A stretch of 64,000 nt of DNA from an uncultured Eubacteriales bacterium. GTDB lineage: Bacteria > Bacillota > Clostridia > Oscillospirales > Oscillospiraceae. Of this stretch, positions 1 to 64,000 are shown in pieces. Numbering within the stretch: the stretch's first letter is position 1; every line of letters begins with the position of its first letter. Below the pieces are notes generated by a model. It worked only from the letters and a program-made list of their open reading frames with translations, had not been told where the DNA came from and did no database searches. The stretch covers positions 1 through 64,000 of the forward strand of contig OMTF01000027.1 in assembly GCA_900313925.1 (NCBI GenBank), written 5' to 3'. Made by a program: the position numbers and the translations under genes.

Positions 1-333
1 ATGTAGAACGATGAAGGCGGGCTGACACATTTAACTCCGGGCGTGGTGTCCCAATCAGAAATTACGTCAGACCAATCACCTTCATCATAAAGAAAGAGCA
101 GAGACTGTAAAAGCCTCTACTCATATATTAAGAATCGGAATTCCCGCCGGATCGGTTGTCTGGCGTCGGCCGCAATGGTATTATTATTCCAACTCCTGCA
201 GCAGACCGCCGGAAGACAGGCGAACCGGCGCTCCAGCGCAAGGCGATAAGACACTCATTCAGTTTAGATCGCCGAAATTGCCTTTTCAAGGGCTTTTCCG
301 GGAGGAATACTATACATCGGGAAGTGGAATAAA
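1..333. other. Intergenic or gene-edge region with no recognised gene
   Basis: No product could be recognised on either strand. One plus-strand frame stays open from about position 35 into ruvX, but it has no convincing start codon or ribosome binding site and no familiar motif. It may be the degraded tail of a neighbouring locus to the left of the window. Confidence 0.4.
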
Positions 334-753
334 ATGCGGGTTATGGGGATCGATTACGGGGATGAACGCATCGGTCTTGCGGTTTCCGATCCGACCGGAA
401 CGCTCGTTGGGGATGCCTGGACGTTGAAAGAATGGGATATGGACCGGGCGGCGGTGGAGATTGCCGGAGAGGCGGAGGCACGCCATGTTGAGAGGCTGGT
501 TCTGGGACTGCCTCGCAACATGGACGGAACAGAGGGGCCTCGATGCGAGAAAACCCGCCGATTCGCGGAAAAACTTGAAAAAGCTTCCGGACTGCCGGTT
601 CTTTTCTGGGATGAGCGCAGAAGTTCTGTGGAGGCGCACGCGATTCTTCATGCCAACGGAAAGAAGGAGCGGAAGCACCGCGCTACAGTGGATGCCGTAG
701 CGGCTTCTCTTATTCTGGAAGGCTATTTAGGCAGCGCGGAGGGGAAAAATTAG
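334..753 (+). CDS. ruvX: Putative pre-16S rRNA nuclease / Holliday junction resolvase-like protein
   Basis: The 139-residue product belongs to the YqgF/RuvX family of RNase H-fold nucleases, which process the 5' end of 16S rRNA and were first described as Holliday junction resolvases. The acidic active-site motifs are visible: the N-terminal DYGDERIGLAVSD segment, the LGLPRNMDGTEG motif in the middle, the WDERRSS segment and the C-terminal VDAVAAS segment. Length is typical of the family. The ATG at 334 is used because the protein starts directly with the first conserved strand. The gene converges on proS. A short GC-rich hairpin lies just after its stop codon. Confidence 0.93.
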   Translation: MRVMGIDYGDERIGLAVSDPTGTLVGDAWTLKEWDMDRAAVEIAGEAEARHVERLVLGLPRNMDGTEGPRCEKTRRFAEKLEKASGLPVLFWDERRSSVEAHAILHANGKKERKHRATVDAVAASLILEGYLGSAEGKN

Positions 754-760
754 GCGAAAG

Positions 761-781
761 GAGGCCCGTAAGGCCTCCTAA
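761..781. terminator. Hairpin between convergent ruvX and proS
   Basis: The arms AGGAGGCC and GGCCTCCT form a short perfect hairpin just after the ruvX stop. On the minus strand it is followed after a few bases by a short T tract, so it may serve as a weak terminator for proS and perhaps both genes. Confidence 0.4.
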
Positions 782-858
782 TCCATATAAACAGAGTATA
801 TAAGTCTCTTTAATTTCCAGAAAATCACAGCCATTTCCTTGGCGCGGATATCCGCACG

Positions 859-2295
859 TCAATAAGCGATTCCCCAGTAAATCATTTCTTTCGCCGGCCT
901 TCCGCAGATGGGGCAGACCTCTCCCAGGCGTTCCTGCGCAAAGGGGATGCACCGGGAAGACATGCCGGTTTTTTCCTTCATGGCTTCTTCACATTCAGGA
1001 TCTCCGCACCACATGGTTTTAATGAAGCCACCGTGCTCGTCCAGCAGATGCTTTGCTTCTTCCGGCGTCTGCGCCGCAAAGATATGATTGTCAAGATTTT
1101 CCTTGGCGCGGGCATAAAGATTTTCCTGAATTCGGTCCAGCAGTGCAGGCAGCTCATGCTCCAGGCGATCCAGAGGGATCTCTGTTTTTTCGCCGGTGTC
1201 CCGGCGAACGGCAGTTGCGGCATTTTTTTCAATATCCCGAGGACCGAGCTCCAGACGAACCGGAACGCCTTTCATTTCCCACTGGGCACACTTCCAGCCA
1301 AGAGAATTGTCAGACAGGTCGATCTTTACTCTCCGTCCCGCTTTTTGCAGCCGTTCCTGCAAGGCCAGTGCAGCTTCTGTGACGCCGGGCTTATGCTGTG
1401 CGACGGGAACCACAATAATTTCTATAGGGGCGATCTTTGGAGGAACGACTAGGCCGGAATTGTCTCCGTGCGTCATAATAAACCCGCCGATGGTTCTTGT
1501 GGAAAAGCCCCAGCTTGTCTGGAACGGGTAAGCGAGTTTGTTTTCCCTGTCTGTGTAGGTGATATTGAAAGCCCGCGTGAAGCCATCCCCAAAATAATGG
1601 CTGGTGGCGGATTGCAGGGCCTTATGGTCATGCATCATGCATTCCAGCGTATAGGTCTGCTCGGCGCCGGCGAACTTTTCACTTTCCGTTTTCTGCCCCC
1701 GAATCACGGGCATCGCCAGCATTGTTTCACAGCAATCCGCGTACACTTCCAGCATCTGCCGCGTTTCTTCCATAGCTTCTTCCGCCGTCGCATGGATTGT
1801 ATGGCCTTCCTGCCAGAGAAATTCTCTGCCACGGAGGAGCGGGCGAGTTGTTTTTTCCCAGCGCAGGACCGAGCACCATTGATTGTATTTCATTGGCAGA
1901 TCCCGCCAGGAATGCAGAACATGACTCCAGTGCTCGCAGAAAAGCGTCTCGGACGTCGGCCGGATGCAGAGACGCTCCGCCAGGGGTTCTTCGCCGCCTG
2001 TAGTGACCCAGGCGCATTCCGGGGCAAATCCCTTCACATGATCCTTCTCTTTCTGCAAAAGGCTTTCGGGGATCAAAAGAGGCATAGCCACATTTTCATG
2101 CCCCAGTTCCTTAAACCGGCCGTCCAGATACTGCATGATATTCTCCCAGATCGCATAACCATACGGCCGCATAATATAAAAGCCCTTGACACCGGAATAG
2201 TCTACCAGCTCTGCTTTTACGCAGATATCCGTAAACCACTGGGCAAAGTCCGCTTCCATGTCTGTAATCTGCTCAACCTTTTTATCTTTCGCCAT
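859..2295 (-). CDS. proS: Prolyl-tRNA synthetase, eukaryote/archaeal type
   Basis: This 478-residue class II synthetase charges tRNA(Pro) with proline. It is the short form without the bacterial editing insertion. Class II features are seen in the IMRPYGYAIWENI region (motif 1), the RWEKTTRPLLRGREF region (motif 2) and the HGDNSGLVVPPKIAP region, followed by the anticodon-binding domain. The C-terminal extension carries paired cysteines (a CGDPEC segment and a CPIC segment) and ends in a Tyr, typical of this ProRS class. The ATG at 2295 follows a good AAAGGAG site. A near-consensus promoter lies about 90 bases upstream. No T-box is visible in the short leader. Confidence 0.96.
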   Translation of the reverse strand: MAKDKKVEQITDMEADFAQWFTDICVKAELVDYSGVKGFYIMRPYGYAIWENIMQYLDGRFKELGHENVAMPLLIPESLLQKEKDHVKGFAPECAWVTTGGEEPLAERLCIRPTSETLFCEHWSHVLHSWRDLPMKYNQWCSVLRWEKTTRPLLRGREFLWQEGHTIHATAEEAMEETRQMLEVYADCCETMLAMPVIRGQKTESEKFAGAEQTYTLECMMHDHKALQSATSHYFGDGFTRAFNITYTDRENKLAYPFQTSWGFSTRTIGGFIMTHGDNSGLVVPPKIAPIEIIVVPVAQHKPGVTEAALALQERLQKAGRRVKIDLSDNSLGWKCAQWEMKGVPVRLELGPRDIEKNAATAVRRDTGEKTEIPLDRLEHELPALLDRIQENLYARAKENLDNHIFAAQTPEEAKHLLDEHGGFIKTMWCGDPECEEAMKEKTGMSSRCIPFAQERLGEVCPICGRPAKEMIYWGIAY

Positions 2296-2384
2296 CTCTC
2301 TGCTCCTTTACGTATTGCGCAGGAATCCTTGCGCCTCATCCCCATAAACGGCGCAGAACGGCCGCACGGGAGAAAGGCGATCAA

Positions 2385-2413
2385 ATTATATGCAATCTGC
2401 CCTGCAACGTCAA
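2385..2413 (-). promoter_or_regulatory. Predicted sigma-A promoter of proS
   Basis: On the minus strand the -35 box TTGACG (2413-2408) and the -10 box TATAAT (2390-2385) are separated by 17 bases. The promoter faces proS and leaves a leader of roughly 80 bases. Confidence 0.7.
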
Positions 2414-2476
2414 TTAGAAAAGCTATCTGCGCAGACAGGCGGCTTCCTGCTTTAAGGAAAATTAACATTCTTTACC

Positions 2477-2506
2477 TTGATCTGCCTGCAATCTCTGTCA
2501 TATAAT
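2477..2506 (+). promoter_or_regulatory. Predicted promoter of the HAAS membrane-protein operon
   Basis: TTGATC (2477-2482) and TATAAT (2501-2506) are separated by 18 bases and face the gene that starts at 2557. It is divergent from the proS promoter. Confidence 0.5.
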
Positions 2507-2556
2507 CTATTGGCTATTTAATAAATTGGTAGAAGCGCCATATGGTCTGAAATGAG

Positions 2557-3861
2557 GTGACGTATATCAACAGCAAGCACAAGTTTCTGGTCGAACTTTC
2601 CAAGTTTCTCACCTTTCTGACACCAGAGGAAAAAGCACAGGTTCTCGATCAATTCGAGAAAATTTTTGCCTGTGCCCCCAGTGAGGAAGATGTCCTGACT
2701 GCACTTGGCTCGCCAGTAAAAACTACAGTCAACTTGTCGCGTGCGTACACCGCCGGCGGCATTGAGGCGGCCCTTTCCTGCTGTGAAGACATGGCGGGCA
2801 TCGATATTTCATCCTACAATGCAGAGAATTACCGTCCGGAAACGGAAAAGATCCCGGACGAACTGATTGACTCTGTGCATGAAGCTGCCGTCGCAGCGGT
2901 GGAGCAGGGCGGACGTGATCCGGAATTGGAGAGCAAGGTTTCCGACGTCGTCCGGAACGCGAAGAAAAACGAGGAAGCCCGTCAGGAATTGAACTCCGCG
3001 GATTTCACTCCTTTCGTCCCCGCAGCGGAGTCAATGCCGGCTTCCGGGGAAGAGGGCGGCCTAGCGGACGAGGAGAAACAGCCCGAAATGTCGCAGCCGG
3101 ATTCGGAAGCGGGATTAATTTCCGAAGAAAAAGCGGACGAAACGCGGGCAGTCGAAGCGGAGGAACAGGACGAAGAAATTCTGCCCGCTTTGCAACCGGA
3201 CGCGGAGACCGAGGGAACCGAAACGCCGGTTTCGCAGGAAACCCGGACGCTTGATTTCATGCCGGAATATCCGACAGAACCTCCGGCGACGCCGCCATCC
3301 GAAGAAGACGGAGCGGAAGCGGGCTGGTATACCGGCTCCGACGCCCGCGAAAAAGACACGGCGGACAGCGAGGAAGTTACCCCTCTGCTGGATATGGATG
3401 CAACGCGCCCGATTCAATCGCTTTCATCTAAAGGGCAGATGGCGGACCGAGAAAACAACGACGGTATTTCCGAATTATTTGATACACTGGAAGCCAGGGA
3501 AGAGGAGACTCCGGAGACCGTTTCAAAGGCAAAATGGCTTCTTCTCATTCTATATATTATCATTGCAATTCCTGTCGGAATCGTAGCCATTGCGCTCTGC
3601 CTTGCCATTGCAGCGTGCCTGCTTGGGCTCTGCGCCTGCGCCATTACGGCCGGCGTGATTGCGACACGGATTATTTTCGGCGGACTTGCGCTGTTTTCCG
3701 ATATCCTAATGGCAATTGGCTTTGCCTTGGCAGGCTACGCGCTGGGAATTTTCCTTTTCATATTCGCTATCTGGTTTGCTTACGAGGGAATCAGCTGGCT
3801 GATCAGCAGCATCATTGCTCTCGGAGGGAAATGGTGCTTTAAGGAGGTACCGGTAGAATGA
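2557..3861 (+). CDS. HAAS/DUF1700-like membrane protein with a long acidic linker
   Basis: The N-terminal 60 or so residues (FLVELSKFLTFLTPEEKAQV, then LGSP and a helical segment) match the HAAS signalling domain found in DUF1700 proteins, as far as can be judged by eye. A long acidic, Glu/Pro-rich, probably disordered stretch follows (about residues 95-320). The C-terminal 110 residues are strongly hydrophobic and contain about four membrane segments. DUF1700 proteins usually lack such a long acidic insert. HAAS proteins often sit beside a PadR regulator; none is next to this gene. The start is a GTG: no upstream in-frame alternative exists, and the next ATG would cut the HAAS domain. The stop overlaps the start of the next gene, so the two are probably co-translated. 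Function unknown; a role in sensing or envelope stress is only a guess. Confidence 0.7.
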   Translation: MTYINSKHKFLVELSKFLTFLTPEEKAQVLDQFEKIFACAPSEEDVLTALGSPVKTTVNLSRAYTAGGIEAALSCCEDMAGIDISSYNAENYRPETEKIPDELIDSVHEAAVAAVEQGGRDPELESKVSDVVRNAKKNEEARQELNSADFTPFVPAAESMPASGEEGGLADEEKQPEMSQPDSEAGLISEEKADETRAVEAEEQDEEILPALQPDAETEGTETPVSQETRTLDFMPEYPTEPPATPPSEEDGAEAGWYTGSDAREKDTADSEEVTPLLDMDATRPIQSLSSKGQMADRENNDGISELFDTLEAREEETPETVSKAKWLLLILYIIIAIPVGIVAIALCLAIAACLLGLCACAITAGVIATRIIFGGLALFSDILMAIGFALAGYALGIFLFIFAIWFAYEGISWLISSIIALGGKWCFKEVPVE

Positions 3862-4064
3862 AAGCAGTTCTTCGTATAGCATCCATTGTCTGCGCGGCGC
3901 TCCTGGTGCTGGGCATCGTCTGCTTTGCCATCGGTCTTATCTCCGGCGGAAGCATCAGCCACTTGGTGGAAACCGTATACAGCAATTATAATGTGGATTA
4001 CTACGTGAAAGCCTTCAATGACGCTGTGAACTATTTTGCAACTTTATGGGGCGCGATTTTCTGA
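3858..4064 (+). CDS. Small single-pass membrane protein
   Basis: This 68-residue protein starts within the last codons of the HAAS gene (ATGA overlap) behind an AAGGAGG site, so it is probably translated in step with it. An N-terminal hydrophobic segment (about residues 8-28) gives one membrane span or an uncleaved signal. The remainder is polar and Tyr/Asn-rich. In related DUF1700 operons a DUF4097 surface protein often follows, and this could be the short remains or a replacement of such a partner, but no DUF4097 signature is visible. The DNA after its stop is decayed. Confidence 0.6.
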   Translation: MKAVLRIASIVCAALLVLGIVCFAIGLISGGSISHLVETVYSNYNVDYYVKAFNDAVNYFATLWGAIF

Positions 4065-4165
4065 CGGCGCCAATGCCGCAACGTGTAAAGTGACATTCGG
4101 CGTAACGAACAGCAGCGACAATTGCCTCATTGCAGAAGAGGCAATAACAAAGGACGGCGAGGGAC

Positions 4166-4348
4166 GCGTGGAGTGGCATCACAGTTGTCAACGCGAAGGC
4201 AAAGGATGGGACGTTCAGGTCGAACAATCCCGGCAAGCCGGCATAAATACCGGAGACAGTTTTCCCCCTGACACCGTGTGCAGTACTGCTTGCGACAGCC
4301 AGCATTCTTCTGCTCCGGCTTCTCTGCCTAACCAGAGCATATAATTAA
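4166..4348 (+). pseudogene. Remnant of a sortase-anchored surface protein (C-terminal sorting signal)
   Basis: One frame, read from about 4169 to 4346 and broken by a single TAA at 4244, gives a passage that reads like a cell-wall surface protein tail: GITVVNAKAKDGTFRSNNPG, then IPET, then a hydrophobic stretch LTPCAVLLATASILLLRLL and a short tail with Arg. This is the usual layout of an LPXTG-like sorting signal. The neighbouring frame reads INTGDSF over the expected TGDS position, so small indels near a run of five C (4264-4268) have probably shifted the frame. No start codon or intact N-terminal part is present. The identification rests on pattern only. Confidence 0.42.
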
Positions 4349-4736
4349 GAACAGAAAGAGGTATGTCTTTTCAGGGCATACTGGGAGCGTCGCTCTGCGG
4401 CGCTCTGTTTCGTTATAGGGACTCTTTTATTTTGGCTTTCGAAATACCCTAGTATAAAGGGGATAATGCCCTCAGCAGGATTCTTGTGATACGAACGTTT
4501 ATCGATGGCTCTTCTTTTCGCGAAAGTGATATTCATTAGATTTGACTGACGATAATCTTGAAGAGGTGGAATATTCGCTTCTGAAGAATCCGTAAGCGGC
4601 TGATATCATTGAAGGAACGGGCTGGCTGCGGAGCGAACGGAGCGGAATTTCGCTTCCGCGCTGTTCCGCACGGCTATATTTCTACGGTGGAATTGGGAAA
4701 CGCGCTTTCCGTCAGCCGTCCGGCTCTTGCCGGCTG
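4349..4736. other. Decayed intergenic DNA, possibly including a sortase remnant
   Basis: No intact gene is seen. A GAAAGAG site and an ATG near 4363 open a short frame that stops after about 29 codons. In one frame from about 4550 the codons read LEEVEYSLLKNP, a stop, then ADIIEGTGWL, which resembles the region of class C sortases before their catalytic His. With the sorting-signal remnant directly upstream, this may be what is left of a surface-protein/sortase pair. The call is weak. Confidence 0.3.
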
Positions 4737-5489
4737 TTATGCGTTAAGAAAACGCGAAAGAAATTCCTTCGTTTCCGGCCGTTTCGGGCAGGAAAACAGT
4801 TCCTTCGGCGCTCCCTGCTCCCAAAGAACGCCGTCCTTCATGAAAGCGACAAACGTGGAAACGTCTCGAGCAAACGCCATTTCATGTGTTACGACCAGCA
4901 TGGTCATTCCGTCTGAAGCAAGGGATTTCATGACCTGAAGAACTTCCCCGACCATTTCCGGATCCAATGCCGACGTAGGTTCATCAAACAGCAGCACTTC
5001 CGGATCCATCGCCAGGGCTCGAGCAATCGCCACCCTCTGCTTCTGACCACCGGAGATCTGCCGGGGCTTTGCGTTGATGTACGGCAGCATGCCGACCCTT
5101 TCCAGATATTTTCGCGCGGTTTGATCAGCATCCTGCTTATTCTTCTTAAGGACGTGCACCTGACCAACAACGCAGTTTTCAAGGACAGTCATATTGTTGA
5201 ACAGATTGAAGGATTGGAAGACCATCCCCACCTGAGCACGATAGGTGGACGCGTTGAAACTGCGATTCAGGATGTTTTTTCCATGAAAAAGAATTTCTCC
5301 CGACGTCGGCAGTTCCAGAAGATTTGTGCACCGAAGCAGCGTCGATTTGCCGGATCCGGAAGCTCCGATGATGCTGATGACATCTCCCTTGTTTACTTTG
5401 AAATCAATATCCCGCAGAACCACATTGGAGCCGAAGGCCTTTGACAGGTGCCGGATTTCCAGGATGTTTTCCGCATTCGCTTCGTTCAT
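4737..5489 (-). CDS. Polar amino-acid (probably lysine) ABC transporter ATP-binding protein
   Basis: This 250-residue ATPase of the GlnQ/HisP family powers import of a polar amino acid. Walker [10 protein letters not shown], the Q-loop VFQSFNLF, the ABC signature ISGGQKQR, Walker [13 protein letters not shown] and the switch His in VVTHEM are all present. It is the last gene of the three-gene operon led by the binding protein, and its start overlaps the permease stop by four bases. The riboswitch upstream of the operon points to lysine as substrate. That is an inference from regulation, since the ATPase itself does not set specificity. Confidence 0.93.
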
Positions 5490-6328
5490 TGCTTTCCCTC
5501 CCTGTCTGCATCTCGGCTGTGCTCATTAAACATATCATCGGCACTTCCGGGGAAGCTTACCATCCCGCTCGTATACGCAAGAGAATCCGTCGTGGCAAGA
5601 TCGTAATTTGCCGGGCCGTCCAATTTTCTTTCCCACCAGCGCAGAAGCCGGGAGCAAACGAACGTCATGACCAGGTAAATCGCCATGGCGATACTCATGG
5701 CTTCAAAATACCAGTAGTATGTACCGGCATTCTGTTTTGCGACATAGAACAGCTCGATGGTGCCGATGACGCTAAGGACGGAAGAATCCTTGATATTGAT
5801 AATCAGGTTGTTTCCTATCTGCGGAATAATATTTCGCAGAGCCTGAGGAAATACTACATAGAGCATCGTCTGAAAGTGCGTCATGCCGATTGCCCGGGCA
5901 CCTTCGGTCTGCCCGATATCGACAGAAAGAACCCCGCCGCGAACGGTTTCCGCCATGTAGGCGCCCGTGTTTATGGACACAATCACAAAGGCGGCGGTCC
6001 ACATGCCCATATGCAGATTCAGGTACTGCATCGCTCCGAAGTAAATAAACATCGCCTGCACCATCATGGGTGTTCCGCGGAATACTTCCACGTAGATACT
6101 CAGAATGATGCGAACGAAGCGCAGAAGAATTTTCTTCAGGGGAGGATCGTTTTTCGCGATGGGAATCGTCTGCACGATGCCGACCAGAAAGCCGATGAGA
6201 CAGCCAAAAAAGGTGCCTACGAGGGCAATGACAAGGGTTTTTCCGGCGCCTTGCAGAAAAGACGATCCGTATTTGGAAAGAAGGTAGGAGATCCGACCCC
6301 AGTAATCGGTCGGTAAAGAGGATGTCAT
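5486..6328 (-). CDS. Polar amino-acid (probably lysine) ABC transporter permease
   Basis: A HisM-type permease of 280 residues with about five membrane helices. It carries the EAA loop that contacts the ATPase ([20 protein letters not shown], then [15 protein letters not shown]), which is characteristic of the polar amino-acid uptake family. It lies between the binding protein and the ATPase genes and overlaps the ATPase start. Only one permease gene is present, so it most likely works as a homodimer. The C-terminal tail after the last helix is longer than usual and hydrophilic. A long perfect hairpin lies between this gene and the binding-protein gene. Confidence 0.92.
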
Positions 6329-6373
6329 GAAGCATAAACCCCTTTCGGATTTAACTGAAACTGAGGAAAGGCA

Positions 6374-6414
6374 CAGGCATTCGAAGCACGCGGAAAGCGT
6401 GCTTCGAACACCTG
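6374..6414 (-). repeat. Long stable intercistronic hairpin
   Basis: TTCGAAGCACGC (6380-6391) and GCGTGCTTCGAA (6397-6408) form a perfect 12-bp stem with a five-base loop. The stem is extended by CAGG/CCTG after a small internal loop. It lies between the binding-protein stop and the permease start without a T tract, so it more likely protects the upstream message from decay than terminates it. This is a common way to make more binding protein than permease. Confidence 0.6.
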
Positions 6415-6429
6415 AACGAAGTTTCGGAT

Positions 6430-7329
6430 TTACTCGCTCAGAGGCTGAACGGAAATCGCATCATTCATAAGGCTGGTGAAGTCGTCCCGGGTTAGGCTGC
6501 TGAGGACGGAATTGCATTTCTCCACCAATTCCGAGTTCCCTTTCTGGATGGAAATGCCGATGTTGACATCGCTGTCATCGAATGCGAAGTTATCGTCGCT
6601 GCCGGTGAAGTCCAGCATTACAAGATCCGGATAGGCGACGCAGGCGGCGAGCGCAGTCGGCTGATCGGTTACCACGAGATCGCAGGCGCCCGATTCCAGA
6701 CTGACGAGCATGGCCGGAGCGGTTTCCTGCGCAGCAAGGATGTTTGCATTTTCAATCTGCGGCAGGAATTTATCGTACCAGACCGTGTTGATCTGACTTG
6801 TGCAGGTAGCGCCGGCAAGACCGGAAAGGCCGGTCGCAGAGGCATAGGAACTATCCTTTTTTGTCAGCGTTACAATGCTTGCATAGTAGTAAGGTTCCGA
6901 GAAATCCATGGTCTCTTCCCGCTCGGGCGTGATCGACTGTCCGCAAATTCCGCAGTCAATGGCACCGGACTGCACGGCCATCGGGATCGAGTCCCAATCC
7001 ATTTTGTGCACTTCCAGTGTCCAGCCATTGGCTTCGCAGATTTTTTTCGCCATCATAACGTCGTAGCCATTGGCGTATTCGTTGCTTTCATAAATGGGAA
7101 CGGCACCATTGGAATCATCGGACTGTGTCCAGTTGTACGGTGCGTATGCGCACTCCATGCCGACGCGCAGAATACCGGTTGTCAGCACGGAATCGGCTGC
7201 GGCGGTGCTGGCAGAGGCGTCCGGAGAGGCAGAGGCATTCGATTCGGATGTGGAGCCGCAGGCGCTGAGAGCAAGAACAAGGCTGAGCGCCAGCATGAGA
7301 ACCACAAATCTCTTTAAGCTGTTTTTCAT
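6430..7329 (-). CDS. Polar amino-acid (probably lysine) ABC transporter substrate-binding lipoprotein
   Basis: The 299-residue product has a lipoprotein signal peptide ending in the lipobox LSACGS, so it should be anchored to the outer face of the membrane. A short Ser/Ala-rich linker follows, then a family 3 solute-binding fold, with the pattern LRVGMECAYAPYNWTQ, later GYDVMMAKKI and CGICGQSITPEREETMDFSE. It is the first gene of the operon (binding protein, permease, ATPase). Lysine as substrate is inferred from the lysine riboswitch in the leader. The ATG at 7329 follows a GGAGGAG site. Confidence 0.93.
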   Translation of the reverse strand: MKNSLKRFVVLMLALSLVLALSACGSTSESNASASPDASASTAAADSVLTTGILRVGMECAYAPYNWTQSDDSNGAVPIYESNEYANGYDVMMAKKICEANGWTLEVHKMDWDSIPMAVQSGAIDCGICGQSITPEREETMDFSEPYYYASIVTLTKKDSSYASATGLSGLAGATCTSQINTVWYDKFLPQIENANILAAQETAPAMLVSLESGACDLVVTDQPTALAACVAYPDLVMLDFTGSDDNFAFDDSDVNIGISIQKGNSELVEKCNSVLSSLTRDDFTSLMNDAISVQPLSE

Positions 7330-7378
7330 TTGTTTCTCCTCCTACGAATTGATACGGAGCTGCAGAGGCAGCAGACAA

Positions 7379-7419
7379 AAATCCATAAAAAATCCATGAG
7401 TTCGATGAAGAACTCATGG
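7379..7419 (-). terminator. Intrinsic terminator of the lysine riboswitch expression platform
   Basis: On the minus strand CCATGAGTT and AACTCATGG (7419-7394) form a nine-bp stem followed by two T-rich runs. It lies between the riboswitch and the first gene, exactly where a transcription-attenuating platform is expected. Lysine binding would favour this terminator. Confidence 0.85.
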
Positions 7420-7474
7420 TGAATAAAATCTTCCAAACAGATATCCGGAATTTCTGATACGGAATCATTATTAG

Positions 7475-7638
7475 GCATCATAGCGCTTCATCGAAATGAC
7501 AGTCCGCCGGATATTCTCCGACGACCCAGGCAATTCCGGAAACAGGAACTCCGAAACCCTTCGGCGGTTGTCCCTTTCACTTCCGCGCTTCCAGACGCTT
7601 AAGCGAAGCTACTTATGGCAATCGCACCTCTATCATGC
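7475..7638 (-). promoter_or_regulatory. Lysine riboswitch (L-box)
   Basis: Read on the minus strand, the leader opens with GATAGAGGTGCG, followed by an AGTAG segment, a GAAAGGG segment, GCCGAAGG and a distal GGACTGTCA block. These are the conserved core elements of the lysine riboswitch in order. The outer P1 helix is formed by GCATGATAG at the 5' end and CTATGATGC at the 3' end with one mismatch. A consensus promoter lies just upstream and an intrinsic terminator just downstream. High lysine should switch the ABC importer off. This identifies the transporter as one for lysine, possibly also other basic amino acids. Confidence 0.9.
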
Positions 7639-7654
7639 ATTTTCAGTTTGACTC

Positions 7655-7683
7655 ATTATACGTTTCCCTGAAGAAATGTCAAC
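7655..7683 (-). promoter_or_regulatory. Consensus sigma-A promoter of the lysine riboswitch operon
   Basis: TTGACA (7683-7678) and TATAAT (7660-7655) on the minus strand are both perfect consensus boxes with a 17-base spacer. The start point would fall just before the riboswitch. Confidence 0.9.
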
Positions 7684-7789
7684 AGGACCTGGAAAAAATA
7701 GTGAAACTCTTACGAAAAACTTTGAAAAGGCGGCCCGCTTTCTGCAACTAATGACAAAAAGCGGACCGCAATAGAGCGCGGTTTTCTGC

Positions 7790-8731
7790 TTAACGGGAAC
7801 CTTTGTCGTAAGGAATTCCTTCCGCCTTGGGTGCATGGGAATTCTTGGAGGTAAAAGCAAGCACGACCAGGGAAATGATGTAGGGAAACATGTTGTAAAC
7901 CGTTCCCGGAATATGCAGCGCAACCAGAAAATCAAAGCCGGAGTAGACATTGCTTAAAGCGCGGAAGAGGCCGAACAGAAGAGCGGCCCAGGCGATGCGC
8001 TGCGGTTTCCACTGCCCGAATATCATAACGGCAAGGGCGAGGAAGCCGAAGCCGGCTACGCCGGTTTCAAATTTCCACTCGCTGACGCCCGCGGTAATAT
8101 AGACCAGACCTCCGATGCCGCCCAGCAGGCCTGAAATCAGGACGCCGGCCCAGCGCATTTTGTAGACGTTGATACCGACACTGTCCGCTGCCTGCGGATT
8201 TTCACCGCAGGCCTGCAGACGCAGACCGAACCGGGTTTTGTAAAGAACAATATAGGCAAAAATCAGCAAGACGATCGTGATAAGCATGAACCAGTTGAAC
8301 TCAAAGGATCCCCAGCTGACGACAAACGCCTTTTTTTCCTCCACGTACTGAATTGTGGTGGAAACATTGTCCGGATTTTCCATAACATTGATGGATTTTA
8401 CGATGACAGCCGCTGCCGCTGTGGCCAAAAGGTTTAAGGCTGTGCCGATCAGTGTCTGGTCTGCGTTGAAATTTACGCACGCGACGGCCAGCAGGGCGGA
8501 ATAGAGTACGCCGAAGACGATGGCAGCCAAGATGGAAATCACGACAATCCAGAAGGCTCCGGTCGTCGAAGGCAGATATTTCATTGCAAGAGCTCCGCCC
8601 AGAGCGCCGATGACCATGATTCCTTCCAGCCCAAGGTTTATGACGCCCGAATGCTCGGAATAACATCCGCCCAGCGCCACCAGAATCAGAACGGAGGAGA
8701 AGATCAGCGTATATTGCAGTAAAAGAACCAT
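7790..8731 (-). CDS. Nucleoside-type ABC transporter permease 2
   Basis: A 313-residue integral membrane protein of the BPD_transp_2 family that serves BMP-dependent importers (compare B. subtilis NupQ/YufQ). The pattern GVINLGLEGIMVIGALGG near residue 30 is typical of the family, as are ACGENPQAADSVGINVYKMR and the later GFGFLALAVMIFGQWKP segment. It is the last gene of the operon. Its ATG overlaps the stop of the first permease by one base. Its place beside a BMP binding protein and deoD supports nucleoside import. Confidence 0.9.
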   Translation of the reverse strand: MVLLLQYTLIFSSVLILVALGGCYSEHSGVINLGLEGIMVIGALGGALAMKYLPSTTGAFWIVVISILAAIVFGVLYSALLAVACVNFNADQTLIGTALNLLATAAAAVIVKSINVMENPDNVSTTIQYVEEKKAFVVSWGSFEFNWFMLITIVLLIFAYIVLYKTRFGLRLQACGENPQAADSVGINVYKMRWAGVLISGLLGGIGGLVYITAGVSEWKFETGVAGFGFLALAVMIFGQWKPQRIAWAALLFGLFRALSNVYSGFDFLVALHIPGTVYNMFPYIISLVVLAFTSKNSHAPKAEGIPYDKGSR

Positions 8732-9888
8732 TACGCTTCACTTCCTTTCGCAGACTGTACCGAATCCGATACGGTCGGCTTCGGTTCCTTAGGCGGTTTC
8801 CGCTTTGCCGCATGGTGCTTTGCCATCTGCATTTTGAAAAACAGCACGAAGCCGCAGAGATAAATGATAATGGAAGTGATGAGATCTGTGATCTGCGACG
8901 GGAAGAAAGCCTTGTCCAGAAAAGCTCCGCCGCTTGTAATGTGCTGTATAAAGTAGGATGCAAAAATGGTTCCGAACGGATCCAGGCCTCCCAGGAAGGT
9001 CGCGGCGATTCCGTTAAATCCCATGGCAGGAACGGAAGACTGTGTGCAGGACCACTGCTCAAAGCCGGTCAGATACAGAAACGCAGCACCGACGCCTGCC
9101 AGCGCCCCGCCGATCGATAGGGTCAGAATAATATTCCGCTTTTCTTTCATCCCGCAGTACTTTGCCGCGTCCTTATTGAAGCCGGTTGCCTGCAGTTCAT
9201 AGCCCAAAACGGTTTTGCGCTGAATAAACCAGATTAGTACGGCAATCAGTATGGAAAGAGGTATGGCAATCGTCACATATTGATTTTTTGAAAAAAGCGC
9301 GTCTAAGCCGAGAGTCGGCAGAAGCGCGGAAGGATTTACGGAGCTGATTACCAGCGTATAGGGGCTTGCCACTTCCTTGACTTGCGTCAGGAGCATGTTT
9401 ACCGCATACAGCCCGATCCAGTTGAGCATGATGCCGGAAATAACCTCGTTGACATTGCAGTAGGCTTTCAGCACTCCGACCAGAAGGCCCATGACGGTGC
9501 CGGCAACCAGAGCCAGGAGCAGGCACAGATACCACGGAAGCTGCCAGGCAAGAGCGGCGTAGAGACACATGCCGGCGCCGGCCACATACTGCCCCGCGGC
9601 GCCGATGTTGAAAAGTCCTACTTTATAGCAGAACTGGATCGACAGGGCGCACAGCAGAAGAGGGGCTGTCTTAACAAGGGTGCTTCCGAAATATTTCAGC
9701 TGCGCGGCGGGGCTTCCGAAGGTAAAGAAGTTCTCCAAAATGGTAAGAAGACCCTCCCAGGCGTGCGCAGGATTGATGAAAAGCATTACGATATAGCCAA
9801 TAATCAAACCGATCAGAATGCACAGAAGGGCGGCAATAATCGATTGCACGCCGTCCCGCTTCCAGAAACTGGGCTTCGCTTCGTTCAT
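8731..9888 (-). CDS. Nucleoside-type ABC transporter permease 1
   Basis: A 385-residue permease with about ten hydrophobic segments (compare NupP/YufP). The family signature is seen in LFNIGAAGQYVAGAGMCLYA, in a conserved helix around NVNEVISGIMLNWI, and in the late GFNGIAATFLGGLDPFGTIF motif. It overlaps the ATPase gene upstream by four bases and the second permease downstream by one base, so the four transporter genes are tightly coupled. The C-terminal tail is basic and Pro-rich and probably cytoplasmic. Confidence 0.9.
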   Translation of the reverse strand: MNEAKPSFWKRDGVQSIIAALLCILIGLIIGYIVMLFINPAHAWEGLLTILENFFTFGSPAAQLKYFGSTLVKTAPLLLCALSIQFCYKVGLFNIGAAGQYVAGAGMCLYAALAWQLPWYLCLLLALVAGTVMGLLVGVLKAYCNVNEVISGIMLNWIGLYAVNMLLTQVKEVASPYTLVISSVNPSALLPTLGLDALFSKNQYVTIAIPLSILIAVLIWFIQRKTVLGYELQATGFNKDAAKYCGMKEKRNIILTLSIGGALAGVGAAFLYLTGFEQWSCTQSSVPAMGFNGIAATFLGGLDPFGTIFASYFIQHITSGGAFLDKAFFPSQITDLITSIIIYLCGFVLFFKMQMAKHHAAKRKPPKEPKPTVSDSVQSAKGSEA

Positions 9889-11426
9889 GCAATCCCCTCC
9901 TTGTTCTTCCCTCCGGCCATGTAAAGCCCGAGCTCCTCCGCACTCGTTTTGGCCGGATCCAATTCAGCAACGATGCGACCGTCGAACATGACCAGTATCC
10001 GGTCCGGAACGCTTAAGACTTCTTCCAGCTCGAGGGAAACCAGAAGAACACCGTGCCCGGCGTTTCGCTGCGAAATAAGCTGCTTGTGGATGTATTCGAT
10101 CGCACCGACGTCCAAACCGCGGGTCGGCTGCACGGCGATCAGAACCTGCGGATTTTTATCCAGCTCCCGAGCAACAATGGCTTTCTGCTGATTCCCGCCG
10201 GACATGCTGCGGGTAAGCGTGGCGGCGCCTTGCCCGGAACGGACATCATACTGCTCGATCAGCCGATTTGCATAGGACCGAATCGCAGATCGGCGCAGAA
10301 GCCCGCCTTTTGTTGAAAATTCCGGCTCAAAGTAGCGCTGCAGCACAAGATTATACTCCAGCGGATAATCCAGAACGAGACCGTATCGTTGGCGATCTTC
10401 CGGAATATGGCTCATACCGCCAACGGACCGATCCCGAATGGATGCATTGGAAATATCTTTGCCGCACAGAGAAATGGATCCGTGCCGCAAAGGTTCCAAA
10501 CCGGTAAGGCCGTACACCAATTCCGTCTGACCGTTTCCGTCAATGCCGGCGATACATACAATCTCGCCCTTTCGAACCTGAAAGGAGACATCCTTTACCG
10601 CGTTGGTGGTCTGATGAATTCGGGAAGCGACGGATACATTCCGCACATCCAGCAGAACGTCCCCCGGCTCCTGCTCCTGCTTCGGAATGACAAGCTGGAC
10701 ATCCCGGCCGACCATCATACGGCTGAGCTCCTCTTTGGTTGTGTCCTTAATATTGACGGTCCCGACGCATTTTCCGCGCCGCAGTACTGTACAGCGATCC
10801 GCCACGCTCATGATCTCTGCAAGCTTATGGGAAATAAACAGAATGGATTTTCCCTCATTTGCAAGATTACGCATAATCTGCATGAGTTCTTCAATCTCCT
10901 GCGGCGTCAGAACGGCTGTTGGCTCATCAAATATGAGGATCTCATTGTCGCGGTACAGCATTTTAAGGATTTCCGTGCGCTGCTGCATGCCGACAGTGCA
11001 GTCTTCAATGAGAGCGTCCGGATCCACATTCAGACCGTACCGCTTGGAGAGCTCCAGAATTTTTTCCCGCGAGTCTTTTTTCTGCAGGATACCGTTCCTG
11101 GTTGTTTCCATACCAAGAATGATATTGTCCAGGACCGTGAAGCACTGGACCAGCTTGAAATGCTGGTGCACCATTCCTATCCCCAGGGCGTTCGCGTCAT
11201 TGGGGTCTCGGATAACAACGTCTCTGCCATCCTTCCGGATTCGGCCTTCCTCCGGCTGATACAGTCCGAAAAGAACACTCATCAGGGTAGATTTACCCGC
11301 TCCGTTTTCACCGAGCAGAGCATGAATCTCGCCCTTACGCACATGCAGGGAAATGTTGTCATTGGCGACAATGGCCGGGAAACGCTTTGTAATATTCAGC
11401 ATTTCAACGGCATAAGGTTCGTCCAA
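9885..11426 (-). CDS. Nucleoside-type ABC transporter, duplicated ATP-binding protein
   Basis: A 513-residue tandem ATPase with two ABC modules, as in the simple sugar/nucleoside importers (compare NupO/YufO). Module one has Walker A GENGAGKST and Walker B ILIFDEPTAVLTP. Module two, from about residue 260, has the altered Walker A GIDGNGQTE and a signature at SGGNQQK, which is usual for this family. The start is taken as TTG at 11426, nine bases after a GGAGG site. A later in-frame ATG would remove the first strand. Confidence 0.92.
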   Translation of the reverse strand: MDEPYAVEMLNITKRFPAIVANDNISLHVRKGEIHALLGENGAGKSTLMSVLFGLYQPEEGRIRKDGRDVVIRDPNDANALGIGMVHQHFKLVQCFTVLDNIILGMETTRNGILQKKDSREKILELSKRYGLNVDPDALIEDCTVGMQQRTEILKMLYRDNEILIFDEPTAVLTPQEIEELMQIMRNLANEGKSILFISHKLAEIMSVADRCTVLRRGKCVGTVNIKDTTKEELSRMMVGRDVQLVIPKQEQEPGDVLLDVRNVSVASRIHQTTNAVKDVSFQVRKGEIVCIAGIDGNGQTELVYGLTGLEPLRHGSISLCGKDISNASIRDRSVGGMSHIPEDRQRYGLVLDYPLEYNLVLQRYFEPEFSTKGGLLRRSAIRSYANRLIEQYDVRSGQGAATLTRSMSGGNQQKAIVARELDKNPQVLIAVQPTRGLDVGAIEYIHKQLISQRNAGHGVLLVSLELEEVLSVPDRILVMFDGRIVAELDPAKTSAEELGLYMAGGKNKEGIA

Positions 11427-11571
11427 TTCTAATCTCCTCCTACTTCATACTTCATAGATAACTGGCAAAGCTTCCGACCTGCAGCGAATGCCGGAAAGAT
11501 CGGAATTCCCCGAAAAAACTACAGATTCATAATAAATCCTGCAAAAACAAACCACAACCAGGAAATTTCGG

Positions 11572-11607
11572 AAAAGGCGGGCTGAAGCCAACGCTTCCGC
11601 CCGCCTG
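11572..11607 (-). terminator. Partial terminator between binding-protein and ATPase genes
   Basis: A strong stem (AGGCGGGCTGAAGC at 11575-11588 with GCTTCCGCCCGCCT at 11593-11606, one mismatch) is followed on the minus strand by a run of only four T. It sits after the binding-protein gene, where partial termination would give excess binding protein over the membrane subunits. A second hairpin, GTCCTCGGA with TCCGAGGAC at about 11638-11664, lies just before it. Confidence 0.55.
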
Positions 11608-11702
11608 AGATATTGTTTCACGTCTTCTTTTTATCCAGTCCTCGGAAATCCATCTCCGAGGACAAAGCAAAGAGTTCTATTCTTCTGTTCACTTATTTAA
11701 TG

Positions 11703-12869
11703 TTATTTAATGTTGCCCTGGAAGTTCACCGTGATGTGCTCTGCCGTGGGCTCTGCGGCACTTACATCGTTGGATACGGTAATTTTGCCGTTTACCATAT
11801 CGGCAACAAGAGCATGGTAATCGTCCAGCGTGAAGGAGTCGTTGAACACGGTGGTGTCTTCCGGAAGTCCTACATAATTAAGACTCATATCGTCTGCGGA
11901 AACGAGGCCCAGATTCTGGACCTGTCCCTTGTAGGAATCCCACTGTCCATCCTTGATGGCGGTGAGAACGGAATTAACGGTAGTGGCAAGTCCCTTCATT
12001 GCACTGGTAACGGTCATGCCCTCGCCGTACTGGCCGTCAATGACGGCGGACTGATCCGTGTCGACGCCAATTACTTTTCCGCCGGTCTTCTGCAGTGCTT
12101 CGCAGGCAGAGGTGTAGATGCCGCCGCCGCAGGCGAAGATTACTTCCGTACCGCCGGAGCACCAGGTGTCCATTGCCGCGGTAATGTCTGCGTCGCCCTG
12201 GAACTGGTTGCCATAGACATAGTTCAGCGTGACTGCCGCGCCGGTTTCTGCCGCAGCTGCGTCAGCGCCCTGCACAAATCCGTAACCGTAGCGCTGCACT
12301 GCGGGAACCGCCATGCCGCCAAGGAATCCGAGTTTCGTAAAGCCCATCTTTACGGCCGCATAGCCTGCCATATATCCCGGAAGCTCTTCCTGATAAACAG
12401 CGCAGTAAAGGTTGTCATGCGCGGGGAAAGCGGTCTTGTTGTTCGCTTCGTCCAGAGTTTCCTGGGAAACATCCAGAGCGACGAACTTGACGTCCGGATA
12501 CATATCCACTGTTTCTACGATCGCGCCTCCGAAGGCATAGCCGGGAAGAACCAGCACGTTGTAGCCGTCCTCCACCGCCTTGTCAATCATGGCAACGCGC
12601 TCGGCGGTTGTATTTCCAGCCGGTTTATAGTAGGTAAAATCAAAACCGTTCTCTTCACAGAAAGCCTTGCTGGCCTCATACGTTGTCTGGTTGAAGGACT
12701 GGTCCGTGATATCGCCATAGTCGGTGATCATGGCAACCTTTACGTCAACGGAAGCTTCGGAAACTTCCGGAGCGGAAGAAGCAGAGGTATCTCCGCCGCC
12801 TCCGCAGGCAGCGAGTACGAGGATCATGCATAGAGCAAGCATAAGCGCTAAAAATTTTTTCATACGCAT
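11703..12869 (-). CDS. BMP-family nucleoside-binding lipoprotein
   Basis: A 388-residue basic membrane protein (BMP/PnrA-like) solute-binding lipoprotein. The signal peptide ends in the lipobox VLAACG and a short Gly/Ser linker follows. The mature part starts with KVAMITDYGDITDQSFNQTT, a hallmark of the family. It should capture purine nucleosides for the downstream ATPase and permeases. It is led by its own promoter. A strong AAAGGAGG sequence lies about 30 bases before the start, too far to act directly, so initiation probably relies on the weaker GGAA nearer the ATG. Nucleoside specificity is inferred from family and the adjacent deoD. Confidence 0.92.
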   Translation of the reverse strand: MRMKKFLALMLALCMILVLAACGGGGDTSASSAPEVSEASVDVKVAMITDYGDITDQSFNQTTYEASKAFCEENGFDFTYYKPAGNTTAERVAMIDKAVEDGYNVLVLPGYAFGGAIVETVDMYPDVKFVALDVSQETLDEANNKTAFPAHDNLYCAVYQEELPGYMAGYAAVKMGFTKLGFLGGMAVPAVQRYGYGFVQGADAAAAETGAAVTLNYVYGNQFQGDADITAAMDTWCSGGTEVIFACGGGIYTSACEALQKTGGKVIGVDTDQSAVIDGQYGEGMTVTSAMKGLATTVNSVLTAIKDGQWDSYKGQVQNLGLVSADDMSLNYVGLPEDTTVFNDSFTLDDYHALVADMVNGKITVSNDVSAAEPTAEHITVNFQGNIK

Positions 12870-12971
12870 CTGGCGGCGATTCCATTACTACGGAATGCCG
12901 CGCCTCCTTTCTTGTCGCAACAAAAATAGATCTTCCAATATACCCTACGTGAGATCCAATATCCGTCAAAA

Positions 12972-13000
12972 AGTATACTATAATATGTGGAGCGAATCAA
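12972..13000 (-). promoter_or_regulatory. Promoter of the nucleoside transporter operon
   Basis: On the minus strand TTGATT (13000-12995) and TATACT (12977-12972) are separated by 17 bases, with an AT-rich spacer. It lies in the gap after deoD, so the transporter can be expressed apart from deoD. Confidence 0.65.
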
Positions 13001-13057
13001 GGTAAGTTTGTCTAATATTACCAATTGCCAGTGCAAGCGGGATAAACGCCGGGAATC

Positions 13058-13786
13058 TTACAGGGCTGCCATCCGTACGGCTGTATCCAGTGCAATTTCC
13101 ATCATTTCTGTGAACGAAGTCTGCCGCTGCTCCGCACTGAGCTCCTCGGGGCGGAAAAGATGATCCGAAATGGTGCAGATGCACAAAGCTCGCTTCCCCG
13201 CGCGGGCGGCATTGGTGTAGAGACCGGCAGATTCCATTTCCACGGCCAGCACGCCCATTTTTTTCCAAGCTTCCGCTCCGGGCGTGGAGCCGTCGGAATA
13301 GAAATTGTCCGAGGAAAGAAGATTTCCAACGCGCGGCTGGACGCCTTTTGCCTGTGCTGCGGCATAAGCCTGCTGCAGAAGCAGGAAGTCGGCGGTCGGA
13401 GCGTAGAGACCGGGAAGACCGAACGCGTCCACATAATGCGAAGTGGTGCAGGCGCCAAGACCGAAAACAATGTCCCGCAGATGAATGTCATCCTGGATCG
13501 CCCCGGCGGAGCCGATGCGGATAATATTATCTACGCCGTAGAAATTGAAAAGCTCCCAGCTGTAGATTCCGATAGAGGGAATTCCCATCCCGGAAGCCAT
13601 TACGGAAACGGGCGTTCCCTTCCACGAGCCGGTATAGCCCTGTACGCCGCGTACGTTATTTACAAGATGCGCATCAGTCAGAAAATTTTCAGCGATAAAC
13701 TGCGAACGGAGCGGATCGCCCGGCATCAGGACCGTTTTTGCAAAGTCGCCCATTTTCGCCGTATTATGGGGGGTAGGAACAGCCAT
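13058..13786 (-). CDS. deoD: Purine nucleoside phosphorylase, DeoD type
   Basis: The enzyme splits purine nucleosides with phosphate into base and (deoxy)ribose-1-phosphate. Length (242 residues) and motifs fit the hexameric DeoD class: PTPHNTAK at the start, IRIGSAGAIQ in the phosphate-binding region, VEMESAGLYTNA for ribose binding and the catalytic Asp in TISDHLF. The ATG at 13786 is preferred (MAVPT, ten bases after GAGGAGG) over a TTG six bases upstream. It lies just upstream of the nucleoside importer on the same strand, which suggests imported nucleosides are fed to it. Confidence 0.94.
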   Translation of the reverse strand: MAVPTPHNTAKMGDFAKTVLMPGDPLRSQFIAENFLTDAHLVNNVRGVQGYTGSWKGTPVSVMASGMGIPSIGIYSWELFNFYGVDNIIRIGSAGAIQDDIHLRDIVFGLGACTTSHYVDAFGLPGLYAPTADFLLLQQAYAAAQAKGVQPRVGNLLSSDNFYSDGSTPGAEAWKKMGVLAVEMESAGLYTNAARAGKRALCICTISDHLFRPEELSAEQRQTSFTEMMEIALDTAVRMAAL

Positions 13787-13832
13787 TAGCAATAGACCTC
13801 CTCAAATTAAATTTTGAGTTTTGCTCAAAAAA

Positions 13833-13861
13833 ATTATACCTGCCGCACGGCCGGAAAGCAA
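13833..13861 (-). promoter_or_regulatory. Promoter of deoD with adjacent palindrome
   Basis: TTGCTT (13861-13856) and TATAAT (13838-13833) on the minus strand are 17 bases apart. Immediately downstream, TTTTGAG and CTCAAAA with a five-base centre (about 13811-13830) form an inverted repeat over the expected start point, which could be an operator. Confidence 0.65.
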
Positions 13862-14279
13862 AGCCAAATGTAGGTGCTGTTTTCCCACCGTATAAACGGC
13901 AGCTTTTTCAATGCCGGTGTTTCCTGCCAGGCGGGCGCCCGCTGCTGCGGGGAAGTTAGGGCAAATTTGCTGCGGCGTTTGCTAATAAGAAATAATAATA
14001 CAAAGGATGCAAATCGATGGCGACCGGGGTCCTCGAAAATAGAAATTGAAGTCGAAATTATTACCCATGCAAGAGCGAGCGCAGAAAAGGAAAAATCTTT
14101 AAAGATGTTATTCTATACAAGCAGGCAGCGGATCCGATAAAGGGCAATCCGGCGGACAGGGGGGAACAAGACGCGGCGGCCGTTCCAGTTATTTGCCCTG
14201 GGGCAGCCCATTCCGGAGCCGTGCGCGAAACATGCCCGGAAGAACGCAGGGAGGAGTCTGGAAAGTCCTGCAGACCGGA

Positions 14280-14308
14280 TTGAACCGGTCGCGGCGGCGT
14301 GGTACAAT
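14280..14308 (+). promoter_or_regulatory. Promoter of tdk
   Basis: TTGAAC (14280-14285) and TACAAT (14303-14308) are separated by 17 bases and lie about 65 bases before the gene. Confidence 0.6.
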
Positions 14309-14373
14309 AAGCCGAACCGCAGAACAAATTCATAGAAAAAAGCGGGAGGTGCGGCTCCTGCAGCCGGAGAATG

Positions 14374-14970
14374 ATGGCGAAACTATACTTTAAGTACGGG
14401 GCGATGGGCTCCTCCAAATCAGCACAGGCGCTGATAACAAAGTTCAATTATGAAGAACAGGGCATGAAGGTCTGGCTGGTAAAGCCCAGTGTGGACGTTC
14501 GGGATGGGGCGGAACTTGTCAGAAGCCGCATCGGACTCAGCCAGAAAGCCCAGATTATTACTCCGGAAGACAACCTCTACGAGCTGTATAAAATCAAGCC
14601 GAAGCCGCTGGACGTTATTATTTCCGACGAATGCCAGTTCTTTACTCCCGAGCAGATCGACCAGCTTCGAACGCTGGTCGATGAAGAGGACATTCCAGTG
14701 CTTTGCTTCGGCCTGCGAACCGATTTTCTGACGCACTTTTTCCCTGGATCGCGCCGACTGATGGAAATCGCAGATTCCATCACGGAAATCAAGACCATCT
14801 GCGCATGCGGGAAAAAAGCGACGGTCAACGCGCGCATCGACGGGAAGGGTCGGATTATTACAGAAGGAGAGCAGGTCTTTCTCGGAGGCAACGACAGCTA
14901 TGTTGCCATGTGCTACAAGTGCTGGAAGGAGAAGATCGCGGAGCAGCGGAAAAAGCGCGGAAATCCGTGA
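14374..14970 (+). CDS. tdk: Thymidine kinase
   Basis: The enzyme phosphorylates thymidine (and deoxyuridine) in pyrimidine salvage. The P-loop reads GAMGSSKSAQ and the catalytic Glu lies in ISDECQFF. Two pairs of cysteines in the C-terminal half (CACGKK and CYKCWKEK) form the structural zinc site of type II thymidine kinases. Length of about 198 residues is normal. The start could be either of two tandem ATG codons (14371 or 14374); the second gives the family's usual beginning, MAKLYFKYGAMG. It stands alone with its own promoter and terminator, beside the nucleoside importer and deoD. Confidence 0.95.
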   Translation: MAKLYFKYGAMGSSKSAQALITKFNYEEQGMKVWLVKPSVDVRDGAELVRSRIGLSQKAQIITPEDNLYELYKIKPKPLDVIISDECQFFTPEQIDQLRTLVDEEDIPVLCFGLRTDFLTHFFPGSRRLMEIADSITEIKTICACGKKATVNARIDGKGRIITEGEQVFLGGNDSYVAMCYKCWKEKIAEQRKKRGNP

Positions 14971-14996
14971 ATCGAATTCGATACAAAGAACTGAAG

Positions 14997-15020
14997 GCGA
15001 GCCGGATCGGCTCGCTTTTT
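14997..15020 (+). terminator. Intrinsic terminator of tdk
   Basis: GCGAGCCG and CGGCTCGC form an eight-bp stem with a three-base loop, followed by five T. Confidence 0.85.
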
Positions 15021-15269
15021 CAATGCAGGGGAAAGCTCCGGCATTCCATGTCCTCCGGATTCTGTTGGACAGAATGCCGAAGAGGATAAAAATTACAAAT
15101 TCCGAGAAAAACTTCCAAATTTCCTAGTAAAATAGAGAAAAACGCAACTTTTTTCGGGCAATGCACTAAAATTAGTTAAATATTAATCAAATTTTCGAAT
15201 TGTTAACAAAATAACATTGAAATTTAGACAAAATGCCCCATTTTACGACCGTTTTTGCACCAATAATTG

Positions 15270-15298
15270 TTTACAGAGTAGAGCCTTTATGCTATATT
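15270..15298 (+). promoter_or_regulatory. Promoter of the rnf operon
   Basis: TTTACA (15270-15275) and TATATT (15293-15298) are separated by 17 bases and lie about 30 bases before rnfC, whose ribosome site is GAGAGGTG. Confidence 0.65.
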
Positions 15299-15328
15299 AC
15301 ATCTGTATCGAAGTGAGAGGTGATGTAA

Positions 15329-16681
15329 ATGCCCTTTAAGTTTAAAGGCGGAGTACATCCAAAATATATGAAGGCGCCACACATTCCTGTGACCGTCATC
15401 ACTCCGCCGAAGGAAGTCATCGTACCGATGCAGATGCACATCGGTGCTCCATGCCAGCCTCTGGTAGCCGTTGGCGACAAGGTAAAAATGGGGCAGAAAA
15501 TCGGGGATAATCCAAGCGCACCACTGTGCGCTGCGATTCACTCGCCTGTTTCCGGAACGGTGACAAAGATTGAGCCCCGACCGCATCCTCTGGGGGATGA
15601 TCTGATGGCAGTCGTCATTGAAAACGACGGTCTGGACACGCCCAGCGATGAACTCAAGCCCATGACGGAAGAGGAGCTCAAGGATCCGAAAGCGATTCTG
15701 CAGCGCATGAGAGAGGCCGGCATTGTCGGCATGGGCGGCGCGATGTTTCCCACGGAATTCAAACTCCGTACCGGTCTCGGAAAGGTTGATACGCTGATTA
15801 TTAACGGCGCGGAATGCGAGCCGTATCTTAACGGGGACCATCTCACCATGCTCAACCATCCGGAAGAACTGCTGAAAGGCATTCAGCTTGCCCGGACGGC
15901 CTGCGGTCTTGACAAGGCGTATTACGGAATTGAAAAGAACAAGCAGGATGCCATCGATCTGCTGAACTCCAAGGATCCGGCAAAATACGGCGTGGAAATT
16001 GTGCCGGAAAATGTCAAGTACCCGCAGGGCGGTGAAAAGCAGCAGATCAAGGCGATCACGAACCGGGAGGTAAAACCCGGCGGCCTGCCCTCGGGCGTCG
16101 GCTGCAACGTGATCAGCACCCAGACGGCTTATGCGATTTACCGTGCCTGCTATGAAGGCGTTCCCTGCTACGGGCGCATCATGACCATTGCCGGAAGCGG
16201 AATCGCCGCCCCGGTCAATGCGGAAGTTCGCATCGGCATGCCCTTCCGCTATATCATCGAGCAGTGCGGAGGCTTCGTCCGTGAACCGAAGAAGCTGGTC
16301 ATGGGCGGACCGATGATGGGCCTTATTATTTCCAATATTGACGCAGTGAATATTAAAGGCACGGCGGGTCTGCTGGTCTTCACGGAAGAGGAAGATCGGA
16401 ATGTAGAAGATCCGGTGTGCATCAACTGCGGCCAATGCCTGCAGGTCTGCCCGATGCGGCTGGAGCCCACCTATATGTATAAGTACTTCCTGAAGGGAGA
16501 CTTCGAGGGCATGATGGCCTACCACATTACCGACTGCATCGAATGTGGCTGCTGCTCTTACAACTGCCCCGGCCGCCTTCCGCTGACGCACAGCTTCAAG
16601 ACGGCCAAGATCCTGATTCAGAATAAGCAGAGAGAAGAGAAGGCGCGGGCGGAAGCCCTGGCAAAGGAGGCGGCGAAGTAA
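15329..16681 (+). CDS. rnfC: Rnf complex subunit RnfC
   Basis: The peripheral NADH/FMN-binding and iron-sulfur subunit of the Rnf complex, which couples electron flow from ferredoxin to NAD+ with export of Na+ or H+. The 450-residue protein has the GVHPKYMKA beginning, a Gly-rich nucleotide-binding region (GIVGMGGAMFPTEFKLRTG), the INGAECEPYL motif, and near the C terminus two 4Fe-4S motifs (CINCGQCLQVCP and CIECGCCSYNCP). First gene of the six-gene operon rnfCDGEAB, the order common in Clostridia. The next gene begins one base after its stop. Confidence 0.97.
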   Translation: MPFKFKGGVHPKYMKAPHIPVTVITPPKEVIVPMQMHIGAPCQPLVAVGDKVKMGQKIGDNPSAPLCAAIHSPVSGTVTKIEPRPHPLGDDLMAVVIENDGLDTPSDELKPMTEEELKDPKAILQRMREAGIVGMGGAMFPTEFKLRTGLGKVDTLIINGAECEPYLNGDHLTMLNHPEELLKGIQLARTACGLDKAYYGIEKNKQDAIDLLNSKDPAKYGVEIVPENVKYPQGGEKQQIKAITNREVKPGGLPSGVGCNVISTQTAYAIYRACYEGVPCYGRIMTIAGSGIAAPVNAEVRIGMPFRYIIEQCGGFVREPKKLVMGGPMMGLIISNIDAVNIKGTAGLLVFTEEEDRNVEDPVCINCGQCLQVCPMRLEPTYMYKYFLKGDFEGMMAYHITDCIECGCCSYNCPGRLPLTHSFKTAKILIQNKQREEKARAEALAKEAAK

Positions 16682-16682
16682 G

Positions 16683-17723
16683 ATGGCTATGAAAGAAAGA
16701 GACTATGTCTTTGATGCATCCTATCAGCCGCAGGTCCGCACACCGCGGGGAACCAGCAACATCATGCTGGATGTGATTATCGCCCTGCTTCCGGCTCTGT
16801 GCGTCGGCGTCTGGGCGTTCGGCATGAAGGTGGTTCTGCTGCTGGCGGTTTCGGTCTGCTCCTGCGTTTTCTTTGAATGGATTTACCGCAAACTCATGAA
16901 AAAGCCGAAGAGCATCGGCGATCTTTCCGCCTGCGTTACGGGACTGCTGATGACATTGGTTATGCCGGTCAACGCGACATGGTGGATGATGATCATCGGC
17001 GCATTTTTTGCAATTATCGTTGTAAAGCAGCTCTACGGCGGTATCGGCAAGAACTTCATCAACCCGGCGCTCGGCGCGCGTGCGTTCCTGCTGGCTTCCT
17101 ACTCCTCCGCCATGACTACCTGGGCGGTGCCGACGGCGCTTGCCGGACAGGTGGACGCGGAGACAATGGCCACACCGCTGAGCTACCTTTATGCGGACAA
17201 CTTTACAGCACTTCCGGATTACTTCTCCATGGGAAATCTGTTCCTGGGAATCCGGCCGGGCTGCATCGGCGAAATCAGCGCGCTTGCGATTTTAATCGGC
17301 TTTGCGTATCTGCTCATCCGCAAGGTGATTACCTGGAGAATTCCGGTTTCCTTCGTCGGAACCGTCGCCGTTCTGTGCCTGATTTTCGGCAAATCCGGAA
17401 CTGGCATGAATCATGCGGAATGGATGCTTTATAATGTACTGTCCGGCGGTCTGCTCCTGGGCGCCATCTTTATGGCAACGGACTATGCGACGAGCCCGGT
17501 TACGCCGAAAGGACAGCTTATTTACGGCATTGGCTGCGGCGCCATCACCGTTCTGATTCGCTATTTCGGATCCTATGCGGAAGGCGTGACGTATGCCATT
17601 CTGCTGATGAATCTGCTTGCCTTCTCCCTGGATAAGCACACCAAGGTGCGCCGCTTCGGCGTGAGCAAGGAAGACGAAAAGGCGGAAAAAGAAGCTGCAA
17701 AGAAGGAGGCAAAAGCATCATGA
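16683..17723 (+). CDS. rnfD: Rnf complex subunit RnfD
   Basis: An integral membrane subunit of 346 residues with about nine hydrophobic segments. The conserved NPALGARAF motif is present. The ETMATPLSYL segment contains Thr164, the likely site of covalent FMN attachment by ApbE in this family (assigned by similarity). The C-terminal tail is Lys/Glu/Ala-rich. The stop overlaps the rnfG start by four bases. Confidence 0.96.
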   Translation: MAMKERDYVFDASYQPQVRTPRGTSNIMLDVIIALLPALCVGVWAFGMKVVLLLAVSVCSCVFFEWIYRKLMKKPKSIGDLSACVTGLLMTLVMPVNATWWMMIIGAFFAIIVVKQLYGGIGKNFINPALGARAFLLASYSSAMTTWAVPTALAGQVDAETMATPLSYLYADNFTALPDYFSMGNLFLGIRPGCIGEISALAILIGFAYLLIRKVITWRIPVSFVGTVAVLCLIFGKSGTGMNHAEWMLYNVLSGGLLLGAIFMATDYATSPVTPKGQLIYGIGCGAITVLIRYFGSYAEGVTYAILLMNLLAFSLDKHTKVRRFGVSKEDEKAEKEAAKKEAKAS

Positions 17724-18262
17724 AAAATCAAACGCTTCGATTATCATTAATCCTCCTGCTGGTTGCTGCCATTACCGCCGGAATCCTGGGTGTGATTAAC
17801 TACTTTACCGCACCGATTATCGCACAGCGGAATCTGGAAAGCACCATGGAATCCTATGCGGCGGTACTTCCTGCTGACAGCTATGAAGATGTGGAATACA
17901 CCGGCGACGATCCGACAATCACGAAAATCTGCAAAGCGGCGGATGGATCCGGATGGGTCTTCGAGACATCTTTTTCCGGTGCACAGGGCATGATTAACAT
18001 GGTTATCGGCGTCAGTTCCGAATACAAATGCATCGGCATTTCCATTATCAGTCACAGCGAGACATCCGGCTTAGGCGCTGTCGCTGCGGAGCAGAGTGAA
18101 AAGGGCGAAGCCTTCCGCAATCAGTTCATTGGAGTGGATGAAACGGCAGCCCTGCAGAAAAACGGTGGCGATATTGTTCAGATTTCCGGCGCAACGATTA
18201 CATCGAACGCGATTACGACGGAAGTTGACCTTTGCATCACCGTTGCAAAGACATTGGGTTGA
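17720..18262 (+). CDS. rnfG: Rnf complex subunit RnfG (covalent FMN carrier)
   Basis: A 180-residue subunit with one N-terminal membrane helix and an extracytoplasmic FMN-binding domain. The SGATITS motif near residue 154 is the ApbE recognition site; its second Thr or the neighbouring one carries the phosphoester-linked FMN in characterised relatives. The HSETSGLG motif is also present. apbE lies downstream of the same gene cluster. Confidence 0.96.
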   Translation: MKNQTLRLSLILLLVAAITAGILGVINYFTAPIIAQRNLESTMESYAAVLPADSYEDVEYTGDDPTITKICKAADGSGWVFETSFSGAQGMINMVIGVSSEYKCIGISIISHSETSGLGAVAAEQSEKGEAFRNQFIGVDETAALQKNGGDIVQISGATITSNAITTEVDLCITVAKTLG

Positions 18263-18278
18263 GGGGAGGTAGATACAA

Positions 18279-18998
18279 GTGAGTATTAAACAGCAATTCA
18301 GGGAAGGCCTCTTTACCAACAACCCCATTACCGTACAGCAGATCGGCATGTGCGCGACAATGGCAATCACGACGAGCCTGTTTAACGGTATCGGCATGGG
18401 CATTTCCGTCCTGATTATCCTGACCTGCTGCAACGTGGTTATTGCGGCAATACACAAAATTATTCCCAATGAAATCCGCCTTGCAATCTTCGTCGTTGTC
18501 ATCGCAGGATTCGTAACGATGGTCGACCTGATTCTAAAGGCGTACATACCGGCACTGAGCAAATCATTGGGCGTATTTATTCCATTGATCGTTGTAAACT
18601 GCATCATTATCGGCCGGGCGGAGGCGTTCAGCCAGAAAAATTCGATTGGCCCGTCTTTTTGGGATGGCATTTTCAACGGTCTTGGCTACACCATGATACT
18701 GTTCTTCATGTGTGTTATCCGTGAATTTCTCGGAAAGGGTGCCTTCGGAGGCGGCCTGATTGATATTTCAAACGGCTTCCGGTTTACCATGGACGGAACC
18801 GGCGCCGGCATCCAGATCTTCAACAGCGACTTCGGTGCGAAAATTCTGACCAGCCCGGTGGGCGGCTTTATAACTTTAGGCACGATTATCGGAGCCATGC
18901 AGTATTTCCTGAAGAAGTCCGATGATAAGAAGAAGCGTAAAGCGCTGGAGGCGGCAGCGGCTGCCGAGGCAGCTCCGGTAAAGGAGGTTGCTGAATAA
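18279..18998 (+). CDS. rnfE: Rnf complex subunit RnfE
   Basis: An integral membrane subunit of 239 residues with six helices, homologous to RnfA and to NqrD/NqrE. The FIPLIVVNCIIIGRAEAF segment is the signature of the family and includes the conserved Cys. The start is GTG at 18279 after a GGGGAGG site. The C-terminal tail is Lys- and Ala-rich. The stop overlaps the rnfA start by one base. Confidence 0.96.
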   Translation: MSIKQQFREGLFTNNPITVQQIGMCATMAITTSLFNGIGMGISVLIILTCCNVVIAAIHKIIPNEIRLAIFVVVIAGFVTMVDLILKAYIPALSKSLGVFIPLIVVNCIIIGRAEAFSQKNSIGPSFWDGIFNGLGYTMILFFMCVIREFLGKGAFGGGLIDISNGFRFTMDGTGAGIQIFNSDFGAKILTSPVGGFITLGTIIGAMQYFLKKSDDKKKRKALEAAAAAEAAPVKEVAE

Positions 18999-19582
18999 TG
19001 TTGACGAACCTGCTTTCAATCGCGCTGGGTGCGATTCTGATTAACAACTTTATCTTTTCACAGTTTCTGGGCATCTGCCCCTTCCTGGGGTGCTCCAGCA
19101 AAATGGACACGGCCAGCGGCATGGGTCTGGCGGTTATCTTCGTCATGGGCTTGGCATCCGCAATCTGCTGGCTCATCAATGAGTATCTGCTGGTCCCGTT
19201 CGGCCTGGAATTCATGCAGACGCTTGCGTATATCCTGGTTATCGCAACGCTGGTGCAGTTCATTGAGATGTTCCTGAAAAAATCCGTACCCAGCCTTTAT
19301 TCGGCCCTGGGCATTTATCTGCCGCTGATTACAACGAACTGCGCGGTGCTCGGCGTTGTGCTTCTGAATACACAGTACAGCTACAATTTCATCGAGTCCG
19401 TTGTTTACGGCATTACGGGCGGCGCCGGCTTCATGCTTGCTATCTGCCTGTTTGCTGCAGTCCGTGAGAAACTGGAGTTTGCGGATTATCCCCGCTGCTT
19501 CAAGGGATTTCCTATCAACCTGGTTTCCGCCGGTCTGGTCTCTATGGCCTTTATGGGCTTCAGCGGAATGAAGATCTTTTAA
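18998..19582 (+). CDS. rnfA: Rnf complex subunit RnfA
   Basis: A 194-residue integral membrane subunit with six helices and inverted topology relative to RnfE. The NNFIFSQFLGICPFLGCS and LPLITTNCAVLG segments carry the conserved cysteines that bind an intramembrane Fe-S centre between RnfA and RnfE. The next gene starts 18 bases downstream behind an AAAGGAGG site. Confidence 0.97.
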   Translation: MLTNLLSIALGAILINNFIFSQFLGICPFLGCSSKMDTASGMGLAVIFVMGLASAICWLINEYLLVPFGLEFMQTLAYILVIATLVQFIEMFLKKSVPSLYSALGIYLPLITTNCAVLGVVLLNTQYSYNFIESVVYGITGGAGFMLAICLFAAVREKLEFADYPRCFKGFPINLVSAGLVSMAFMGFSGMKIF

Positions 19583-19600
19583 AGGAGGCCGGACAGAACT

Positions 19601-20443
19601 ATGACAACATTAATTATGGCCATCGTTGTGCTGGGGGTTATGGGCGGTATTTTCGGAGCTCTTTTGGCCTTTGCGTCCAAGATATTCCATGTGGATACCG
19701 ATCCCCGCCTGGAAGAAGTTCGCGCCTGCCTTGCCGGCGCAAACTGCGGCGCCTGCGGCTTTGCCGGCTGTGACGGCTATGCGGCTGCGGTAGTGTCCGG
19801 TCAGGCACCCACCAACAAGTGCGTACCCGGCGGCAAGGATGCCGCGGAAAAGGTAGCGGCAATTATGGGTGTTGCCGGCGGAGACGTGGAGAGAACGGTG
19901 GCATTTGTTCCCTGCAGCGGGGAAAATGGAGTCGCTGCCCGTCGATTCCACTATAACGGACCGAAAAACTGCCAAGCTGCCATGCTCTTCGGCGGACGAG
20001 ATTCACGGGACTGCAAATTCGCCTGTGTCGGCCTTGGAACCTGTGTGCAGGCCTGCCAATTCGAAGCAATGCATATTGTAAATGGCATTGCCAAAGTCGA
20101 CCGCGAAGCCTGCAAAGGCTGCGGTGCCTGCAGGGAAGTCTGCCCGAAGAAGATTATCCTGATGATTCCGTATAAGCAGAAAGTCATGCCGCAGTGCTCC
20201 TCCAAGGATCGCGGCGCGGTTGTCATGAAAGTCTGCGATGCCGGATGCATAGGATGCATGAAATGCCAGCGGGAGTGCCCGGTAAAGCCTGAACCCGCGA
20301 TTACGGTTACAGACAACCTTGCACATATTGATACCTCGAAGTGCATTGGCTGCGGTCACTGCGCGACAGTTTGCCCGCGGCACATTATTCGCTGGCAGTA
20401 TGGAGAACCGGCTGCCGTGGAGGAAAAAGCGGCGGAAGCCTGA
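19601..20443 (+). CDS. rnfB: Rnf complex subunit RnfB (ferredoxin-oxidising)
   Basis: The electron-input subunit. It has an N-terminal membrane helix, then a Cys motif at residues 43-57 (CLAGANCGACGFAGC) for one 4Fe-4S cluster. The ferredoxin-like part shows four further CxxC-type groups at about residues 138-152, 171-181, 216-226 and 248-258. Clostridial RnfB proteins vary in cluster number; this one has more than the enterobacterial RsxB. It is the last gene of the rnf operon and is followed by a stable hairpin. Confidence 0.96.
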   Translation: MTTLIMAIVVLGVMGGIFGALLAFASKIFHVDTDPRLEEVRACLAGANCGACGFAGCDGYAAAVVSGQAPTNKCVPGGKDAAEKVAAIMGVAGGDVERTVAFVPCSGENGVAARRFHYNGPKNCQAAMLFGGRDSRDCKFACVGLGTCVQACQFEAMHIVNGIAKVDREACKGCGACREVCPKKIILMIPYKQKVMPQCSSKDRGAVVMKVCDAGCIGCMKCQRECPVKPEPAITVTDNLAHIDTSKCIGCGHCATVCPRHIIRWQYGEPAAVEEKAAEA

Positions 20444-20477
20444 ACCGCGCAGGCGGAAATCTCACCGGAAGAAAATA

Positions 20478-20510
20478 AGCATCGTCGGTGGATGCATGAC
20501 CGACGGTGCT
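20478..20510 (+). terminator. Hairpin after rnfB
   Basis: AGCATCGTCGGT and ACCGACGGTGCT form a perfect 12-bp stem with a nine-base loop. The following TCTCTATT is a poor T tract, so it may only partly terminate and let some transcription reach apbE. Confidence 0.55.
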
Positions 20511-20543
20511 TCTCTATTCCGGCGCGGGAGTTTTGGCTGGATG

Positions 20544-20552
20544 TGCTACAAT
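20544..20552 (+). promoter_or_regulatory. Possible extended -10 promoter of apbE
   Basis: TGC directly before TACAAT forms an extended -10 element about 45 bases before apbE. No good -35 box is visible. Confidence 0.35.
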
Positions 20553-20598
20553 AGGTACGGTTTTCCAATGCAAATATGTGAAACAGGAGAAATAAGAG

Positions 20599-21663
20599 AT
20601 GCGAAAAGGCCGGAGAAGAAAACGGGTTTTACGCCAGACGGCGCTGCTTCTATGCGGCTTCCTTCTGCTGGCTTGCTCCGGCTGCGGCGGAGCGGTCTCC
20701 AATACACAGGAAGAGGGTTCGCACCGCACGCTTTTTGCCATGGATACGATTATGGATCTGCGGGCGTACGGTCCCCATGCGGACGAAGGCATTCGGGATG
20801 CAGTGGAGGAAATTACGGAATTGGATTCCGAGCTGAGTGCGGAAGACGAAAGCAGCCCGGTCTATGCGCTGAATCATGCCCAGGGAGCCGCCCTGGAAAT
20901 GCCGGACTCTTTTCTGGAGATTCTGGGAAAAGCCGAAGAAATTTACGTGCGGAGCAGCGGGGCACTGGATCTGAGTGTTTACCCGCTGTCCGAACTGTGG
21001 GGATTTGTCGGACTGGAAGACAGCCACACGGGAACGGTGCCGCCGCAGGATGAGATTGATGCCGCACTAAAAAAACTCTGCTTTAAACAGATCGAACGGC
21101 AGGGAAGCCACATTTCCATTCCCGCCGGAAGTGAGCTGGGGCTGGGCGCCGCAGCAAAGGGCTATACGTCGGATTGTGTTCTGCGGGAAATGAAAGAGGA
21201 CGGAGTGCAGAGCGCCGTTGTGTCTCTGGGCGGCAACGTGCAGACCTTGGGGGAAAAGCCCGACGGGACACCCTGGCAGGTAGCGATTGAAAACCCGGTC
21301 GATACGACCCAGTATGCCGGAATTCTGAGTGTCGGAGAAACGGCGGTCGTGACCAGCGGCAGCTACCAGCGCTACTTTGAAGCGGACGGAAAAAGATACC
21401 ATCATATTTTGGACCCGCATACCGGTTACCCCGCCGACAGCGGGCTGCAGTCCGTTACGATTGTCTGCAGCAGCGGCCTGGAGGCGGACTGCCTGTCAAC
21501 AGCGCTGTTTGTCCTGGGTAAGGACGGCGCGGAGGAGTACTGGAAAAAATACGGCGGGTTTGAAATGATCCTGATTGCGGACGATGGAAATCTCTATCTG
21601 ACGCCGGCTCTGCAGGACAAGTTTTGCCTGACCGGGGATTTTCAGCTGAACGTCCTAGACTAA
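20599..21663 (+). CDS. apbE: FAD:protein FMN transferase (flavin transferase), lipoprotein
   Basis: It moves FMN from FAD onto a Thr of target proteins such as RnfG and RnfD, acting outside the membrane. The signal peptide ends in a lipobox LACSGC. The family motifs AMDTIMDL, LGAAAKGY, SLGGNVQT, the HHILDPHTGYPA segment and a late EADCLSTALF are all present. Length of 354 residues is normal. Its position straight after rnfCDGEAB fits its role in maturing the complex. It converges on the Gx/NusG-II fusion gene with only about 43 bases between the stops. Confidence 0.95.
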   Translation: MRKGRRRKRVLRQTALLLCGFLLLACSGCGGAVSNTQEEGSHRTLFAMDTIMDLRAYGPHADEGIRDAVEEITELDSELSAEDESSPVYALNHAQGAALEMPDSFLEILGKAEEIYVRSSGALDLSVYPLSELWGFVGLEDSHTGTVPPQDEIDAALKKLCFKQIERQGSHISIPAGSELGLGAAAKGYTSDCVLREMKEDGVQSAVVSLGGNVQTLGEKPDGTPWQVAIENPVDTTQYAGILSVGETAVVTSGSYQRYFEADGKRYHHILDPHTGYPADSGLQSVTIVCSSGLEADCLSTALFVLGKDGAEEYWKKYGGFEMILIADDGNLYLTPALQDKFCLTGDFQLNVLD

Positions 21664-21706
21664 CTCCCTGTAGCGAACGGCAGAAGGTGCGGATAGAAGG
21701 GGATCG

Positions 21707-22687
21707 TCAGCCCGAAGTATCGGAAATTTTAATTTCCGAAATATCCTGCCGGGAAAGATTGAAGTCCTCGGGAAGCTCTTCCTGTGATACAACGGATAGC
21801 ACAAGCTTGTGCGGCAGGCAGGTAATCGGCGTGGTGCGCCCCGGCTGCAGGGTGCCTTGACGGACGCAGATTTTATCCGGACAGTTGGCGGACTGCATAT
21901 GCACACCTTCCGAATCAATAACGAAGACATTCTCATTTCCCGAGATGGAATCCGAAATTCTGTACGTGCCGTAATCGGTAAGAGGAATTTCATAAAGGAC
22001 GGAGCTGTTCTGATAGACTTCCACATAGTAATCCGATTCCGAATCTTTCCCGATTGCGGTATCCATGTCGAGACCGGAACGGCTGAGGAAGAACCAGGCA
22101 GCACCGGCTGCTAGGAGGAAGATGACAGTCAGAAGAACGTCGGTCTTCCAGCTTTGACGGAAAGGCCGAGGCTCGAAACGATACGTTTCCCCCCGGTTTG
22201 CTTTTTTCAGGGAGCGAAAGACTGCGAGAGACACGGAGCCGGTCAGCGGTCCCATAACAAGTCCGGACAAAACCAGCACGGGAAAATACGCCCAGACGGA
22301 GCCAACACCCAGAAGAACGGAAGCCATGGCAATTTGCCCGATGTTATGGCTTACCGCACCGCAGGAGGAGACGCCGATAACCCCGACTCTTGGCAGTCGG
22401 ACGAGAAGGAGCATGACCGCAAGGCTGAGAACGCCTCCGGCAAGGGAGTAAAGCATCGCCGAAAAGCCTCCGCCGAAGAGCATGCTGGATAGAAATACTT
22501 TGCACAGCATCAGCAGGGCGGCTTCCAGCGTCGTACCCATATAGACGGCGTACAGCAGAACGGTGTTCCCGAGCCCGAGCTTTATACCCGGAATGGTCGG
22601 AGCAATGGGAATCAGAGACTCCACATAGCCGAGGACAAGAGATAAAGCGGTCAGGAGCGCGAATCTTGCGATGGTTCTGGTCTTCAT
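21707..22687 (-). CDS. Gx transporter family protein fused to a NusG domain II
   Basis: Residues 1 to about 165 form a multi-helix membrane domain with the IKLGLGNTVLL segment typical of the Gx-transporter / heptaprenyl-diphosphate-synthase-component-I-like family. A further membrane helix at about 186-204 anchors a C-terminal domain that looks like NusG domain II, with the CPDKICVRQG and ITCLPHKLVL motifs. In many Clostridia these are two separate adjacent genes, often next to apbE and rnf; here they are one frame with no visible break. The ATG at 22687 is chosen because a GGAGG site lies 13 bases upstream; a longer frame to 22762 has no support. It ends the glyQS-nadE-coaX operon. The function of both domains is not established. 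Confidence 0.85.
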   Translation of the reverse strand: MKTRTIARFALLTALSLVLGYVESLIPIAPTIPGIKLGLGNTVLLYAVYMGTTLEAALLMLCKVFLSSMLFGGGFSAMLYSLAGGVLSLAVMLLLVRLPRVGVIGVSSCGAVSHNIGQIAMASVLLGVGSVWAYFPVLVLSGLVMGPLTGSVSLAVFRSLKKANRGETYRFEPRPFRQSWKTDVLLTVIFLLAAGAAWFFLSRSGLDMDTAIGKDSESDYYVEVYQNSSVLYEIPLTDYGTYRISDSISGNENVFVIDSEGVHMQSANCPDKICVRQGTLQPGRTTPITCLPHKLVLSVVSQEELPEDFNLSRQDISEIKISDTSG

Positions 22688-22723
22688 AAAAAGAAAAAAC
22701 CTCCGGGGCGGATAACCGCATGC

Positions 22724-22747
22724 GCCCATCACCGGGCGGTGATGGGC
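22724..22747 (-). repeat. Hairpin between coaX and the Gx fusion gene
   Basis: GCCCATCACC and GGTGATGGGC form a perfect ten-bp stem with a four-base loop. No T tract follows on the minus strand, so it is not a clear terminator. It may stabilise the coaX message or weaken read-through. Confidence 0.5.
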
Positions 22748-22770
22748 TGCATACGGCGGCAATGTGCCGA

Positions 22771-23538
22771 TCAGTGTTTATTTCTGCGGTAAAGAGCCCC
22801 GAGCCCCTTCAGCAGAAGGTCATTGTCCAATACAATATCGTGCCTGCAGTGGGGGACAATAATCCGAGCCATGCTGCCGGTGGCAAGAATTATCGGATTA
22901 TCCAACAACTCGTCGGTCATCCGGTCAATCATGCCGTCGATCATGGCGGCGCTGCCGTACACCACGCCGCTGCGCATGCAGTCGGCTGTATTCGTTGCGA
23001 TCGTTTTCCGGGGCGCTTCAATGGATACATTTTGCAGCAGAGACGTATTGGAGATCAGCGCGTTCAAACTCAAAAGCATGCCGGGAATAATAGCGCCACC
23101 GATGTAGCTTGCATTGCGATCAATTACCGATATAGTCGTTGCGGTATCCATATCCAGCACGATTGCCGGCGCTCCGTATTCCTCAATGGTTGCCGCGGTC
23201 AGCGCAACAAGGTCCGCACCCATGGTGCTGGGCGCGTCTATTTTGATATTGAAGCCCGTGCGGATGCCCGCGCCGACTACGAGAGGCTGCACTTTCAAAA
23301 GCTTTTCAATGGCGATGTGCACGGAGTCGGTGACCGAAGGGACAACCGACGAAAGAATTGCGCCGTCAATCTGCTTCAGATCAATCGCTTCAAATTCCAG
23401 CAGCTGCCGAAGCTTTACAGCATATTCGCTGATGGTAGATAGTTTGTTTGTTACGATTTTTCCAATGTTGTGAACATGGCTGCCTTCAATACAGCCGATG
23501 GCAATATGGGTATTGCCGACGTCTACCGCAAAGATCAT
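22771..23538 (-). CDS. coaX: Type III pantothenate kinase
   Basis: It catalyses the first step of coenzyme A synthesis. The ASKHA-fold motifs are clear: IFAVDVGNTHIAIG at the start, a GADLVAL segment for pantothenate, and VLDMDTATT. The length of 255 residues is normal. The ATG at 23538 is used because GGGGGG lies nine bases upstream; a start nine bases earlier has no better site. It is co-oriented with nadE (30-base gap), so coenzyme A and NAD synthesis genes share one operon. Confidence 0.95.
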   Translation of the reverse strand: MIFAVDVGNTHIAIGCIEGSHVHNIGKIVTNKLSTISEYAVKLRQLLEFEAIDLKQIDGAILSSVVPSVTDSVHIAIEKLLKVQPLVVGAGIRTGFNIKIDAPSTMGADLVALTAATIEEYGAPAIVLDMDTATTISVIDRNASYIGGAIIPGMLLSLNALISNTSLLQNVSIEAPRKTIATNTADCMRSGVVYGSAAMIDGMIDRMTDELLDNPIILATGSMARIIVPHCRHDIVLDNDLLLKGLGALYRRNKH

Positions 23539-23567
23539 ACGGAACAACCCCCTTCTGGCAGGGCAGC

Positions 23568-25472
23568 TTACAGCCCCAGTTCCTTTTCCAGATCTTCAAC
23601 TTCCTTCAAATATAGCGTATCCATACCGTCAGAGGGTATGCGGAAACCGACGCGGGGCGAAACAGAGAACTTCTCTACCGCAGGACCATCCATCAGACAG
23701 GAGCGCTTGAACTGCTGGCTGAAAAGTCTGCGGCAGTAGCTCTTGAGCCAATGAATCAGCTCTTTGTCATCAAACTCGTCTCCGTATGCAATTTTTGCCA
23801 GCCGGAAGGTCTTGCGCGGAGTAAAGCCGCAGATCAGCATCTTATGCGTAAAGAAGTCCTGCAGGCTGTACGATCCGACGCTTTCTTCGCTCTTCTGCTC
23901 AATCGTGTCATCGTGTACCGGAAGAAGCTCCGGTGTTACCGGGCAGTCCAGTACGTCCCACAGCGCATCCGCCAGAGTCTTGTTTTTCGTATTTTGGGCG
24001 ATATGCTTGACAACGGCGCGGACCTGCGTTTTTGTTACGCCCATGTTGACGTCGTACATGCTGGTATGATCCCCGTTATACGTACACCAGCCGTCGATAT
24101 ATTCGCTGAGATCCTCGGTTCCCACATCCAGACCGTTCACTTCATTTGCAATATCCATGAGCACCTGCGTTCGCTCACGGGCCTGGGCATTTTCAAAGGC
24201 GATGCTGTAGTCATCGCGGGCGTGCCCGATATCGTCAAAATGCTGGTTTACACTGTCCCCGATATCGATAACGCGAACCTCGGCGCCGATCTGCTCGGCA
24301 ACGATAATCGCATTGGATTTCGTACGCGAAGTTGTGCCGAAGCAGGGCATGGTGCAGGCGACAACGTTCGTGCCGGGCAGGCCCATGCGCCGGATGGCTT
24401 CCGCGCAGACCATAACGCACAGCGTGGAATCGACGCCGCCGGAAATTCCGACAACGCAGTGATCCAGCCCGGCATATTTCATACGCTTGACCAAGCCGGA
24501 AACCTGAATATCAAAAAGCCTTTCACAATAGGCGGGAATATCCTTCTGCAGTTCCGGAAGATGCGGGTTCTTGGAAAAATAGCGCGTGAGGGTGGTTTCC
24601 GATTCTTCCAGGCCCCAGTCAATACACGACAAGGTGTCGACATCGAACTGCCGATCCGCGATGCGGAGATTCGCAAGGTAATTCACATCAATTTCGGATA
24701 GGGCATAGCTGTCTTCGGCTTCGCTCTCACTGAGAATTACTCCATTTTCCGTCACCATGCAGAGACCCGAATACACATTGTCGGTAGAGGACTCTCCTTT
24801 GCTGGGAGAAGCAGTAAGAAAACCTGCCTTCAGATGCTCTGAGCAGAATTTTATCTTCTGCTCTTCCTCCTCCCGCGAGGTAACCGTCATGGGAAAGCTC
24901 GCAAGCTGCACAATGACGGACGCTCCGGAAAGGCAGAGATCCAAAGAGGGAGGAAGCAGGGCGTCCTTGTCGGGGCCAAGTTCCATGCCGACGATGAGAT
25001 CTCTGCAGCAGGAATGCCGAAACAGCAGATTATTGCCAAACGGAACCTCCGAAGCGCCGGCAGCGTCTACCGTCTGATACTCTGAATCATTATCCGGAAC
25101 GGCAAACAGCGTGCCTTCTGCATCCTGCCGCGGAACAAAGCCAAGAATACTGCCGTCGAAAACGGCGGCGCCGACACTGTAGACTCGAACACCGACACGA
25201 AGCGGGAGTCCGATGAGAATCAGCATGTCCATGTTCCTGCTTGCCTCTGCGACTTTTTGCAGAGCCCGCTCTGCACCATCGAGAAGAGGACGCTGTGTGA
25301 AAAGCGCGCCGCAGGTGCATCCCGTGAGTGTGAGTTCCGGAAAGGCAAGAATCCGAACACACTTTTTCTGTGCGTCCTTCATGATTTCAATCGCCCGATC
25401 CGCATTGTAATCCGGGTCTGCAACACGGATCATCGGTGCGGCGGCTGCCGCCTTGATAAAACCGTCAAACAT
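23568..25472 (-). CDS. nadE: NAD+ synthetase with a probably inactive glutaminase domain
   Basis: The C-terminal half is a standard NAD+ synthetase with the PP-loop ISGGVDSTLCV, and should amidate deamido-NAD+. The N-terminal half is a nitrilase-fold domain like that of glutamine-dependent NadE. Of the expected Glu-Lys-Cys triad, Glu46 is kept (FPELTLTG). The Lys position reads Arg115 (FVPRQD instead of the usual PK pattern). The Cys position reads Gly166 (VGMELGPD where relatives have VEICED, aligned without gaps up to the following PPS). The enzyme therefore probably uses free ammonia or a partner. Total length of 634 residues is typical. The ATG at 25472 follows a GGGGGA site. Confidence 0.92.
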   Translation of the reverse strand: MFDGFIKAAAAAPMIRVADPDYNADRAIEIMKDAQKKCVRILAFPELTLTGCTCGALFTQRPLLDGAERALQKVAEASRNMDMLILIGLPLRVGVRVYSVGAAVFDGSILGFVPRQDAEGTLFAVPDNDSEYQTVDAAGASEVPFGNNLLFRHSCCRDLIVGMELGPDKDALLPPSLDLCLSGASVIVQLASFPMTVTSREEEEQKIKFCSEHLKAGFLTASPSKGESSTDNVYSGLCMVTENGVILSESEAEDSYALSEIDVNYLANLRIADRQFDVDTLSCIDWGLEESETTLTRYFSKNPHLPELQKDIPAYCERLFDIQVSGLVKRMKYAGLDHCVVGISGGVDSTLCVMVCAEAIRRMGLPGTNVVACTMPCFGTTSRTKSNAIIVAEQIGAEVRVIDIGDSVNQHFDDIGHARDDYSIAFENAQARERTQVLMDIANEVNGLDVGTEDLSEYIDGWCTYNGDHTSMYDVNMGVTKTQVRAVVKHIAQNTKNKTLADALWDVLDCPVTPELLPVHDDTIEQKSEESVGSYSLQDFFTHKMLICGFTPRKTFRLAKIAYGDEFDDKELIHWLKSYCRRLFSQQFKRSCLMDGPAVEKFSVSPRVGFRIPSDGMDTLYLKEVEDLEKELGL

Positions 25473-25503
25473 AGAATCATATCCCCCAATCTAACCGGCC
25501 AAT

Positions 25504-25866
25504 CTAGGATCGCCGGAAAGTAAATAGACTTTCATCGAAATATCGAAGCAGCGCAGAACGCGTTACGGCGTAATGCTTACTTTCAATGACTACTGTCAGC
25601 CGTCCGTTTTCGGGATAGCAATCGGTGATGCCCTCAACGTTCGGAAATACCGAGGTCTCCAATTCCCTTTGCAGTTCGTCCAAATGCTGCTGATAATATG
25701 CGGCTTCCTCCGGCGGTTCGTATCCCGGAATGGGATCCCGGCCCGCGGTGAAGCATAGGACCAGAACCGCGATGGAAAACAGGAGGACCAGAATGGCGCC
25801 TCCGGGCCGCAGCCAGCGGACAAATTCCTGCCCTGCAGATTCCTGCGGGCGCTCCTCTTCCGGCAT
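25504..25866 (-). CDS. Small membrane-anchored protein of unknown function
   Basis: A 120-residue protein with a short acidic N terminus, one membrane helix (about residues 22-41) and a soluble C-terminal domain of some 75 residues that contains a predicted helix rich in Gln and Glu followed by strands. No family was recognised. Its ATG overlaps the glyQS stop by one base (TGATG), so it is translationally coupled to glyQS, and nadE follows about 30 bases later. Confidence 0.65.
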   Translation of the reverse strand: MPEEERPQESAGQEFVRWLRPGGAILVLLFSIAVLVLCFTAGRDPIPGYEPPEEAAYYQQHLDELQRELETSVFPNVEGITDCYPENGRLTVVIESKHYAVTRSALLRYFDESLFTFRRS

Positions 25867-27308
25867 CAGATCGAAATCCGGTCGGCAATATACTGCCGGA
25901 CCCCCTCCAGCGGAATGCGGACCTGCTCCATCGAGTCGCGGTCCCGTATCGTGACCTTTCCATCTCCTGCGGCCCCCGTATTCGGATCGTCTACCGTCTG
26001 GAAATCCAGTGTCACGCAGAAAGGCGTTCCGATTTCATCCTCCCTGCGATACCGTTTGCCGATGGAACCGGTTACGTCAAAATCGCACATAAAATCCCTT
26101 GAAAGCTCTTCGTAAAGCTTCTGTGCCGGACCGGTCAGAATCTCTTTTTTCGAGAGCGGCAGAATGGCGCATTTATAAGGCGCAAGAGCCGGGTGAAGGT
26201 GCAGGACGGTACGAATGTCATCATGCCCCTTCTTATCCTGTCCCACGACCTGCTCGTCATACGCGTCCGTCAGGACGGCAAGAACGCAGCGCTCCACGCC
26301 GAGGGAAGGCTCAATCACGTACGGAATGTAGTGCTCGTTTTTATCCGCATCATAATAAGTCAGGTCCTGACCGGAAGTTTCCTGATGACGAGTGAGGTCA
26401 TAGTTCGTCCGGTCAGCGACGCCCCATAGTTCGCCCCATCCGAAGGGGAAGAGATACTCAAAGTCCGTGGTTGCCTTGGAATAGAAGCTCAATTCCTCCG
26501 GCTCATGATCCCGCAGACGGAGATTTTCCTCCTGCAGGCCGAGCGTCAGCAGAAACTGATGGCAGAAGTTTCTCCAGTATTGGAACCACTCCATATCGGT
26601 GTCGGGCTCACAGAAGAATTCCAGTTCCATCTGCTCAAATTCACGGACGCGGAAGATAAAATTTCCCGGTGTAATTTCATTGCGGAAGCTTTTTCCAATC
26701 TGGCCGATGCCGAAGGGGAGCTTCCGTCGGGTTGTCCGGGCGACATTGGCGAAATTAACAAAAATTCCCTGTGCCGTTTCCGGCCGGAGATATACGGTAT
26801 TCTTTGCGTCTTCGGTAACGCCTTGAAACGTCTTAAACATCAGGTTGAACTGACGGATATCTGTAAAATTATGCTTGCCGCAGGAAGGGCAGGGAATCTG
26901 GTGCTCCTCAATGTAGTCCTTCATTTCCTGCTGGCTGAAAGAATCTATTGGCTTGGGCAGGGAAACGGCATTGTCCGCTGCCCAGTTTTCGATCAGGTCG
27001 TCCGCACGGAAGCGTTCCTTGCATTCCCGGCAGTCCATCAGAGGATCGGAAAACCCTCCCAGATGACCGGAGGCGATCCATGTCTGCGGGTTCATCAGAA
27101 TAGCGGCATCCAGACCGACGTTATACGGGTTTTCCTGGATGAATTTCTTCCACCAGGCTTTCTTTACATTGTTTTTCAGTTCTACACCGAGAGGGCCGAA
27201 ATCCCAGGTGTTTGCCAAACCGCCGTAAATCTCGCTGCCGGCAAAAATGATGCCGCGGTTCTTGCACAGCGCAACGATTTTCTCCATCGTTTTATCTTGA
27301 TTTTTCAT
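25866..27308 (-). CDS. glyQS: Glycyl-tRNA synthetase, dimeric type
   Basis: A 480-residue class II synthetase that charges tRNA(Gly). It is the single-chain alpha2 form, not the alpha2beta2 form. Features: the N-terminal [20 protein letters not shown], the [15 protein letters not shown] motif, [20 protein letters not shown] (motif 2), and a C-terminal anticodon-binding domain with [20 protein letters not shown]. Two CxxC pairs in the insertion (CRECKE and CPSCGK) may bind zinc. It is the first gene of a five-gene minus-strand operon (glyQS, small membrane protein, nadE, coaX, Gx fusion). No T-box is visible in its leader. Confidence 0.96.
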
Positions 27309-27373
27309 TACCGTTCCTTTCCTGCGGCTGGCTGCCGCAGAGATATAAAATCATGCCCTCAGGGCACCTCACA

Positions 27374-27402
27374 AATATATCATAATCAGGGGCTGTTCGC
27401 AA
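27374..27402 (-). promoter_or_regulatory. Promoter of the glyQS-nadE-coaX operon
   Basis: TTGCGA (27402-27397) and TATATT (27379-27374) on the minus strand, 17-base spacer, about 65 bases before glyQS. Two short hairpins (GTGCCCTGAGGGCAT and a CTGCGGC/GCCGCAG pair) lie in the leader. Confidence 0.55.
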
Positions 27403-27464
27403 CGCCGGCGGGGGTGGAGAGCTTCATGAAGAAAGGCGGAATTCCCTGGGAAAAGCGGGGCAGC

Positions 27465-28133
27465 TCAGAGATAATGAAGCGCTCCGCTCATATGTTCGAT
27501 GGAGACAAGAAGCTCCTCCCGGGCGAGCGTCGCGCAGTGATTTTTCAATGCGAGGTAAACCGGCAGATGGTGCTCGTACTCGTGAAGTTCCGTAATGTCC
27601 ATCCGCCGCATGATGTACAGGCGGTAGCGGAGCAGGCTGCTTTGTATCATTGCGTAAGCGTCGATGAGATAGCGATTGCGGGAGGCGTTCACAATCAGCT
27701 GATGAAAGGAAGCGTCGGCTTTCGCATAATCATCGGAGCACTGAACGGGAGTTTGAATCTTCAGACGAAGCAGGGCCTGCCGGAGCTGCACAAGCTCGTC
27801 GTCCGTAATCCGCCCGGCAGCGTAGTACACGGCACTGCTTTCAAAGGCTTTCCTTGCTTCCAGCAGCGCGGCGCAGTCTTCATAGCGGATCGCGGCAACC
27901 CGCGGGCTTTTCCCGGAAGGCCATTCCACAAGGTTTTCCCGCTCCAGCCGCCGCAGAGCGGCCTTGACGGGGGAACGGCTCACGTTCAGTTCGGCGGCAA
28001 TTTTGGATTCAACGAGAAGCGTACCGGGCTTGAATTCCAAACCTATTATCGCCTGATACAGGTAGGTATAAACCGTTTCATTGATTGGCTTGAAGGGGTT
28101 GTTTTCCGGGTTCCCAAGTTCCATTCCGTTCAT
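27465..28133 (-). CDS. GntR-family transcriptional regulator (FadR/FCD type)
   Basis: A 222-residue repressor or activator with an N-terminal winged helix-turn-helix (LLVESKIAAELNVSRSPVKAA then LRRLERENLV) and a C-terminal all-helical FCD ligand-binding domain, with metal-type His residues in DASFHQLIVNASRN and near EHHLPVY. FCD regulators usually sense small organic acids. The ATG at 28133 is chosen (GGGGGA site ten bases upstream, protein begins just before the wHTH); the frame extends about 109 codons further upstream without support. It is divergent from the aldolase operon and probably controls it. Confidence 0.9.
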   Translation of the reverse strand: MNGMELGNPENNPFKPINETVYTYLYQAIIGLEFKPGTLLVESKIAAELNVSRSPVKAALRRLERENLVEWPSGKSPRVAAIRYEDCAALLEARKAFESSAVYYAAGRITDDELVQLRQALLRLKIQTPVQCSDDYAKADASFHQLIVNASRNRYLIDAYAMIQSSLLRYRLYIMRRMDITELHEYEHHLPVYLALKNHCATLAREELLVSIEHMSGALHYL

Positions 28134-28295
28134 AGATTTTCCCCCGCTTTCTGAAATGTGAGAAAATAAAACCACTAAAATTGTAGCACATTTTGAAAGG
28201 ACCGCATTGCAAAATAGCCAATCCGAAGGAAAAATGCCGGAAATGGGATTTTGGAATTTGCAGCAAAGAATAAAAATGTTGGAATCGGTCATTTT

Positions 28296-28325
28296 TTGAC
28301 GCAGGGAACCCAGGCCTTTTACAAT
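28296..28325 (+). promoter_or_regulatory. Promoter of the aldolase-cupin-DUF3795 operon
   Basis: TTGACG (28296-28301) and TACAAT (28320-28325) with an 18-base spacer, about 44 bases before the aldolase start. It lies in the divergent region with the GntR gene. Confidence 0.6.
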
Positions 28326-28368
28326 AGAAACGGAAGGAAAAAGAAGGATCCGGGAAAGGAGATTGCGG

Positions 28369-29145
28369 ATGAAAAACAGAGTCAAAGAGAAGCTCCGCGC
28401 CAAGGAGCAGGTATTCGGCACATTCCTCTGGTCTTCAAGCAGCACCGTCGTAGAATGCATGGGCTATACGGGACTTGATTATGTTATTATTGACTCGGAG
28501 CACAGCCCGATTGACACGGAAGGCGCCATCGGTATGATTAATGCGGCAAAGCTGAAGGGGCTGACTCCTTTCGTCCGGGTGAAGGAAGTCTCGAGGGCGG
28601 CGATCCTGAAAATGCTCGACGGGGGTGCGGAAGCGCTGGTCATTCCCTGCCTGAAGAGCGTTGAGGAAGTTCGGAAAGTGGTTGAATACGGAAAATATCA
28701 GCCTGTCGGGGAAAGAGGATTTGCGCAGAGCCGGCAGGCCGGGTACGGGTATGAAGACTACGCACGGGATCTGCAGGGCTATTTCAAAGTGAGCAATTCC
28801 CAGACCATGCTTCTACCGATGTGCGAAACCGCCGCATTTCTGAAAGACCTGGAAAAAATTGTGAAGCTGGAAGGGATTGACGGTATTTTCGTCGGACCGT
28901 ACGATCTGTCGGTAGCGCTCGGGGCTCCCGGCGTTTTTGACACGGACGAATTCCGGAATGCCCTGCTCTGGATCGCGGAGGTCTGCAGAGACAATGGAAA
29001 GTACTCATTTATTTTTTCCAATGGACCGGCTATGGCAGCGCAGCATACGGCAATGGGCTACCAGGGAATCGCATTGGGGACGGATGTGCAGATGCTGATC
29101 GAAGCGTACCGGACTTCGATGGAAAAAGTAAAGAATGGGAAATAA
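28369..29145 (+). CDS. HpcH/HpaI family aldolase
   Basis: A class II, metal-dependent aldolase of the HpcH/HpaI family, which cleaves or forms 2-oxo-hydroxy acids to give pyruvate or a similar 2-oxo acid plus an aldehyde. Motifs: FGTFLWSSS near the N terminus, VIIDSEHSPID, the metal-binding Glu in MCETAAFL, and GIFVGPYDLSVALG. Length of 258 residues is usual. The ATG at 28369 is chosen with an AAAGGAGA site nine bases upstream. It leads an operon with a cupin and a DUF3795 gene, divergent from a GntR regulator, so a small catabolic pathway is likely; the substrate is unknown. Confidence 0.9.
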   Translation: MKNRVKEKLRAKEQVFGTFLWSSSSTVVECMGYTGLDYVIIDSEHSPIDTEGAIGMINAAKLKGLTPFVRVKEVSRAAILKMLDGGAEALVIPCLKSVEEVRKVVEYGKYQPVGERGFAQSRQAGYGYEDYARDLQGYFKVSNSQTMLLPMCETAAFLKDLEKIVKLEGIDGIFVGPYDLSVALGAPGVFDTDEFRNALLWIAEVCRDNGKYSFIFSNGPAMAAQHTAMGYQGIALGTDVQMLIEAYRTSMEKVKNGK

Positions 29146-29172
29146 GCCGCTGATAGCGGAGGAGGTTAGAAA

Positions 29173-29571
29173 ATGGCAAAAGTAATACGTTTTGAAGATC
29201 TGCGGAAGATTCGGTTCAATCAACTGGGGGAAAGGCAGATTATGACAGGACACAATGCAATGTTCGTGAAAAACACCGTGTATCCGGGCTTTCCTCCTTT
29301 TCCGCACAAGCACCCGCATGAGCAGATCCTAACAATCTTTTCCGGCGTTGCGGACGTGACGGTCGGGGACGAAACATTCCGGATGGGACCCGGTGATATG
29401 ATTTATGTACCAAGCAACACGATGCATGATTTCCGAGTCGTCGGCGATGAACCCGTAATTAATTACGACATCTTTTCTCCGGTTCGGGAGGACTTCCTCA
29501 TGCAGCTTTCGCAGGCGGAGCAGGAGCAGAAAGAAAACAAGGACGACAATGCAAGGAGGCAGACAAAATGA
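29173..29571 (+). CDS. Cupin domain protein
   Basis: A 132-residue single-domain cupin. The first cupin motif is visible as FPHKHPHEQILTIFSG, with two or three His and a Glu to bind metal, and the second as GPGDMIYVPSNTMHDFRV. Such proteins can be isomerases, lyases or small-molecule binders. It follows the aldolase after 27 bases behind a GGAGGTT site and overlaps the DUF3795 gene by four bases, so it probably acts in the same pathway. The substrate cannot be told. Confidence 0.88.
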   Translation: MAKVIRFEDLRKIRFNQLGERQIMTGHNAMFVKNTVYPGFPPFPHKHPHEQILTIFSGVADVTVGDETFRMGPGDMIYVPSNTMHDFRVVGDEPVINYDIFSPVREDFLMQLSQAEQEQKENKDDNARRQTK

Positions 29572-30020
29572 GTGATTATGAGACAGCGATGGAAAGAATT
29601 GCTCCCTGCGGGCTGCACTGCGGAAAGTGTTTTGCCTTTGCAAAAGGGGATATTCATGAAGCGGCCGGGAAGCTGCAAGAAAACCTGGGGAATTTTGCTC
29701 CCTATGCGGAGCGGTTTACAAAAGCCTTGGATCCGGTGTTTGAAAATTATCCTGCGTTCCGAAAACTTCTTGACTACATTGCCGATGCGCAATGCGGCGG
29801 CTGCAGGAAGGAAAAATGCAAATTCTATACCAACTGCAAGGTACGGGCATGCACAGAGGCGAAAGGAGTAGACTTCTGCTATCAGTGCGATGAGTTTCCC
29901 TGCGATCATACAGGTTTGGACGAGAACCTCTACCGACGTTCGGTCGCAATCAACCGGCGTATTCAGGAAATCGGACTGGTAGCCTATTATAACGAGGTAA
30001 AGGATAAGCCAAGATATTGA
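29568..30020 (+). CDS. DUF3795 cysteine-rich protein
   Basis: A 150-residue protein with many cysteines in the pattern CGLHCGKC, CGGCRKEKC, NCKVRAC and FCYQCDEFPC, typical of DUF3795 proteins. The Cys pairs probably bind zinc or an Fe-S cluster. The function of the family is unknown. The ATG overlaps the cupin stop (ATGA), so the two are probably translated together. A strong terminator follows, so it ends the operon. Confidence 0.85.
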   Translation: MSDYETAMERIAPCGLHCGKCFAFAKGDIHEAAGKLQENLGNFAPYAERFTKALDPVFENYPAFRKLLDYIADAQCGGCRKEKCKFYTNCKVRACTEAKGVDFCYQCDEFPCDHTGLDENLYRRSVAINRRIQEIGLVAYYNEVKDKPRY

Positions 30021-30049
30021 TGCAATAAAAATATAGGAATATGAATTGG

Positions 30050-30092
30050 ACCCGCAGACGGAAATGGAGATCGGTTTCCGCTGCGGGTTTTT
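30050..30092 (+). terminator. Intrinsic terminator after the DUF3795 gene
   Basis: ACCCGCAG plus CGGAAA pair with TTTCCG plus CTGCGGGT in a long stem with one bulged base and a ten-base loop, followed by T residues. Confidence 0.85.
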
Positions 30093-30194
30093 CGATTCCG
30101 GGAAAGCCCTTGCAAAGTGGAAACGGAAAAGGGATGCGCGGTAGGAATCCAATCGGGTTTCCCGATCCCGTTGATCCGCGCGTATAGCGGTTTC

Positions 30195-30223
30195 TTTACA
30201 CTTTCCTGCCATTATGCTATAAT
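30195..30223 (+). promoter_or_regulatory. Promoter of the membrane-LRR-thpR operon
   Basis: TTTACA (30195-30200) and TATAAT (30218-30223) with a 17-base spacer, about 85 bases before the first gene. Confidence 0.75.
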
Positions 30224-30311
30224 GTGGCAACCTACAGAGTCATTGTTACCGGCAAGGCACATTGCAGGTGAGGTTGGGAAACGGGCCGGTAAGGCTCGGA
30301 AGGAAAGCGCA

Positions 30312-31253
30312 ATGGAAAAGAAGGCACAAAACACGGAGCCGAAGGTTCCGGAAGTTGTGAACGATGCACCGGTTCCCGGGCAGAAACTGAAAGAGCCTCC
30401 GAAACCCCTGAAGGTTAAATACAGGGTTAACCGGAAAGGTTTTTTAATGAAAACCGCGATGGTTCTTGCAGGACTGTCCATTATTTTCCGCTTTATAGGC
30501 TACTGGGGAATCTGGAACACGGACATGGACGCGTTTTACCTGAAGCTTCTGCTTCCGGCTGCCTGCGCGGCATTGTTTCTCCTGACGCTGTTCGCCGGCT
30601 CCAAAGCCCTGTGGCTGACATCCATACCGGTTTTCCTGGAAGCGGTTTTCTTAATTATTGAAACATTTTCTATCCAGATCTGGTGGATTAAAGTTTTGGG
30701 AATTCTCCTGTATGTAGTCGCCGTATGTGTATATGCGATGACAGTATTCGGGAAGATTCGAACAAACTGGCTTCTTGTGGTAGTGATCGGAGTTCCGCTG
30801 GTGTACCATTTGGCGGTTCAGGATCGCTCCAGCCTTGTATATGCCTCTTCGCCGGATACACTGATCGGATGGATGCCGGAAATTTCGGCTGTCTGCTTTC
30901 TTATTTCGCTGCTTTTCGTTGCTCTGAGCATGGAAAAAGTTCCGCCAAAGGGCGTATACGACCCGAGAGCCGAACTCGAGCAGATTCGGGGATTGAAGTA
31001 CGTACCGGCGGAGATGGAATATCGTCGGCGGAAAAAAGCGGAACCGCCCGCGGCCAATAGCACGGCTGAGGAGGAATATGAACCGCCGGAAGAGGCGGAG
31101 CAGGAACCGAAAAGCCCGGCGGAGAAAAGGCCAGCCGCAGAACCGAAACCGGCGCGAGAGGAAAGCAAGCCATTGCAGAACGGGGAAGCAAATGCGTCGG
31201 CAGCGGGTGCGAAAGAGAAGCGGCCCTCCGTTCCGACAGAAAAACCAGTATGA
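30312..31253 (+). CDS. Polytopic membrane protein with Pro/Glu-rich cytoplasmic tail
   Basis: A 313-residue protein not assigned to a family. A basic, Pro-rich N terminus of about 40 residues is followed by around six hydrophobic segments (residues about 45-210), then a long Pro/Glu/Ala-rich tail of some 100 residues that is probably disordered. The ATG at 30312 is chosen because AAGGAAAG lies just upstream; the frame continues upstream without support. Its stop overlaps the start of the LRR gene by four bases (ATGA). It is the first gene of a three-gene operon. The lack of any enzyme motif suggests a structural, transport or signalling role. Confidence 0.75.
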   Translation: MEKKAQNTEPKVPEVVNDAPVPGQKLKEPPKPLKVKYRVNRKGFLMKTAMVLAGLSIIFRFIGYWGIWNTDMDAFYLKLLLPAACAALFLLTLFAGSKALWLTSIPVFLEAVFLIIETFSIQIWWIKVLGILLYVVAVCVYAMTVFGKIRTNWLLVVVIGVPLVYHLAVQDRSSLVYASSPDTLIGWMPEISAVCFLISLLFVALSMEKVPPKGVYDPRAELEQIRGLKYVPAEMEYRRRKKAEPPAANSTAEEEYEPPEEAEQEPKSPAEKRPAAEPKPAREESKPLQNGEANASAAGAKEKRPSVPTEKPV

Positions 31254-32977
31254 GACCATTTAACGAACAAAACCGAAAATACTATATCATAATGGCGGCG
31301 GTACTCGTGATCGCCGTTCTTTTCGCTATCGTCATGCTTGCCCATGTATCCAGCATCCGGAAGTACCAGGATTATTACAATAACGGAATGCAGTATTACG
31401 CATCCGGAGATTACGCCAATGCGGCACTGTATCTGGAAAAAGCCGTTAAAGCACAGGAGACCGGGGAGGCCATCACACGTCTTGCGGAATGCTATCTCCG
31501 ACTAGGGGAGCGGGATAAGGCAATTGCGCTTCTAGAAAAATACCAACGGCTTGAAGAAGTTGCGGAAATGCTTAAAAAAGTTCGAAATATGGATATGGAT
31601 TCGGCAACGGTTACGATAGGAGACGAGACAATTTCCGTTACGGCAAAAAGCGTCAGCCTCGCAAATCGTGGCCTTACAAACGAGGATATCCTGCCGCTGG
31701 CGAAGCTGACGGAACTGGAAAGCGCATCCCTGAACGGCAATAAAATAACGGACATCAAGGTGCTTTCCGGTCTTACCCATCTTACAACGCTGAATCTCGC
31801 GGATAATCAGATTACGGATATTTCCGCCCTCAGCAATCTTCCTAATCTCCGCATTCTTTATTTAGACGGTAATAAAATTACGGATTTTACTCCGCTGTAT
31901 GGTCTGAAGAATTTACGAATGCTCAGCATCCGCAATATAAGCATCAAGGAAAAAACGCTGCAGGAATTGAAAGCAGCGCTGCCAAACTGCAGAGTGCACG
32001 CCGAGCAGGGAGATAAAGTCGAAGACATTTCCATAGGGGGGAAAACATTCCGAAGCGATGTGACGGAACTTGACCTGAGTGGAATGGGAATAACGGACAT
32101 TAAGGCGCTGGAGAACTGCACAGCGCTTGTAAGCCTGAACATACGGGACAACAGCATCAGTGATCTGAGTCCTCTCATGGGGCTGTCTTCACTGCAGACA
32201 TTGGATGCGGCGGGCAACCGCATCAGTGACCTTAGCCCGCTGATGGGCTTGACCGGCCTGCAGAAACTTGACTTGAGCGACAATTATATCGCTGCGGTGG
32301 ATAGCTTGGGGGGGCTTGCCAGCCTGCATACGCTGGTATTGTCCGGAAACAGTCTGCGCGGCTTTGCGGCATTTGAAAATCTGCAGTCTCTGCAGGAGCT
32401 GGACCTGCGCTATACGGGCATTCGGGATGGCAATCTGTCGAGCCTTTACGGCCTGACCGGCCTGCAGAATCTGTATCTGGAAGGGAACAGCCTTTCCCAA
32501 AGCGCTGTGGACGCCCTGCAGAGCCACCTCAGCAGCTGCAGCATCTACCATTCCGCTATGGAAAACAACATTGTACTCGGCAATGAATCTTATCCGGCAG
32601 ATTCCACTTCGATTGACGCTTCCGGGAAAGGAATTTCCGACTTGTCTGCCGTACCAGGCTTCACGCATTGCACAACGCTGAACCTCTCAGACAACAGTAT
32701 CTGCAGCATTAGCCCGATTGCAGGGATGACATGGGTAGAAAATCTGGATCTTGCGGGAAATCTGATCGAAGATCTGTCCCCTCTGGAAACAATGACCGGG
32801 CTTCGTGTACTGAATCTTTCGAACAACCCCTATTCAGATATATCTCCGCTTCTGAAGCTGACTGGGCTGCAGCAGCTGTATATAAGCGACGAATCCGTAA
32901 ATGAGTCGGATCTGAAGAGCCTGCAGCAGGCCCTTCCGAATTGTGAAATATACCGAAACGGAAAACTGTACGAATGA
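31250..32977 (+). CDS. Membrane-anchored TPR and leucine-rich-repeat protein
   Basis: A 575-residue protein with a short N-terminal tail, one membrane helix (about residues 12-32), a TPR-like helical segment (about 40-115) and then LRRs of the internalin type (LxxLxxLxLxxNxIxDIxPL). The LRRs fall into three blocks, about residues 121-250, 257-433 and 440-568. Each begins with a beta-rich IGxxT/S-like cap and ends in a helical segment with a final Cys (ALPNCRV, HLSSCSIY, ALPNCEIY). The domain probably faces outside and binds protein ligands. No LPXTG signal is present; anchoring is by the N-terminal helix. It overlaps both neighbours by four bases, so all three gene products are co-translated. 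Confidence 0.87.
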   Translation: MRPFNEQNRKYYIIMAAVLVIAVLFAIVMLAHVSSIRKYQDYYNNGMQYYASGDYANAALYLEKAVKAQETGEAITRLAECYLRLGERDKAIALLEKYQRLEEVAEMLKKVRNMDMDSATVTIGDETISVTAKSVSLANRGLTNEDILPLAKLTELESASLNGNKITDIKVLSGLTHLTTLNLADNQITDISALSNLPNLRILYLDGNKITDFTPLYGLKNLRMLSIRNISIKEKTLQELKAALPNCRVHAEQGDKVEDISIGGKTFRSDVTELDLSGMGITDIKALENCTALVSLNIRDNSISDLSPLMGLSSLQTLDAAGNRISDLSPLMGLTGLQKLDLSDNYIAAVDSLGGLASLHTLVLSGNSLRGFAAFENLQSLQELDLRYTGIRDGNLSSLYGLTGLQNLYLEGNSLSQSAVDALQSHLSSCSIYHSAMENNIVLGNESYPADSTSIDASGKGISDLSAVPGFTHCTTLNLSDNSICSISPIAGMTWVENLDLAGNLIEDLSPLETMTGLRVLNLSNNPYSDISPLLKLTGLQQLYISDESVNESDLKSLQQALPNCEIYRNGKLYE

Positions 32978-33507
32978 GACTTTTCATATCGATTCCCTGC
33001 AGTGCTGCTCTTGCGAAAGGACTGCAGGAAGTTCAGACGAAGCTTCGCAGGGAGAGCTATAAAGGCGGATTTCCTCCTCTGGAGAAACTGCATCTTACGC
33101 TGGTTTTTCTAGGAGAGACTTCGGAGGCGCGGCTGCCGGAGCTGAAGCGGGTACTTTCAGGCGTTTCGGTTCCATCTTTTACTCTTCAATGCACCGGCTT
33201 AGGAAAAATTCGGGAGCGCTCCGGGGAAATATGGTGGATGGGAACGGACGAGCCGCCGGGTCTACTGCAGCTTTCCGCGGCGCTCCGTGCAGCACTGGAT
33301 GTAGCCCGGTTTCCTTATGATCGAAAAGCATTCCGGCCGCACATCACGCTGGGGCGACGGGTTATTCTAAATCCGGGCGTGCATCCGATGGAGTGGCCGC
33401 TGACGGGACTTACGCAGAAGGCTGCAAGCTTTTCCCTGATGGAGAGCTGCCGCCTCCCGGATGGAAAATACGAGTATCGGACCCGGATGAAATTCCCGCT
33501 GGCATGA
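32974..33507 (+). CDS. thpR: RNA 2',3'-cyclic phosphodiesterase (2H family)
   Basis: A 177-residue 2H phosphoesterase of the ThpR/LigT type, which opens RNA 2',3'-cyclic phosphates. Both signature motifs are present, HLTLVFLG near residue 45 and HITLGRR near residue 126. The length is normal. It is the third gene of the operon and begins inside the last codons of the LRR gene, an unusual neighbourhood for this family. Confidence 0.93.
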   Translation: MRLFISIPCSAALAKGLQEVQTKLRRESYKGGFPPLEKLHLTLVFLGETSEARLPELKRVLSGVSVPSFTLQCTGLGKIRERSGEIWWMGTDEPPGLLQLSAALRAALDVARFPYDRKAFRPHITLGRRVILNPGVHPMEWPLTGLTQKAASFSLMESCRLPDGKYEYRTRMKFPLA

Positions 33508-33648
33508 AAAGCCGTCGTGAGCGGGAAGAGAGAAGTGAGACGGTGTGGCAGGAAAGCAGAATGCTATCGACTTTGCCGAAAAAAAACGGTAGAATAAGAC
33601 AAGCGGGAGAAGGGTGGAAACCCGCCGCCGCATGAAGGAGGAATAGCC

Positions 33649-34188
33649 ATGAAGTTTACATTTACAGACAAAAAATGGGAATCTTCGCCGGAACTGAGAG
33701 AATATGCGATCAAGAAGGTTTCCAAGTTGGATCGCCTGTTTCGCTCGGAAGGGGAGGCCTTCATTACTTTCAGCTACGAGCGAGGCCGGTATCGGGCGGA
33801 GATTACAATAAAAAATAACGGAATGTTCTACCGGGCAAACGAGTTTACCAATGACATGTATGCCTCCATCGACTCCGGTGTTGCGGCTATCGAACGGCAG
33901 ATTCGCAAAAACAAAACCCGGCTGGCAAAGCGGCTGCGTGAAAATGCCATTGAAAAAGAGTATGCGGGACTGCCCCCGGAGGAGGAAGAGGAAGAAGAAT
34001 TTAAGATCGTCCGAAACAAGCACTTCTCCATTAAGCCTATGACCCCGGAGGAAGCCATACTGCAGATGAATCTTCTGAATCATGAATTTTTTGTTTACCG
34101 CGATGATCAGGAAAACGGAGCCATCTCCGTAGTGTATCGCCGGAAGAACGGCGGATATGGTTTGATTGTAGATGATGGCGAGCAGTAG
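33649..34188 (+). CDS. hpf: Ribosome hibernation promoting factor, long form
   Basis: A 179-residue long-form HPF, which dimerises 70S ribosomes into inactive 100S particles in stationary phase. The N-terminal domain has the S30AE fold (KWESSPELREYAIKKVSKLD). An acidic linker (about residues 100-122) connects to a C-terminal dimerisation domain with IVRNKHFSIKPMTPEEAILQ and FFVYRD. It follows thpR after about 140 bases with its own AAGGAGG site, and converges on htrA. Confidence 0.95.
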   Translation: MKFTFTDKKWESSPELREYAIKKVSKLDRLFRSEGEAFITFSYERGRYRAEITIKNNGMFYRANEFTNDMYASIDSGVAAIERQIRKNKTRLAKRLRENAIEKEYAGLPPEEEEEEEFKIVRNKHFSIKPMTPEEAILQMNLLNHEFFVYRDDQENGAISVVYRRKNGGYGLIVDDGEQ

Positions 34189-34223
34189 CAGCAAAGGGAA
34201 AGAAGAGAACCAATATTTACAAG

Positions 34224-34261
34224 AAACTGGCGGTCTGTATTTATGCAGCCCGCCAGTTTTC
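34224..34261. terminator. Terminator shared by convergent hpf and htrA
   Basis: AAACTGGCGG and CCGCCAGTTT form a long stem with an internal loop, followed by TTTT on the plus strand. It can act in both directions, but its T tracts are short. Confidence 0.7.
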
Positions 34262-34305
34262 GTAAAGTTCGTAAAGGATGGATCGCGACGCAAGAGCCTG
34301 AATCC

Positions 34306-35592
34306 TTAGGTATAATCTGAAAGCTCTATAAGCCGTATTTCCCTTGTTCGGACCGCCCCGTCACGCCAGAGCGTCAGAGCGATTGTGTCGCCTGTTTCCA
34401 AATCCGCTTTAATGTTCGCTAGGTCTTCCGTTGTGCGGACGTCTGCCCCATTGGCTTTTGTAATGATATCTCCGGCTTCCAGTCCCTGCGCTTTTGCGTC
34501 AGTCTTTTCATAGACCTGCAGGATATACAGACCGGCAGGCAGCTCATAGTAGGCACGTACTTCATCGGGGACCGCCATTACAAGAATTCCAATACTGGGC
34601 CGGCCGGATATGGTTCCGGTGCGTATCAGTTCATTGACATAGTCCACGATGGCGGCGGTCGGAAGAGCAAATCCGATGCCTTCCACGCTGGTACTGGTCG
34701 ATACACGCTTCATATTGACGATGCCTACGACATGACCGTGCATGTCTAATAGAGGACCGCCGGAATTTCCGTTGTTGATAGCGGCATTCGTCTGAATCAT
34801 TGTCAGTGTGTGTCCATTATACTGAACAGTACGGTCAATGGCGGAGACGATGCCATTGGTGAAGGTGCCGGACAGATTTCGCTCCAGCGGATTTCCGATG
34901 GCAGCCACCGCATCGCCGACCTGAAGTTCAGAGCTGTCGCCAAATGTCGCGGGATCCAGATCTGTTGCGGGGATCTTCAAAATCGCGATATCGTTCGTGC
35001 TGTCTGAACCAATAAGCTGCGCCTCATATTTTGAATTGCCGTTCAAAATGACATAGCAGGAGTTGCAGCCTTCCAGAACATGGGCATTGGTAATGAGCAG
35101 ACCATCTTCGCTGATTACAATCGCCGTTCCCATAAAGCCGCCGGCGCCGGAAGGGAGAAACGAATACACGGCAGCGACGGAGTTGATATTCTGCTGATAG
35201 ACTTCCTGCAGCGTGAGCACTTCCGAATCCCCGCCGACAAGATTCATCTGCGCGGAGCCCGTATAGGCTGTTTTCTGAATTAGGACCGGAGAAGCCTCTT
35301 CGGAAGTGGGGTAAGTTTCGCGGAAATACTCTTTGTAGTCTGAAGGAAAACTCTGTTCCGTATCTGCGGAAGTGTCCTTTGCACGATGATTCATGAATAC
35401 GGCGGCGCTTAATCCAGCCAAAATAGCGAAAACCAGACACAGGGACAGAATTTTTACTCTGCGATGCTTTTTTTTGCTTGCCGCAGAGATCGTTTCTGTC
35501 CGTGGCTTGTACCAATCATCGGCAGGCTGCAGATCGGGTTTTGCACTATACCATTCATGCTCATTCATAGACTTCTTTAACTCCAAATCCAT
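34306..35592 (-). CDS. HtrA/DegP-type membrane-anchored serine protease with PDZ domain
   Basis: A 428-residue trypsin-fold protease with a cytoplasmic N-terminal tail (about 46 residues), one membrane helix (about 48-68), an extracytoplasmic protease domain and one PDZ domain (from about residue 330). The catalytic triad is His171 (NAHVLEG), Asp201 (TNDIAILK) and Ser277 (NNGNSGGPL). It degrades or refolds misfolded exported proteins. The start could also be eight codons later. It follows the sensor kinase gene and probably forms part of the same envelope-stress operon. Confidence 0.94.
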   Translation of the reverse strand: MDLELKKSMNEHEWYSAKPDLQPADDWYKPRTETISAASKKKHRRVKILSLCLVFAILAGLSAAVFMNHRAKDTSADTEQSFPSDYKEYFRETYPTSEEASPVLIQKTAYTGSAQMNLVGGDSEVLTLQEVYQQNINSVAAVYSFLPSGAGGFMGTAIVISEDGLLITNAHVLEGCNSCYVILNGNSKYEAQLIGSDSTNDIAILKIPATDLDPATFGDSSELQVGDAVAAIGNPLERNLSGTFTNGIVSAIDRTVQYNGHTLTMIQTNAAINNGNSGGPLLDMHGHVVGIVNMKRVSTSTSVEGIGFALPTAAIVDYVNELIRTGTISGRPSIGILVMAVPDEVRAYYELPAGLYILQVYEKTDAKAQGLEAGDIITKANGADVRTTEDLANIKADLETGDTIALTLWRDGAVRTREIRLIELSDYT

Positions 35593-35658
35593 CCCTCTTC
35601 TAAGAGACTGAAAATGCGGTAACTCTCTGTTTTCCGGTGTTCCACCGAACGGCAGCCA

Positions 35659-37266
35659 CTACGGGTTTTCTCTCCGGTTTTTTTCCTTTCTCGATATGGG
35701 CGGTGCGGAGGATCCGCCTGCCACTTCGGTCTTTTCCGGCTTTTTCCGTTTTCTTTTATCTTTCTTTCCCTGCGGTTTGCCCTTCTTTGTTCTGTCTCCC
35801 GCCGCCTCCGATTCCTCGGGTGCTTTTTCGGGCTCCGAAGCCATGGTGAGAGTAAAGACAAATTCCGTTACATTGTCCTTGCTGTTTACCGCAATATCCT
35901 CATCGTGATTATTGATAATGGTTTTGACCAGATAAAGTCCCAGGCCAACACCTTCCTTGTCAATGCTTCTGGAGCGGTCGGACTTATGGAAACGATCGAA
36001 AATGTAAGGAAGATCATCCTGCGGAATGGTTTGGCCTCTGTCTTTAATGGATACGTACGCTTTGTTGCCGGAACGGTAGAGCCGAACCGTGATCGTGCTT
36101 CCGGGAAAGGCAAATTTAATCGCATTGTCCATCAGGTTGTATATTACCTGTGTAATGGCGTCCGGATCGGCGTAGACGAAGAAATGATTTTCCGGCAGCT
36201 GCAGATCTACATCAATCTTCTTATCCGCGGTGCGACGCTCGAAGCTTAGCAGAGTCTCCAGCATCAATTCCGTAAGGTCAAAGTTCTTGCGTCGGGTTTT
36301 ATCTGCGGTCTGGGCCTGCATACGGGAAACATCCAGCATGTTCCGCACAAGACGCGACAGCCGGTTGGTTTCATCAGCAATTGCTTTGAGATAGCGATTT
36401 TCGTCTTCCTTCGGAATTGTTCCATCAAGAATGCCGTTGGCAAAACCGGCAATTGTCGTCATCGGCGTTCGCAGTTCATGCGAAATGTTGGCAATAAATT
36501 CCTGCCGGTGCTTCTCGGAATTTTCCAGGGAATCCGCCATCTCATTGAAAGAATCAATAAGGGTACCCAATTCATCGGTCCGCTGCCCCTTATTTTCCAC
36601 GCGAACGGAAAAATCTCCATGCGCAAAACGGCGGGAGGCGAGGGCAATCTCGTCCAGAGGCTCGGACATTTTCTTGGAGTAGAAAAGACTCAGCATTAAT
36701 GCCAGAAGCACAACGGCACACACCATAGCCATCGAAACCCAAAGGAAGGTACGGTAGGCGCCGACAATGTTGGTCGTATCGCTGGAGACGAAGACGTACC
36801 CGAGCCGGTTTCCGGACGGATCGTCAATGGGTTTGGCTACAACAAACCGGGTGCCGGAATAAAAGCCGTCCAAATTTGAGAGCTGATCGATGCCTCCCTC
36901 GGACTGCAGAAGCTCCATAACATTGCGGCTCATCTGCTGGCCCATATGTTCGCAGTAGTATTCCCGATCGCTGCACAGGACGATGGTTCCCTCCGGGTTT
37001 GTGATAAAGATATGGTTTCCAGAACTTGTAGAGATAGATGTGATAACAAGCCGCAGATTCCAGCTGGACACGTTGCCATCCACGGAAAGGGCAGAGGCGG
37101 TGCGAGAGACTTCATCCGCATTCCGATCCATTTTCTCCCGATATTCCGTAATGAGATAGCTTCGCCCAAGAATAATAAAGGCAACCGACAGCATTATAAA
37201 AGAGCAGATCACCAGCATGGCGGTTGCCATGAAATTCCGAAAATAAATACTGTTAGTGCTTTTCAA
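35659..37266 (-). CDS. Two-component sensor histidine kinase
   Basis: A 535-residue membrane kinase. Membrane helices at about residues 13-35 and 182-206 enclose an extracytoplasmic sensor domain. A HAMP domain follows, then HisKA with phospho-acceptor His263 (ISHELRTPMT) and a HATPase_c domain with the N box (NLMDNAIKFA), and G boxes (GVGLGLYLV). The C-terminal 60 residues are Lys/Glu/Pro-rich and probably disordered, an unusual extension. Start is TTG at 37266, supported by a GAGG site and no better codon. It is preceded by its response regulator and followed by htrA. Confidence 0.94.
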   Translation of the reverse strand: MKSTNSIYFRNFMATAMLVICSFIMLSVAFIILGRSYLITEYREKMDRNADEVSRTASALSVDGNVSSWNLRLVITSISTSSGNHIFITNPEGTIVLCSDREYYCEHMGQQMSRNVMELLQSEGGIDQLSNLDGFYSGTRFVVAKPIDDPSGNRLGYVFVSSDTTNIVGAYRTFLWVSMAMVCAVVLLALMLSLFYSKKMSEPLDEIALASRRFAHGDFSVRVENKGQRTDELGTLIDSFNEMADSLENSEKHRQEFIANISHELRTPMTTIAGFANGILDGTIPKEDENRYLKAIADETNRLSRLVRNMLDVSRMQAQTADKTRRKNFDLTELMLETLLSFERRTADKKIDVDLQLPENHFFVYADPDAITQVIYNLMDNAIKFAFPGSTITVRLYRSGNKAYVSIKDRGQTIPQDDLPYIFDRFHKSDRSRSIDKEGVGLGLYLVKTIINNHDEDIAVNSKDNVTEFVFTLTMASEPEKAPEESEAAGDRTKKGKPQGKKDKRKRKKPEKTEVAGGSSAPPISRKEKNRRENP

Positions 37267-37273
37267 AGTACCG

Positions 37274-37960
37274 TCATTCCTCGACTTCGAATTTGTAGCC
37301 GACGCCCCATACGGTCTTCAGGGACCATTTATCCGATACACCTTCCAATTTTTCCCGCAGACGCTTGATGTGGACATCGACGGTGCGGGAGTCGCCGAAA
37401 TAATCAAACCCCCAGACTTCGTCCAGCAGCTGATTGCGGGTAAAAACGCGATTCGGCGCGGAAGCAAGATGATAGAGAAGTTCCATTTCCTTCGGGGGAG
37501 TATCAATCTTCTCGCCGTTAACGATCAGTTCGTAGGAGTCCAGGTTAATCACCAGCTTGTCAAAGGTAAGCTTGTGCTCCGCCGGCTCTTGTGCCTCCTC
37601 AGCACGGCGCATGACCGCATGGACTCGAGCCAAAAGCTCGTTTACATCGAAAGGCTTCGTAATATAATCATCGGCGCCCATTTCCAGACCGTTTATTTTG
37701 TCCGTCGTTTCCCCTTTTGCGGTGAGCATGATAATGGGAACTTTGGAGGTCTTCCGAATTTCAGTGCAGACCTGCCAGCCATCCAGAACGGGAAGCATGA
37801 TGTCCAGCAGAACGATATCCGGATTAAAGGTCGAAAACATACTGACGCCTTTTCCACCGTCTTCGGCGATCTTCACCTCAAATCCGTCTTTTCCAAGATA
37901 GAGGCGAAGCAGTTCTGCAATATTGCCGTCGTCCTCTACAACAAGAGCCTTTTTGCTCAT
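37274..37960 (-). CDS. OmpR/PhoB-family response regulator
   Basis: A 228-residue regulator with a receiver domain (phospho-acceptor Asp53 in LLDIMLP, Thr80, Lys102 in TKPF) and a winged-helix DNA-binding domain (VFTRNQLLDEVWGFDYFGDS, then RTVDVHIKRLREKL). It is the first gene of the regulator-kinase-htrA operon. An AAGGAGG site lies eight bases before the ATG. The stimulus is unknown; the linked HtrA suggests cell-envelope stress. Confidence 0.96.
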   Translation of the reverse strand: MSKKALVVEDDGNIAELLRLYLGKDGFEVKIAEDGGKGVSMFSTFNPDIVLLDIMLPVLDGWQVCTEIRKTSKVPIIMLTAKGETTDKINGLEMGADDYITKPFDVNELLARVHAVMRRAEEAQEPAEHKLTFDKLVINLDSYELIVNGEKIDTPPKEMELLYHLASAPNRVFTRNQLLDEVWGFDYFGDSRTVDVHIKRLREKLEGVSDKWSLKTVWGVGYKFEVEE

Positions 37961-38065
37961 AGTGAAAACCTCCTTACGCCGCTTATGCGGTAGAGACGCC
38001 CGTGCGGCTGTCTGTCTGAAAGCACCGGCTTGTTACGCCCATTTACGCTTTGCATTAATAGAATG

Positions 38066-38071
38066 ATTATA
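38066..38071 (-). promoter_or_regulatory. Possible -10 box of the response-regulator operon
   Basis: A perfect TATAAT on the minus strand lies about 105 bases before the regulator. The matching -35 region (TTTTCT with 17 bases between) is weak. Confidence 0.4.
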
Positions 38072-38104
38072 CATTTTACGGCAGGGAAAGAAAATAACAA
38101 AATG

Positions 38105-38137
38105 TAAAAAGTGAGCCGCTCCGAAGAACGGCTCACC
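38105..38137 (-). terminator. Intrinsic terminator after cstA
   Basis: GTGAGCCG and CGGCTCAC form a stem with an internal TTC/GAA-like extension, followed on the minus strand by five T. It separates cstA from the two-component operon. Confidence 0.85.
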
Positions 38138-38172
38138 GTTAGATTGTTTCCCTTTATTTCAGCAAACCGCGA

Positions 38173-39915
38173 TCAGGCAGCCGCTGCTTTCTTTTCCTTT
38201 TTCTGCTTGGACAGAGTGGAGATACCTTCTATCACAAGGATAATAGCAAGCACAATGAGGATGATGGACCAGATCATCTGGAACCAGTCGCCCCAGCCGG
38301 AGCCTGTGCCGCCAGCGATAGCAGAGATCTTCTTGATAACGGTCATGACCAGAGAGGTCAGCGTTGCGCAGAGCATGAAGATCATCGGGATGAAGAACAT
38401 GCCGTTGCTCTTTCCAACCTGGCCAAGCCAAGCTGCGACAGCCAGCATTGCGATACCTGCAAGCAGCTGGTTTGCTGCACCGAACACGCCCCAGATCTGG
38501 CTCAGCTTCAGCAGACCGAAGGTGCATCCTACGATGACCATGATCAGAGTGCCAACGATAGGAGTTGCAAAGAACTTGCGCGCACCCTTGAGATCGTCAT
38601 AGGTCTGTCCTTCCGGGGTGAAGAGCTCGCTGAACATGTAGCGGGCAAGACGTGTGCCGGAGTCAAGAGACGTCAGAGCGAAGACGGAAACTGCCAGCGT
38701 CAGCAGGGTGTAAACTAGGTTGTATCCGGAAGTGCCGGGCTCAGCAAACATGGTTGCAATACCACCGGCGAAGATGGTCGGAGGAGCCTGGAGGCTGTAC
38801 AGAGCGCCGTTGGCGGTGTCGCCGACTTTCGTCCACACAACGCCTGCGGCAATCAGGGCAACAACCGCCAGCAGGGACTCAATGATCATTGCGCCGTAGC
38901 CGATGGCTTTCGCGTCTTTTTCATTGTCGAGCTGCTTTGTTGTTGTACCGGAAGCAATCAGGGAATGGAAGCCGGAGCAGGCACCGCAGGCGACCGTGAT
39001 AAACAGGGTCGGGAACAGGGTGTTGCCATTTGCCAGTTTCCAGCCGGTGAAAGCAGGAAGCTCCATCGGCTTGTTGGAAATAACAATGCCGATGACGGCA
39101 AGGATCATCATGCCGTAGAGCAGGAACGATGACAGATAGTCACGAGGCTGCAGCAGCATCCAGACCGGCAGCAGGGAAGCGACGGTGATGTAAACCGCAA
39201 TGAAGACAACCCATGCAGTACGGCTCATATTGACACCGAGGCTCAGGCCGCACCATACGATCAGCACGATGCCGATGATTCCGATGATCGTCGCCGGACC
39301 GATTTTTGCATTCTTGCGATATACAAAGAAACCGAAGATGAACGCGATAATGATAAACAGCAACGAAGTCGTTGCAGTGGAGGCGTTTGCCGTTACGGCA
39401 TCCCCCGTCGTGAAGAACGGAAGAGCCGAGCCGTCTGCGGCTGTCGTTGACATGAAGGTGCCGGCAACAACAGAGGTAAAGGAAGCAATAACCAGGATTA
39501 GCACGGCCAGAGCAAAGATAATGAACAGGTCCTTGGCACGCTTACCCATGGTGTCGCCAATAACCTCGCCAAGGGATTTGCCGCCGTGACGAATAGACGC
39601 AAACAGTGCGCCAAAGTCATGCATGCCTCCGAAGAAAATACCGCCGATAAGTATCCAGAGCAGGACGGGAACCCAGCCGAACACGGCAGCCTGAATAGGT
39701 CCGTTAATGGGGCCGGCGCCTGCTATGGATGAAAAATGGTGCCCCATCAGAACTGCGGGGTTTGCCGGAACGAAGTCCTTGCCGTCGTAGTTCGTATGGG
39801 CAGGAGTCTCACGATTAGGATCGACTCCCCATTTCTTCGCCAGCCAGCTGCCATAGAAAATGTAGCCCAGTGCCAGAATGACGATAGAAATGAGCAGAAT
39901 AACTATTGTACTCAC
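38173..39915 (-). CDS. cstA: CstA-family carbon starvation protein (peptide/pyruvate permease)
   Basis: An integral membrane protein of about 580 residues with some 15 hydrophobic segments. The family signature is clear in FVPANPAVLMGHHFSSIAGA and GGIFFGGMHDFGALFASIRH. CstA relatives import pyruvate or peptides. The translation start is probably the GTG at 39915, eight bases after an AAGGAG site; the frame extends three codons upstream to a GTG that overlaps the stop of the preceding gene. It is translationally coupled to an uncharacterised gene and ends in a terminator. Confidence 0.93.
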   Translation of the reverse strand: MSTIVILLISIVILALGYIFYGSWLAKKWGVDPNRETPAHTNYDGKDFVPANPAVLMGHHFSSIAGAGPINGPIQAAVFGWVPVLLWILIGGIFFGGMHDFGALFASIRHGGKSLGEVIGDTMGKRAKDLFIIFALAVLILVIASFTSVVAGTFMSTTAADGSALPFFTTGDAVTANASTATTSLLFIIIAFIFGFFVYRKNAKIGPATIIGIIGIVLIVWCGLSLGVNMSRTAWVVFIAVYITVASLLPVWMLLQPRDYLSSFLLYGMMILAVIGIVISNKPMELPAFTGWKLANGNTLFPTLFITVACGACSGFHSLIASGTTTKQLDNEKDAKAIGYGAMIIESLLAVVALIAAGVVWTKVGDTANGALYSLQAPPTIFAGGIATMFAEPGTSGYNLVYTLLTLAVSVFALTSLDSGTRLARYMFSELFTPEGQTYDDLKGARKFFATPIVGTLIMVIVGCTFGLLKLSQIWGVFGAANQLLAGIAMLAVAAWLGQVGKSNGMFFIPMIFMLCATLTSLVMTVIKKISAIAGGTGSGWGDWFQMIWSIILIVLAIILVIEGISTLSKQKKEKKAAAA

Positions 39916-39920
39916 ACTTT

Positions 39921-40466
39921 TCACTCCTTACTTTTTAGAAACTTCTTCTTGGAATATTTCTTGGGAAACAATTTTTTAATAAAATCTCCTAGATCATGCC
40001 CTTCCTTATTTGTTCCGTAATCCATAGACGAAAGATCGATAAAGGCCGTTTTCAGAAGGGTAAAGCCATAAATTCCCATTTTATAACTTTTACTGAATCT
40101 CCGCTTGGTGATGGCTGACCGGACGGCGTCGTCAAACTGATCGGCTACAAAGATGGCGTGGACATTCGAATAGTGGTGATCCTTGCGCGGCTCCACCATG
40201 GGAAGCGCCGTGTCAAGCGCATAATCAACGCAGGCATCGACAATTTCCGGAGTGAAGCGGTCGGCCGAGAACAGAAACGTATATTCGTGCGTGTCGTCGG
40301 ACCATATCTTCGCAGACTTTATCAGGAGATAACTTTCGCCGTGGGAATGAAAATCGGCTCTGAATACCAACGGAAGCGGCGTTACAGAGTCATTGGGGTG
40401 GATGTCGTAGTATGGTTCATAGGATTCCCGAAGAGCTTCCAGAAACTCTCCACGGTCAATTGCCAT
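39921..40466 (-). CDS. Uncharacterised soluble protein coupled to cstA
   Basis: A 181-residue protein with no recognised family. No membrane helix or signal peptide is visible. It is mixed alpha/beta in pattern with several aromatic strands (SYLLIKSAKIW, YTFLFSADRF) and a very Lys-rich C terminus. It lies directly upstream of cstA on the same strand, and its stop lies within a few bases of the cstA start, with the cstA ribosome site inside its last codons. It may support or regulate the permease. The promoter upstream has near-consensus boxes. Confidence 0.7.
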   Translation of the reverse strand: MAIDRGEFLEALRESYEPYYDIHPNDSVTPLPLVFRADFHSHGESYLLIKSAKIWSDDTHEYTFLFSADRFTPEIVDACVDYALDTALPMVEPRKDHHYSNVHAIFVADQFDDAVRSAITKRRFSKSYKMGIYGFTLLKTAFIDLSSMDYGTNKEGHDLGDFIKKLFPKKYSKKKFLKSKE

Positions 40467-40532
40467 ACTGCTGTCTCCTCTCCGCTTGCCAACAATATGA
40501 TTGTTAACAAATTGTTCATTTCCTGAACTGTA

Positions 40533-40562
40533 ATATACTACAAACCGCCAAAAAATGTCAAT
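40533..40562 (-). promoter_or_regulatory. Promoter of the cstA operon
   Basis: TTGACA (40562-40557) and TATATT (40538-40533) on the minus strand with an 18-base spacer. Downstream of it lies a palindromic TTGTTAACAA (40502-40511) that could be a regulator site. Confidence 0.7.
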
Positions 40563-40769
40563 AGCAAGCCCCTGCGTTTTGCAAGTTTGACGAAGTTCTG
40601 CGCAATTGTCTGCGGCAGGCGGGATAAACTTTCCATCCCCCGCATTACCTTTCCGGTCTTGCTACATTTTACAGTGGATGTTACATATGATTGCCATTCT
40701 TTCAATCGTGCTCCCATATAGGAATTTTCTGCATTTACAGGAGGAATATTTTGGTGTATTGTAAATAAA

Positions 40770-40824
40770 CATGGTCAGACCGGTCTCTATATATAAATAA
40801 TAATGTAGAGGGAGAGGGACCATG
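40770..40824. repeat. Imperfect inverted repeat before the methyltransferase gene
   Basis: CATGGTC (40770-40776) and GACCATG (40818-40824) are perfect outer arms. Inside them, TCTCTA and TAGAGG partly pair around an AT-rich loop. It lies about 50 bases before the methyltransferase start and could be an operator or a leader structure. Confidence 0.4.
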
Positions 40825-40876
40825 CCGGCATAAGCCAAACGGATGATGTGGAGTGCGGAGGGAGCAGATAGAACGT

Positions 40877-42091
40877 ATGTTCAAGCTATGCGTACCCTGC
40901 CTGCTCGGACTGGAAAGTCTTATTTCCAGAGAATTGCAGAAAATGGACATGGCGGGAATCCGCGCGGAAAACGGGCGGGTTTATTTTACCGGAAAGCCGG
41001 AGGATATCGTCAGAGCCAATCTGCGGCTTCGAACGGGGGAGAGGGTGCTGCTGGAACTGGACCGATTTGAGGCGGCCAGCTTTGAAGAACTGTTTGAAGC
41101 GACTGCGGCGATACCGTGGGAGGAATTCCTGGATCCGCACGCGGCATTCCCTGTAAAGGGGTACAGTCTGGACTCCGCGCTTTTCTCCGTGAGCAGCTGC
41201 CAGAAAATCATAAAGAAGGCAATTGCGCAGAGACTTTCCAGCCGCTATGGGCGTTCCTGGCTGCCGGAAGACGGCGTAAAATACCAGATTCAGTTTGCCA
41301 TTATGAAAAATCAGGTGTCTCTCTGCTTTGATACGACCGGTGAAGGACTTCATAAACGGGGGTATCGGCCGGCCCACGGTGCGGCGCCGCTGAAAGAGAC
41401 GCTGGCGGCGGCCATCGTCGAACTTAGCCGATATCGGGGCAGGGAGGAGATCTGGGACCCGTTCTGCGGAAGCGGAACGATCCCGATCGAGGCGGCTCTG
41501 ATCGCGCGAAATATTGCCCCCGGCCTTCAGCGGGGTTTTGCATCGATGGAATGGCCGATGCTTCCTTCGGAGATGTGGGAACGCTGCCGTCTGGAGGCAA
41601 AAGACCTGGAGTTTCGGGGAAATTATCGAATCTTCGCATCGGATATAGATTCTTCTGCGGTTTCGATGGCACGGGAGAATGCACTCCGGGCGGGCGTTGC
41701 AGACTGTATCCGGTTTACGGTAAAAAACGCATTGGACACCTTTCCGGAAACGGAACAGGGAAGGATCCTGACGAATCCGCCTTACGGAGAGCGAATGCTG
41801 GATGCAGCGGAGGCGGAAAAGCTCTACGAGGCGTTTGGGAAGCGATTTGCCGAAAGCAGAAATTGGCAGGTTTTTCTCCTTTCCGCCCACCCGGAATTCG
41901 AGAGGTCTTTCGGCTTTCTTGCCGATCGCAGGCGTAAGCTGTACAACGGAATGGTACGGTGCAATCTGTTCATGTATACCGATACAGAACATAAAAAATT
42001 GTTTACTGCCAGCCTGAAACGGGAATCAGGCTTCAATAGAGAAAGGAGCAGCGGGCGGTCTCCGCGAAGCGGACGGAAGGGGAACCGCTGA
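40877..42091 (+). CDS. THUMP-domain class I RNA methyltransferase (RlmL/Trm14-like)
   Basis: A protein of about 404 residues with an N-terminal ferredoxin-like/THUMP region (GLESLISRELQKM) and a C-terminal SAM-binding Rossmann domain. Key motifs are DPFCGSGTIPIEAAL and the catalytic TNPPYGERM. Relatives methylate guanosine N2 in 23S rRNA or tRNA. The start may be the ATG at 40877 or a GTG eight codons upstream; the ATG lies 12 bases after AGGGAG. The C terminus ends in a short basic Arg/Ser/Gly-rich tail. The lipid kinase gene starts eight bases after its stop. Confidence 0.88.
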   Translation: MFKLCVPCLLGLESLISRELQKMDMAGIRAENGRVYFTGKPEDIVRANLRLRTGERVLLELDRFEAASFEELFEATAAIPWEEFLDPHAAFPVKGYSLDSALFSVSSCQKIIKKAIAQRLSSRYGRSWLPEDGVKYQIQFAIMKNQVSLCFDTTGEGLHKRGYRPAHGAAPLKETLAAAIVELSRYRGREEIWDPFCGSGTIPIEAALIARNIAPGLQRGFASMEWPMLPSEMWERCRLEAKDLEFRGNYRIFASDIDSSAVSMARENALRAGVADCIRFTVKNALDTFPETEQGRILTNPPYGERMLDAAEAEKLYEAFGKRFAESRNWQVFLLSAHPEFERSFGFLADRRRKLYNGMVRCNLFMYTDTEHKKLFTASLKRESGFNRERSSGRSPRSGRKGNR

Positions 42092-42098
42092 AAAAATC

Positions 42099-43034
42099 AT
42101 GAAACATCTGTTCATTGTAAACCCGGTGGCGGGAGGAAAAGATGTCACCCAGGAGGTTTACCGTGCGGCGCTGTCGCTTTTCAGCCGCCGAGGCGAAGAC
42201 TTCCATCTGTATGTGACCAAGGCGCCGATGGATGCCGCGGATGAGGTCCGGCGGGAGGCTGCGGACGGAGAACCGATGCGCGTTTACTCCTGCGGCGGGG
42301 ACGGAACGCTGAATGAGTGCGTTTGCGGAGCAGCGGGACAATCCAATGTTGCGGTCGCACCCTATGCCATCGGAACCGGCAATGACTTTTCCCGTCTTTT
42401 TGGAAAGGAACGGAAGCTGTACCGGAACCTTGCACAGCTCGTAAGCGGTACGGTCCATCCTATCGATCTGCTGATGTGCAACGGACGGCCCTGCATAAAT
42501 ATCTGCTCCGTCGGCTTTGATGCCCGCGTCGGAACGCAGGTCGGAAAATACAAACGGATTCCCATTATTGGCGGGCCGACGGGCTATGTAACGTCCATGG
42601 TGATGAATTACGTACGCGGAATAAGCCAGTATATGCGTATTTGGGCAGACGGCTTCCGGGAAGAGGGCGAATACACCATGGTCTGCATCTGCAACGGGCG
42701 CTACTACGGGGGAGGATTCAACCCCGTCCGGGATGCTGTCCCAGACGATGGAATTATGAATACACTGGTCGTGAAGGGCGTTTCCCGGCTGAAAGTTGCG
42801 GAGCTGGTTCTAAAATATGCAAAGGGACGTTATGCGGAGGTGCCGCAGTATGTAACCCGTCTGGATGGAACGCATATCCATATTTCCCTGGACCGGGAGT
42901 CCGTCGTGAACATGGACGGGGAAGCGCTCTATGCAAAGGAAATTGATATCCGACTTCTGCCGAGAGCGCTGAATCTCATTGCTCCGAAGGATATGACATT
43001 TCCCTTCGCCTGCACACTGGAAGGCTGGACCTAA
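42099..43034 (+). CDS. Diacylglycerol/lipid kinase family protein (DagK/YegS-like)
   Basis: A 311-residue soluble kinase that phosphorylates diacylglycerol or a related lipid at the membrane face. The catalytic domain begins with FIVNPVAGG, has the nucleotide-binding GGDGTLNE motif and a GTGNDFSR motif. The C-terminal beta domain carries YEGS-like strands (FNPVRDAVPDDGIMNTLVVK). No membrane helix is present. It is the second gene of the methyltransferase operon. Confidence 0.93.
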   Translation: MKHLFIVNPVAGGKDVTQEVYRAALSLFSRRGEDFHLYVTKAPMDAADEVRREAADGEPMRVYSCGGDGTLNECVCGAAGQSNVAVAPYAIGTGNDFSRLFGKERKLYRNLAQLVSGTVHPIDLLMCNGRPCINICSVGFDARVGTQVGKYKRIPIIGGPTGYVTSMVMNYVRGISQYMRIWADGFREEGEYTMVCICNGRYYGGGFNPVRDAVPDDGIMNTLVVKGVSRLKVAELVLKYAKGRYAEVPQYVTRLDGTHIHISLDRESVVNMDGEALYAKEIDIRLLPRALNLIAPKDMTFPFACTLEGWT

Positions 43035-43152
43035 ACACAACCGCATTAATTTTTTCTTAACAATCTCGGGCATAATCAAAAGGTAGAAAGCAGAGAAACA
43101 GAGAATTTTGTGCAGTTTTCGGAAAATGAGAGATAGCATATAGGGCAAATCT

Positions 43153-43194
43153 GTTGTATTGTGAGAAACAGCCGGACAGTGTCGCAAATACAAC
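43153..43194. repeat. Inverted repeat in the radical SAM upstream region
   Basis: GTTGTATT (43153-43160) and AATACAAC (43187-43194) are perfect arms. Further in, GTGAGA and TCGCA partly continue the symmetry. It lies about 55 bases upstream of the extended -10 box and could be an operator. Confidence 0.4.
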
Positions 43195-43246
43195 ATGAGC
43201 TGTCGAAGCCCGCTTTGCGGGAGAAGGGTTTATTATTTGCATTTTG

Positions 43247-43255
43247 TGTTATAAT
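43247..43255 (+). promoter_or_regulatory. Extended -10 promoter of the radical SAM gene
   Basis: TGT directly precedes a perfect TATAAT. The -35 region (GGTTTA at 17 bases) is weak, as is usual with an extended -10. Confidence 0.5.
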
Positions 43256-43370
43256 CCTACAAGAAGACGTCCATTGAAGGAACGATTAGGCAAAGAATAG
43301 GGAACGGATGTCGGCGGCGGGAGAGCGACGCCGGCAGCGAGTCCGGTTAAACGGAGAAGGAAGGATTTTC

Positions 43371-44777
43371 ATGACCATTAAACAGAAAGCACAGAACGCT
43401 GCAATCAAAGCCGCCATACAGCAGGGACTGAATTATCTGCAGCAGGACCCGCAGACAAACCTGCCGAAGCTTCTCGATTTGGCGGACAAGATGAGCGGGA
43501 CCAAGTTTGTAGCACAGAGAAAAGCGATCCGCAAAGCGGTCGAAGACCCAAACGATCCCCATCATCCGGAAGTAGAGCGAATTCTGAATGACGTAGACCC
43601 GGGCGTCCTGAACAAGGTCCTGATGAATTTCTTCATCAACGGCAACATTATCAGCTGGCAGAAATCCGAACCGCTGCGGGAGAAATACCACTGCAATATT
43701 CCCTGGGCGATTCTAATGGATCCGACCAGTGCATGCAATTTGAAATGCGTCGGCTGCTGGGCTGCAGAATATGGGCACAACCTGAACCTGAGCTACGAGG
43801 AACTCAACGATATTATCCGCCAGGGAAAGGATATGGGTACGTATTTCTATATCTACACGGGCGGCGAACCGCTTACCCGCAAGGCAGATATTATCCGGCT
43901 CTGCGAAGCCCATCCGGACTGTGTGTTCCTTTCGTTTACGAACGGAACGCTGATTGACGAGCAGTTTGCCGATGACATGCTGCGCGTAAAGAACTTCATT
44001 CCGGCAATTTCTCTTGAAGGCGATGAGGAAGCGACCGACAGCCGGCGCGGCAAGGGCACTTATGCAAAGGCAATCCGTGCAATTAAGCTGATGCATGAGA
44101 GAAAGCTGGTCTATGGAGTTTCCTGCTGCTACACCAGCGCAAACTGGGATCCGATTACCGCCGACGAATACTTCGACTCCCTGATTGACATGGGCGTGCT
44201 GTTCGTATGGTATTTCCATTATATGCCGGTCGGTAACGATGCAGCACCGGAGCTGCTTCCGACGCCGGATCAGAGAACGGAAGTTATGCGCCGCATCCGC
44301 AAGACCCGCGCAACAAAGCCGATCTTCCTGATGGATTTCCAGAACGATGCAGAGTATGTCGGCGGATGTATTGCCGGCGGACGTCGGTATCTGCACATCA
44401 ATGCCAAGGGCGATGCCGATCCGTGTGTATTTATCCATTATTCGGATTCCAATATCCGGGAAAAGAGCCTTCTGGAAATCATGCGTTCGCCTCTGTTTAT
44501 GGCGTATCATAACGAGCAGCCGTTTAATGACAATATGCTCCGGCCCTGCCCCATGCTGGAAAACCCGGAAAAACTGCGGACAATCGTCGCAAAGACAGGT
44601 GCCAAATCAACCGATCCGCAGTCCCCAGAATCCGCCGATCACCTCTGCTCTAAAACAGACAAGTACGCGGAAAACTGGACTCCTCGCGCCGAGGAGCTCT
44701 GGGAAGGAAGCGAAGCGCAGAAGAAATACGAAGCCCGCAAGGCGGAGAAACACTGGGACGAGGAATGGCATCGGTAG
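43371..44777 (+). CDS. Radical SAM protein
   Basis: A 468-residue enzyme with the radical SAM cluster motif CxxxCxxC at TSACNLKCVGCWAAEYG, followed by YTGGEPL, the usual SAM-contacting segment. The C-terminal part contains further cysteines (around DPCVF, LRPCPML and DHLCS), consistent with a SPASM-like extension that binds an extra cluster. The N-terminal 100 residues are helical and not recognised. The gene stands alone with its own promoter and terminator; no peptide precursor or partner is adjacent, so the substrate is unknown. The ATG at 43371 follows GAAGGAAGG. Confidence 0.9.
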   Translation: MTIKQKAQNAAIKAAIQQGLNYLQQDPQTNLPKLLDLADKMSGTKFVAQRKAIRKAVEDPNDPHHPEVERILNDVDPGVLNKVLMNFFINGNIISWQKSEPLREKYHCNIPWAILMDPTSACNLKCVGCWAAEYGHNLNLSYEELNDIIRQGKDMGTYFYIYTGGEPLTRKADIIRLCEAHPDCVFLSFTNGTLIDEQFADDMLRVKNFIPAISLEGDEEATDSRRGKGTYAKAIRAIKLMHERKLVYGVSCCYTSANWDPITADEYFDSLIDMGVLFVWYFHYMPVGNDAAPELLPTPDQRTEVMRRIRKTRATKPIFLMDFQNDAEYVGGCIAGGRRYLHINAKGDADPCVFIHYSDSNIREKSLLEIMRSPLFMAYHNEQPFNDNMLRPCPMLENPEKLRTIVAKTGAKSTDPQSPESADHLCSKTDKYAENWTPRAEELWEGSEAQKKYEARKAEKHWDEEWHR

Positions 44778-44822
44778 GACCCGGCTCCGATTCGTCTGAA
44801 ATGCAAATTGTATAAGACCTCA

Positions 44823-44863
44823 GGGGCTGTATCAAAATGATTTTTGATACAGCCCCTTTTTTA
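44823..44863 (+). terminator. Intrinsic terminator of the radical SAM gene
   Basis: GGGGCTGTATCAAAA and TTTTGATACAGCCCC form a perfect 15-bp stem around a short loop, followed by six T. Confidence 0.95.
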
Positions 44864-44894
44864 TCGCAAAAATCTGTCCGAAGTTTCTGCATCC

Positions 44895-44943
44895 TGCGGC
44901 AGGGGAGAATACAGGGTTCTTTCTTCGCCTTCTCCCTGCCGCA
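44895..44943. repeat. Large inverted repeat of unknown role
   Basis: TGCGGCAGGGGAGAA (44895-44909) and TTCTCCCTGCCGCA (44930-44943) pair over 14 bases with a single bulged G, around a 20-base loop. No T tract follows on either side. It could be part of a small RNA or a degenerate element. Confidence 0.5.
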
Positions 44944-45111
44944 AAGCAGCATTAAGAGCGGCGATGTATCTGGGCGTGCCGGAATTTCTCCGTACAGGGG
45001 AAAAGCCCTGGGGAGGGAAAATCGGTAAGAGCAGATTTCGGCGTTTTGCGGGGTTTTTCGGACCGGAGCAAAAAAAATACAAATCGATGCATAAAAATTT
45101 TAAAAAGGGGC

Positions 45112-45139
45112 TTGCAAAAATAGGAAACTATGCTATGAT
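45112..45139 (+). promoter_or_regulatory. Promoter of groESL
   Basis: TTGCAA (45112-45117) and TATGAT (45134-45139) with a 16-base spacer. The CIRCE operator begins nine bases after the -10 box, so bound HrcA would block transcription. Confidence 0.8.
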
Positions 45140-45147
45140 ACTCAATG

Positions 45148-45174
45148 TTAGCACTCGGGATAGTTGAGTGCTAA
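45148..45174 (+). promoter_or_regulatory. CIRCE operator (HrcA binding site)
   Basis: TTAGCACTC (45148-45156), nine bases, then GAGTGCTAA (45166-45174): a perfect match to the CIRCE consensus. It puts groESL under the heat-shock repressor HrcA, whose gene is not in this window. Confidence 0.98.
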
Positions 45175-45215
45175 CACAAAACGTCAAGGATGAATTTAGA
45201 TAGGAGGCACAATAC

Positions 45216-45500
45216 ATGAAACTGAGACCTTTAGCAGACAGAGTTGTCCTGAAACAGGAAGAAGCAGAAGAAAAGACTGCAGGCGGTATCTTCCTCGCCT
45301 CATCCGCACAGGAAAAACCGGAAATCTATGAAGTTGTTGAAGTTGGACCGGGCGGAATGGTAGACGGAAATGAAGTCACGATGACCGTCATCGCCGGACA
45401 GAAGGTACTGGTAGGAAAGTATTCCGGAACGAAAGTCAAACTGGACGGCGTGGAATACACCATAGTAAAGCAGTCGGACATTCTGGCTGTTATGGAATGA
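45216..45500 (+). CDS. groES: Co-chaperonin GroES
   Basis: The 94-residue co-chaperonin that caps GroEL. The typical beginning (MKLRPLADRVVLKQEEAEEK), the mobile-loop segment TAGGIFLASSAQEKP, and the ending VKQSDILAVME are present. Under CIRCE/HrcA control and followed by groEL after 24 bases. Confidence 0.98.
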   Translation: MKLRPLADRVVLKQEEAEEKTAGGIFLASSAQEKPEIYEVVEVGPGGMVDGNEVTMTVIAGQKVLVGKYSGTKVKLDGVEYTIVKQSDILAVME

Positions 45501-45512
45501 AAATAGCAGTAG

Positions 45513-47153
<1,641 letters not shown>

Positions 47154-47183
47154 TACCCGGAAAGGGAAAAAACAGAGAATTTC

Positions 47184-47219
47184 GGCGCCGGTACGGAGCG
47201 GTTCCTCCGTACCGGCGCC
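47184..47219 (+). terminator. Hairpin after groEL
   Basis: GGCGCCGGTACGGAG and CTCCGTACCGGCGCC form a perfect 15-bp stem with a six-base loop. No T tract follows, so it may stabilise the groEL message rather than terminate fully. Confidence 0.6.
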
Positions 47220-47273
47220 TTGCCGCCAACGCGCGGGTCCATCTTCCTTTCTTACGTCAGGTTTGCTATAATA

Positions 47274-47282
47274 TAAAACTAA
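47274..47282 (+). promoter_or_regulatory. Extended -10 promoter of gdpP
   Basis: TGC directly before a perfect TATAAT. The leader between it and the gene (about 140 bases) contains several hairpins. Confidence 0.5.
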
Positions 47283-47420
47283 GACTGTTCGGCGGAATGC
47301 ACCACTTTCCCGCCATTTCCCGGGGGAGAGGGTGGGCAGACTGCAGCAGCGTTCGACGGAGCCCTCCGTGAACGTGGGGAGATTCCCCACTTTCCCGAGC
47401 CTTCGAAGAAAGGGTTGGAT

Positions 47421-49430
47421 ATGAAAAAAACAGAAGAAGAAAAGCAATCGGCAACACGAATTACGAACAACCTGAATGTACGTACCTGCCTCATCTTTCT
47501 GGCGATTTTCTGCGTTGCCACCCTTGTGATGGGGGATTATTACCTTGCGGCAGCTGAAGCAGCGATTGTTTTGGTTCTTGTCATCTACTCCATCCTTGCA
47601 GCCCGGCGGCGGGCGGCGGATCTGGAAGCCTATGTGGAAAGCGTCACTTATGATGCGGAGACGGCAAAGAACAATACGCTGCAGCACTTCCCCCTGCCGA
47701 TGGCCGTGTTCCGCCTTGTCGATACAACGGTGGTCTGGGGAAACCAGATGTTTTTTGATATCTGCGGAATTAAAGGACCCAAGTCCGATCACAAGCTTTC
47801 CCAGATGGTTCCGCAGTTTGATGGAAAATGGCTGATCGAAGGAAAAAAGACATTCCCCGGACTGCTTGAGGTCAACGGCCATAAGTATCAGGTCAACGGC
47901 AATCTGATCCGTACCGGCGACAGCGGAGAAAAAGGTGCCTTCCTGGGGATAACCTACTGGGTAGATCTTACAGACTATGACGCAATCCGGGTCGCTTATG
48001 AAAAATCCCGCCCGGTGGTCGGAGTGCTTTCGATCGACAATTACGAGGAAATGATGAAAAACCAGACGGACCGCAATGTATCCGATTTGCGGGACTCTGT
48101 GGAAGATAAGCTGATGCAGTGGGCGGCATCCCTCGGGGCGATTGTCCGGCGTACCGGCCGCGACCGCTATCTGATGGTTATGGAAGAGCAGTCGCTGGAA
48201 CAGACAATTGCAGACAAATTCTCTATTCTTTCCGAGGTGCAGAGTGTTGTCAACACCACCGGGGTGCATGCTACGCTTTCCATCGGCATCGGCCATGCCG
48301 GAACAAGCTATGATGAAGATCTGCAGTTTGCCGGCATGAGCTTGGATATGGCGCTGTCACGGGGCGGCGATCAGGCGGTCGTCAAGGATAAATTCAATTT
48401 TTCATTTTACGGCGGCAAAGGCGTAGAGGTCGAAACCCGCACGATGGTCCGATCCCGCGTCATGGCGGAAGTCCTGAGCAAACTTATTAAGGATGCCAGC
48501 CGGGTCATTGTGATGGGGCATCGGTTTGCCGATATGGATACCATCGGGGCAGCTGTCGGGGTCTGCTGCATTGCCCGGAAAGCGGGCGTCGAGTGCCGCG
48601 TTGCCGTAAGCGAGGCGAAATGCCCGGCAAAGCCCATGATCGACAGCCTCCGTCCGGTGCCGCAGTATCGATCCATGTTTGTCTCGCCGAAAGAGGCAAT
48701 GTCCAAGGTGGACGGTCGGACGCTGATGGTCCTGGTGGATACCAGCAGGCCGGAAATGTGCGAGGACCAGGCACTGCTGGAAGCCTGCAGCCATGTTGTT
48801 GTCCTTGACCACCATCGGAGGGCGGCGTCCTATGTGCAGAACGCCGACCTGTCCTATATTGAGCCGCACGCATCATCCGCATGCGAGCTGCTGACCGAGA
48901 TGCTGGAGGTTCTTACGGATCCGGGAGATATCCTGAAATGTGAGGCAAATGCGCTTCTGACCGGAATTATGCTGGATACCAAGAGCTTTACGCTGCATAC
49001 GGGCGACCGCACCTTTGACGCGGCTGCGTTTCTGAAGCGAATGGGTGCGGAACCCACGGAAGCAAAAAAAATGATGCAGACCAATATGGAAAGCACGCTG
49101 GAAAAATACCGGATTCTGCAGCATGCGACCATGTACCGCAACGTAGGCGTCGCGGTAGAAAAGGATCCCGTTGACCGAATTATCGCCGCGCAGGCTGCGG
49201 ATGACATGCTGGGAATCCAAGGCGTGGACGCCTCGGTGGTAGTCTTTCCGGTCGAAAACGGGACCTTTATGTCTGCCCGCTCTCTAGGGTCGCTGAATGT
49301 CCAGATTCTGATGGAAAAACTGGGCGGCGGCGGAAGCCGTAACGCGGCGGCGGCGCAGATGGAAGGGGTCTCCGTAGAGGACGCCGTGACGAAACTCAAG
49401 GCGGCGGTCGATGATTATCTGGACAACTGA
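47421..49430 (+). CDS. gdpP: Cyclic-di-AMP phosphodiesterase, GdpP type
   Basis: A 669-residue membrane protein that hydrolyses c-di-AMP. Two N-terminal helices (about residues 22-60), a PAS-like domain, a degenerate GGDEF domain and a C-terminal DHH/DHHA1 domain are seen. The DHH part has the metal motifs [12 protein letters not shown] and VVLDHHRRA. In DHHA1 the expected GGGH reads [12 protein letters not shown], so the His is replaced by Ser. The ATG at 47421 is chosen over a TTG two codons upstream. It is followed by rplI, the common arrangement. Confidence 0.93.
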
Positions 49431-49501
49431 CCGCGGCAGGACATAGAAAAAAAGACTGGTATAATACACTTCCCACAGCGGAGGGGAAAGGCAGAAATCT
49501 T

Positions 49502-49951
49502 ATGAAGGTTATTTTTACACAGGATGTTAAGGGGCAGGGAAAACGCGGCGAGATGAAGGACGTCGCCGTCGGCTACGCCCGGAATTATCTTTTCCCGCGC
49601 AATCTGGCCTCTCCGGCTACCGCGGATAATATCAACACCCTGCGGCTGCAGGAAAAGGCCCGCAAGGCGCAGGAAGCGGCGGATCGTGCGCAGGCGGAGG
49701 AGAATGCCCGAAAACTGGAGCAGGTCAATGTAATTGTCAAGGCGCATGCCGGCCAGAACGGAAAACTTTTCGGGTCGGTAACCAGCAAGGAAATCAGCGA
49801 AAACCTGCAGGCGCAGCAGGGCATTACCGTGGAGAAGAACAAGATCGTGCTGGAAGCGCCCATTAAAGCCTTCGGCAGCTACAAAGTCAAGGTAAAGCTG
49901 GGCTATGAGGTCACGGGCACCATGAATGTAATTGTGACGGAAGACCAGTAA
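49502..49951 (+). CDS. rplI: Ribosomal protein bL9
   Basis: A 149-residue 50S ribosomal protein with the N-terminal domain ([20 protein letters not shown], then [13 protein letters not shown]), a long connecting helix and a C-terminal RNA-binding domain ([11 protein letters not shown]). It follows gdpP and precedes dnaB by 28 bases, as in many Bacillota. Confidence 0.98.
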
Positions 49952-49979
49952 TACGAACGGCACGGACGAAAGGGAAAAA

Positions 49980-51326
49980 ATGGAAGAATTGTTGCAGCAT
50001 CGGGTTCCCTATTCCGAATCCGCAGAGCAGGGCGTTCTGGGCTCCATGCTGATCGATTCCAGCTGCATTGCGGATGTAATGGAGAAAGTCCGGAGCACGG
50101 ATTTTTATCTGGAGCAGAACCGGAATATTTTTGAAACGATCGAAAGCATGGCTTCTTTCGGCAAGAACGTCGATCCCATAACGGTTCTGGAGGAGATGAA
50201 AAAGCAGGGGACCTACCGGGAAAACCTGGAAGGCTACCTGAAGGAGCTCATCCTTGTTACACCGACGGCGGCCAATGCGCTGGAATACTGCAAAATCGTA
50301 CAGGACAACGCCCTGGAGCGGCAGCTTCTGGAGGTTGCGGATAAAATCAGGGATACCGTCGATAAGGGCTCCGGAACGGCGGACACTATGCTGGAAGGCG
50401 CGGAGCGGATGATTTACGCGCTGCGGCAGGGCAGGACGGTCGGAGGCTTGATGCCTGTCCGCAGCATCGTGGAAAATGTCTACTCCAATATCAATAATCT
50501 TGCCATGGGGCAAAGCCTTATGCCGGGGGTAAACTCCGGCTTCGTGGATATCGACCGAAAGACATTGGGGCTGAATAACGGGGAACTTATTATTATTGCA
50601 GCCCGGCCGGGCATGGGCAAAACGTCCATCGCACTGAACATGGCTTTGAATGTGGCGCAGGAAAGCAAAAAGGACGTCGCGATCTTTTCCCTGGAAATGA
50701 CTCGGGAACAGCTGGTGACCCGCCTGCTCAGCAGTGAATCCATGATCGAGGCGCAGAAGCTGATGACCGGAAAACTGGATTCAGCGGAGTGGTCGCAGCT
50801 TTATGCCGCAACCTCCAGTCTGATGAAGACAAACATATATATCGACGATAACTCCACACTCACAGTGGCGGACATGAATGCCCAGTGCCGCCGCATGAAC
50901 AACCTCGGCCTGGTTGTCATCGACTACCTTCAGCTGATGCAAAGTTCCGGCAGCGGCCGATCCTACAGCAACGAAAACCGTACGCAGGCGGTCAGCGATA
51001 TGAGCCGAATGCTCAAGGTAATGGCTAAGGAGCTTAACGTCCCGGTTATCTGCCTGTCTCAGCTGTCCCGCGCAAACGAGACGCGGAAGAAGGAGGAGCG
51101 CCGGCCGATGCTCTCCGATCTGCGGGAGTCCGGTTCCATTGAGCAGGACGCGGACGTCGTGATCGGCCTGTATCGTGAGGGCTACTACGATCCGAACATA
51201 GTGGACATCAATAAATCGGAAGCCATTATTCTGAAAAACCGGAAGGGAGAAACCGGAACGGTCGAACTCCTCTGGAATCCGCAATATACGAAGTTCGAAA
51301 ATTACGACAAGTATCATGAAGAGTAA
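49980..51326 (+). CDS. dnaB: Replicative DNA helicase DnaB
   Basis: The 448-residue hexameric helicase of the replication fork. The N-terminal DnaG-interacting domain (RVPYSESAEQGVLGSMLID) and the RecA-like C-terminal domain with Walker A (AARPGMGKTS), the FSLEM motif and Walker B (LVVIDYLQLM) are present. No intein is present. The stop lies inside the tilS gene (11-base overlap). Confidence 0.97.
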   Translation: MEELLQHRVPYSESAEQGVLGSMLIDSSCIADVMEKVRSTDFYLEQNRNIFETIESMASFGKNVDPITVLEEMKKQGTYRENLEGYLKELILVTPTAANALEYCKIVQDNALERQLLEVADKIRDTVDKGSGTADTMLEGAERMIYALRQGRTVGGLMPVRSIVENVYSNINNLAMGQSLMPGVNSGFVDIDRKTLGLNNGELIIIAARPGMGKTSIALNMALNVAQESKKDVAIFSLEMTREQLVTRLLSSESMIEAQKLMTGKLDSAEWSQLYAATSSLMKTNIYIDDNSTLTVADMNAQCRRMNNLGLVVIDYLQLMQSSGSGRSYSNENRTQAVSDMSRMLKVMAKELNVPVICLSQLSRANETRKKEERRPMLSDLRESGSIEQDADVVIGLYREGYYDPNIVDINKSEAIILKNRKGETGTVELLWNPQYTKFENYDKYHEE

Positions 51327-52650
51327 AGTCGAAAGCTATGCCGCCCGCTACCGAATGCTCCCGAAAGGCAGCCGCGTTCTGTGCGCGGTTTCCGGCGGCG
51401 CGGATTCGATATGCCTGCTCCATTGGCTTTGGACACACGAAAATGAGCTGGGCATTGCCGTACGGGCGGCGCATTTTGACCACCAGCTGCGGGGTCTCGA
51501 GTCTGCCCGTGACCGGACTTTCGTCAAAAACTGGTGCGCCGAACGGAAGATTCCCTGCGACATCGGATTTGGCACGGTCCGGAAGCATGCGCAGGAGCAA
51601 GGCGAAGGGCTGGAAGAGGCCGCGCGGGCACTGCGGTATCAGTTCCTGGAACAGACGGCGGAAAAAAGGGGATGCGACCGGATTGCAACGGCACATACGG
51701 CGGACGATAATGCGGAGACCATGCTCTTTCACCTCAGCCGGGGAACCGGTCTCAGCGGCGCCGCCGGCATTCCTCCGGTACGGGGAAAAATTATCCGGCC
51801 GCTGCTCTGCTGTACGAGACAGGAGATCCTTTCCTATCTGCGGGAAAACCATCTGGAACATGTAGAGGATTCCACAAACCGGATCCCGGACTATGCCCGG
51901 AACCGGATCCGATCCGGGGCGATGCCGGTGCTCCGCACCGTAAACCCGGAGGCGGCGGAGAATATGCTTCGGACGGCGGAAATTCTGCGCAGCGACGGAT
52001 CCTGCCTCGATGAAATGGCTGCGGAGGCGTATCGGAATAGCTGCCGTGACGGAGCCCTGGACGGAAACGCGCTCCGGCGCATGCCGGAAGCCATCCGCTC
52101 CCGGGTTCTTATTCTTGCAGCGGGACGGCCGCTTGCACAGGTTCATGTGCAGGCTCTGGAGAGGCTGATTCGGTCGGATCGTCCGGGGAAGGCGGATCTT
52201 CCCGGTCAGACGGCGGTCTGGGACCGGGGAAGGCTGTCATTCCCCCAAAAGCAGGACGCCGCGCTGGGATCGTATCCCGTTCCAACGGACGGCCGGATTC
52301 TTCATCTGCAGGAAGGATTTGAAGTCCAGGCGGAAATTTTGAACCCGGGATGTCAAATTTACAGTTCATTCAGCACTTTTTTCTTCAAATATGCAAATAT
52401 TTGTGGTAATATAACTCTCACGTGTCGAAAAGACGGGGACAGCATTCGCCTTTCCGGCCGGAATTGCACAAAAAAACTGAAGGATCTTTTCCGGGAAAGC
52501 AATCTTACGCAGGCACAGCGAGACCGGGTTCCGATTCTTCGGGATGAGAAGGGCGTGCTTGCCGTTTACGGGTACGGCACCGCAGAACGATGCCAGGCAC
52601 AGCCAGGGGATCGAGTGCTTCGTGTGGAGATACGAAAAACGGGGGATTAG
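51316..52650 (+). CDS. tilS: tRNA(Ile)-lysidine synthetase
   Basis: A 444-residue N-type ATP pyrophosphatase that modifies C34 of tRNA(Ile2) to lysidine. The PP-loop reads CAVSGGADSICLL, and the AAHFDHQLRG segment follows. The C-terminal TilS domain is present (about residues 365-440). The start overlaps the dnaB stop. The hpt gene follows after three bases, the standard tilS-hpt-ftsH order of Bacillota. Confidence 0.95.
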   Translation: MKSKVESYAARYRMLPKGSRVLCAVSGGADSICLLHWLWTHENELGIAVRAAHFDHQLRGLESARDRTFVKNWCAERKIPCDIGFGTVRKHAQEQGEGLEEAARALRYQFLEQTAEKRGCDRIATAHTADDNAETMLFHLSRGTGLSGAAGIPPVRGKIIRPLLCCTRQEILSYLRENHLEHVEDSTNRIPDYARNRIRSGAMPVLRTVNPEAAENMLRTAEILRSDGSCLDEMAAEAYRNSCRDGALDGNALRRMPEAIRSRVLILAAGRPLAQVHVQALERLIRSDRPGKADLPGQTAVWDRGRLSFPQKQDAALGSYPVPTDGRILHLQEGFEVQAEILNPGCQIYSSFSTFFFKYANICGNITLTCRKDGDSIRLSGRNCTKKLKDLFRESNLTQAQRDRVPILRDEKGVLAVYGYGTAERCQAQPGDRVLRVEIRKTGD

Positions 52651-52653
52651 CAA

Positions 52654-53193
52654 ATGCGGGAAGATATTGAGAGAGTCCTGCTGACAGAAGAACAGATTCA
52701 TGCGCGTGTGAGGGAAATGGGAAAAGCCATTTCGGAGGATTTTGCCGGGAAAGAGGTTGTATTCATCGGTGTATTAAAGGGATGCTTCATCTTTATGGCG
52801 GATCTGATGCGCTGCGTCACCATCCCCTGCATGATGGACTTCATGGCTGTCTCTTCCTACGGAAGCGGCACAGTATCCACGGGAGCCGTAAAAATCAATA
52901 AGGATTTGAATGAAGACATTGAGGGAAAGCATGTCATATTTGTGGAGGACATTTTAGATTCCGGAATGACGCTCAGCTACCTGAAGCAGTACTTGATGGT
53001 GCGAAAGCCCGCCTCCGTCCACATTGCCACGCTGCTGGACAAGCCGTCCCGGCGCAAAGCGGATATTTCGGCGGATTACTGCGGATTTCAGGTTCCGGAC
53101 AGCTTCGTTGTGGGCTACGGGCTGGACTATGCCGAAAAATATCGGAATCTTCCCTACATTGGCATATTGAAGCCTGCGGTTTACACAGAGTGA
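52654..53193 (+). CDS. hpt: Hypoxanthine phosphoribosyltransferase
   Basis: A 179-residue purine-salvage enzyme that makes IMP (and GMP) from hypoxanthine (and guanine) with PRPP. The PRPP-binding motif VEDILDSGMTL and the pyrophosphate-loop region FIGVLKGCFIF are clear. Located between tilS and ftsH. Confidence 0.97.
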   Translation: MREDIERVLLTEEQIHARVREMGKAISEDFAGKEVVFIGVLKGCFIFMADLMRCVTIPCMMDFMAVSSYGSGTVSTGAVKINKDLNEDIEGKHVIFVEDILDSGMTLSYLKQYLMVRKPASVHIATLLDKPSRRKADISADYCGFQVPDSFVVGYGLDYAEKYRNLPYIGILKPAVYTE

Positions 53194-53244
53194 GCGCAGG
53201 GCATATATAAAAGCCGTTGAAGATTCTAAAAAGGGCGTGATCGA

Positions 53245-55401
53245 TTGAAACATCAGCGAAACCGAGCCAGGGACTTAGGTTTCTACATTCTGATACTGGT
53301 TATTGTGATTGCCATGCTGTACACCATGACGCGCGGCGACACACAGAAAGAGTATAAATATTCCGAAATTTACGATCTCTTCTCCAACGAATACGTTGAT
53401 TCGTTCTATGTGGAGGGGGAGAACCTCGTCCTCACGCTGAAGGATGATGCCAAAGTAAACTGGTCCGATACGAAAACGGAGACGGACAGTACCGGAAAGC
53501 AGATTCATACCGTAACCTACAAACTTTACAGTTTCTCGGTTTTCTATGAGGATTTCCATGAAATCATACAGGATCAATACGAGCGCGGTGTGCTTACGTC
53601 CTACGACTACAGTCAGGGATGGCAGGCACCGTGGTGGCTGAGCTTCCTTCCCTACCTTATTATAATGGTCATTCTGATGGTCGTCTGGTATGTCATGATG
53701 ACCCGGGCCGGCGGTACAGGAAGCGTCGCGAGATTTTCTAAAGCCCGCACAAAGCTTGGAAGCGAGGAAAAGGAAAAGAAGACCTTTGCGGATGTAGCCG
53801 GCTGCGAAGAGGAAAAGGAAGAACTGCAGGAAATCGTTTCGTTCCTGAAAAATCCGAAGGCGTTCACATCCATGGGCGCTCGGATCCCCAAAGGGGTCCT
53901 GCTTGTCGGCCCTCCGGGAACCGGCAAGACCCTGCTTGCCAAGGCAGTAGCGGGGGAAGCCGGGGTGCAGTTCCTTTCCATTTCCGGCTCCGATTTCGTC
54001 GAGCTGTATGTCGGCGTCGGCGCAAGCCGCGTCCGCGATTTGTTTGAACAGGCTAAAAAAGTTGCCCCGGCCATCGTATTCATTGATGAGATTGATGCCG
54101 TCGGCCGGCAGAGAGGCTCCGGCCTCGGAGGCGGCCACGACGAGCGGGAACAGACGCTCAACCAGCTGCTGGTAGAGATGGACGGCTTCGGAAACAACGA
54201 AGGCGTAATCGTCATGGCGGCTACGAACCGCGCGGATATTCTGGATAATGCGCTTCTTCGCCCGGGAAGGTTTGACCGGCAGATTTATGTCGGGCTGCCG
54301 GATATTCGGGGCAGAGAAGCGATCCTGAAGGTGCACGCCCGGGGCAAGAAACTGGATGGCACGGTCAATCTCAACAGCATTGCCAAAGGCACGCCGGGAT
54401 TCTCCGGAGCGGATCTGGAAAATCTGCTCAATGAGGCGGCCATTCAGGCGGTCCGCAGCGGGCATCGCTTTATCATGCAGGAAGATATTGATGAAGCGAT
54501 CATGAAAGTATCCATGGGACCGGAGAAGAAAAGCAAGAAAATGTCGGATCGCGCCCGCCGCCTGACGGCATATCATGAAGCGGGCCACGCGGTAGCGGGA
54601 AAATTTCTCCCGCATACGGATCCGGTGCATTACATTACGATTATCCCGCGCGGTCCTGCAGGCGGCTTCACGCTCTTCCGTCCGCAGGAAGATTTGGAGA
54701 ATTTCAAGTCCAGAACGGAAATGTACGAGAGCATTGTAATGAGCCTTGGCGGCCGGGTTTCCGAAAGACTCTTCCTGGATGACATATCCACCGGTGCCTC
54801 CGGGGACATTCAGCAGGCAACCAACGTGGCGCGGGACATGGTCATGCGCTATGGCATGTCCGACCGCCTTGGACCGATTCTCTATGACACTTCGGATCAT
54901 TCGATCTTCATCGGACGGGACTTCGGTACGACCAAGAGCTATTCGGAGGAAACGGCGGCGGCCATTGACGAGGAAGTCAAGCGCATTTTCGATCAGGCAA
55001 CGGCCGACTGCGAAAAGATCCTGACGGAACATAAGAAGGAACTTCGGGACATTGCCGAATATCTGCTGGCAAACGAAACGATGGAAGGCGACGAGTTCGA
55101 CTACTACTTTGAACACGGAACGTTTATGCCGCCGGAATTGAAAGAAGTTAAGAACGACAGCACCATCGAGCGACCGGCGCGGCACATTTCCATGGATTTC
55201 GGAACCCCGGCAGGGGAGGAGAAACCGGAATTTTCCAGCCCGTCGGATACAGATAAGCAGCTCCCTGAACAGACGGAGGAGCCGGCAGCGGAGAGCTCTC
55301 CGGACCGCGGACAGGCGGAGACGGCAAAGACGTCTCCGGACCAATCCCCGACGGACGCGGATGCGAAATCCGATTCGGAGAATTCGGAGCTGCCGAAGTA
55401 G
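53245..55401 (+). CDS. ftsH: ATP-dependent zinc metalloprotease FtsH
   Basis: A 718-residue membrane AAA+ protease. Two helices (about 13-28 and 130-152) flank an extracytoplasmic domain. The AAA module has Walker A (GPPGTGKT), Walker B ([11 protein letters not shown]) and the SRH ([20 protein letters not shown]). The zinc site is YHEAGHAV. A Glu/Ser/Pro-rich tail of about 70 residues ends the protein. The start is TTG at 53245; no ATG or GTG fits in frame nearby. Confidence 0.97.
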
Positions 55402-55424
55402 AAAGGCATTATTTGGAAAGAACA

Positions 55425-55463
55425 GGGACCCTCTTTGCCAGAGCCGGCAGGGAGGGCCTTTAA
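55425..55463 (+). terminator. Terminator-like hairpin after ftsH
   Basis: GGGACCCTCTTTGCC and GGCAGGGAGGGCC pair with bulges, followed by TTT. Another hairpin (ACGGCGG with CCGCCGT, about 55591-55621) lies in the leader of the next gene. Confidence 0.5.
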
Positions 55464-55649
55464 CTTTGGCTCGCGCTTCAAAGAGGCGGAGCCTACCCGG
55501 GGACGAAAAGAACCGTCGGGCGGCTGGAGATCTCCGCAGAAATTCTAAATTCATTGCAATTCTTTGCATTTTGTACTAGCTTAATAAAAGACGGCGGTGC
55601 GTCAGGCACCCCTGCCGCCGTGCCATTGGAACGCGGAAGGAGAAAAAAG

Positions 55650-56744
55650 ATGAAGCTCGGAATTGTAGGTCTTCCCAACGTAGGAAAATCCACCCTATTT
55701 AATGCCATTACGAATGCGGGCGCGGAAGCGGCTAATTACCCGTTCTGCACAATTGAACCCAATGTGGGAGTGGTCACGGTTCCGGATGAACGGCTGGATT
55801 ATCTGGCGGAGATGTACCAGCCGAAAAAGAAAACAAACGCGGTGATTGAATTCGTGGACATCGCAGGACTTGTCAAAGGCGCCTCCAAGGGCGAGGGACT
55901 GGGAAACAAATTTTTAGACAACATCCGCTCGACCGATGCGATTGTGCACGTGGTCCGCTGCTTTGATGATGACAATATTATCCATGTGGACGGAAATACG
56001 GATCCGGAGCGGGATATTTCCACCGTGGATATGGAACTGATTCTTGCCGATCTTGAAATGGCAGAGCGCCGCATTGAAAAAGCGAAAAAGGCCGGAAAAA
56101 GCGGAGACAGAAAAGTTCTCCGGGAGGCCGAGGTATTTGAGAAGCTGCGCGATCACTTAAATGCGGGAAAGTCTGCAAGGAGCTTCGAATGCACGGAGGA
56201 GGAGGCCGGAATTCTTGCCACCTGCGACCTTCTCACACGTAAACCGGTTATCTATGCGGCAAATCTCAGCGAGGACGGCATTGCGGATCTGCAGGGTAAT
56301 CCCTATTACGCGGCGGTTCAGAAAATTGCTGCCGCGGAAGGTGCCCAGGTGCTCCCGATCTGCGCCCGGACCGAAGAGGAGCTGGCGTCTCTGGAACCGG
56401 AGGAACGACAGATGTTCCTTGACGAGCTCGGACTCCCCGAATCGGGTCTTGACCGGATGATCAAGTGTTCCTACGCGCTGCTGGGGCTCATTTCCTTCCT
56501 GACCTGCGGTGCGGATGAGTGCCGCGCCTGGACAATTCGAAAAGGGACCAAGGCACCGCAGGCGGCAGGCAAGATCCATTCGGACTTTGAACGGGGCTTC
56601 ATCCGGGCGGAAATCGTAGCGTTTTCGGATCTGAAAGCATGCGGAAGCATGGCGGGCGCCCGGGAGAAGGGGCTGATCCGATCGGAAGGAAAGGACTATA
56701 TCATGCAGGACGGCGACGTCACGCTCTTCCGATTCAATGTCTGA
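55650..56744 (+). CDS. ychF: Redox-regulated ATPase/GTPase YchF
   Basis: A 364-residue Obg-family nucleotidase that binds ribosomes and hydrolyses ATP preferentially. G1 (GLPNVGKST), the NYPFCTIEPN segment, G3 (FVDIAGLVKGAS) and a C-terminal TGS domain (AWTIRKGTKAPQAAGKIHSD) are present. The ATG at 55650 with a GGAAGGAG site replaces an unsupported 32-codon extension. It stands as a single gene. Confidence 0.97.
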   Translation: MKLGIVGLPNVGKSTLFNAITNAGAEAANYPFCTIEPNVGVVTVPDERLDYLAEMYQPKKKTNAVIEFVDIAGLVKGASKGEGLGNKFLDNIRSTDAIVHVVRCFDDDNIIHVDGNTDPERDISTVDMELILADLEMAERRIEKAKKAGKSGDRKVLREAEVFEKLRDHLNAGKSARSFECTEEEAGILATCDLLTRKPVIYAANLSEDGIADLQGNPYYAAVQKIAAAEGAQVLPICARTEEELASLEPEERQMFLDELGLPESGLDRMIKCSYALLGLISFLTCGADECRAWTIRKGTKAPQAAGKIHSDFERGFIRAEIVAFSDLKACGSMAGAREKGLIRSEGKDYIMQDGDVTLFRFNV

Positions 56745-56897
56745 GGATTTGAACTGCATATCGAGTCCGGAAATATAGAAAAATGAAAAAAACATGTAAA
56801 ATTCGATTTTATATCTGTTGAATTTATGACGTTTTTGTTAAAAAATGTACATAAATAAACCCGTTTTTGGGCAACTCTACAAAAGTTCAAAAAACAA

Positions 56898-56925
56898 TTA
56901 CCATTCCGAAACATTGTGATACAAT
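56898..56925 (+). promoter_or_regulatory. Promoter of the PFOR gene
   Basis: TTACCA (56898-56903) and TACAAT (56920-56925), 16-base spacer, in an AT-rich stretch about 60 bases before the gene. Confidence 0.55.
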
Positions 56926-56983
56926 GAGCGTGGCAAAAAACGGCAATTCATAAATATTTTCTAAAGAAAGCGGGAGATGAACC

Positions 56984-59900
56984 ATGGTAACAAGACAGTT
57001 CAAGTCAATGGACGGAAACAATGCAGCCGCTCATGTTTCCTATGCGTTTACTGAGGTAGCCGCAATCTACCCCATCACACCCTCCAGCCCGATGGCGGAC
57101 TTTGTCGATCAGTGGGCAGCGCAGGGACGGACGAACATTTTCGGAAGCAAGGTGAAAGTGCAGGAAATGCAGGCGGAGTCCGGCGCCGCCGGCGCGGTGC
57201 ACGGCGCACTGAATTCCGGCGCCCTCACAACCACTTATACGGCTTCACAGGGTCTGCTTCTGATGATCCCCAACATGTATAAAATCGCCGGGGAGCTTCT
57301 TCCCGGAGTCATCCACTGCGCGGCAAGAGCTCTTGCCAGCCATACGCTTTCTATTTTCGGCGACCACGAGGATGTCATGGCCTGCCGACAGACCGGATTT
57401 GCAATGCTCTGCGAGAGCAGCGTTCAGGAAATCATGGATCTGGCTCCCGTTGCCCATCTGGCAGCGATCAAGGGCAGAGTTCCTTTCCTGAACTTCTTCG
57501 ACGGATTCCGCACTTCCCATGAAATTCAGAAGGTTGCCGTCTGGGACTACAAGGATCTTGCAGACATGGTAGACATGGATGCGGTGAAGGAGTTCCGGGA
57601 TCGGGCGCTGAATCCGAATCATCCGACCATGCGCGGATCGCATGAAAACGGCGATATCTTCTTCCAGAACCGGGAAGCATCCAACAGCTATTATGAAAAA
57701 ATCCCCGGAATCGTGGAAGATTACATGCAGCAGATTAACGCCAAGATCGGTACGGACTACCACCTGTTCAACTATTACGGTGCGCCGGATGCCGATCGCG
57801 TGATCGTGGCGATGGGCTCCATCTGCGACGTCGCGGAGGAGGTTATCGACTATCTTACCGCACAGGGAGAAAAAGTCGGACTGGTCAAAGTCCGCCTGTA
57901 TCGCCCGTTCGCCGCCGAGAAGCTGGCGGAGGCAATTCCGGCAAGCTGCAAGAAGGTTGCCGTTCTGGACCGCACTAAAGAACCCGGTTCGCAGGGCGAA
58001 CCCCTGTACCTTGACGTCATCACGGCACTGGTGAATACCGGCAGAGCGGATATCAAGGTGACCGGCGGCCGCTATGGACTGGGAAGCAAGGACACGCCTC
58101 CTTCCAATATTTTCGCCGTATTTGAAGAACTGAAGAAGGACGATCCGAAACGCCACTTCACGGTAGGCATTGTGGACGACGTAACGAATCTGAGCCTGGA
58201 GGAAAAACCGGCTCCGAGCACTACGGCGCCCGGTACGATCGAGTGCAAATTCTGGGGTCTTGGCGGAGACGGAACCGTCGGCGCCAATAAGAACTCCATC
58301 AAGATTATCGGAGACCATACCGACAAGTATGTTCAGGCGTATTTCCAGTATGACTCCAAGAAGACCGGCGGCGTAACCGTCAGCCACCTGCGCTTCGGCG
58401 ACCACCCGATTAAGAGCCCCTATTACGTCACGAAGGCAGACTTTGTCGCCTGCCATGTTCCGGCGTACATCTCGAAGGGCTTCCCGATTGTCCGCGACGT
58501 AAAACCCGGCGGAACCTTCCTGGTAAACTGCCAGTGGGATTTTGCGGAGCTGGAACAGCATCTGGACGCCGCTTCCAAGCGCTATATCGCGAAAAACAAC
58601 ATCAATCTCTACACGATCGACGCCATCGATCTGGCGATGCAGATTGGCATGGGCAAGCGGACAAATACGGTACTGCAGTCCGCGTTCTTTGCCCTCGCGA
58701 AGGTCCTGCCGGAGAAAGACGCCATCCAGTACATGAAGGATGCGGCAACGCACTCCTACCTGAAGAAGGGGCAGGACATCGTGGATATGAACCATAAGGC
58801 GATCGATCTCGGTGCCACGGCCTTCAAGAAGATAGAGATTCCGGCCTCCTGGGCAGATGCAAAGGAGGAAACGGCTGCAGCCGAGCTGACCGGACGTCCG
58901 GCTACGGTTAAGATGGTGAAGGAAATTATGCAGCCCGTCGGCAAGATGGACGGCGATTCCCTCCCGGTATCCCGGTTTGTGGATCATGCGGACGGTACCT
59001 TTGAACTGGGCGCTTCTGCCTATGAGAAGCGAGGCGTTGCGGTAATGGTCCCCGAGTGGAATGCGGAGACCTGCGTACAGTGCAATCAGTGCGCCTTCGC
59101 CTGCCCGCATGCAACCATCCGCCCGTTTGCGTTGACGGCCGAAGAGGCAGCCAAGGCACCTGCGGAATCCAAGATCGTAGATCAGAAGCGCGGCAGCTAT
59201 AAGTTCTGCATGGCGGTATCTCCGCTGGACTGCATGGGCTGCGGCGTGTGCGTCAACCTCTGCCCGACCAAGTCCCTCACGATGAAGCCGCTGGAAAGCC
59301 AGGAAAGCCAGCAGGCCGTATTCAACTACATGGTTGCCAATGTCGCCGAGAAAAAGGACATTATCAATGATACCGTTCCGGGAAGCCAGTTCCGCCAGCC
59401 GTACCTTGAGTTCTCCGGCTCCTGCGCGGGCTGCGCGGAAACCAGCTATGCAAGACTGGTAACGCAGCTGTTCGGCGATCATATGATTATTTCCAATGCT
59501 ACCGGATGCTCTTCCATCTGGGGCGGCCCGGCTGCGACATCTCCGTACACCGTCAACAAAGAAGGCAAAGGTCCCGCGTGGGCGAATTCCCTGTTTGAAG
59601 ACAATGCGGAGCATGGCTTCGGCGTGTACCTTGGCCAGAAAAAGATTCGCGACGATCTCCGGAAGGATGTGGAGTATATCTCCGAGAACGCCAAGAGCGA
59701 GGCAAAGCGCGCCGCTGCGAAGGAATACCTCGCAACCTATGAGGATACCGAAGCAAACCAGGAAGCAACGAAGAAATTCATTGCCGCGCTGGAAGCGGAG
59801 CCCTGCGGCTGCGAACACAGCACGCGTCTGCTGGCAAATAAGAACTATCTCAACAAGAAATCCGTCTGGATCTTCGGCGGAGACGGCTGGGCTTATGACA

Positions 59901-60502
59901 TCGGCTACGGCGGCGTGGATCACGTCCTGGCTTCCAGCGAGGATGTCAACCTGTTTGTCTTCAATACCGAAGTTTACTCCAACACCGGCGGCCAGGCTTC
60001 GAAAGCCTCCAACATCGGCCAGGTTGCACAGTTTGCAGCGGCCGGCAAGGAAGTGAAGTCCAAGTCCCTGGCCGAAATGGCTATGACTTACGGGTACGTC
60101 TATGTTGCGCAGGTTGCCATGGGCGCGAACCAGCAGCAGACCCTTAAAGCCATCCGGGAAGCGGAAGCATATCACGGACCGTCCATCATCATCGGCTATT
60201 CTCCCTGCGAGATGCATTCCATCAAGGGCGGCATGACAAACTGCCAGTCCGAAATGAAGAAAGCCGTCGCATGCGGTTACTGGAACCTCTTCCGGTTCAA
60301 TCCGGCAGCAGACAAGAAGTTTGTTCTTGACAGCAAGGCACCGGCCGGCGGCTATCGCGACTTCCTGATGAATGAGGCGAGATACAGCCGTCTGACCCGC
60401 GAATTCCCGGATCGCGCCGATGCGCTCTTCAGCCGCAATGAAGAGAACGCCAAAGCCCGCTACGATCACCTGATGCGGCTGGTGGAAATGTACGATAAGT
60501 AA
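56984..60502 (+). CDS. nifJ: Pyruvate:ferredoxin (flavodoxin) oxidoreductase
   Basis: A single-chain 1172-residue enzyme that oxidises pyruvate to acetyl-CoA and CO2 and reduces ferredoxin, the electron donor for Rnf. Domains in order: pyrimidine-binding half (YPITPSSPMAD), the domain II region, gamma domain, a coenzyme-binding part with two 4Fe-4S motifs (CVQCNQCAFACP and CMGCGVCVNLCP), and the TPP-binding half with the proximal-cluster Cys (SGSCAGCAET) and the TPP motif (GGDGWAYDIGYGG, then YSNTGGQASK). Length is typical. GGGAGATG site nine bases before the ATG. Confidence 0.97.
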   Translation: MVTRQFKSMDGNNAAAHVSYAFTEVAAIYPITPSSPMADFVDQWAAQGRTNIFGSKVKVQEMQAESGAAGAVHGALNSGALTTTYTASQGLLLMIPNMYKIAGELLPGVIHCAARALASHTLSIFGDHEDVMACRQTGFAMLCESSVQEIMDLAPVAHLAAIKGRVPFLNFFDGFRTSHEIQKVAVWDYKDLADMVDMDAVKEFRDRALNPNHPTMRGSHENGDIFFQNREASNSYYEKIPGIVEDYMQQINAKIGTDYHLFNYYGAPDADRVIVAMGSICDVAEEVIDYLTAQGEKVGLVKVRLYRPFAAEKLAEAIPASCKKVAVLDRTKEPGSQGEPLYLDVITALVNTGRADIKVTGGRYGLGSKDTPPSNIFAVFEELKKDDPKRHFTVGIVDDVTNLSLEEKPAPSTTAPGTIECKFWGLGGDGTVGANKNSIKIIGDHTDKYVQAYFQYDSKKTGGVTVSHLRFGDHPIKSPYYVTKADFVACHVPAYISKGFPIVRDVKPGGTFLVNCQWDFAELEQHLDAASKRYIAKNNINLYTIDAIDLAMQIGMGKRTNTVLQSAFFALAKVLPEKDAIQYMKDAATHSYLKKGQDIVDMNHKAIDLGATAFKKIEIPASWADAKEETAAAELTGRPATVKMVKEIMQPVGKMDGDSLPVSRFVDHADGTFELGASAYEKRGVAVMVPEWNAETCVQCNQCAFACPHATIRPFALTAEEAAKAPAESKIVDQKRGSYKFCMAVSPLDCMGCGVCVNLCPTKSLTMKPLESQESQQAVFNYMVANVAEKKDIINDTVPGSQFRQPYLEFSGSCAGCAETSYARLVTQLFGDHMIISNATGCSSIWGGPAATSPYTVNKEGKGPAWANSLFEDNAEHGFGVYLGQKKIRDDLRKDVEYISENAKSEAKRAAAKEYLATYEDTEANQEATKKFIAALEAEPCGCEHSTRLLANKNYLNKKSVWIFGGDGWAYDIGYGGVDHVLASSEDVNLFVFNTEVYSNTGGQASKASNIGQVAQFAAAGKEVKSKSLAEMAMTYGYVYVAQVAMGANQQQTLKAIREAEAYHGPSIIIGYSPCEMHSIKGGMTNCQSEMKKAVACGYWNLFRFNPAADKKFVLDSKAPAGGYRDFLMNEARYSRLTREFPDRADALFSRNEENAKARYDHLMRLVEMYDK

Positions 60503-60550
60503 TACGCCCAAGCGTATGCGGAAGAAAAGAAAATCCGGAAAGCAGAGTTC

Positions 60551-60579
60551 TTGACAGAAAAAGGACTTGGTGCTAGACT
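60551..60579 (+). promoter_or_regulatory. Promoter of the T-box/thrS unit
   Basis: TTGACA (60551-60556) and TAGACT (60574-60579) with a 17-base spacer, just before the T-box leader. Confidence 0.75.
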
Positions 60580-60584
60580 TTCGC

Positions 60585-60810
60585 AGTACAGGCTGAGAAG
60601 GAGAACGAAGGACCCTTATGAATCGCAGAGAGCCAATCCAAGGCTGCGAGATTGGCATTCCAGGAGTTCCGAGACCGCTCCGGAGCCCGTGGGCTGAACC
60701 AAGTAAGTCCGCGCGTCCCATGTGCGTTAAACATGAAATGAGTTAAAAATCAAGGTGGAACCGTGCACAGCACCCTTGACGCGCAAGCGTCAGGGGTGCA
60801 TTTCGTTCCC
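60585..60810 (+). promoter_or_regulatory. T-box leader of thrS
   Basis: The leader carries a stem I region ending with a probable Thr specifier ACC (60674-60676), followed by the T-box sequence AAGGTGGAACCGTGC (60752-60766). TGGA there would pair with a tRNA ending UCCA, which fits tRNA(Thr) of Gram-positive bacteria. A terminator of 13 perfect pairs follows (GCACCCTTGACGC with GCGTCAGGGGTGC, 60770-60799). Uncharged tRNA(Thr) should stabilise the antiterminator and raise thrS expression. The element fits the class I T-box layout. Confidence 0.9.
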
Positions 60811-60832
60811 CCCGAAAAGGTGAGGTGCAATT

Positions 60833-62593
60833 ATGGACGAGAACAAGGAATCGTTTTCCTTCGAGAATCCGGAGTACAGAAAAACTTATTGGCACACCTG
60901 CTCCCATGTAATGGCGCAGGCTGTTAAACGGCTGTGGCCGGAAGTGAAATTGGCAATCGGCCCCGCAATTGAGGAAGGCTGGTACTATGATCTTTATGCT
61001 CCCTTTGCGTTTACGCCGGAGCACATGGAAAAGATCGAAGCGGAAATGCGGAAAATCTGCAAGGAAAAGCTGAAGCTGGAACGCTTTGAGCTCCCGCGGA
61101 AGGAAGCATTGGAACTTATGAAGGAAGAGCCTTTCAAAGTGGAGCTGATTCAGGATCTACCGGAAGGCGTTCCAATCAGCTTTTACAGGCAGGGTGAATT
61201 TACGGACCTCTGCGCCGGCCCGCATCTGAGTTCTACCGGCTATATAAAGCCTAATGGAATCAAGCTGCTGACCTGCAATGCCTCCTATTGGCGGGGCGAC
61301 TCCAATCGGGAATCGCTGCAGCGGATTTATGGAATTGCATTTCCGAAAAAGGAACAGCTGGAAGAATACCTGCAGAAAAAGGAAGAGGCAAAAAGAAGAG
61401 ATCACCGCAAGCTGGGACGGGAACTGAATCTTTTCGCATTTCGGGATGAAGCGCCCGGCATGCCATTCTTCCTGCCCAATGGCATGGTGCTTCGCAACTG
61501 CATCCTGGAGTACTGGAGAGAAGTGCACAAACGCTACGGCTATGTGGAAATTTCCACGCCGCAGATCATGCGCCGGACCCTTTGGGAAACTTCCGGACAC
61601 TGGGACCATTACAAAGAAAACATGTATACCACTGTTATTGATGACGAAGAATATGCCATTAAGCCGATGAACTGTCCGGGCAGCATCCTGGTATATTCCC
61701 TGGAGCCTCACTCCTATAAGGATCTGCCGCTGCGCTATGCGGAACTTGGTCTTGTGCACCGCTACGAACTTTCCGGTGCTCTGCACGGTCTGTTCCGGGT
61801 TCGCTGCTTTACCCAGGACGACGCCCATCTGCTGATTGCCCCGGAGCAGATACGGGATGAAGTGGTTCGCATTACACAGCTCTATCAGGAAATTTATGGA
61901 AAATTCGGTCTTCCCTATCGGGTCGAGCTTGCAACGATGCCGGAGGATCACATCGGCACAAAAGAGGACTGGGATGTTGCAACCGGAGCGCTGGCGGATG
62001 CAGTCAGCAGCATCGGCGTGGAGTACAAGATCAATGAAGGCGACGGCGCATTTTACGGTCCGAAACTGGATTTCTACATCGAGGACTGTCTCGGCCGCTT
62101 CTGGCAGTGCGGAACAATTCAGCTGGATTACCAGCTGCCGGGCCGCTTCGACCTCGAATATACGGCCGCAGACGGGTCCAAAAAATGCCCCGTCATGATT
62201 CACCGGACCTGTCTTGGATCGGTGGAGCGCTTTATTGGCGTTATTACAGAGCACTTTGCCGGCGCCTTCCCAATATGGCTTTCCCCGGTGCAGGTGGAAG
62301 TTATGGATATCACGAATCGATCCGAAGACTACGCCCGCAAGGTTCTGCAGGTTCTGCAGGATGCCGGCATCCGAGCCGAAGCGGATCTGCGCAATGAGAA
62401 AATCGGCTACAAAATCCGGGAGGCGCAGGGAAAGAAGATTCCGTATATGCTGGTTCTCGGAGATCGGGAAGCGGAGGAAGGCAATGTCTCCGTCCGAACC
62501 CGCTCCGGCGGAGATATAGGGAAGATGGCGTTGGAGGCATTTGTGGCCAAAGTTGTCCAGCAGAATCGCGACCGAACCCTCGAAGAAGTCTAA
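60833..62593 (+). CDS. thrS: Threonyl-tRNA synthetase lacking the TGS domain
   Basis: A 586-residue class II synthetase. The N-terminal TGS domain of typical ThrS (about 60 residues) is absent: the protein begins almost directly with the editing domain (HTCSHVMAQAVKRLWP, with the HxxxH motif, and DLCAGPHL). The catalytic domain contains MNCPGSI, RYAELGLVHRYE (motif 2) and GPKLDF. The anticodon-binding domain is complete. The ATG at 60833 with GGTGAGGTG upstream fits; no in-frame upstream coding exists within the T-box. Such TGS-less ThrS are known in Clostridia. Confidence 0.95.
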   Translation: MDENKESFSFENPEYRKTYWHTCSHVMAQAVKRLWPEVKLAIGPAIEEGWYYDLYAPFAFTPEHMEKIEAEMRKICKEKLKLERFELPRKEALELMKEEPFKVELIQDLPEGVPISFYRQGEFTDLCAGPHLSSTGYIKPNGIKLLTCNASYWRGDSNRESLQRIYGIAFPKKEQLEEYLQKKEEAKRRDHRKLGRELNLFAFRDEAPGMPFFLPNGMVLRNCILEYWREVHKRYGYVEISTPQIMRRTLWETSGHWDHYKENMYTTVIDDEEYAIKPMNCPGSILVYSLEPHSYKDLPLRYAELGLVHRYELSGALHGLFRVRCFTQDDAHLLIAPEQIRDEVVRITQLYQEIYGKFGLPYRVELATMPEDHIGTKEDWDVATGALADAVSSIGVEYKINEGDGAFYGPKLDFYIEDCLGRFWQCGTIQLDYQLPGRFDLEYTAADGSKKCPVMIHRTCLGSVERFIGVITEHFAGAFPIWLSPVQVEVMDITNRSEDYARKVLQVLQDAGIRAEADLRNEKIGYKIREAQGKKIPYMLVLGDREAEEGNVSVRTRSGGDIGKMALEAFVAKVVQQNRDRTLEEV

Positions 62594-62644
62594 AGAGCTG
62601 CCGTCTTTGCTTTCTGGAGGAAAAGGTAAAATATACACAAAAAC

Positions 62645-62686
62645 AGGACTCCCTTTTTCGATGAATTTCGGACAAGGAAGTCCTTT
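62645..62686 (+). terminator. Possible terminator of thrS
   Basis: AGGACTCCCTT and AAGGAAGTCCT pair with small mismatches around a loop, followed by TTTCC. The T tract is poor. Confidence 0.4.
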
Positions 62687-62694
62687 CCAATTCA

Positions 62695-62723
62695 TTGAAA
62701 AGACGAATTGGCAATGCTAAAAT
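62695..62723 (+). promoter_or_regulatory. Promoter of the zinc-ribbon membrane-protein gene
   Basis: TTGAAA (62695-62700) and TAAAAT (62718-62723) with a 17-base spacer. A CCAATTC/GAATTGG inverted repeat (62687-62711) overlaps the -35 box and could be an operator. Confidence 0.5.
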
Positions 62724-62814
62724 TGTATATTAACGACAGAGAAAAGATATCGGAATAAAGGAAAAGGAGAAAGCGGTTTCTGTCAAAGCCTGGCAGCCCG
62801 CAGCAAAGATTCCC

Positions 62815-63432
62815 ATGAAAACTTGTCCCAAATGCGGCGCCTATGTACCGGACGCTAGTGACAAATGCCTTGCCTGCGGATATGTATTGAAGGATACATT
62901 CGGAACATCCGGTACGGCATCCTCTACGGCAGGAGCCGCCGCCCAGCAACAGGCGCCCAACCCATTTGAAAATGTCCGCAGCACGGTAAAGGAAAACACG
63001 AGCGCGTATTCTGACACCGGAAGCCAGACCCGGCCCTACGACTACGGGCGGTCGGATGGAACGGAACGCCAGAATTATAAGAAGGATCGCGGCTATCAGC
63101 ATTCCTATGAAGAGGGAATGGAAGACGGAAAGCAGAAAACAGGATCGGATATTTTTACGGCGATCCTTTCCTATTTCGGCCCCCTGTGGATCCTTCCTCT
63201 GCTGCGGAAGTCGTCCGGGAACCCTCCCTCCAAATTTGTTATGTTTCATGCCAACCAGGGACTTGTTCTCTTTATTCTTGACGTTATCATTGCGGTATTT
63301 TCCGGAACGACAGGCCTTTCCGAATTATTCAATCTGATTTCATTCATCCTCGGCATTATCGGGATAATAAATGCAGCGAAAGGACAGATGAAACCGCTTC
63401 CGATTATCGGCGGCATAACATTGATTCGATAA
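62815..63432 (+). CDS. Zinc-ribbon membrane protein (DUF4870-like)
   Basis: A 205-residue protein that begins with a double CxxC zinc ribbon (CPKCGAYVPDASDKCLACGY), followed by a Ser/Thr/Gln-rich linker and, from about residue 105, a domain with two or three membrane helices and a conserved HANQGLV segment as in DUF4870 proteins. The start is fixed by the zinc ribbon, but there is no good ribosome site close to it; a GGAGAAAG sequence lies some 45 bases upstream. Function unknown. Confidence 0.8.
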   Translation: MKTCPKCGAYVPDASDKCLACGYVLKDTFGTSGTASSTAGAAAQQQAPNPFENVRSTVKENTSAYSDTGSQTRPYDYGRSDGTERQNYKKDRGYQHSYEEGMEDGKQKTGSDIFTAILSYFGPLWILPLLRKSSGNPPSKFVMFHANQGLVLFILDVIIAVFSGTTGLSELFNLISFILGIIGIINAAKGQMKPLPIIGGITLIR

Positions 63433-63443
63433 GGAGACCCATT

Positions 63444-64000
63444 ATGAAAATTGTTACCTTTGAAAAAAACGGAAACCGCGGCGTCGGCATTATCGACGAC
63501 CTTTCGGTCATTCCTGCTTCCGCCTTGGGATTTTCCGGAGACATCCACGATTTCCTGCGCCGCTATACGGTGGGGGACCTGGTACGAAAAAAAGCGGAAC
63601 TTTCTTCCCTGCAGCATTTGCCGCTGGCGGAGGTAAAGCTCTGCGCCCCTATACCCCGGCCGGAACATGATGTTGTCTGCCTGGGGCTGAATTACCGCGA
63701 TCACGAAGAAGAAGCAGCCCGGGTCAACAAGGACGCGTACAGCCGAAAGGATGAAAACGTAAAAGCCGTCTATTTTTCCAAGCGAGTCGATGAAGCGGTA
63801 GCACCCGGCGGCGTGATTCAGGCGCATGAAGACATCTGCAGTCAGCTGGATTACGAAGTGGAGCTTGCGGTTATCATCGGACGAGACGCGAGCCATGTAC
63901 GCAGGGAGGATGCCTATGACTATGTATACGGCTATACAATTCTGAATGATGTGTCGGCAAGAAACCTGCAGAGCAGCCACGGACAATGGTATTTGGGCAA
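63444..64000 (+). CDS. Fumarylacetoacetate hydrolase family protein (partial, cut by window end)
   Basis: The first 185 or so residues of an FAH-family enzyme, which hydrolyses or decarboxylates a 2-oxo-acid-like substrate with a divalent metal. Seen are an N-terminal FAH cap domain (MKIVTFEKNG, IIDDLSVIP) and the metal-binding catalytic region (CLGLNYRDHEEEA, YFSKR, LDYEVELAVIIG, YTILNDVSARNLQ). The usual total is about 290 residues, so about a third lies beyond the window. AAGGAGA precedes the ATG at 63444. It follows the zinc-ribbon gene after about 12 bases. Confidence 0.92.
   Translation, partial: MKIVTFEKNGNRGVGIIDDLSVIPASALGFSGDIHDFLRRYTVGDLVRKKAELSSLQHLPLAEVKLCAPIPRPEHDVVCLGLNYRDHEEEAARVNKDAYSRKDENVKAVYFSKRVDEAVAPGGVIQAHEDICSQLDYEVELAVIIGRDASHVRREDAYDYVYGYTILNDVSARNLQSSHGQWYLG

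Follow-up and report, generated by a model that had tools for sequence, protein, structure and literature searches.

A long-form NAD(+) synthetase with an inactivated glutaminase domain, probably supplied by free ammonia, in class Clostridia

What does a long-form NAD(+) synthetase do once its glutaminase domain has lost the residues of catalysis, and from where would it then draw its nitrogen? The question is raised by a gene in the window, that is, the whole stretch of 64,000 nucleotides analysed here (contig OMTF01000027.1, from a gut bacterium). The gene is full-length with an intact ORF, and an earlier, sequence-only reading had credited it with the length and domain order of a glutamine-dependent NadE. 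This assignment of length and order held: the 634-aa ORF contains the Pfam domains NAD_synthase and CN_hydrolase, the NCBIfam profile PRK02628 matches residues 3-630 with 602 bits, above its cut-off (473 bits), and a phmmer alignment with M. tuberculosis NadE is colinear over residues 4-626 (E 2e-92). The gene and its two domains are placed as follows.

23568..25472, minus strand: nadE-like gene, a long-form NAD(+) synthetase with an inactivated glutaminase domain (634 aa; ORF and translation)
24642..25466, minus strand: nitrilase-fold (pseudo-glutaminase) domain, residues 3-277 (structural match, Z 27-29)
23571..24575, minus strand: synthetase domain, residues 300-634 (Pfam)

An AlphaFold model, built from an alignment of sequences of the gene's own clade (described below) and of live, that is, intact, homologues, has a mean pLDDT of 84.5 and shows the nitrilase-fold domain and the PP-loop synthetase domain joined within a single chain. 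Compared with M. tuberculosis NadE it scores a Z of 42.7 over 599-612 residues (3.1 Å over 599 residues for 3SYT, spanning residues 1-632), and its residues 1-277 match amidases of the nitrilase superfamily at Z 27-29. The alpha-beta-beta-alpha nitrilase fold is therefore predicted by the model to be retained despite the lost catalysis. Sequence and fold both place the protein in the long NadE family. The label “glutamine-dependent”, in turn, should not be used for it, since the complete triad and the YRE loop that define the glutaminase were looked for and are not there.

The glutaminase of these enzymes relies on a Cys-Glu-Lys triad, which is incomplete here. The sequence-only reading had the Glu kept, the Lys changed to Arg and the nucleophile Cys to Gly, and it proposed an alignment with M. 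tuberculosis NadE together with a model of the fold; both were carried out and confirm the triad mapping and the fold, with the codons read directly and the phmmer alignment free of gaps around Cys176.

25335..25337, minus strand: Glu46, equivalent to M. tuberculosis Glu52, the triad residue that is kept (phmmer alignment)
25128..25130, minus strand: Arg115 at the position of the catalytic Lys121, codon CGG (codon read and alignment)
25107..25127, minus strand: shortened YRE loop, residues 116-122, lacking the second catalytic Glu132 (loop-length comparison)
24975..24977, minus strand: Gly166 at the position of the nucleophile Cys176, codon GGC (codon read and alignment)
23679..23681, minus strand: Ala598 at the position of Lys644, a constriction of the ammonia tunnel (alignment)

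The loss extends well beyond the triad. Structural studies of the human and M. tuberculosis enzymes (PMC6946656) point to several other important residues: a second Glu, Glu132, in the YRE loop, the glutamine gates Glu177 and Phe180, Tyr58 at constriction 1, and Lys644 at constriction 2A of the tunnel. The YRE loop of the 634-aa protein is about 7 residues shorter than that of live enzymes and has no YRE motif, and the equivalents of Tyr58, Glu177, Phe180 and Lys644 are all altered. Among 216 live enzymes, by comparison, the nucleophile Cys, the catalytic Lys and an aromatic residue at Phe180 are present in every one, and Tyr58, Glu177, the Lys644 equivalent and a YRE loop of at least 12 residues are each found in 215. 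In the 41 full-length sequences of the window's clade, the Cys is replaced by Gly (38) or Ala (3), the catalytic Lys and the Tyr58 equivalent each survive in two sequences, and neither the long loop nor the Lys644 equivalent occurs at all.

The reading had also suggested a survey of the Cys change in relatives, and the survey recovered both this clade of 41 and 17 scattered losses. In a first sample of 200 distinct homologues, taken from named genomes and from the family and the order, the complete triad of Glu, Lys and Cys is present in 147; the clade without the Cys, which includes the window's sequence, is supported by an SH-aLRT of 100 in a tree built from the synthetase domain only, and seven further Cys losses are dispersed among live enzymes. 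Ten more came from a sample of the class Clostridia (n=79), bringing the scattered losses through Clostridia to 17 against 216 intact enzymes sampled, with the alignment of the Cys site uncertain in the most diverged sequences (L332-L334). On the joint tree, in which some class-level sequences are long branches of unsure placement, 15 changes are needed and at least six are forced by strongly supported branches. Judged from these sequences, glutaminase loss is recurrent and has arisen in several lineages of class Clostridia, and the combination of a clade-wide change with many separate losses marks an evolutionary pattern rather than the peculiarity of a single gene. Gly is by far the commonest substitute for the Cys, in 12 of the 17 scattered cases as in the clade. 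Moreover, the scattered cases often still have the Lys (13/17) or the full YRE loop (6/17), which would fit a loss of the Cys before other parts of the glutaminase. Chance or sequencing error as the cause of the incomplete triad was rejected, because the state is common to 41 full-length homologues under purifying selection. An apparent gene fission in a near relative (L092/L056) proved to be an assembly gap of N, with no split gene.

The dead gene also appears to be a direct, in-place descendant of a live one. In the tree the clade branches, with modest support (80-84), from within the live NadE genes of its own family, and several of these share the gene order of the window, in which glyS and a small gene precede nadE.

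25866..27308, minus strand: glyS (glycyl-tRNA synthetase), the upstream neighbour (NCBIfam PRK04173, 672 bits)
25504..25866, minus strand: 120-aa protein between glyS and nadE, with no Pfam or NCBIfam match (profile searches)
22771..23547, minus strand: coaX (type III pantothenate kinase), 20 bp downstream of nadE

Homologues of the 120-aa gene occupy the same place in 16 of 54 clade loci and stand directly before the live nadE in 7 of 81. Other linkages are more characteristic of the clade: glyS lies upstream on the same strand at 44/54 clade loci versus 5/81 live ones, coaX lies near nadE in either orientation at 22/54 versus 0/81, and gdhA, encoding an NADP-dependent glutamate dehydrogenase, is close by at 15 clade loci versus 0/81, all of these counts ignoring kinship, just as the co-occurrence and neighbourhood p-values are uncorrected for it and the clade is a single lineage. 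The gdhA-linked loci of the dead gene (L063-L091) come mostly from rumen and gut assemblies.

Taken together, the most probable reading is that of a long-form NAD synthetase with a dead glutaminase domain that amidates NaAD from free ammonia. The synthetase domain would adenylate NaAD with ATP, the adenylated NaAD would then be amidated by free ammonia, and the dead domain would persist because it helps the protein to fold, to assemble into oligomers or to be regulated. A dead glutaminase beside an intact synthetase, the core of the sequence-only reading, is supported by every comparison made, and free ammonia, one of the sources it had named, is supported as the most likely donor. Ammonia is the in vivo substrate of short NadE enzymes and is also accepted by long forms in vitro (PMC3376133, PMC6946656), so the loss of the glutaminase from a long NadE should leave an enzyme that runs on ammonia. 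Loss of the YRE loop, Tyr58 and Lys644 suggests that the ammonia tunnel no longer serves in its original form. The glutaminase domains make up the core of the octamer in known long NadE (PMC6946656), and a structural role of this kind would explain why the dead domain has been retained.

The synthetase site itself, including the PP-loop that had been called intact, is well preserved.

24423..24443, minus strand: PP-loop SGGVDST, residues 344-350, intact (translation and alignment)

Equivalents of M. tuberculosis Trp490, Glu455, Asp497, Phe634 and Lys635, which belong to the ATP/NaAD site, are kept in the 634-aa protein as Trp462, Glu427, Asp468, Phe588 and Lys589, and these together with the PP-loop residues are kept in 41/41 members of the clade.

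Gene content counts for the ammonia-dependent reading as well. In 16 of the 17 scattered-loss genomes the dead long form is the sole NAD synthetase found; two of these 16, G520 (97% complete) and G541 (99%), are single-contig genomes. The genomes G056 and G051 carry nadD plus pncB or nadC, so that NAD should run through the dead-domain enzyme, and both also have a PnuC-type transporter, through which preformed precursors may be taken up. The proximity of gdhA, which encodes an ammonia-assimilating enzyme, was counted on the same side.

The window's own clade is a more complicated case, and the rival that survives best concerns this clade alone. Here the enzyme would have been repurposed to adenylate another carboxylate (e.g., NaMN) or to serve a specialised NAD pool, with a short or live-long NadE making the NAD. 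A second NAD synthetase of either sort was found in 21 of 25 clade genomes (a set that includes G218, a fragment without the Cys site), the host among them, versus none of the 44 genomes that carry a live long form, each of which has exactly one NAD synthetase (triad read in 43). An NAD synthetase role is thus not forced by need in those clade genomes. The host's second enzyme is a short, NH3-type NadE beside pyrG (pyrG being a reading of the neighbouring ORF), and the organism therefore need not depend on the 634-aa protein. Moreover, the stem branch of the clade is long (0.74), and 28 of 115 otherwise conserved columns of its synthetase domain have switched, while the non-divergent scattered losses retain 91% of the conserved columns; this difference indicates that more than glutaminase loss took place in the clade. 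Residues newly fixed there include Glu453 (38/41), Asp460 and Thr480 (41/41 each). Together with Asp449 (31/41), the first two place three acidic residues near the NaAD helix, at positions 449, 453 and 460, where live enzymes carry Val, Gly and Leu. Finally, the clade genome G246 (locus L045, 95% complete) retains the dead-domain gene, with no match to nadD above the cut-off and neither pncB nor nadC found. Against repurposing, all the mapped contact residues for NaAD and ATP are kept in 41/41, and the clade genome G286 (95% complete) has nadD and pncB with no other NAD synthetase found; its short-NadE site carries other DNA, on a contig that ends 2 kb past the site, for which reason G286 was dropped as proof of a genome without the short enzyme. 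On balance, repurposing is unlikely.

The fixed new residues and the second NAD synthetase would be compatible with a change of substrate or of regulation in the clade, and a two-step history is conceivable in which recurrent glutaminase loss in gut and rumen Clostridia first yielded an ammonia enzyme and the clade's synthetase was later remodelled for a different task in the metabolism of NAD or nitrogen. The signs cited for this second step are the new residues, the glyS-nadE-gdhA neighbourhood and the additional synthetase in the cell; it is offered as a tentative, rather doubtful extension. Two other accounts of the switched columns were dropped: their clustering at the domain interface is a weak enrichment (11/30 there versus 17/85 elsewhere, p 0.08), and the short NadE of the host family is without the changed residues, contrary to a convergence of the clade on the ammonia-type enzyme.

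A separate glutaminase or amidotransferase subunit might instead supply the ammonia in trans, as two-subunit NAD synthetases do exist, in Thermus (PMC3376133). The recurring neighbours at the clade loci are glyS, coaX and gdhA, with no glutaminase gene among the conserved neighbours, and the YRE loop, Tyr58 and Lys644, which belong to the inlet and the tunnel, have been lost as well, so that this arrangement is most improbable. Still less probable is a glutaminase that remains active through another nucleophile or a different alignment, with glutamine still the donor. Glu46 and the fold are kept, and three cysteines (Cys54, Cys155 and Cys156) lie within the domain; the latter two belong to the CCRD segment, which the sequence-only reading had itself raised as the case that could overturn it. 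That case was rejected: Cys155 and Cys156 fall about 10 residues ahead of the Cys176 position and are absent from that place in the nearest relatives, including the nearest full-length one, L008 (LFVNKNVPDMKIAVELGADRD), and Cys54 occurs in 99% of live enzymes, alongside their true nucleophile. Also gone are the Lys, the gate at Glu177 and the second Glu, and the Cys site aligns with M. tuberculosis Cys176 without gaps.

Selection was measured domain by domain in 14 close pairs from the clade. The synthetase domain gave a dN/dS of 0.03-0.17 and the nitrilase domain 0.07-0.43, and the ratio of dN between the nitrilase and synthetase domains has a median of about 3 in the clade versus about 1.7 in live pairs. 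Purifying selection acts on both domains, strongly on the synthetase, and the dead domain is relaxed yet constrained. A decaying pseudogene or an assembly error, for which only the faster evolution of the dead domain would speak, is scarcely credible given these constraints (below 0.45 even in the dead domain), the intact ORF, the sharing of the state across the clade and the conserved linkage to glyS.

The free-ammonia enzyme favoured here can be set beside three known systems. With the glutamine-dependent, type F NadE of M. tuberculosis (PDB 3DLA, 3SYT and 6OFC), it shares the two-domain order, the fold, the PP-loop, the NaAD site and the C-terminal extension, and it differs in the altered or lost Cys, Lys, YRE loop with second Glu, Glu177, Phe180, Tyr58 and Lys644. 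With the NH3-dependent, single-domain NadE (type N, like the host's copy beside pyrG), it shares the predicted use of ammonia; type N has no nitrilase domain, whereas the 634-aa protein retains a whole one and is a long-form enzyme by sequence. A known parallel is CPS1 of urea-making vertebrates, which has lost its catalytic Cys (Ser294 in human), uses ammonia only and has kept the inactive domain, with the old tunnel blocked and ammonia thought to enter elsewhere (PMC4655335). Both are amidotransferases without the catalytic Cys that retain an inactive glutaminase domain. However, CPS1 is an unrelated enzyme with an equally unrelated class of glutaminase, its activity is demonstrated whereas that of the dead-domain NadE is predicted, and the loss in NadE recurs in several lineages.

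No description of a NadE with an inactive glutaminase was found in the open-licence literature searched. Automatic annotation labels the dead-domain proteins as NAD(+) synthase, and the sequence rule that has been published for recognising glutamine use is based on interface elements of the synthetase domain (PMC3376133); the rule takes no account of the triad, and a dead-domain NadE could thus be misread as glutamine-dependent. The scattered losses form a natural series, from loss of the Cys alone to loss of triad, loop and tunnel, in which it can be asked what a non-hydrolysing glutaminase domain still does. It can also be asked whether amidotransferases are able to give up glutamine because of the high ammonia of the gut.

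Two further observations may be added. In G002, a genome of the window's genus (94% complete), nadD and pncB are present and no NAD synthetase was found. Finally, between coaX and the apbE-rnfB region of the window, a single ORF (21707-22762, minus strand) fuses a PF07456 membrane domain (heptaprenyl diphosphate synthase component I/Gx-type transporter) to a NusG_II domain.
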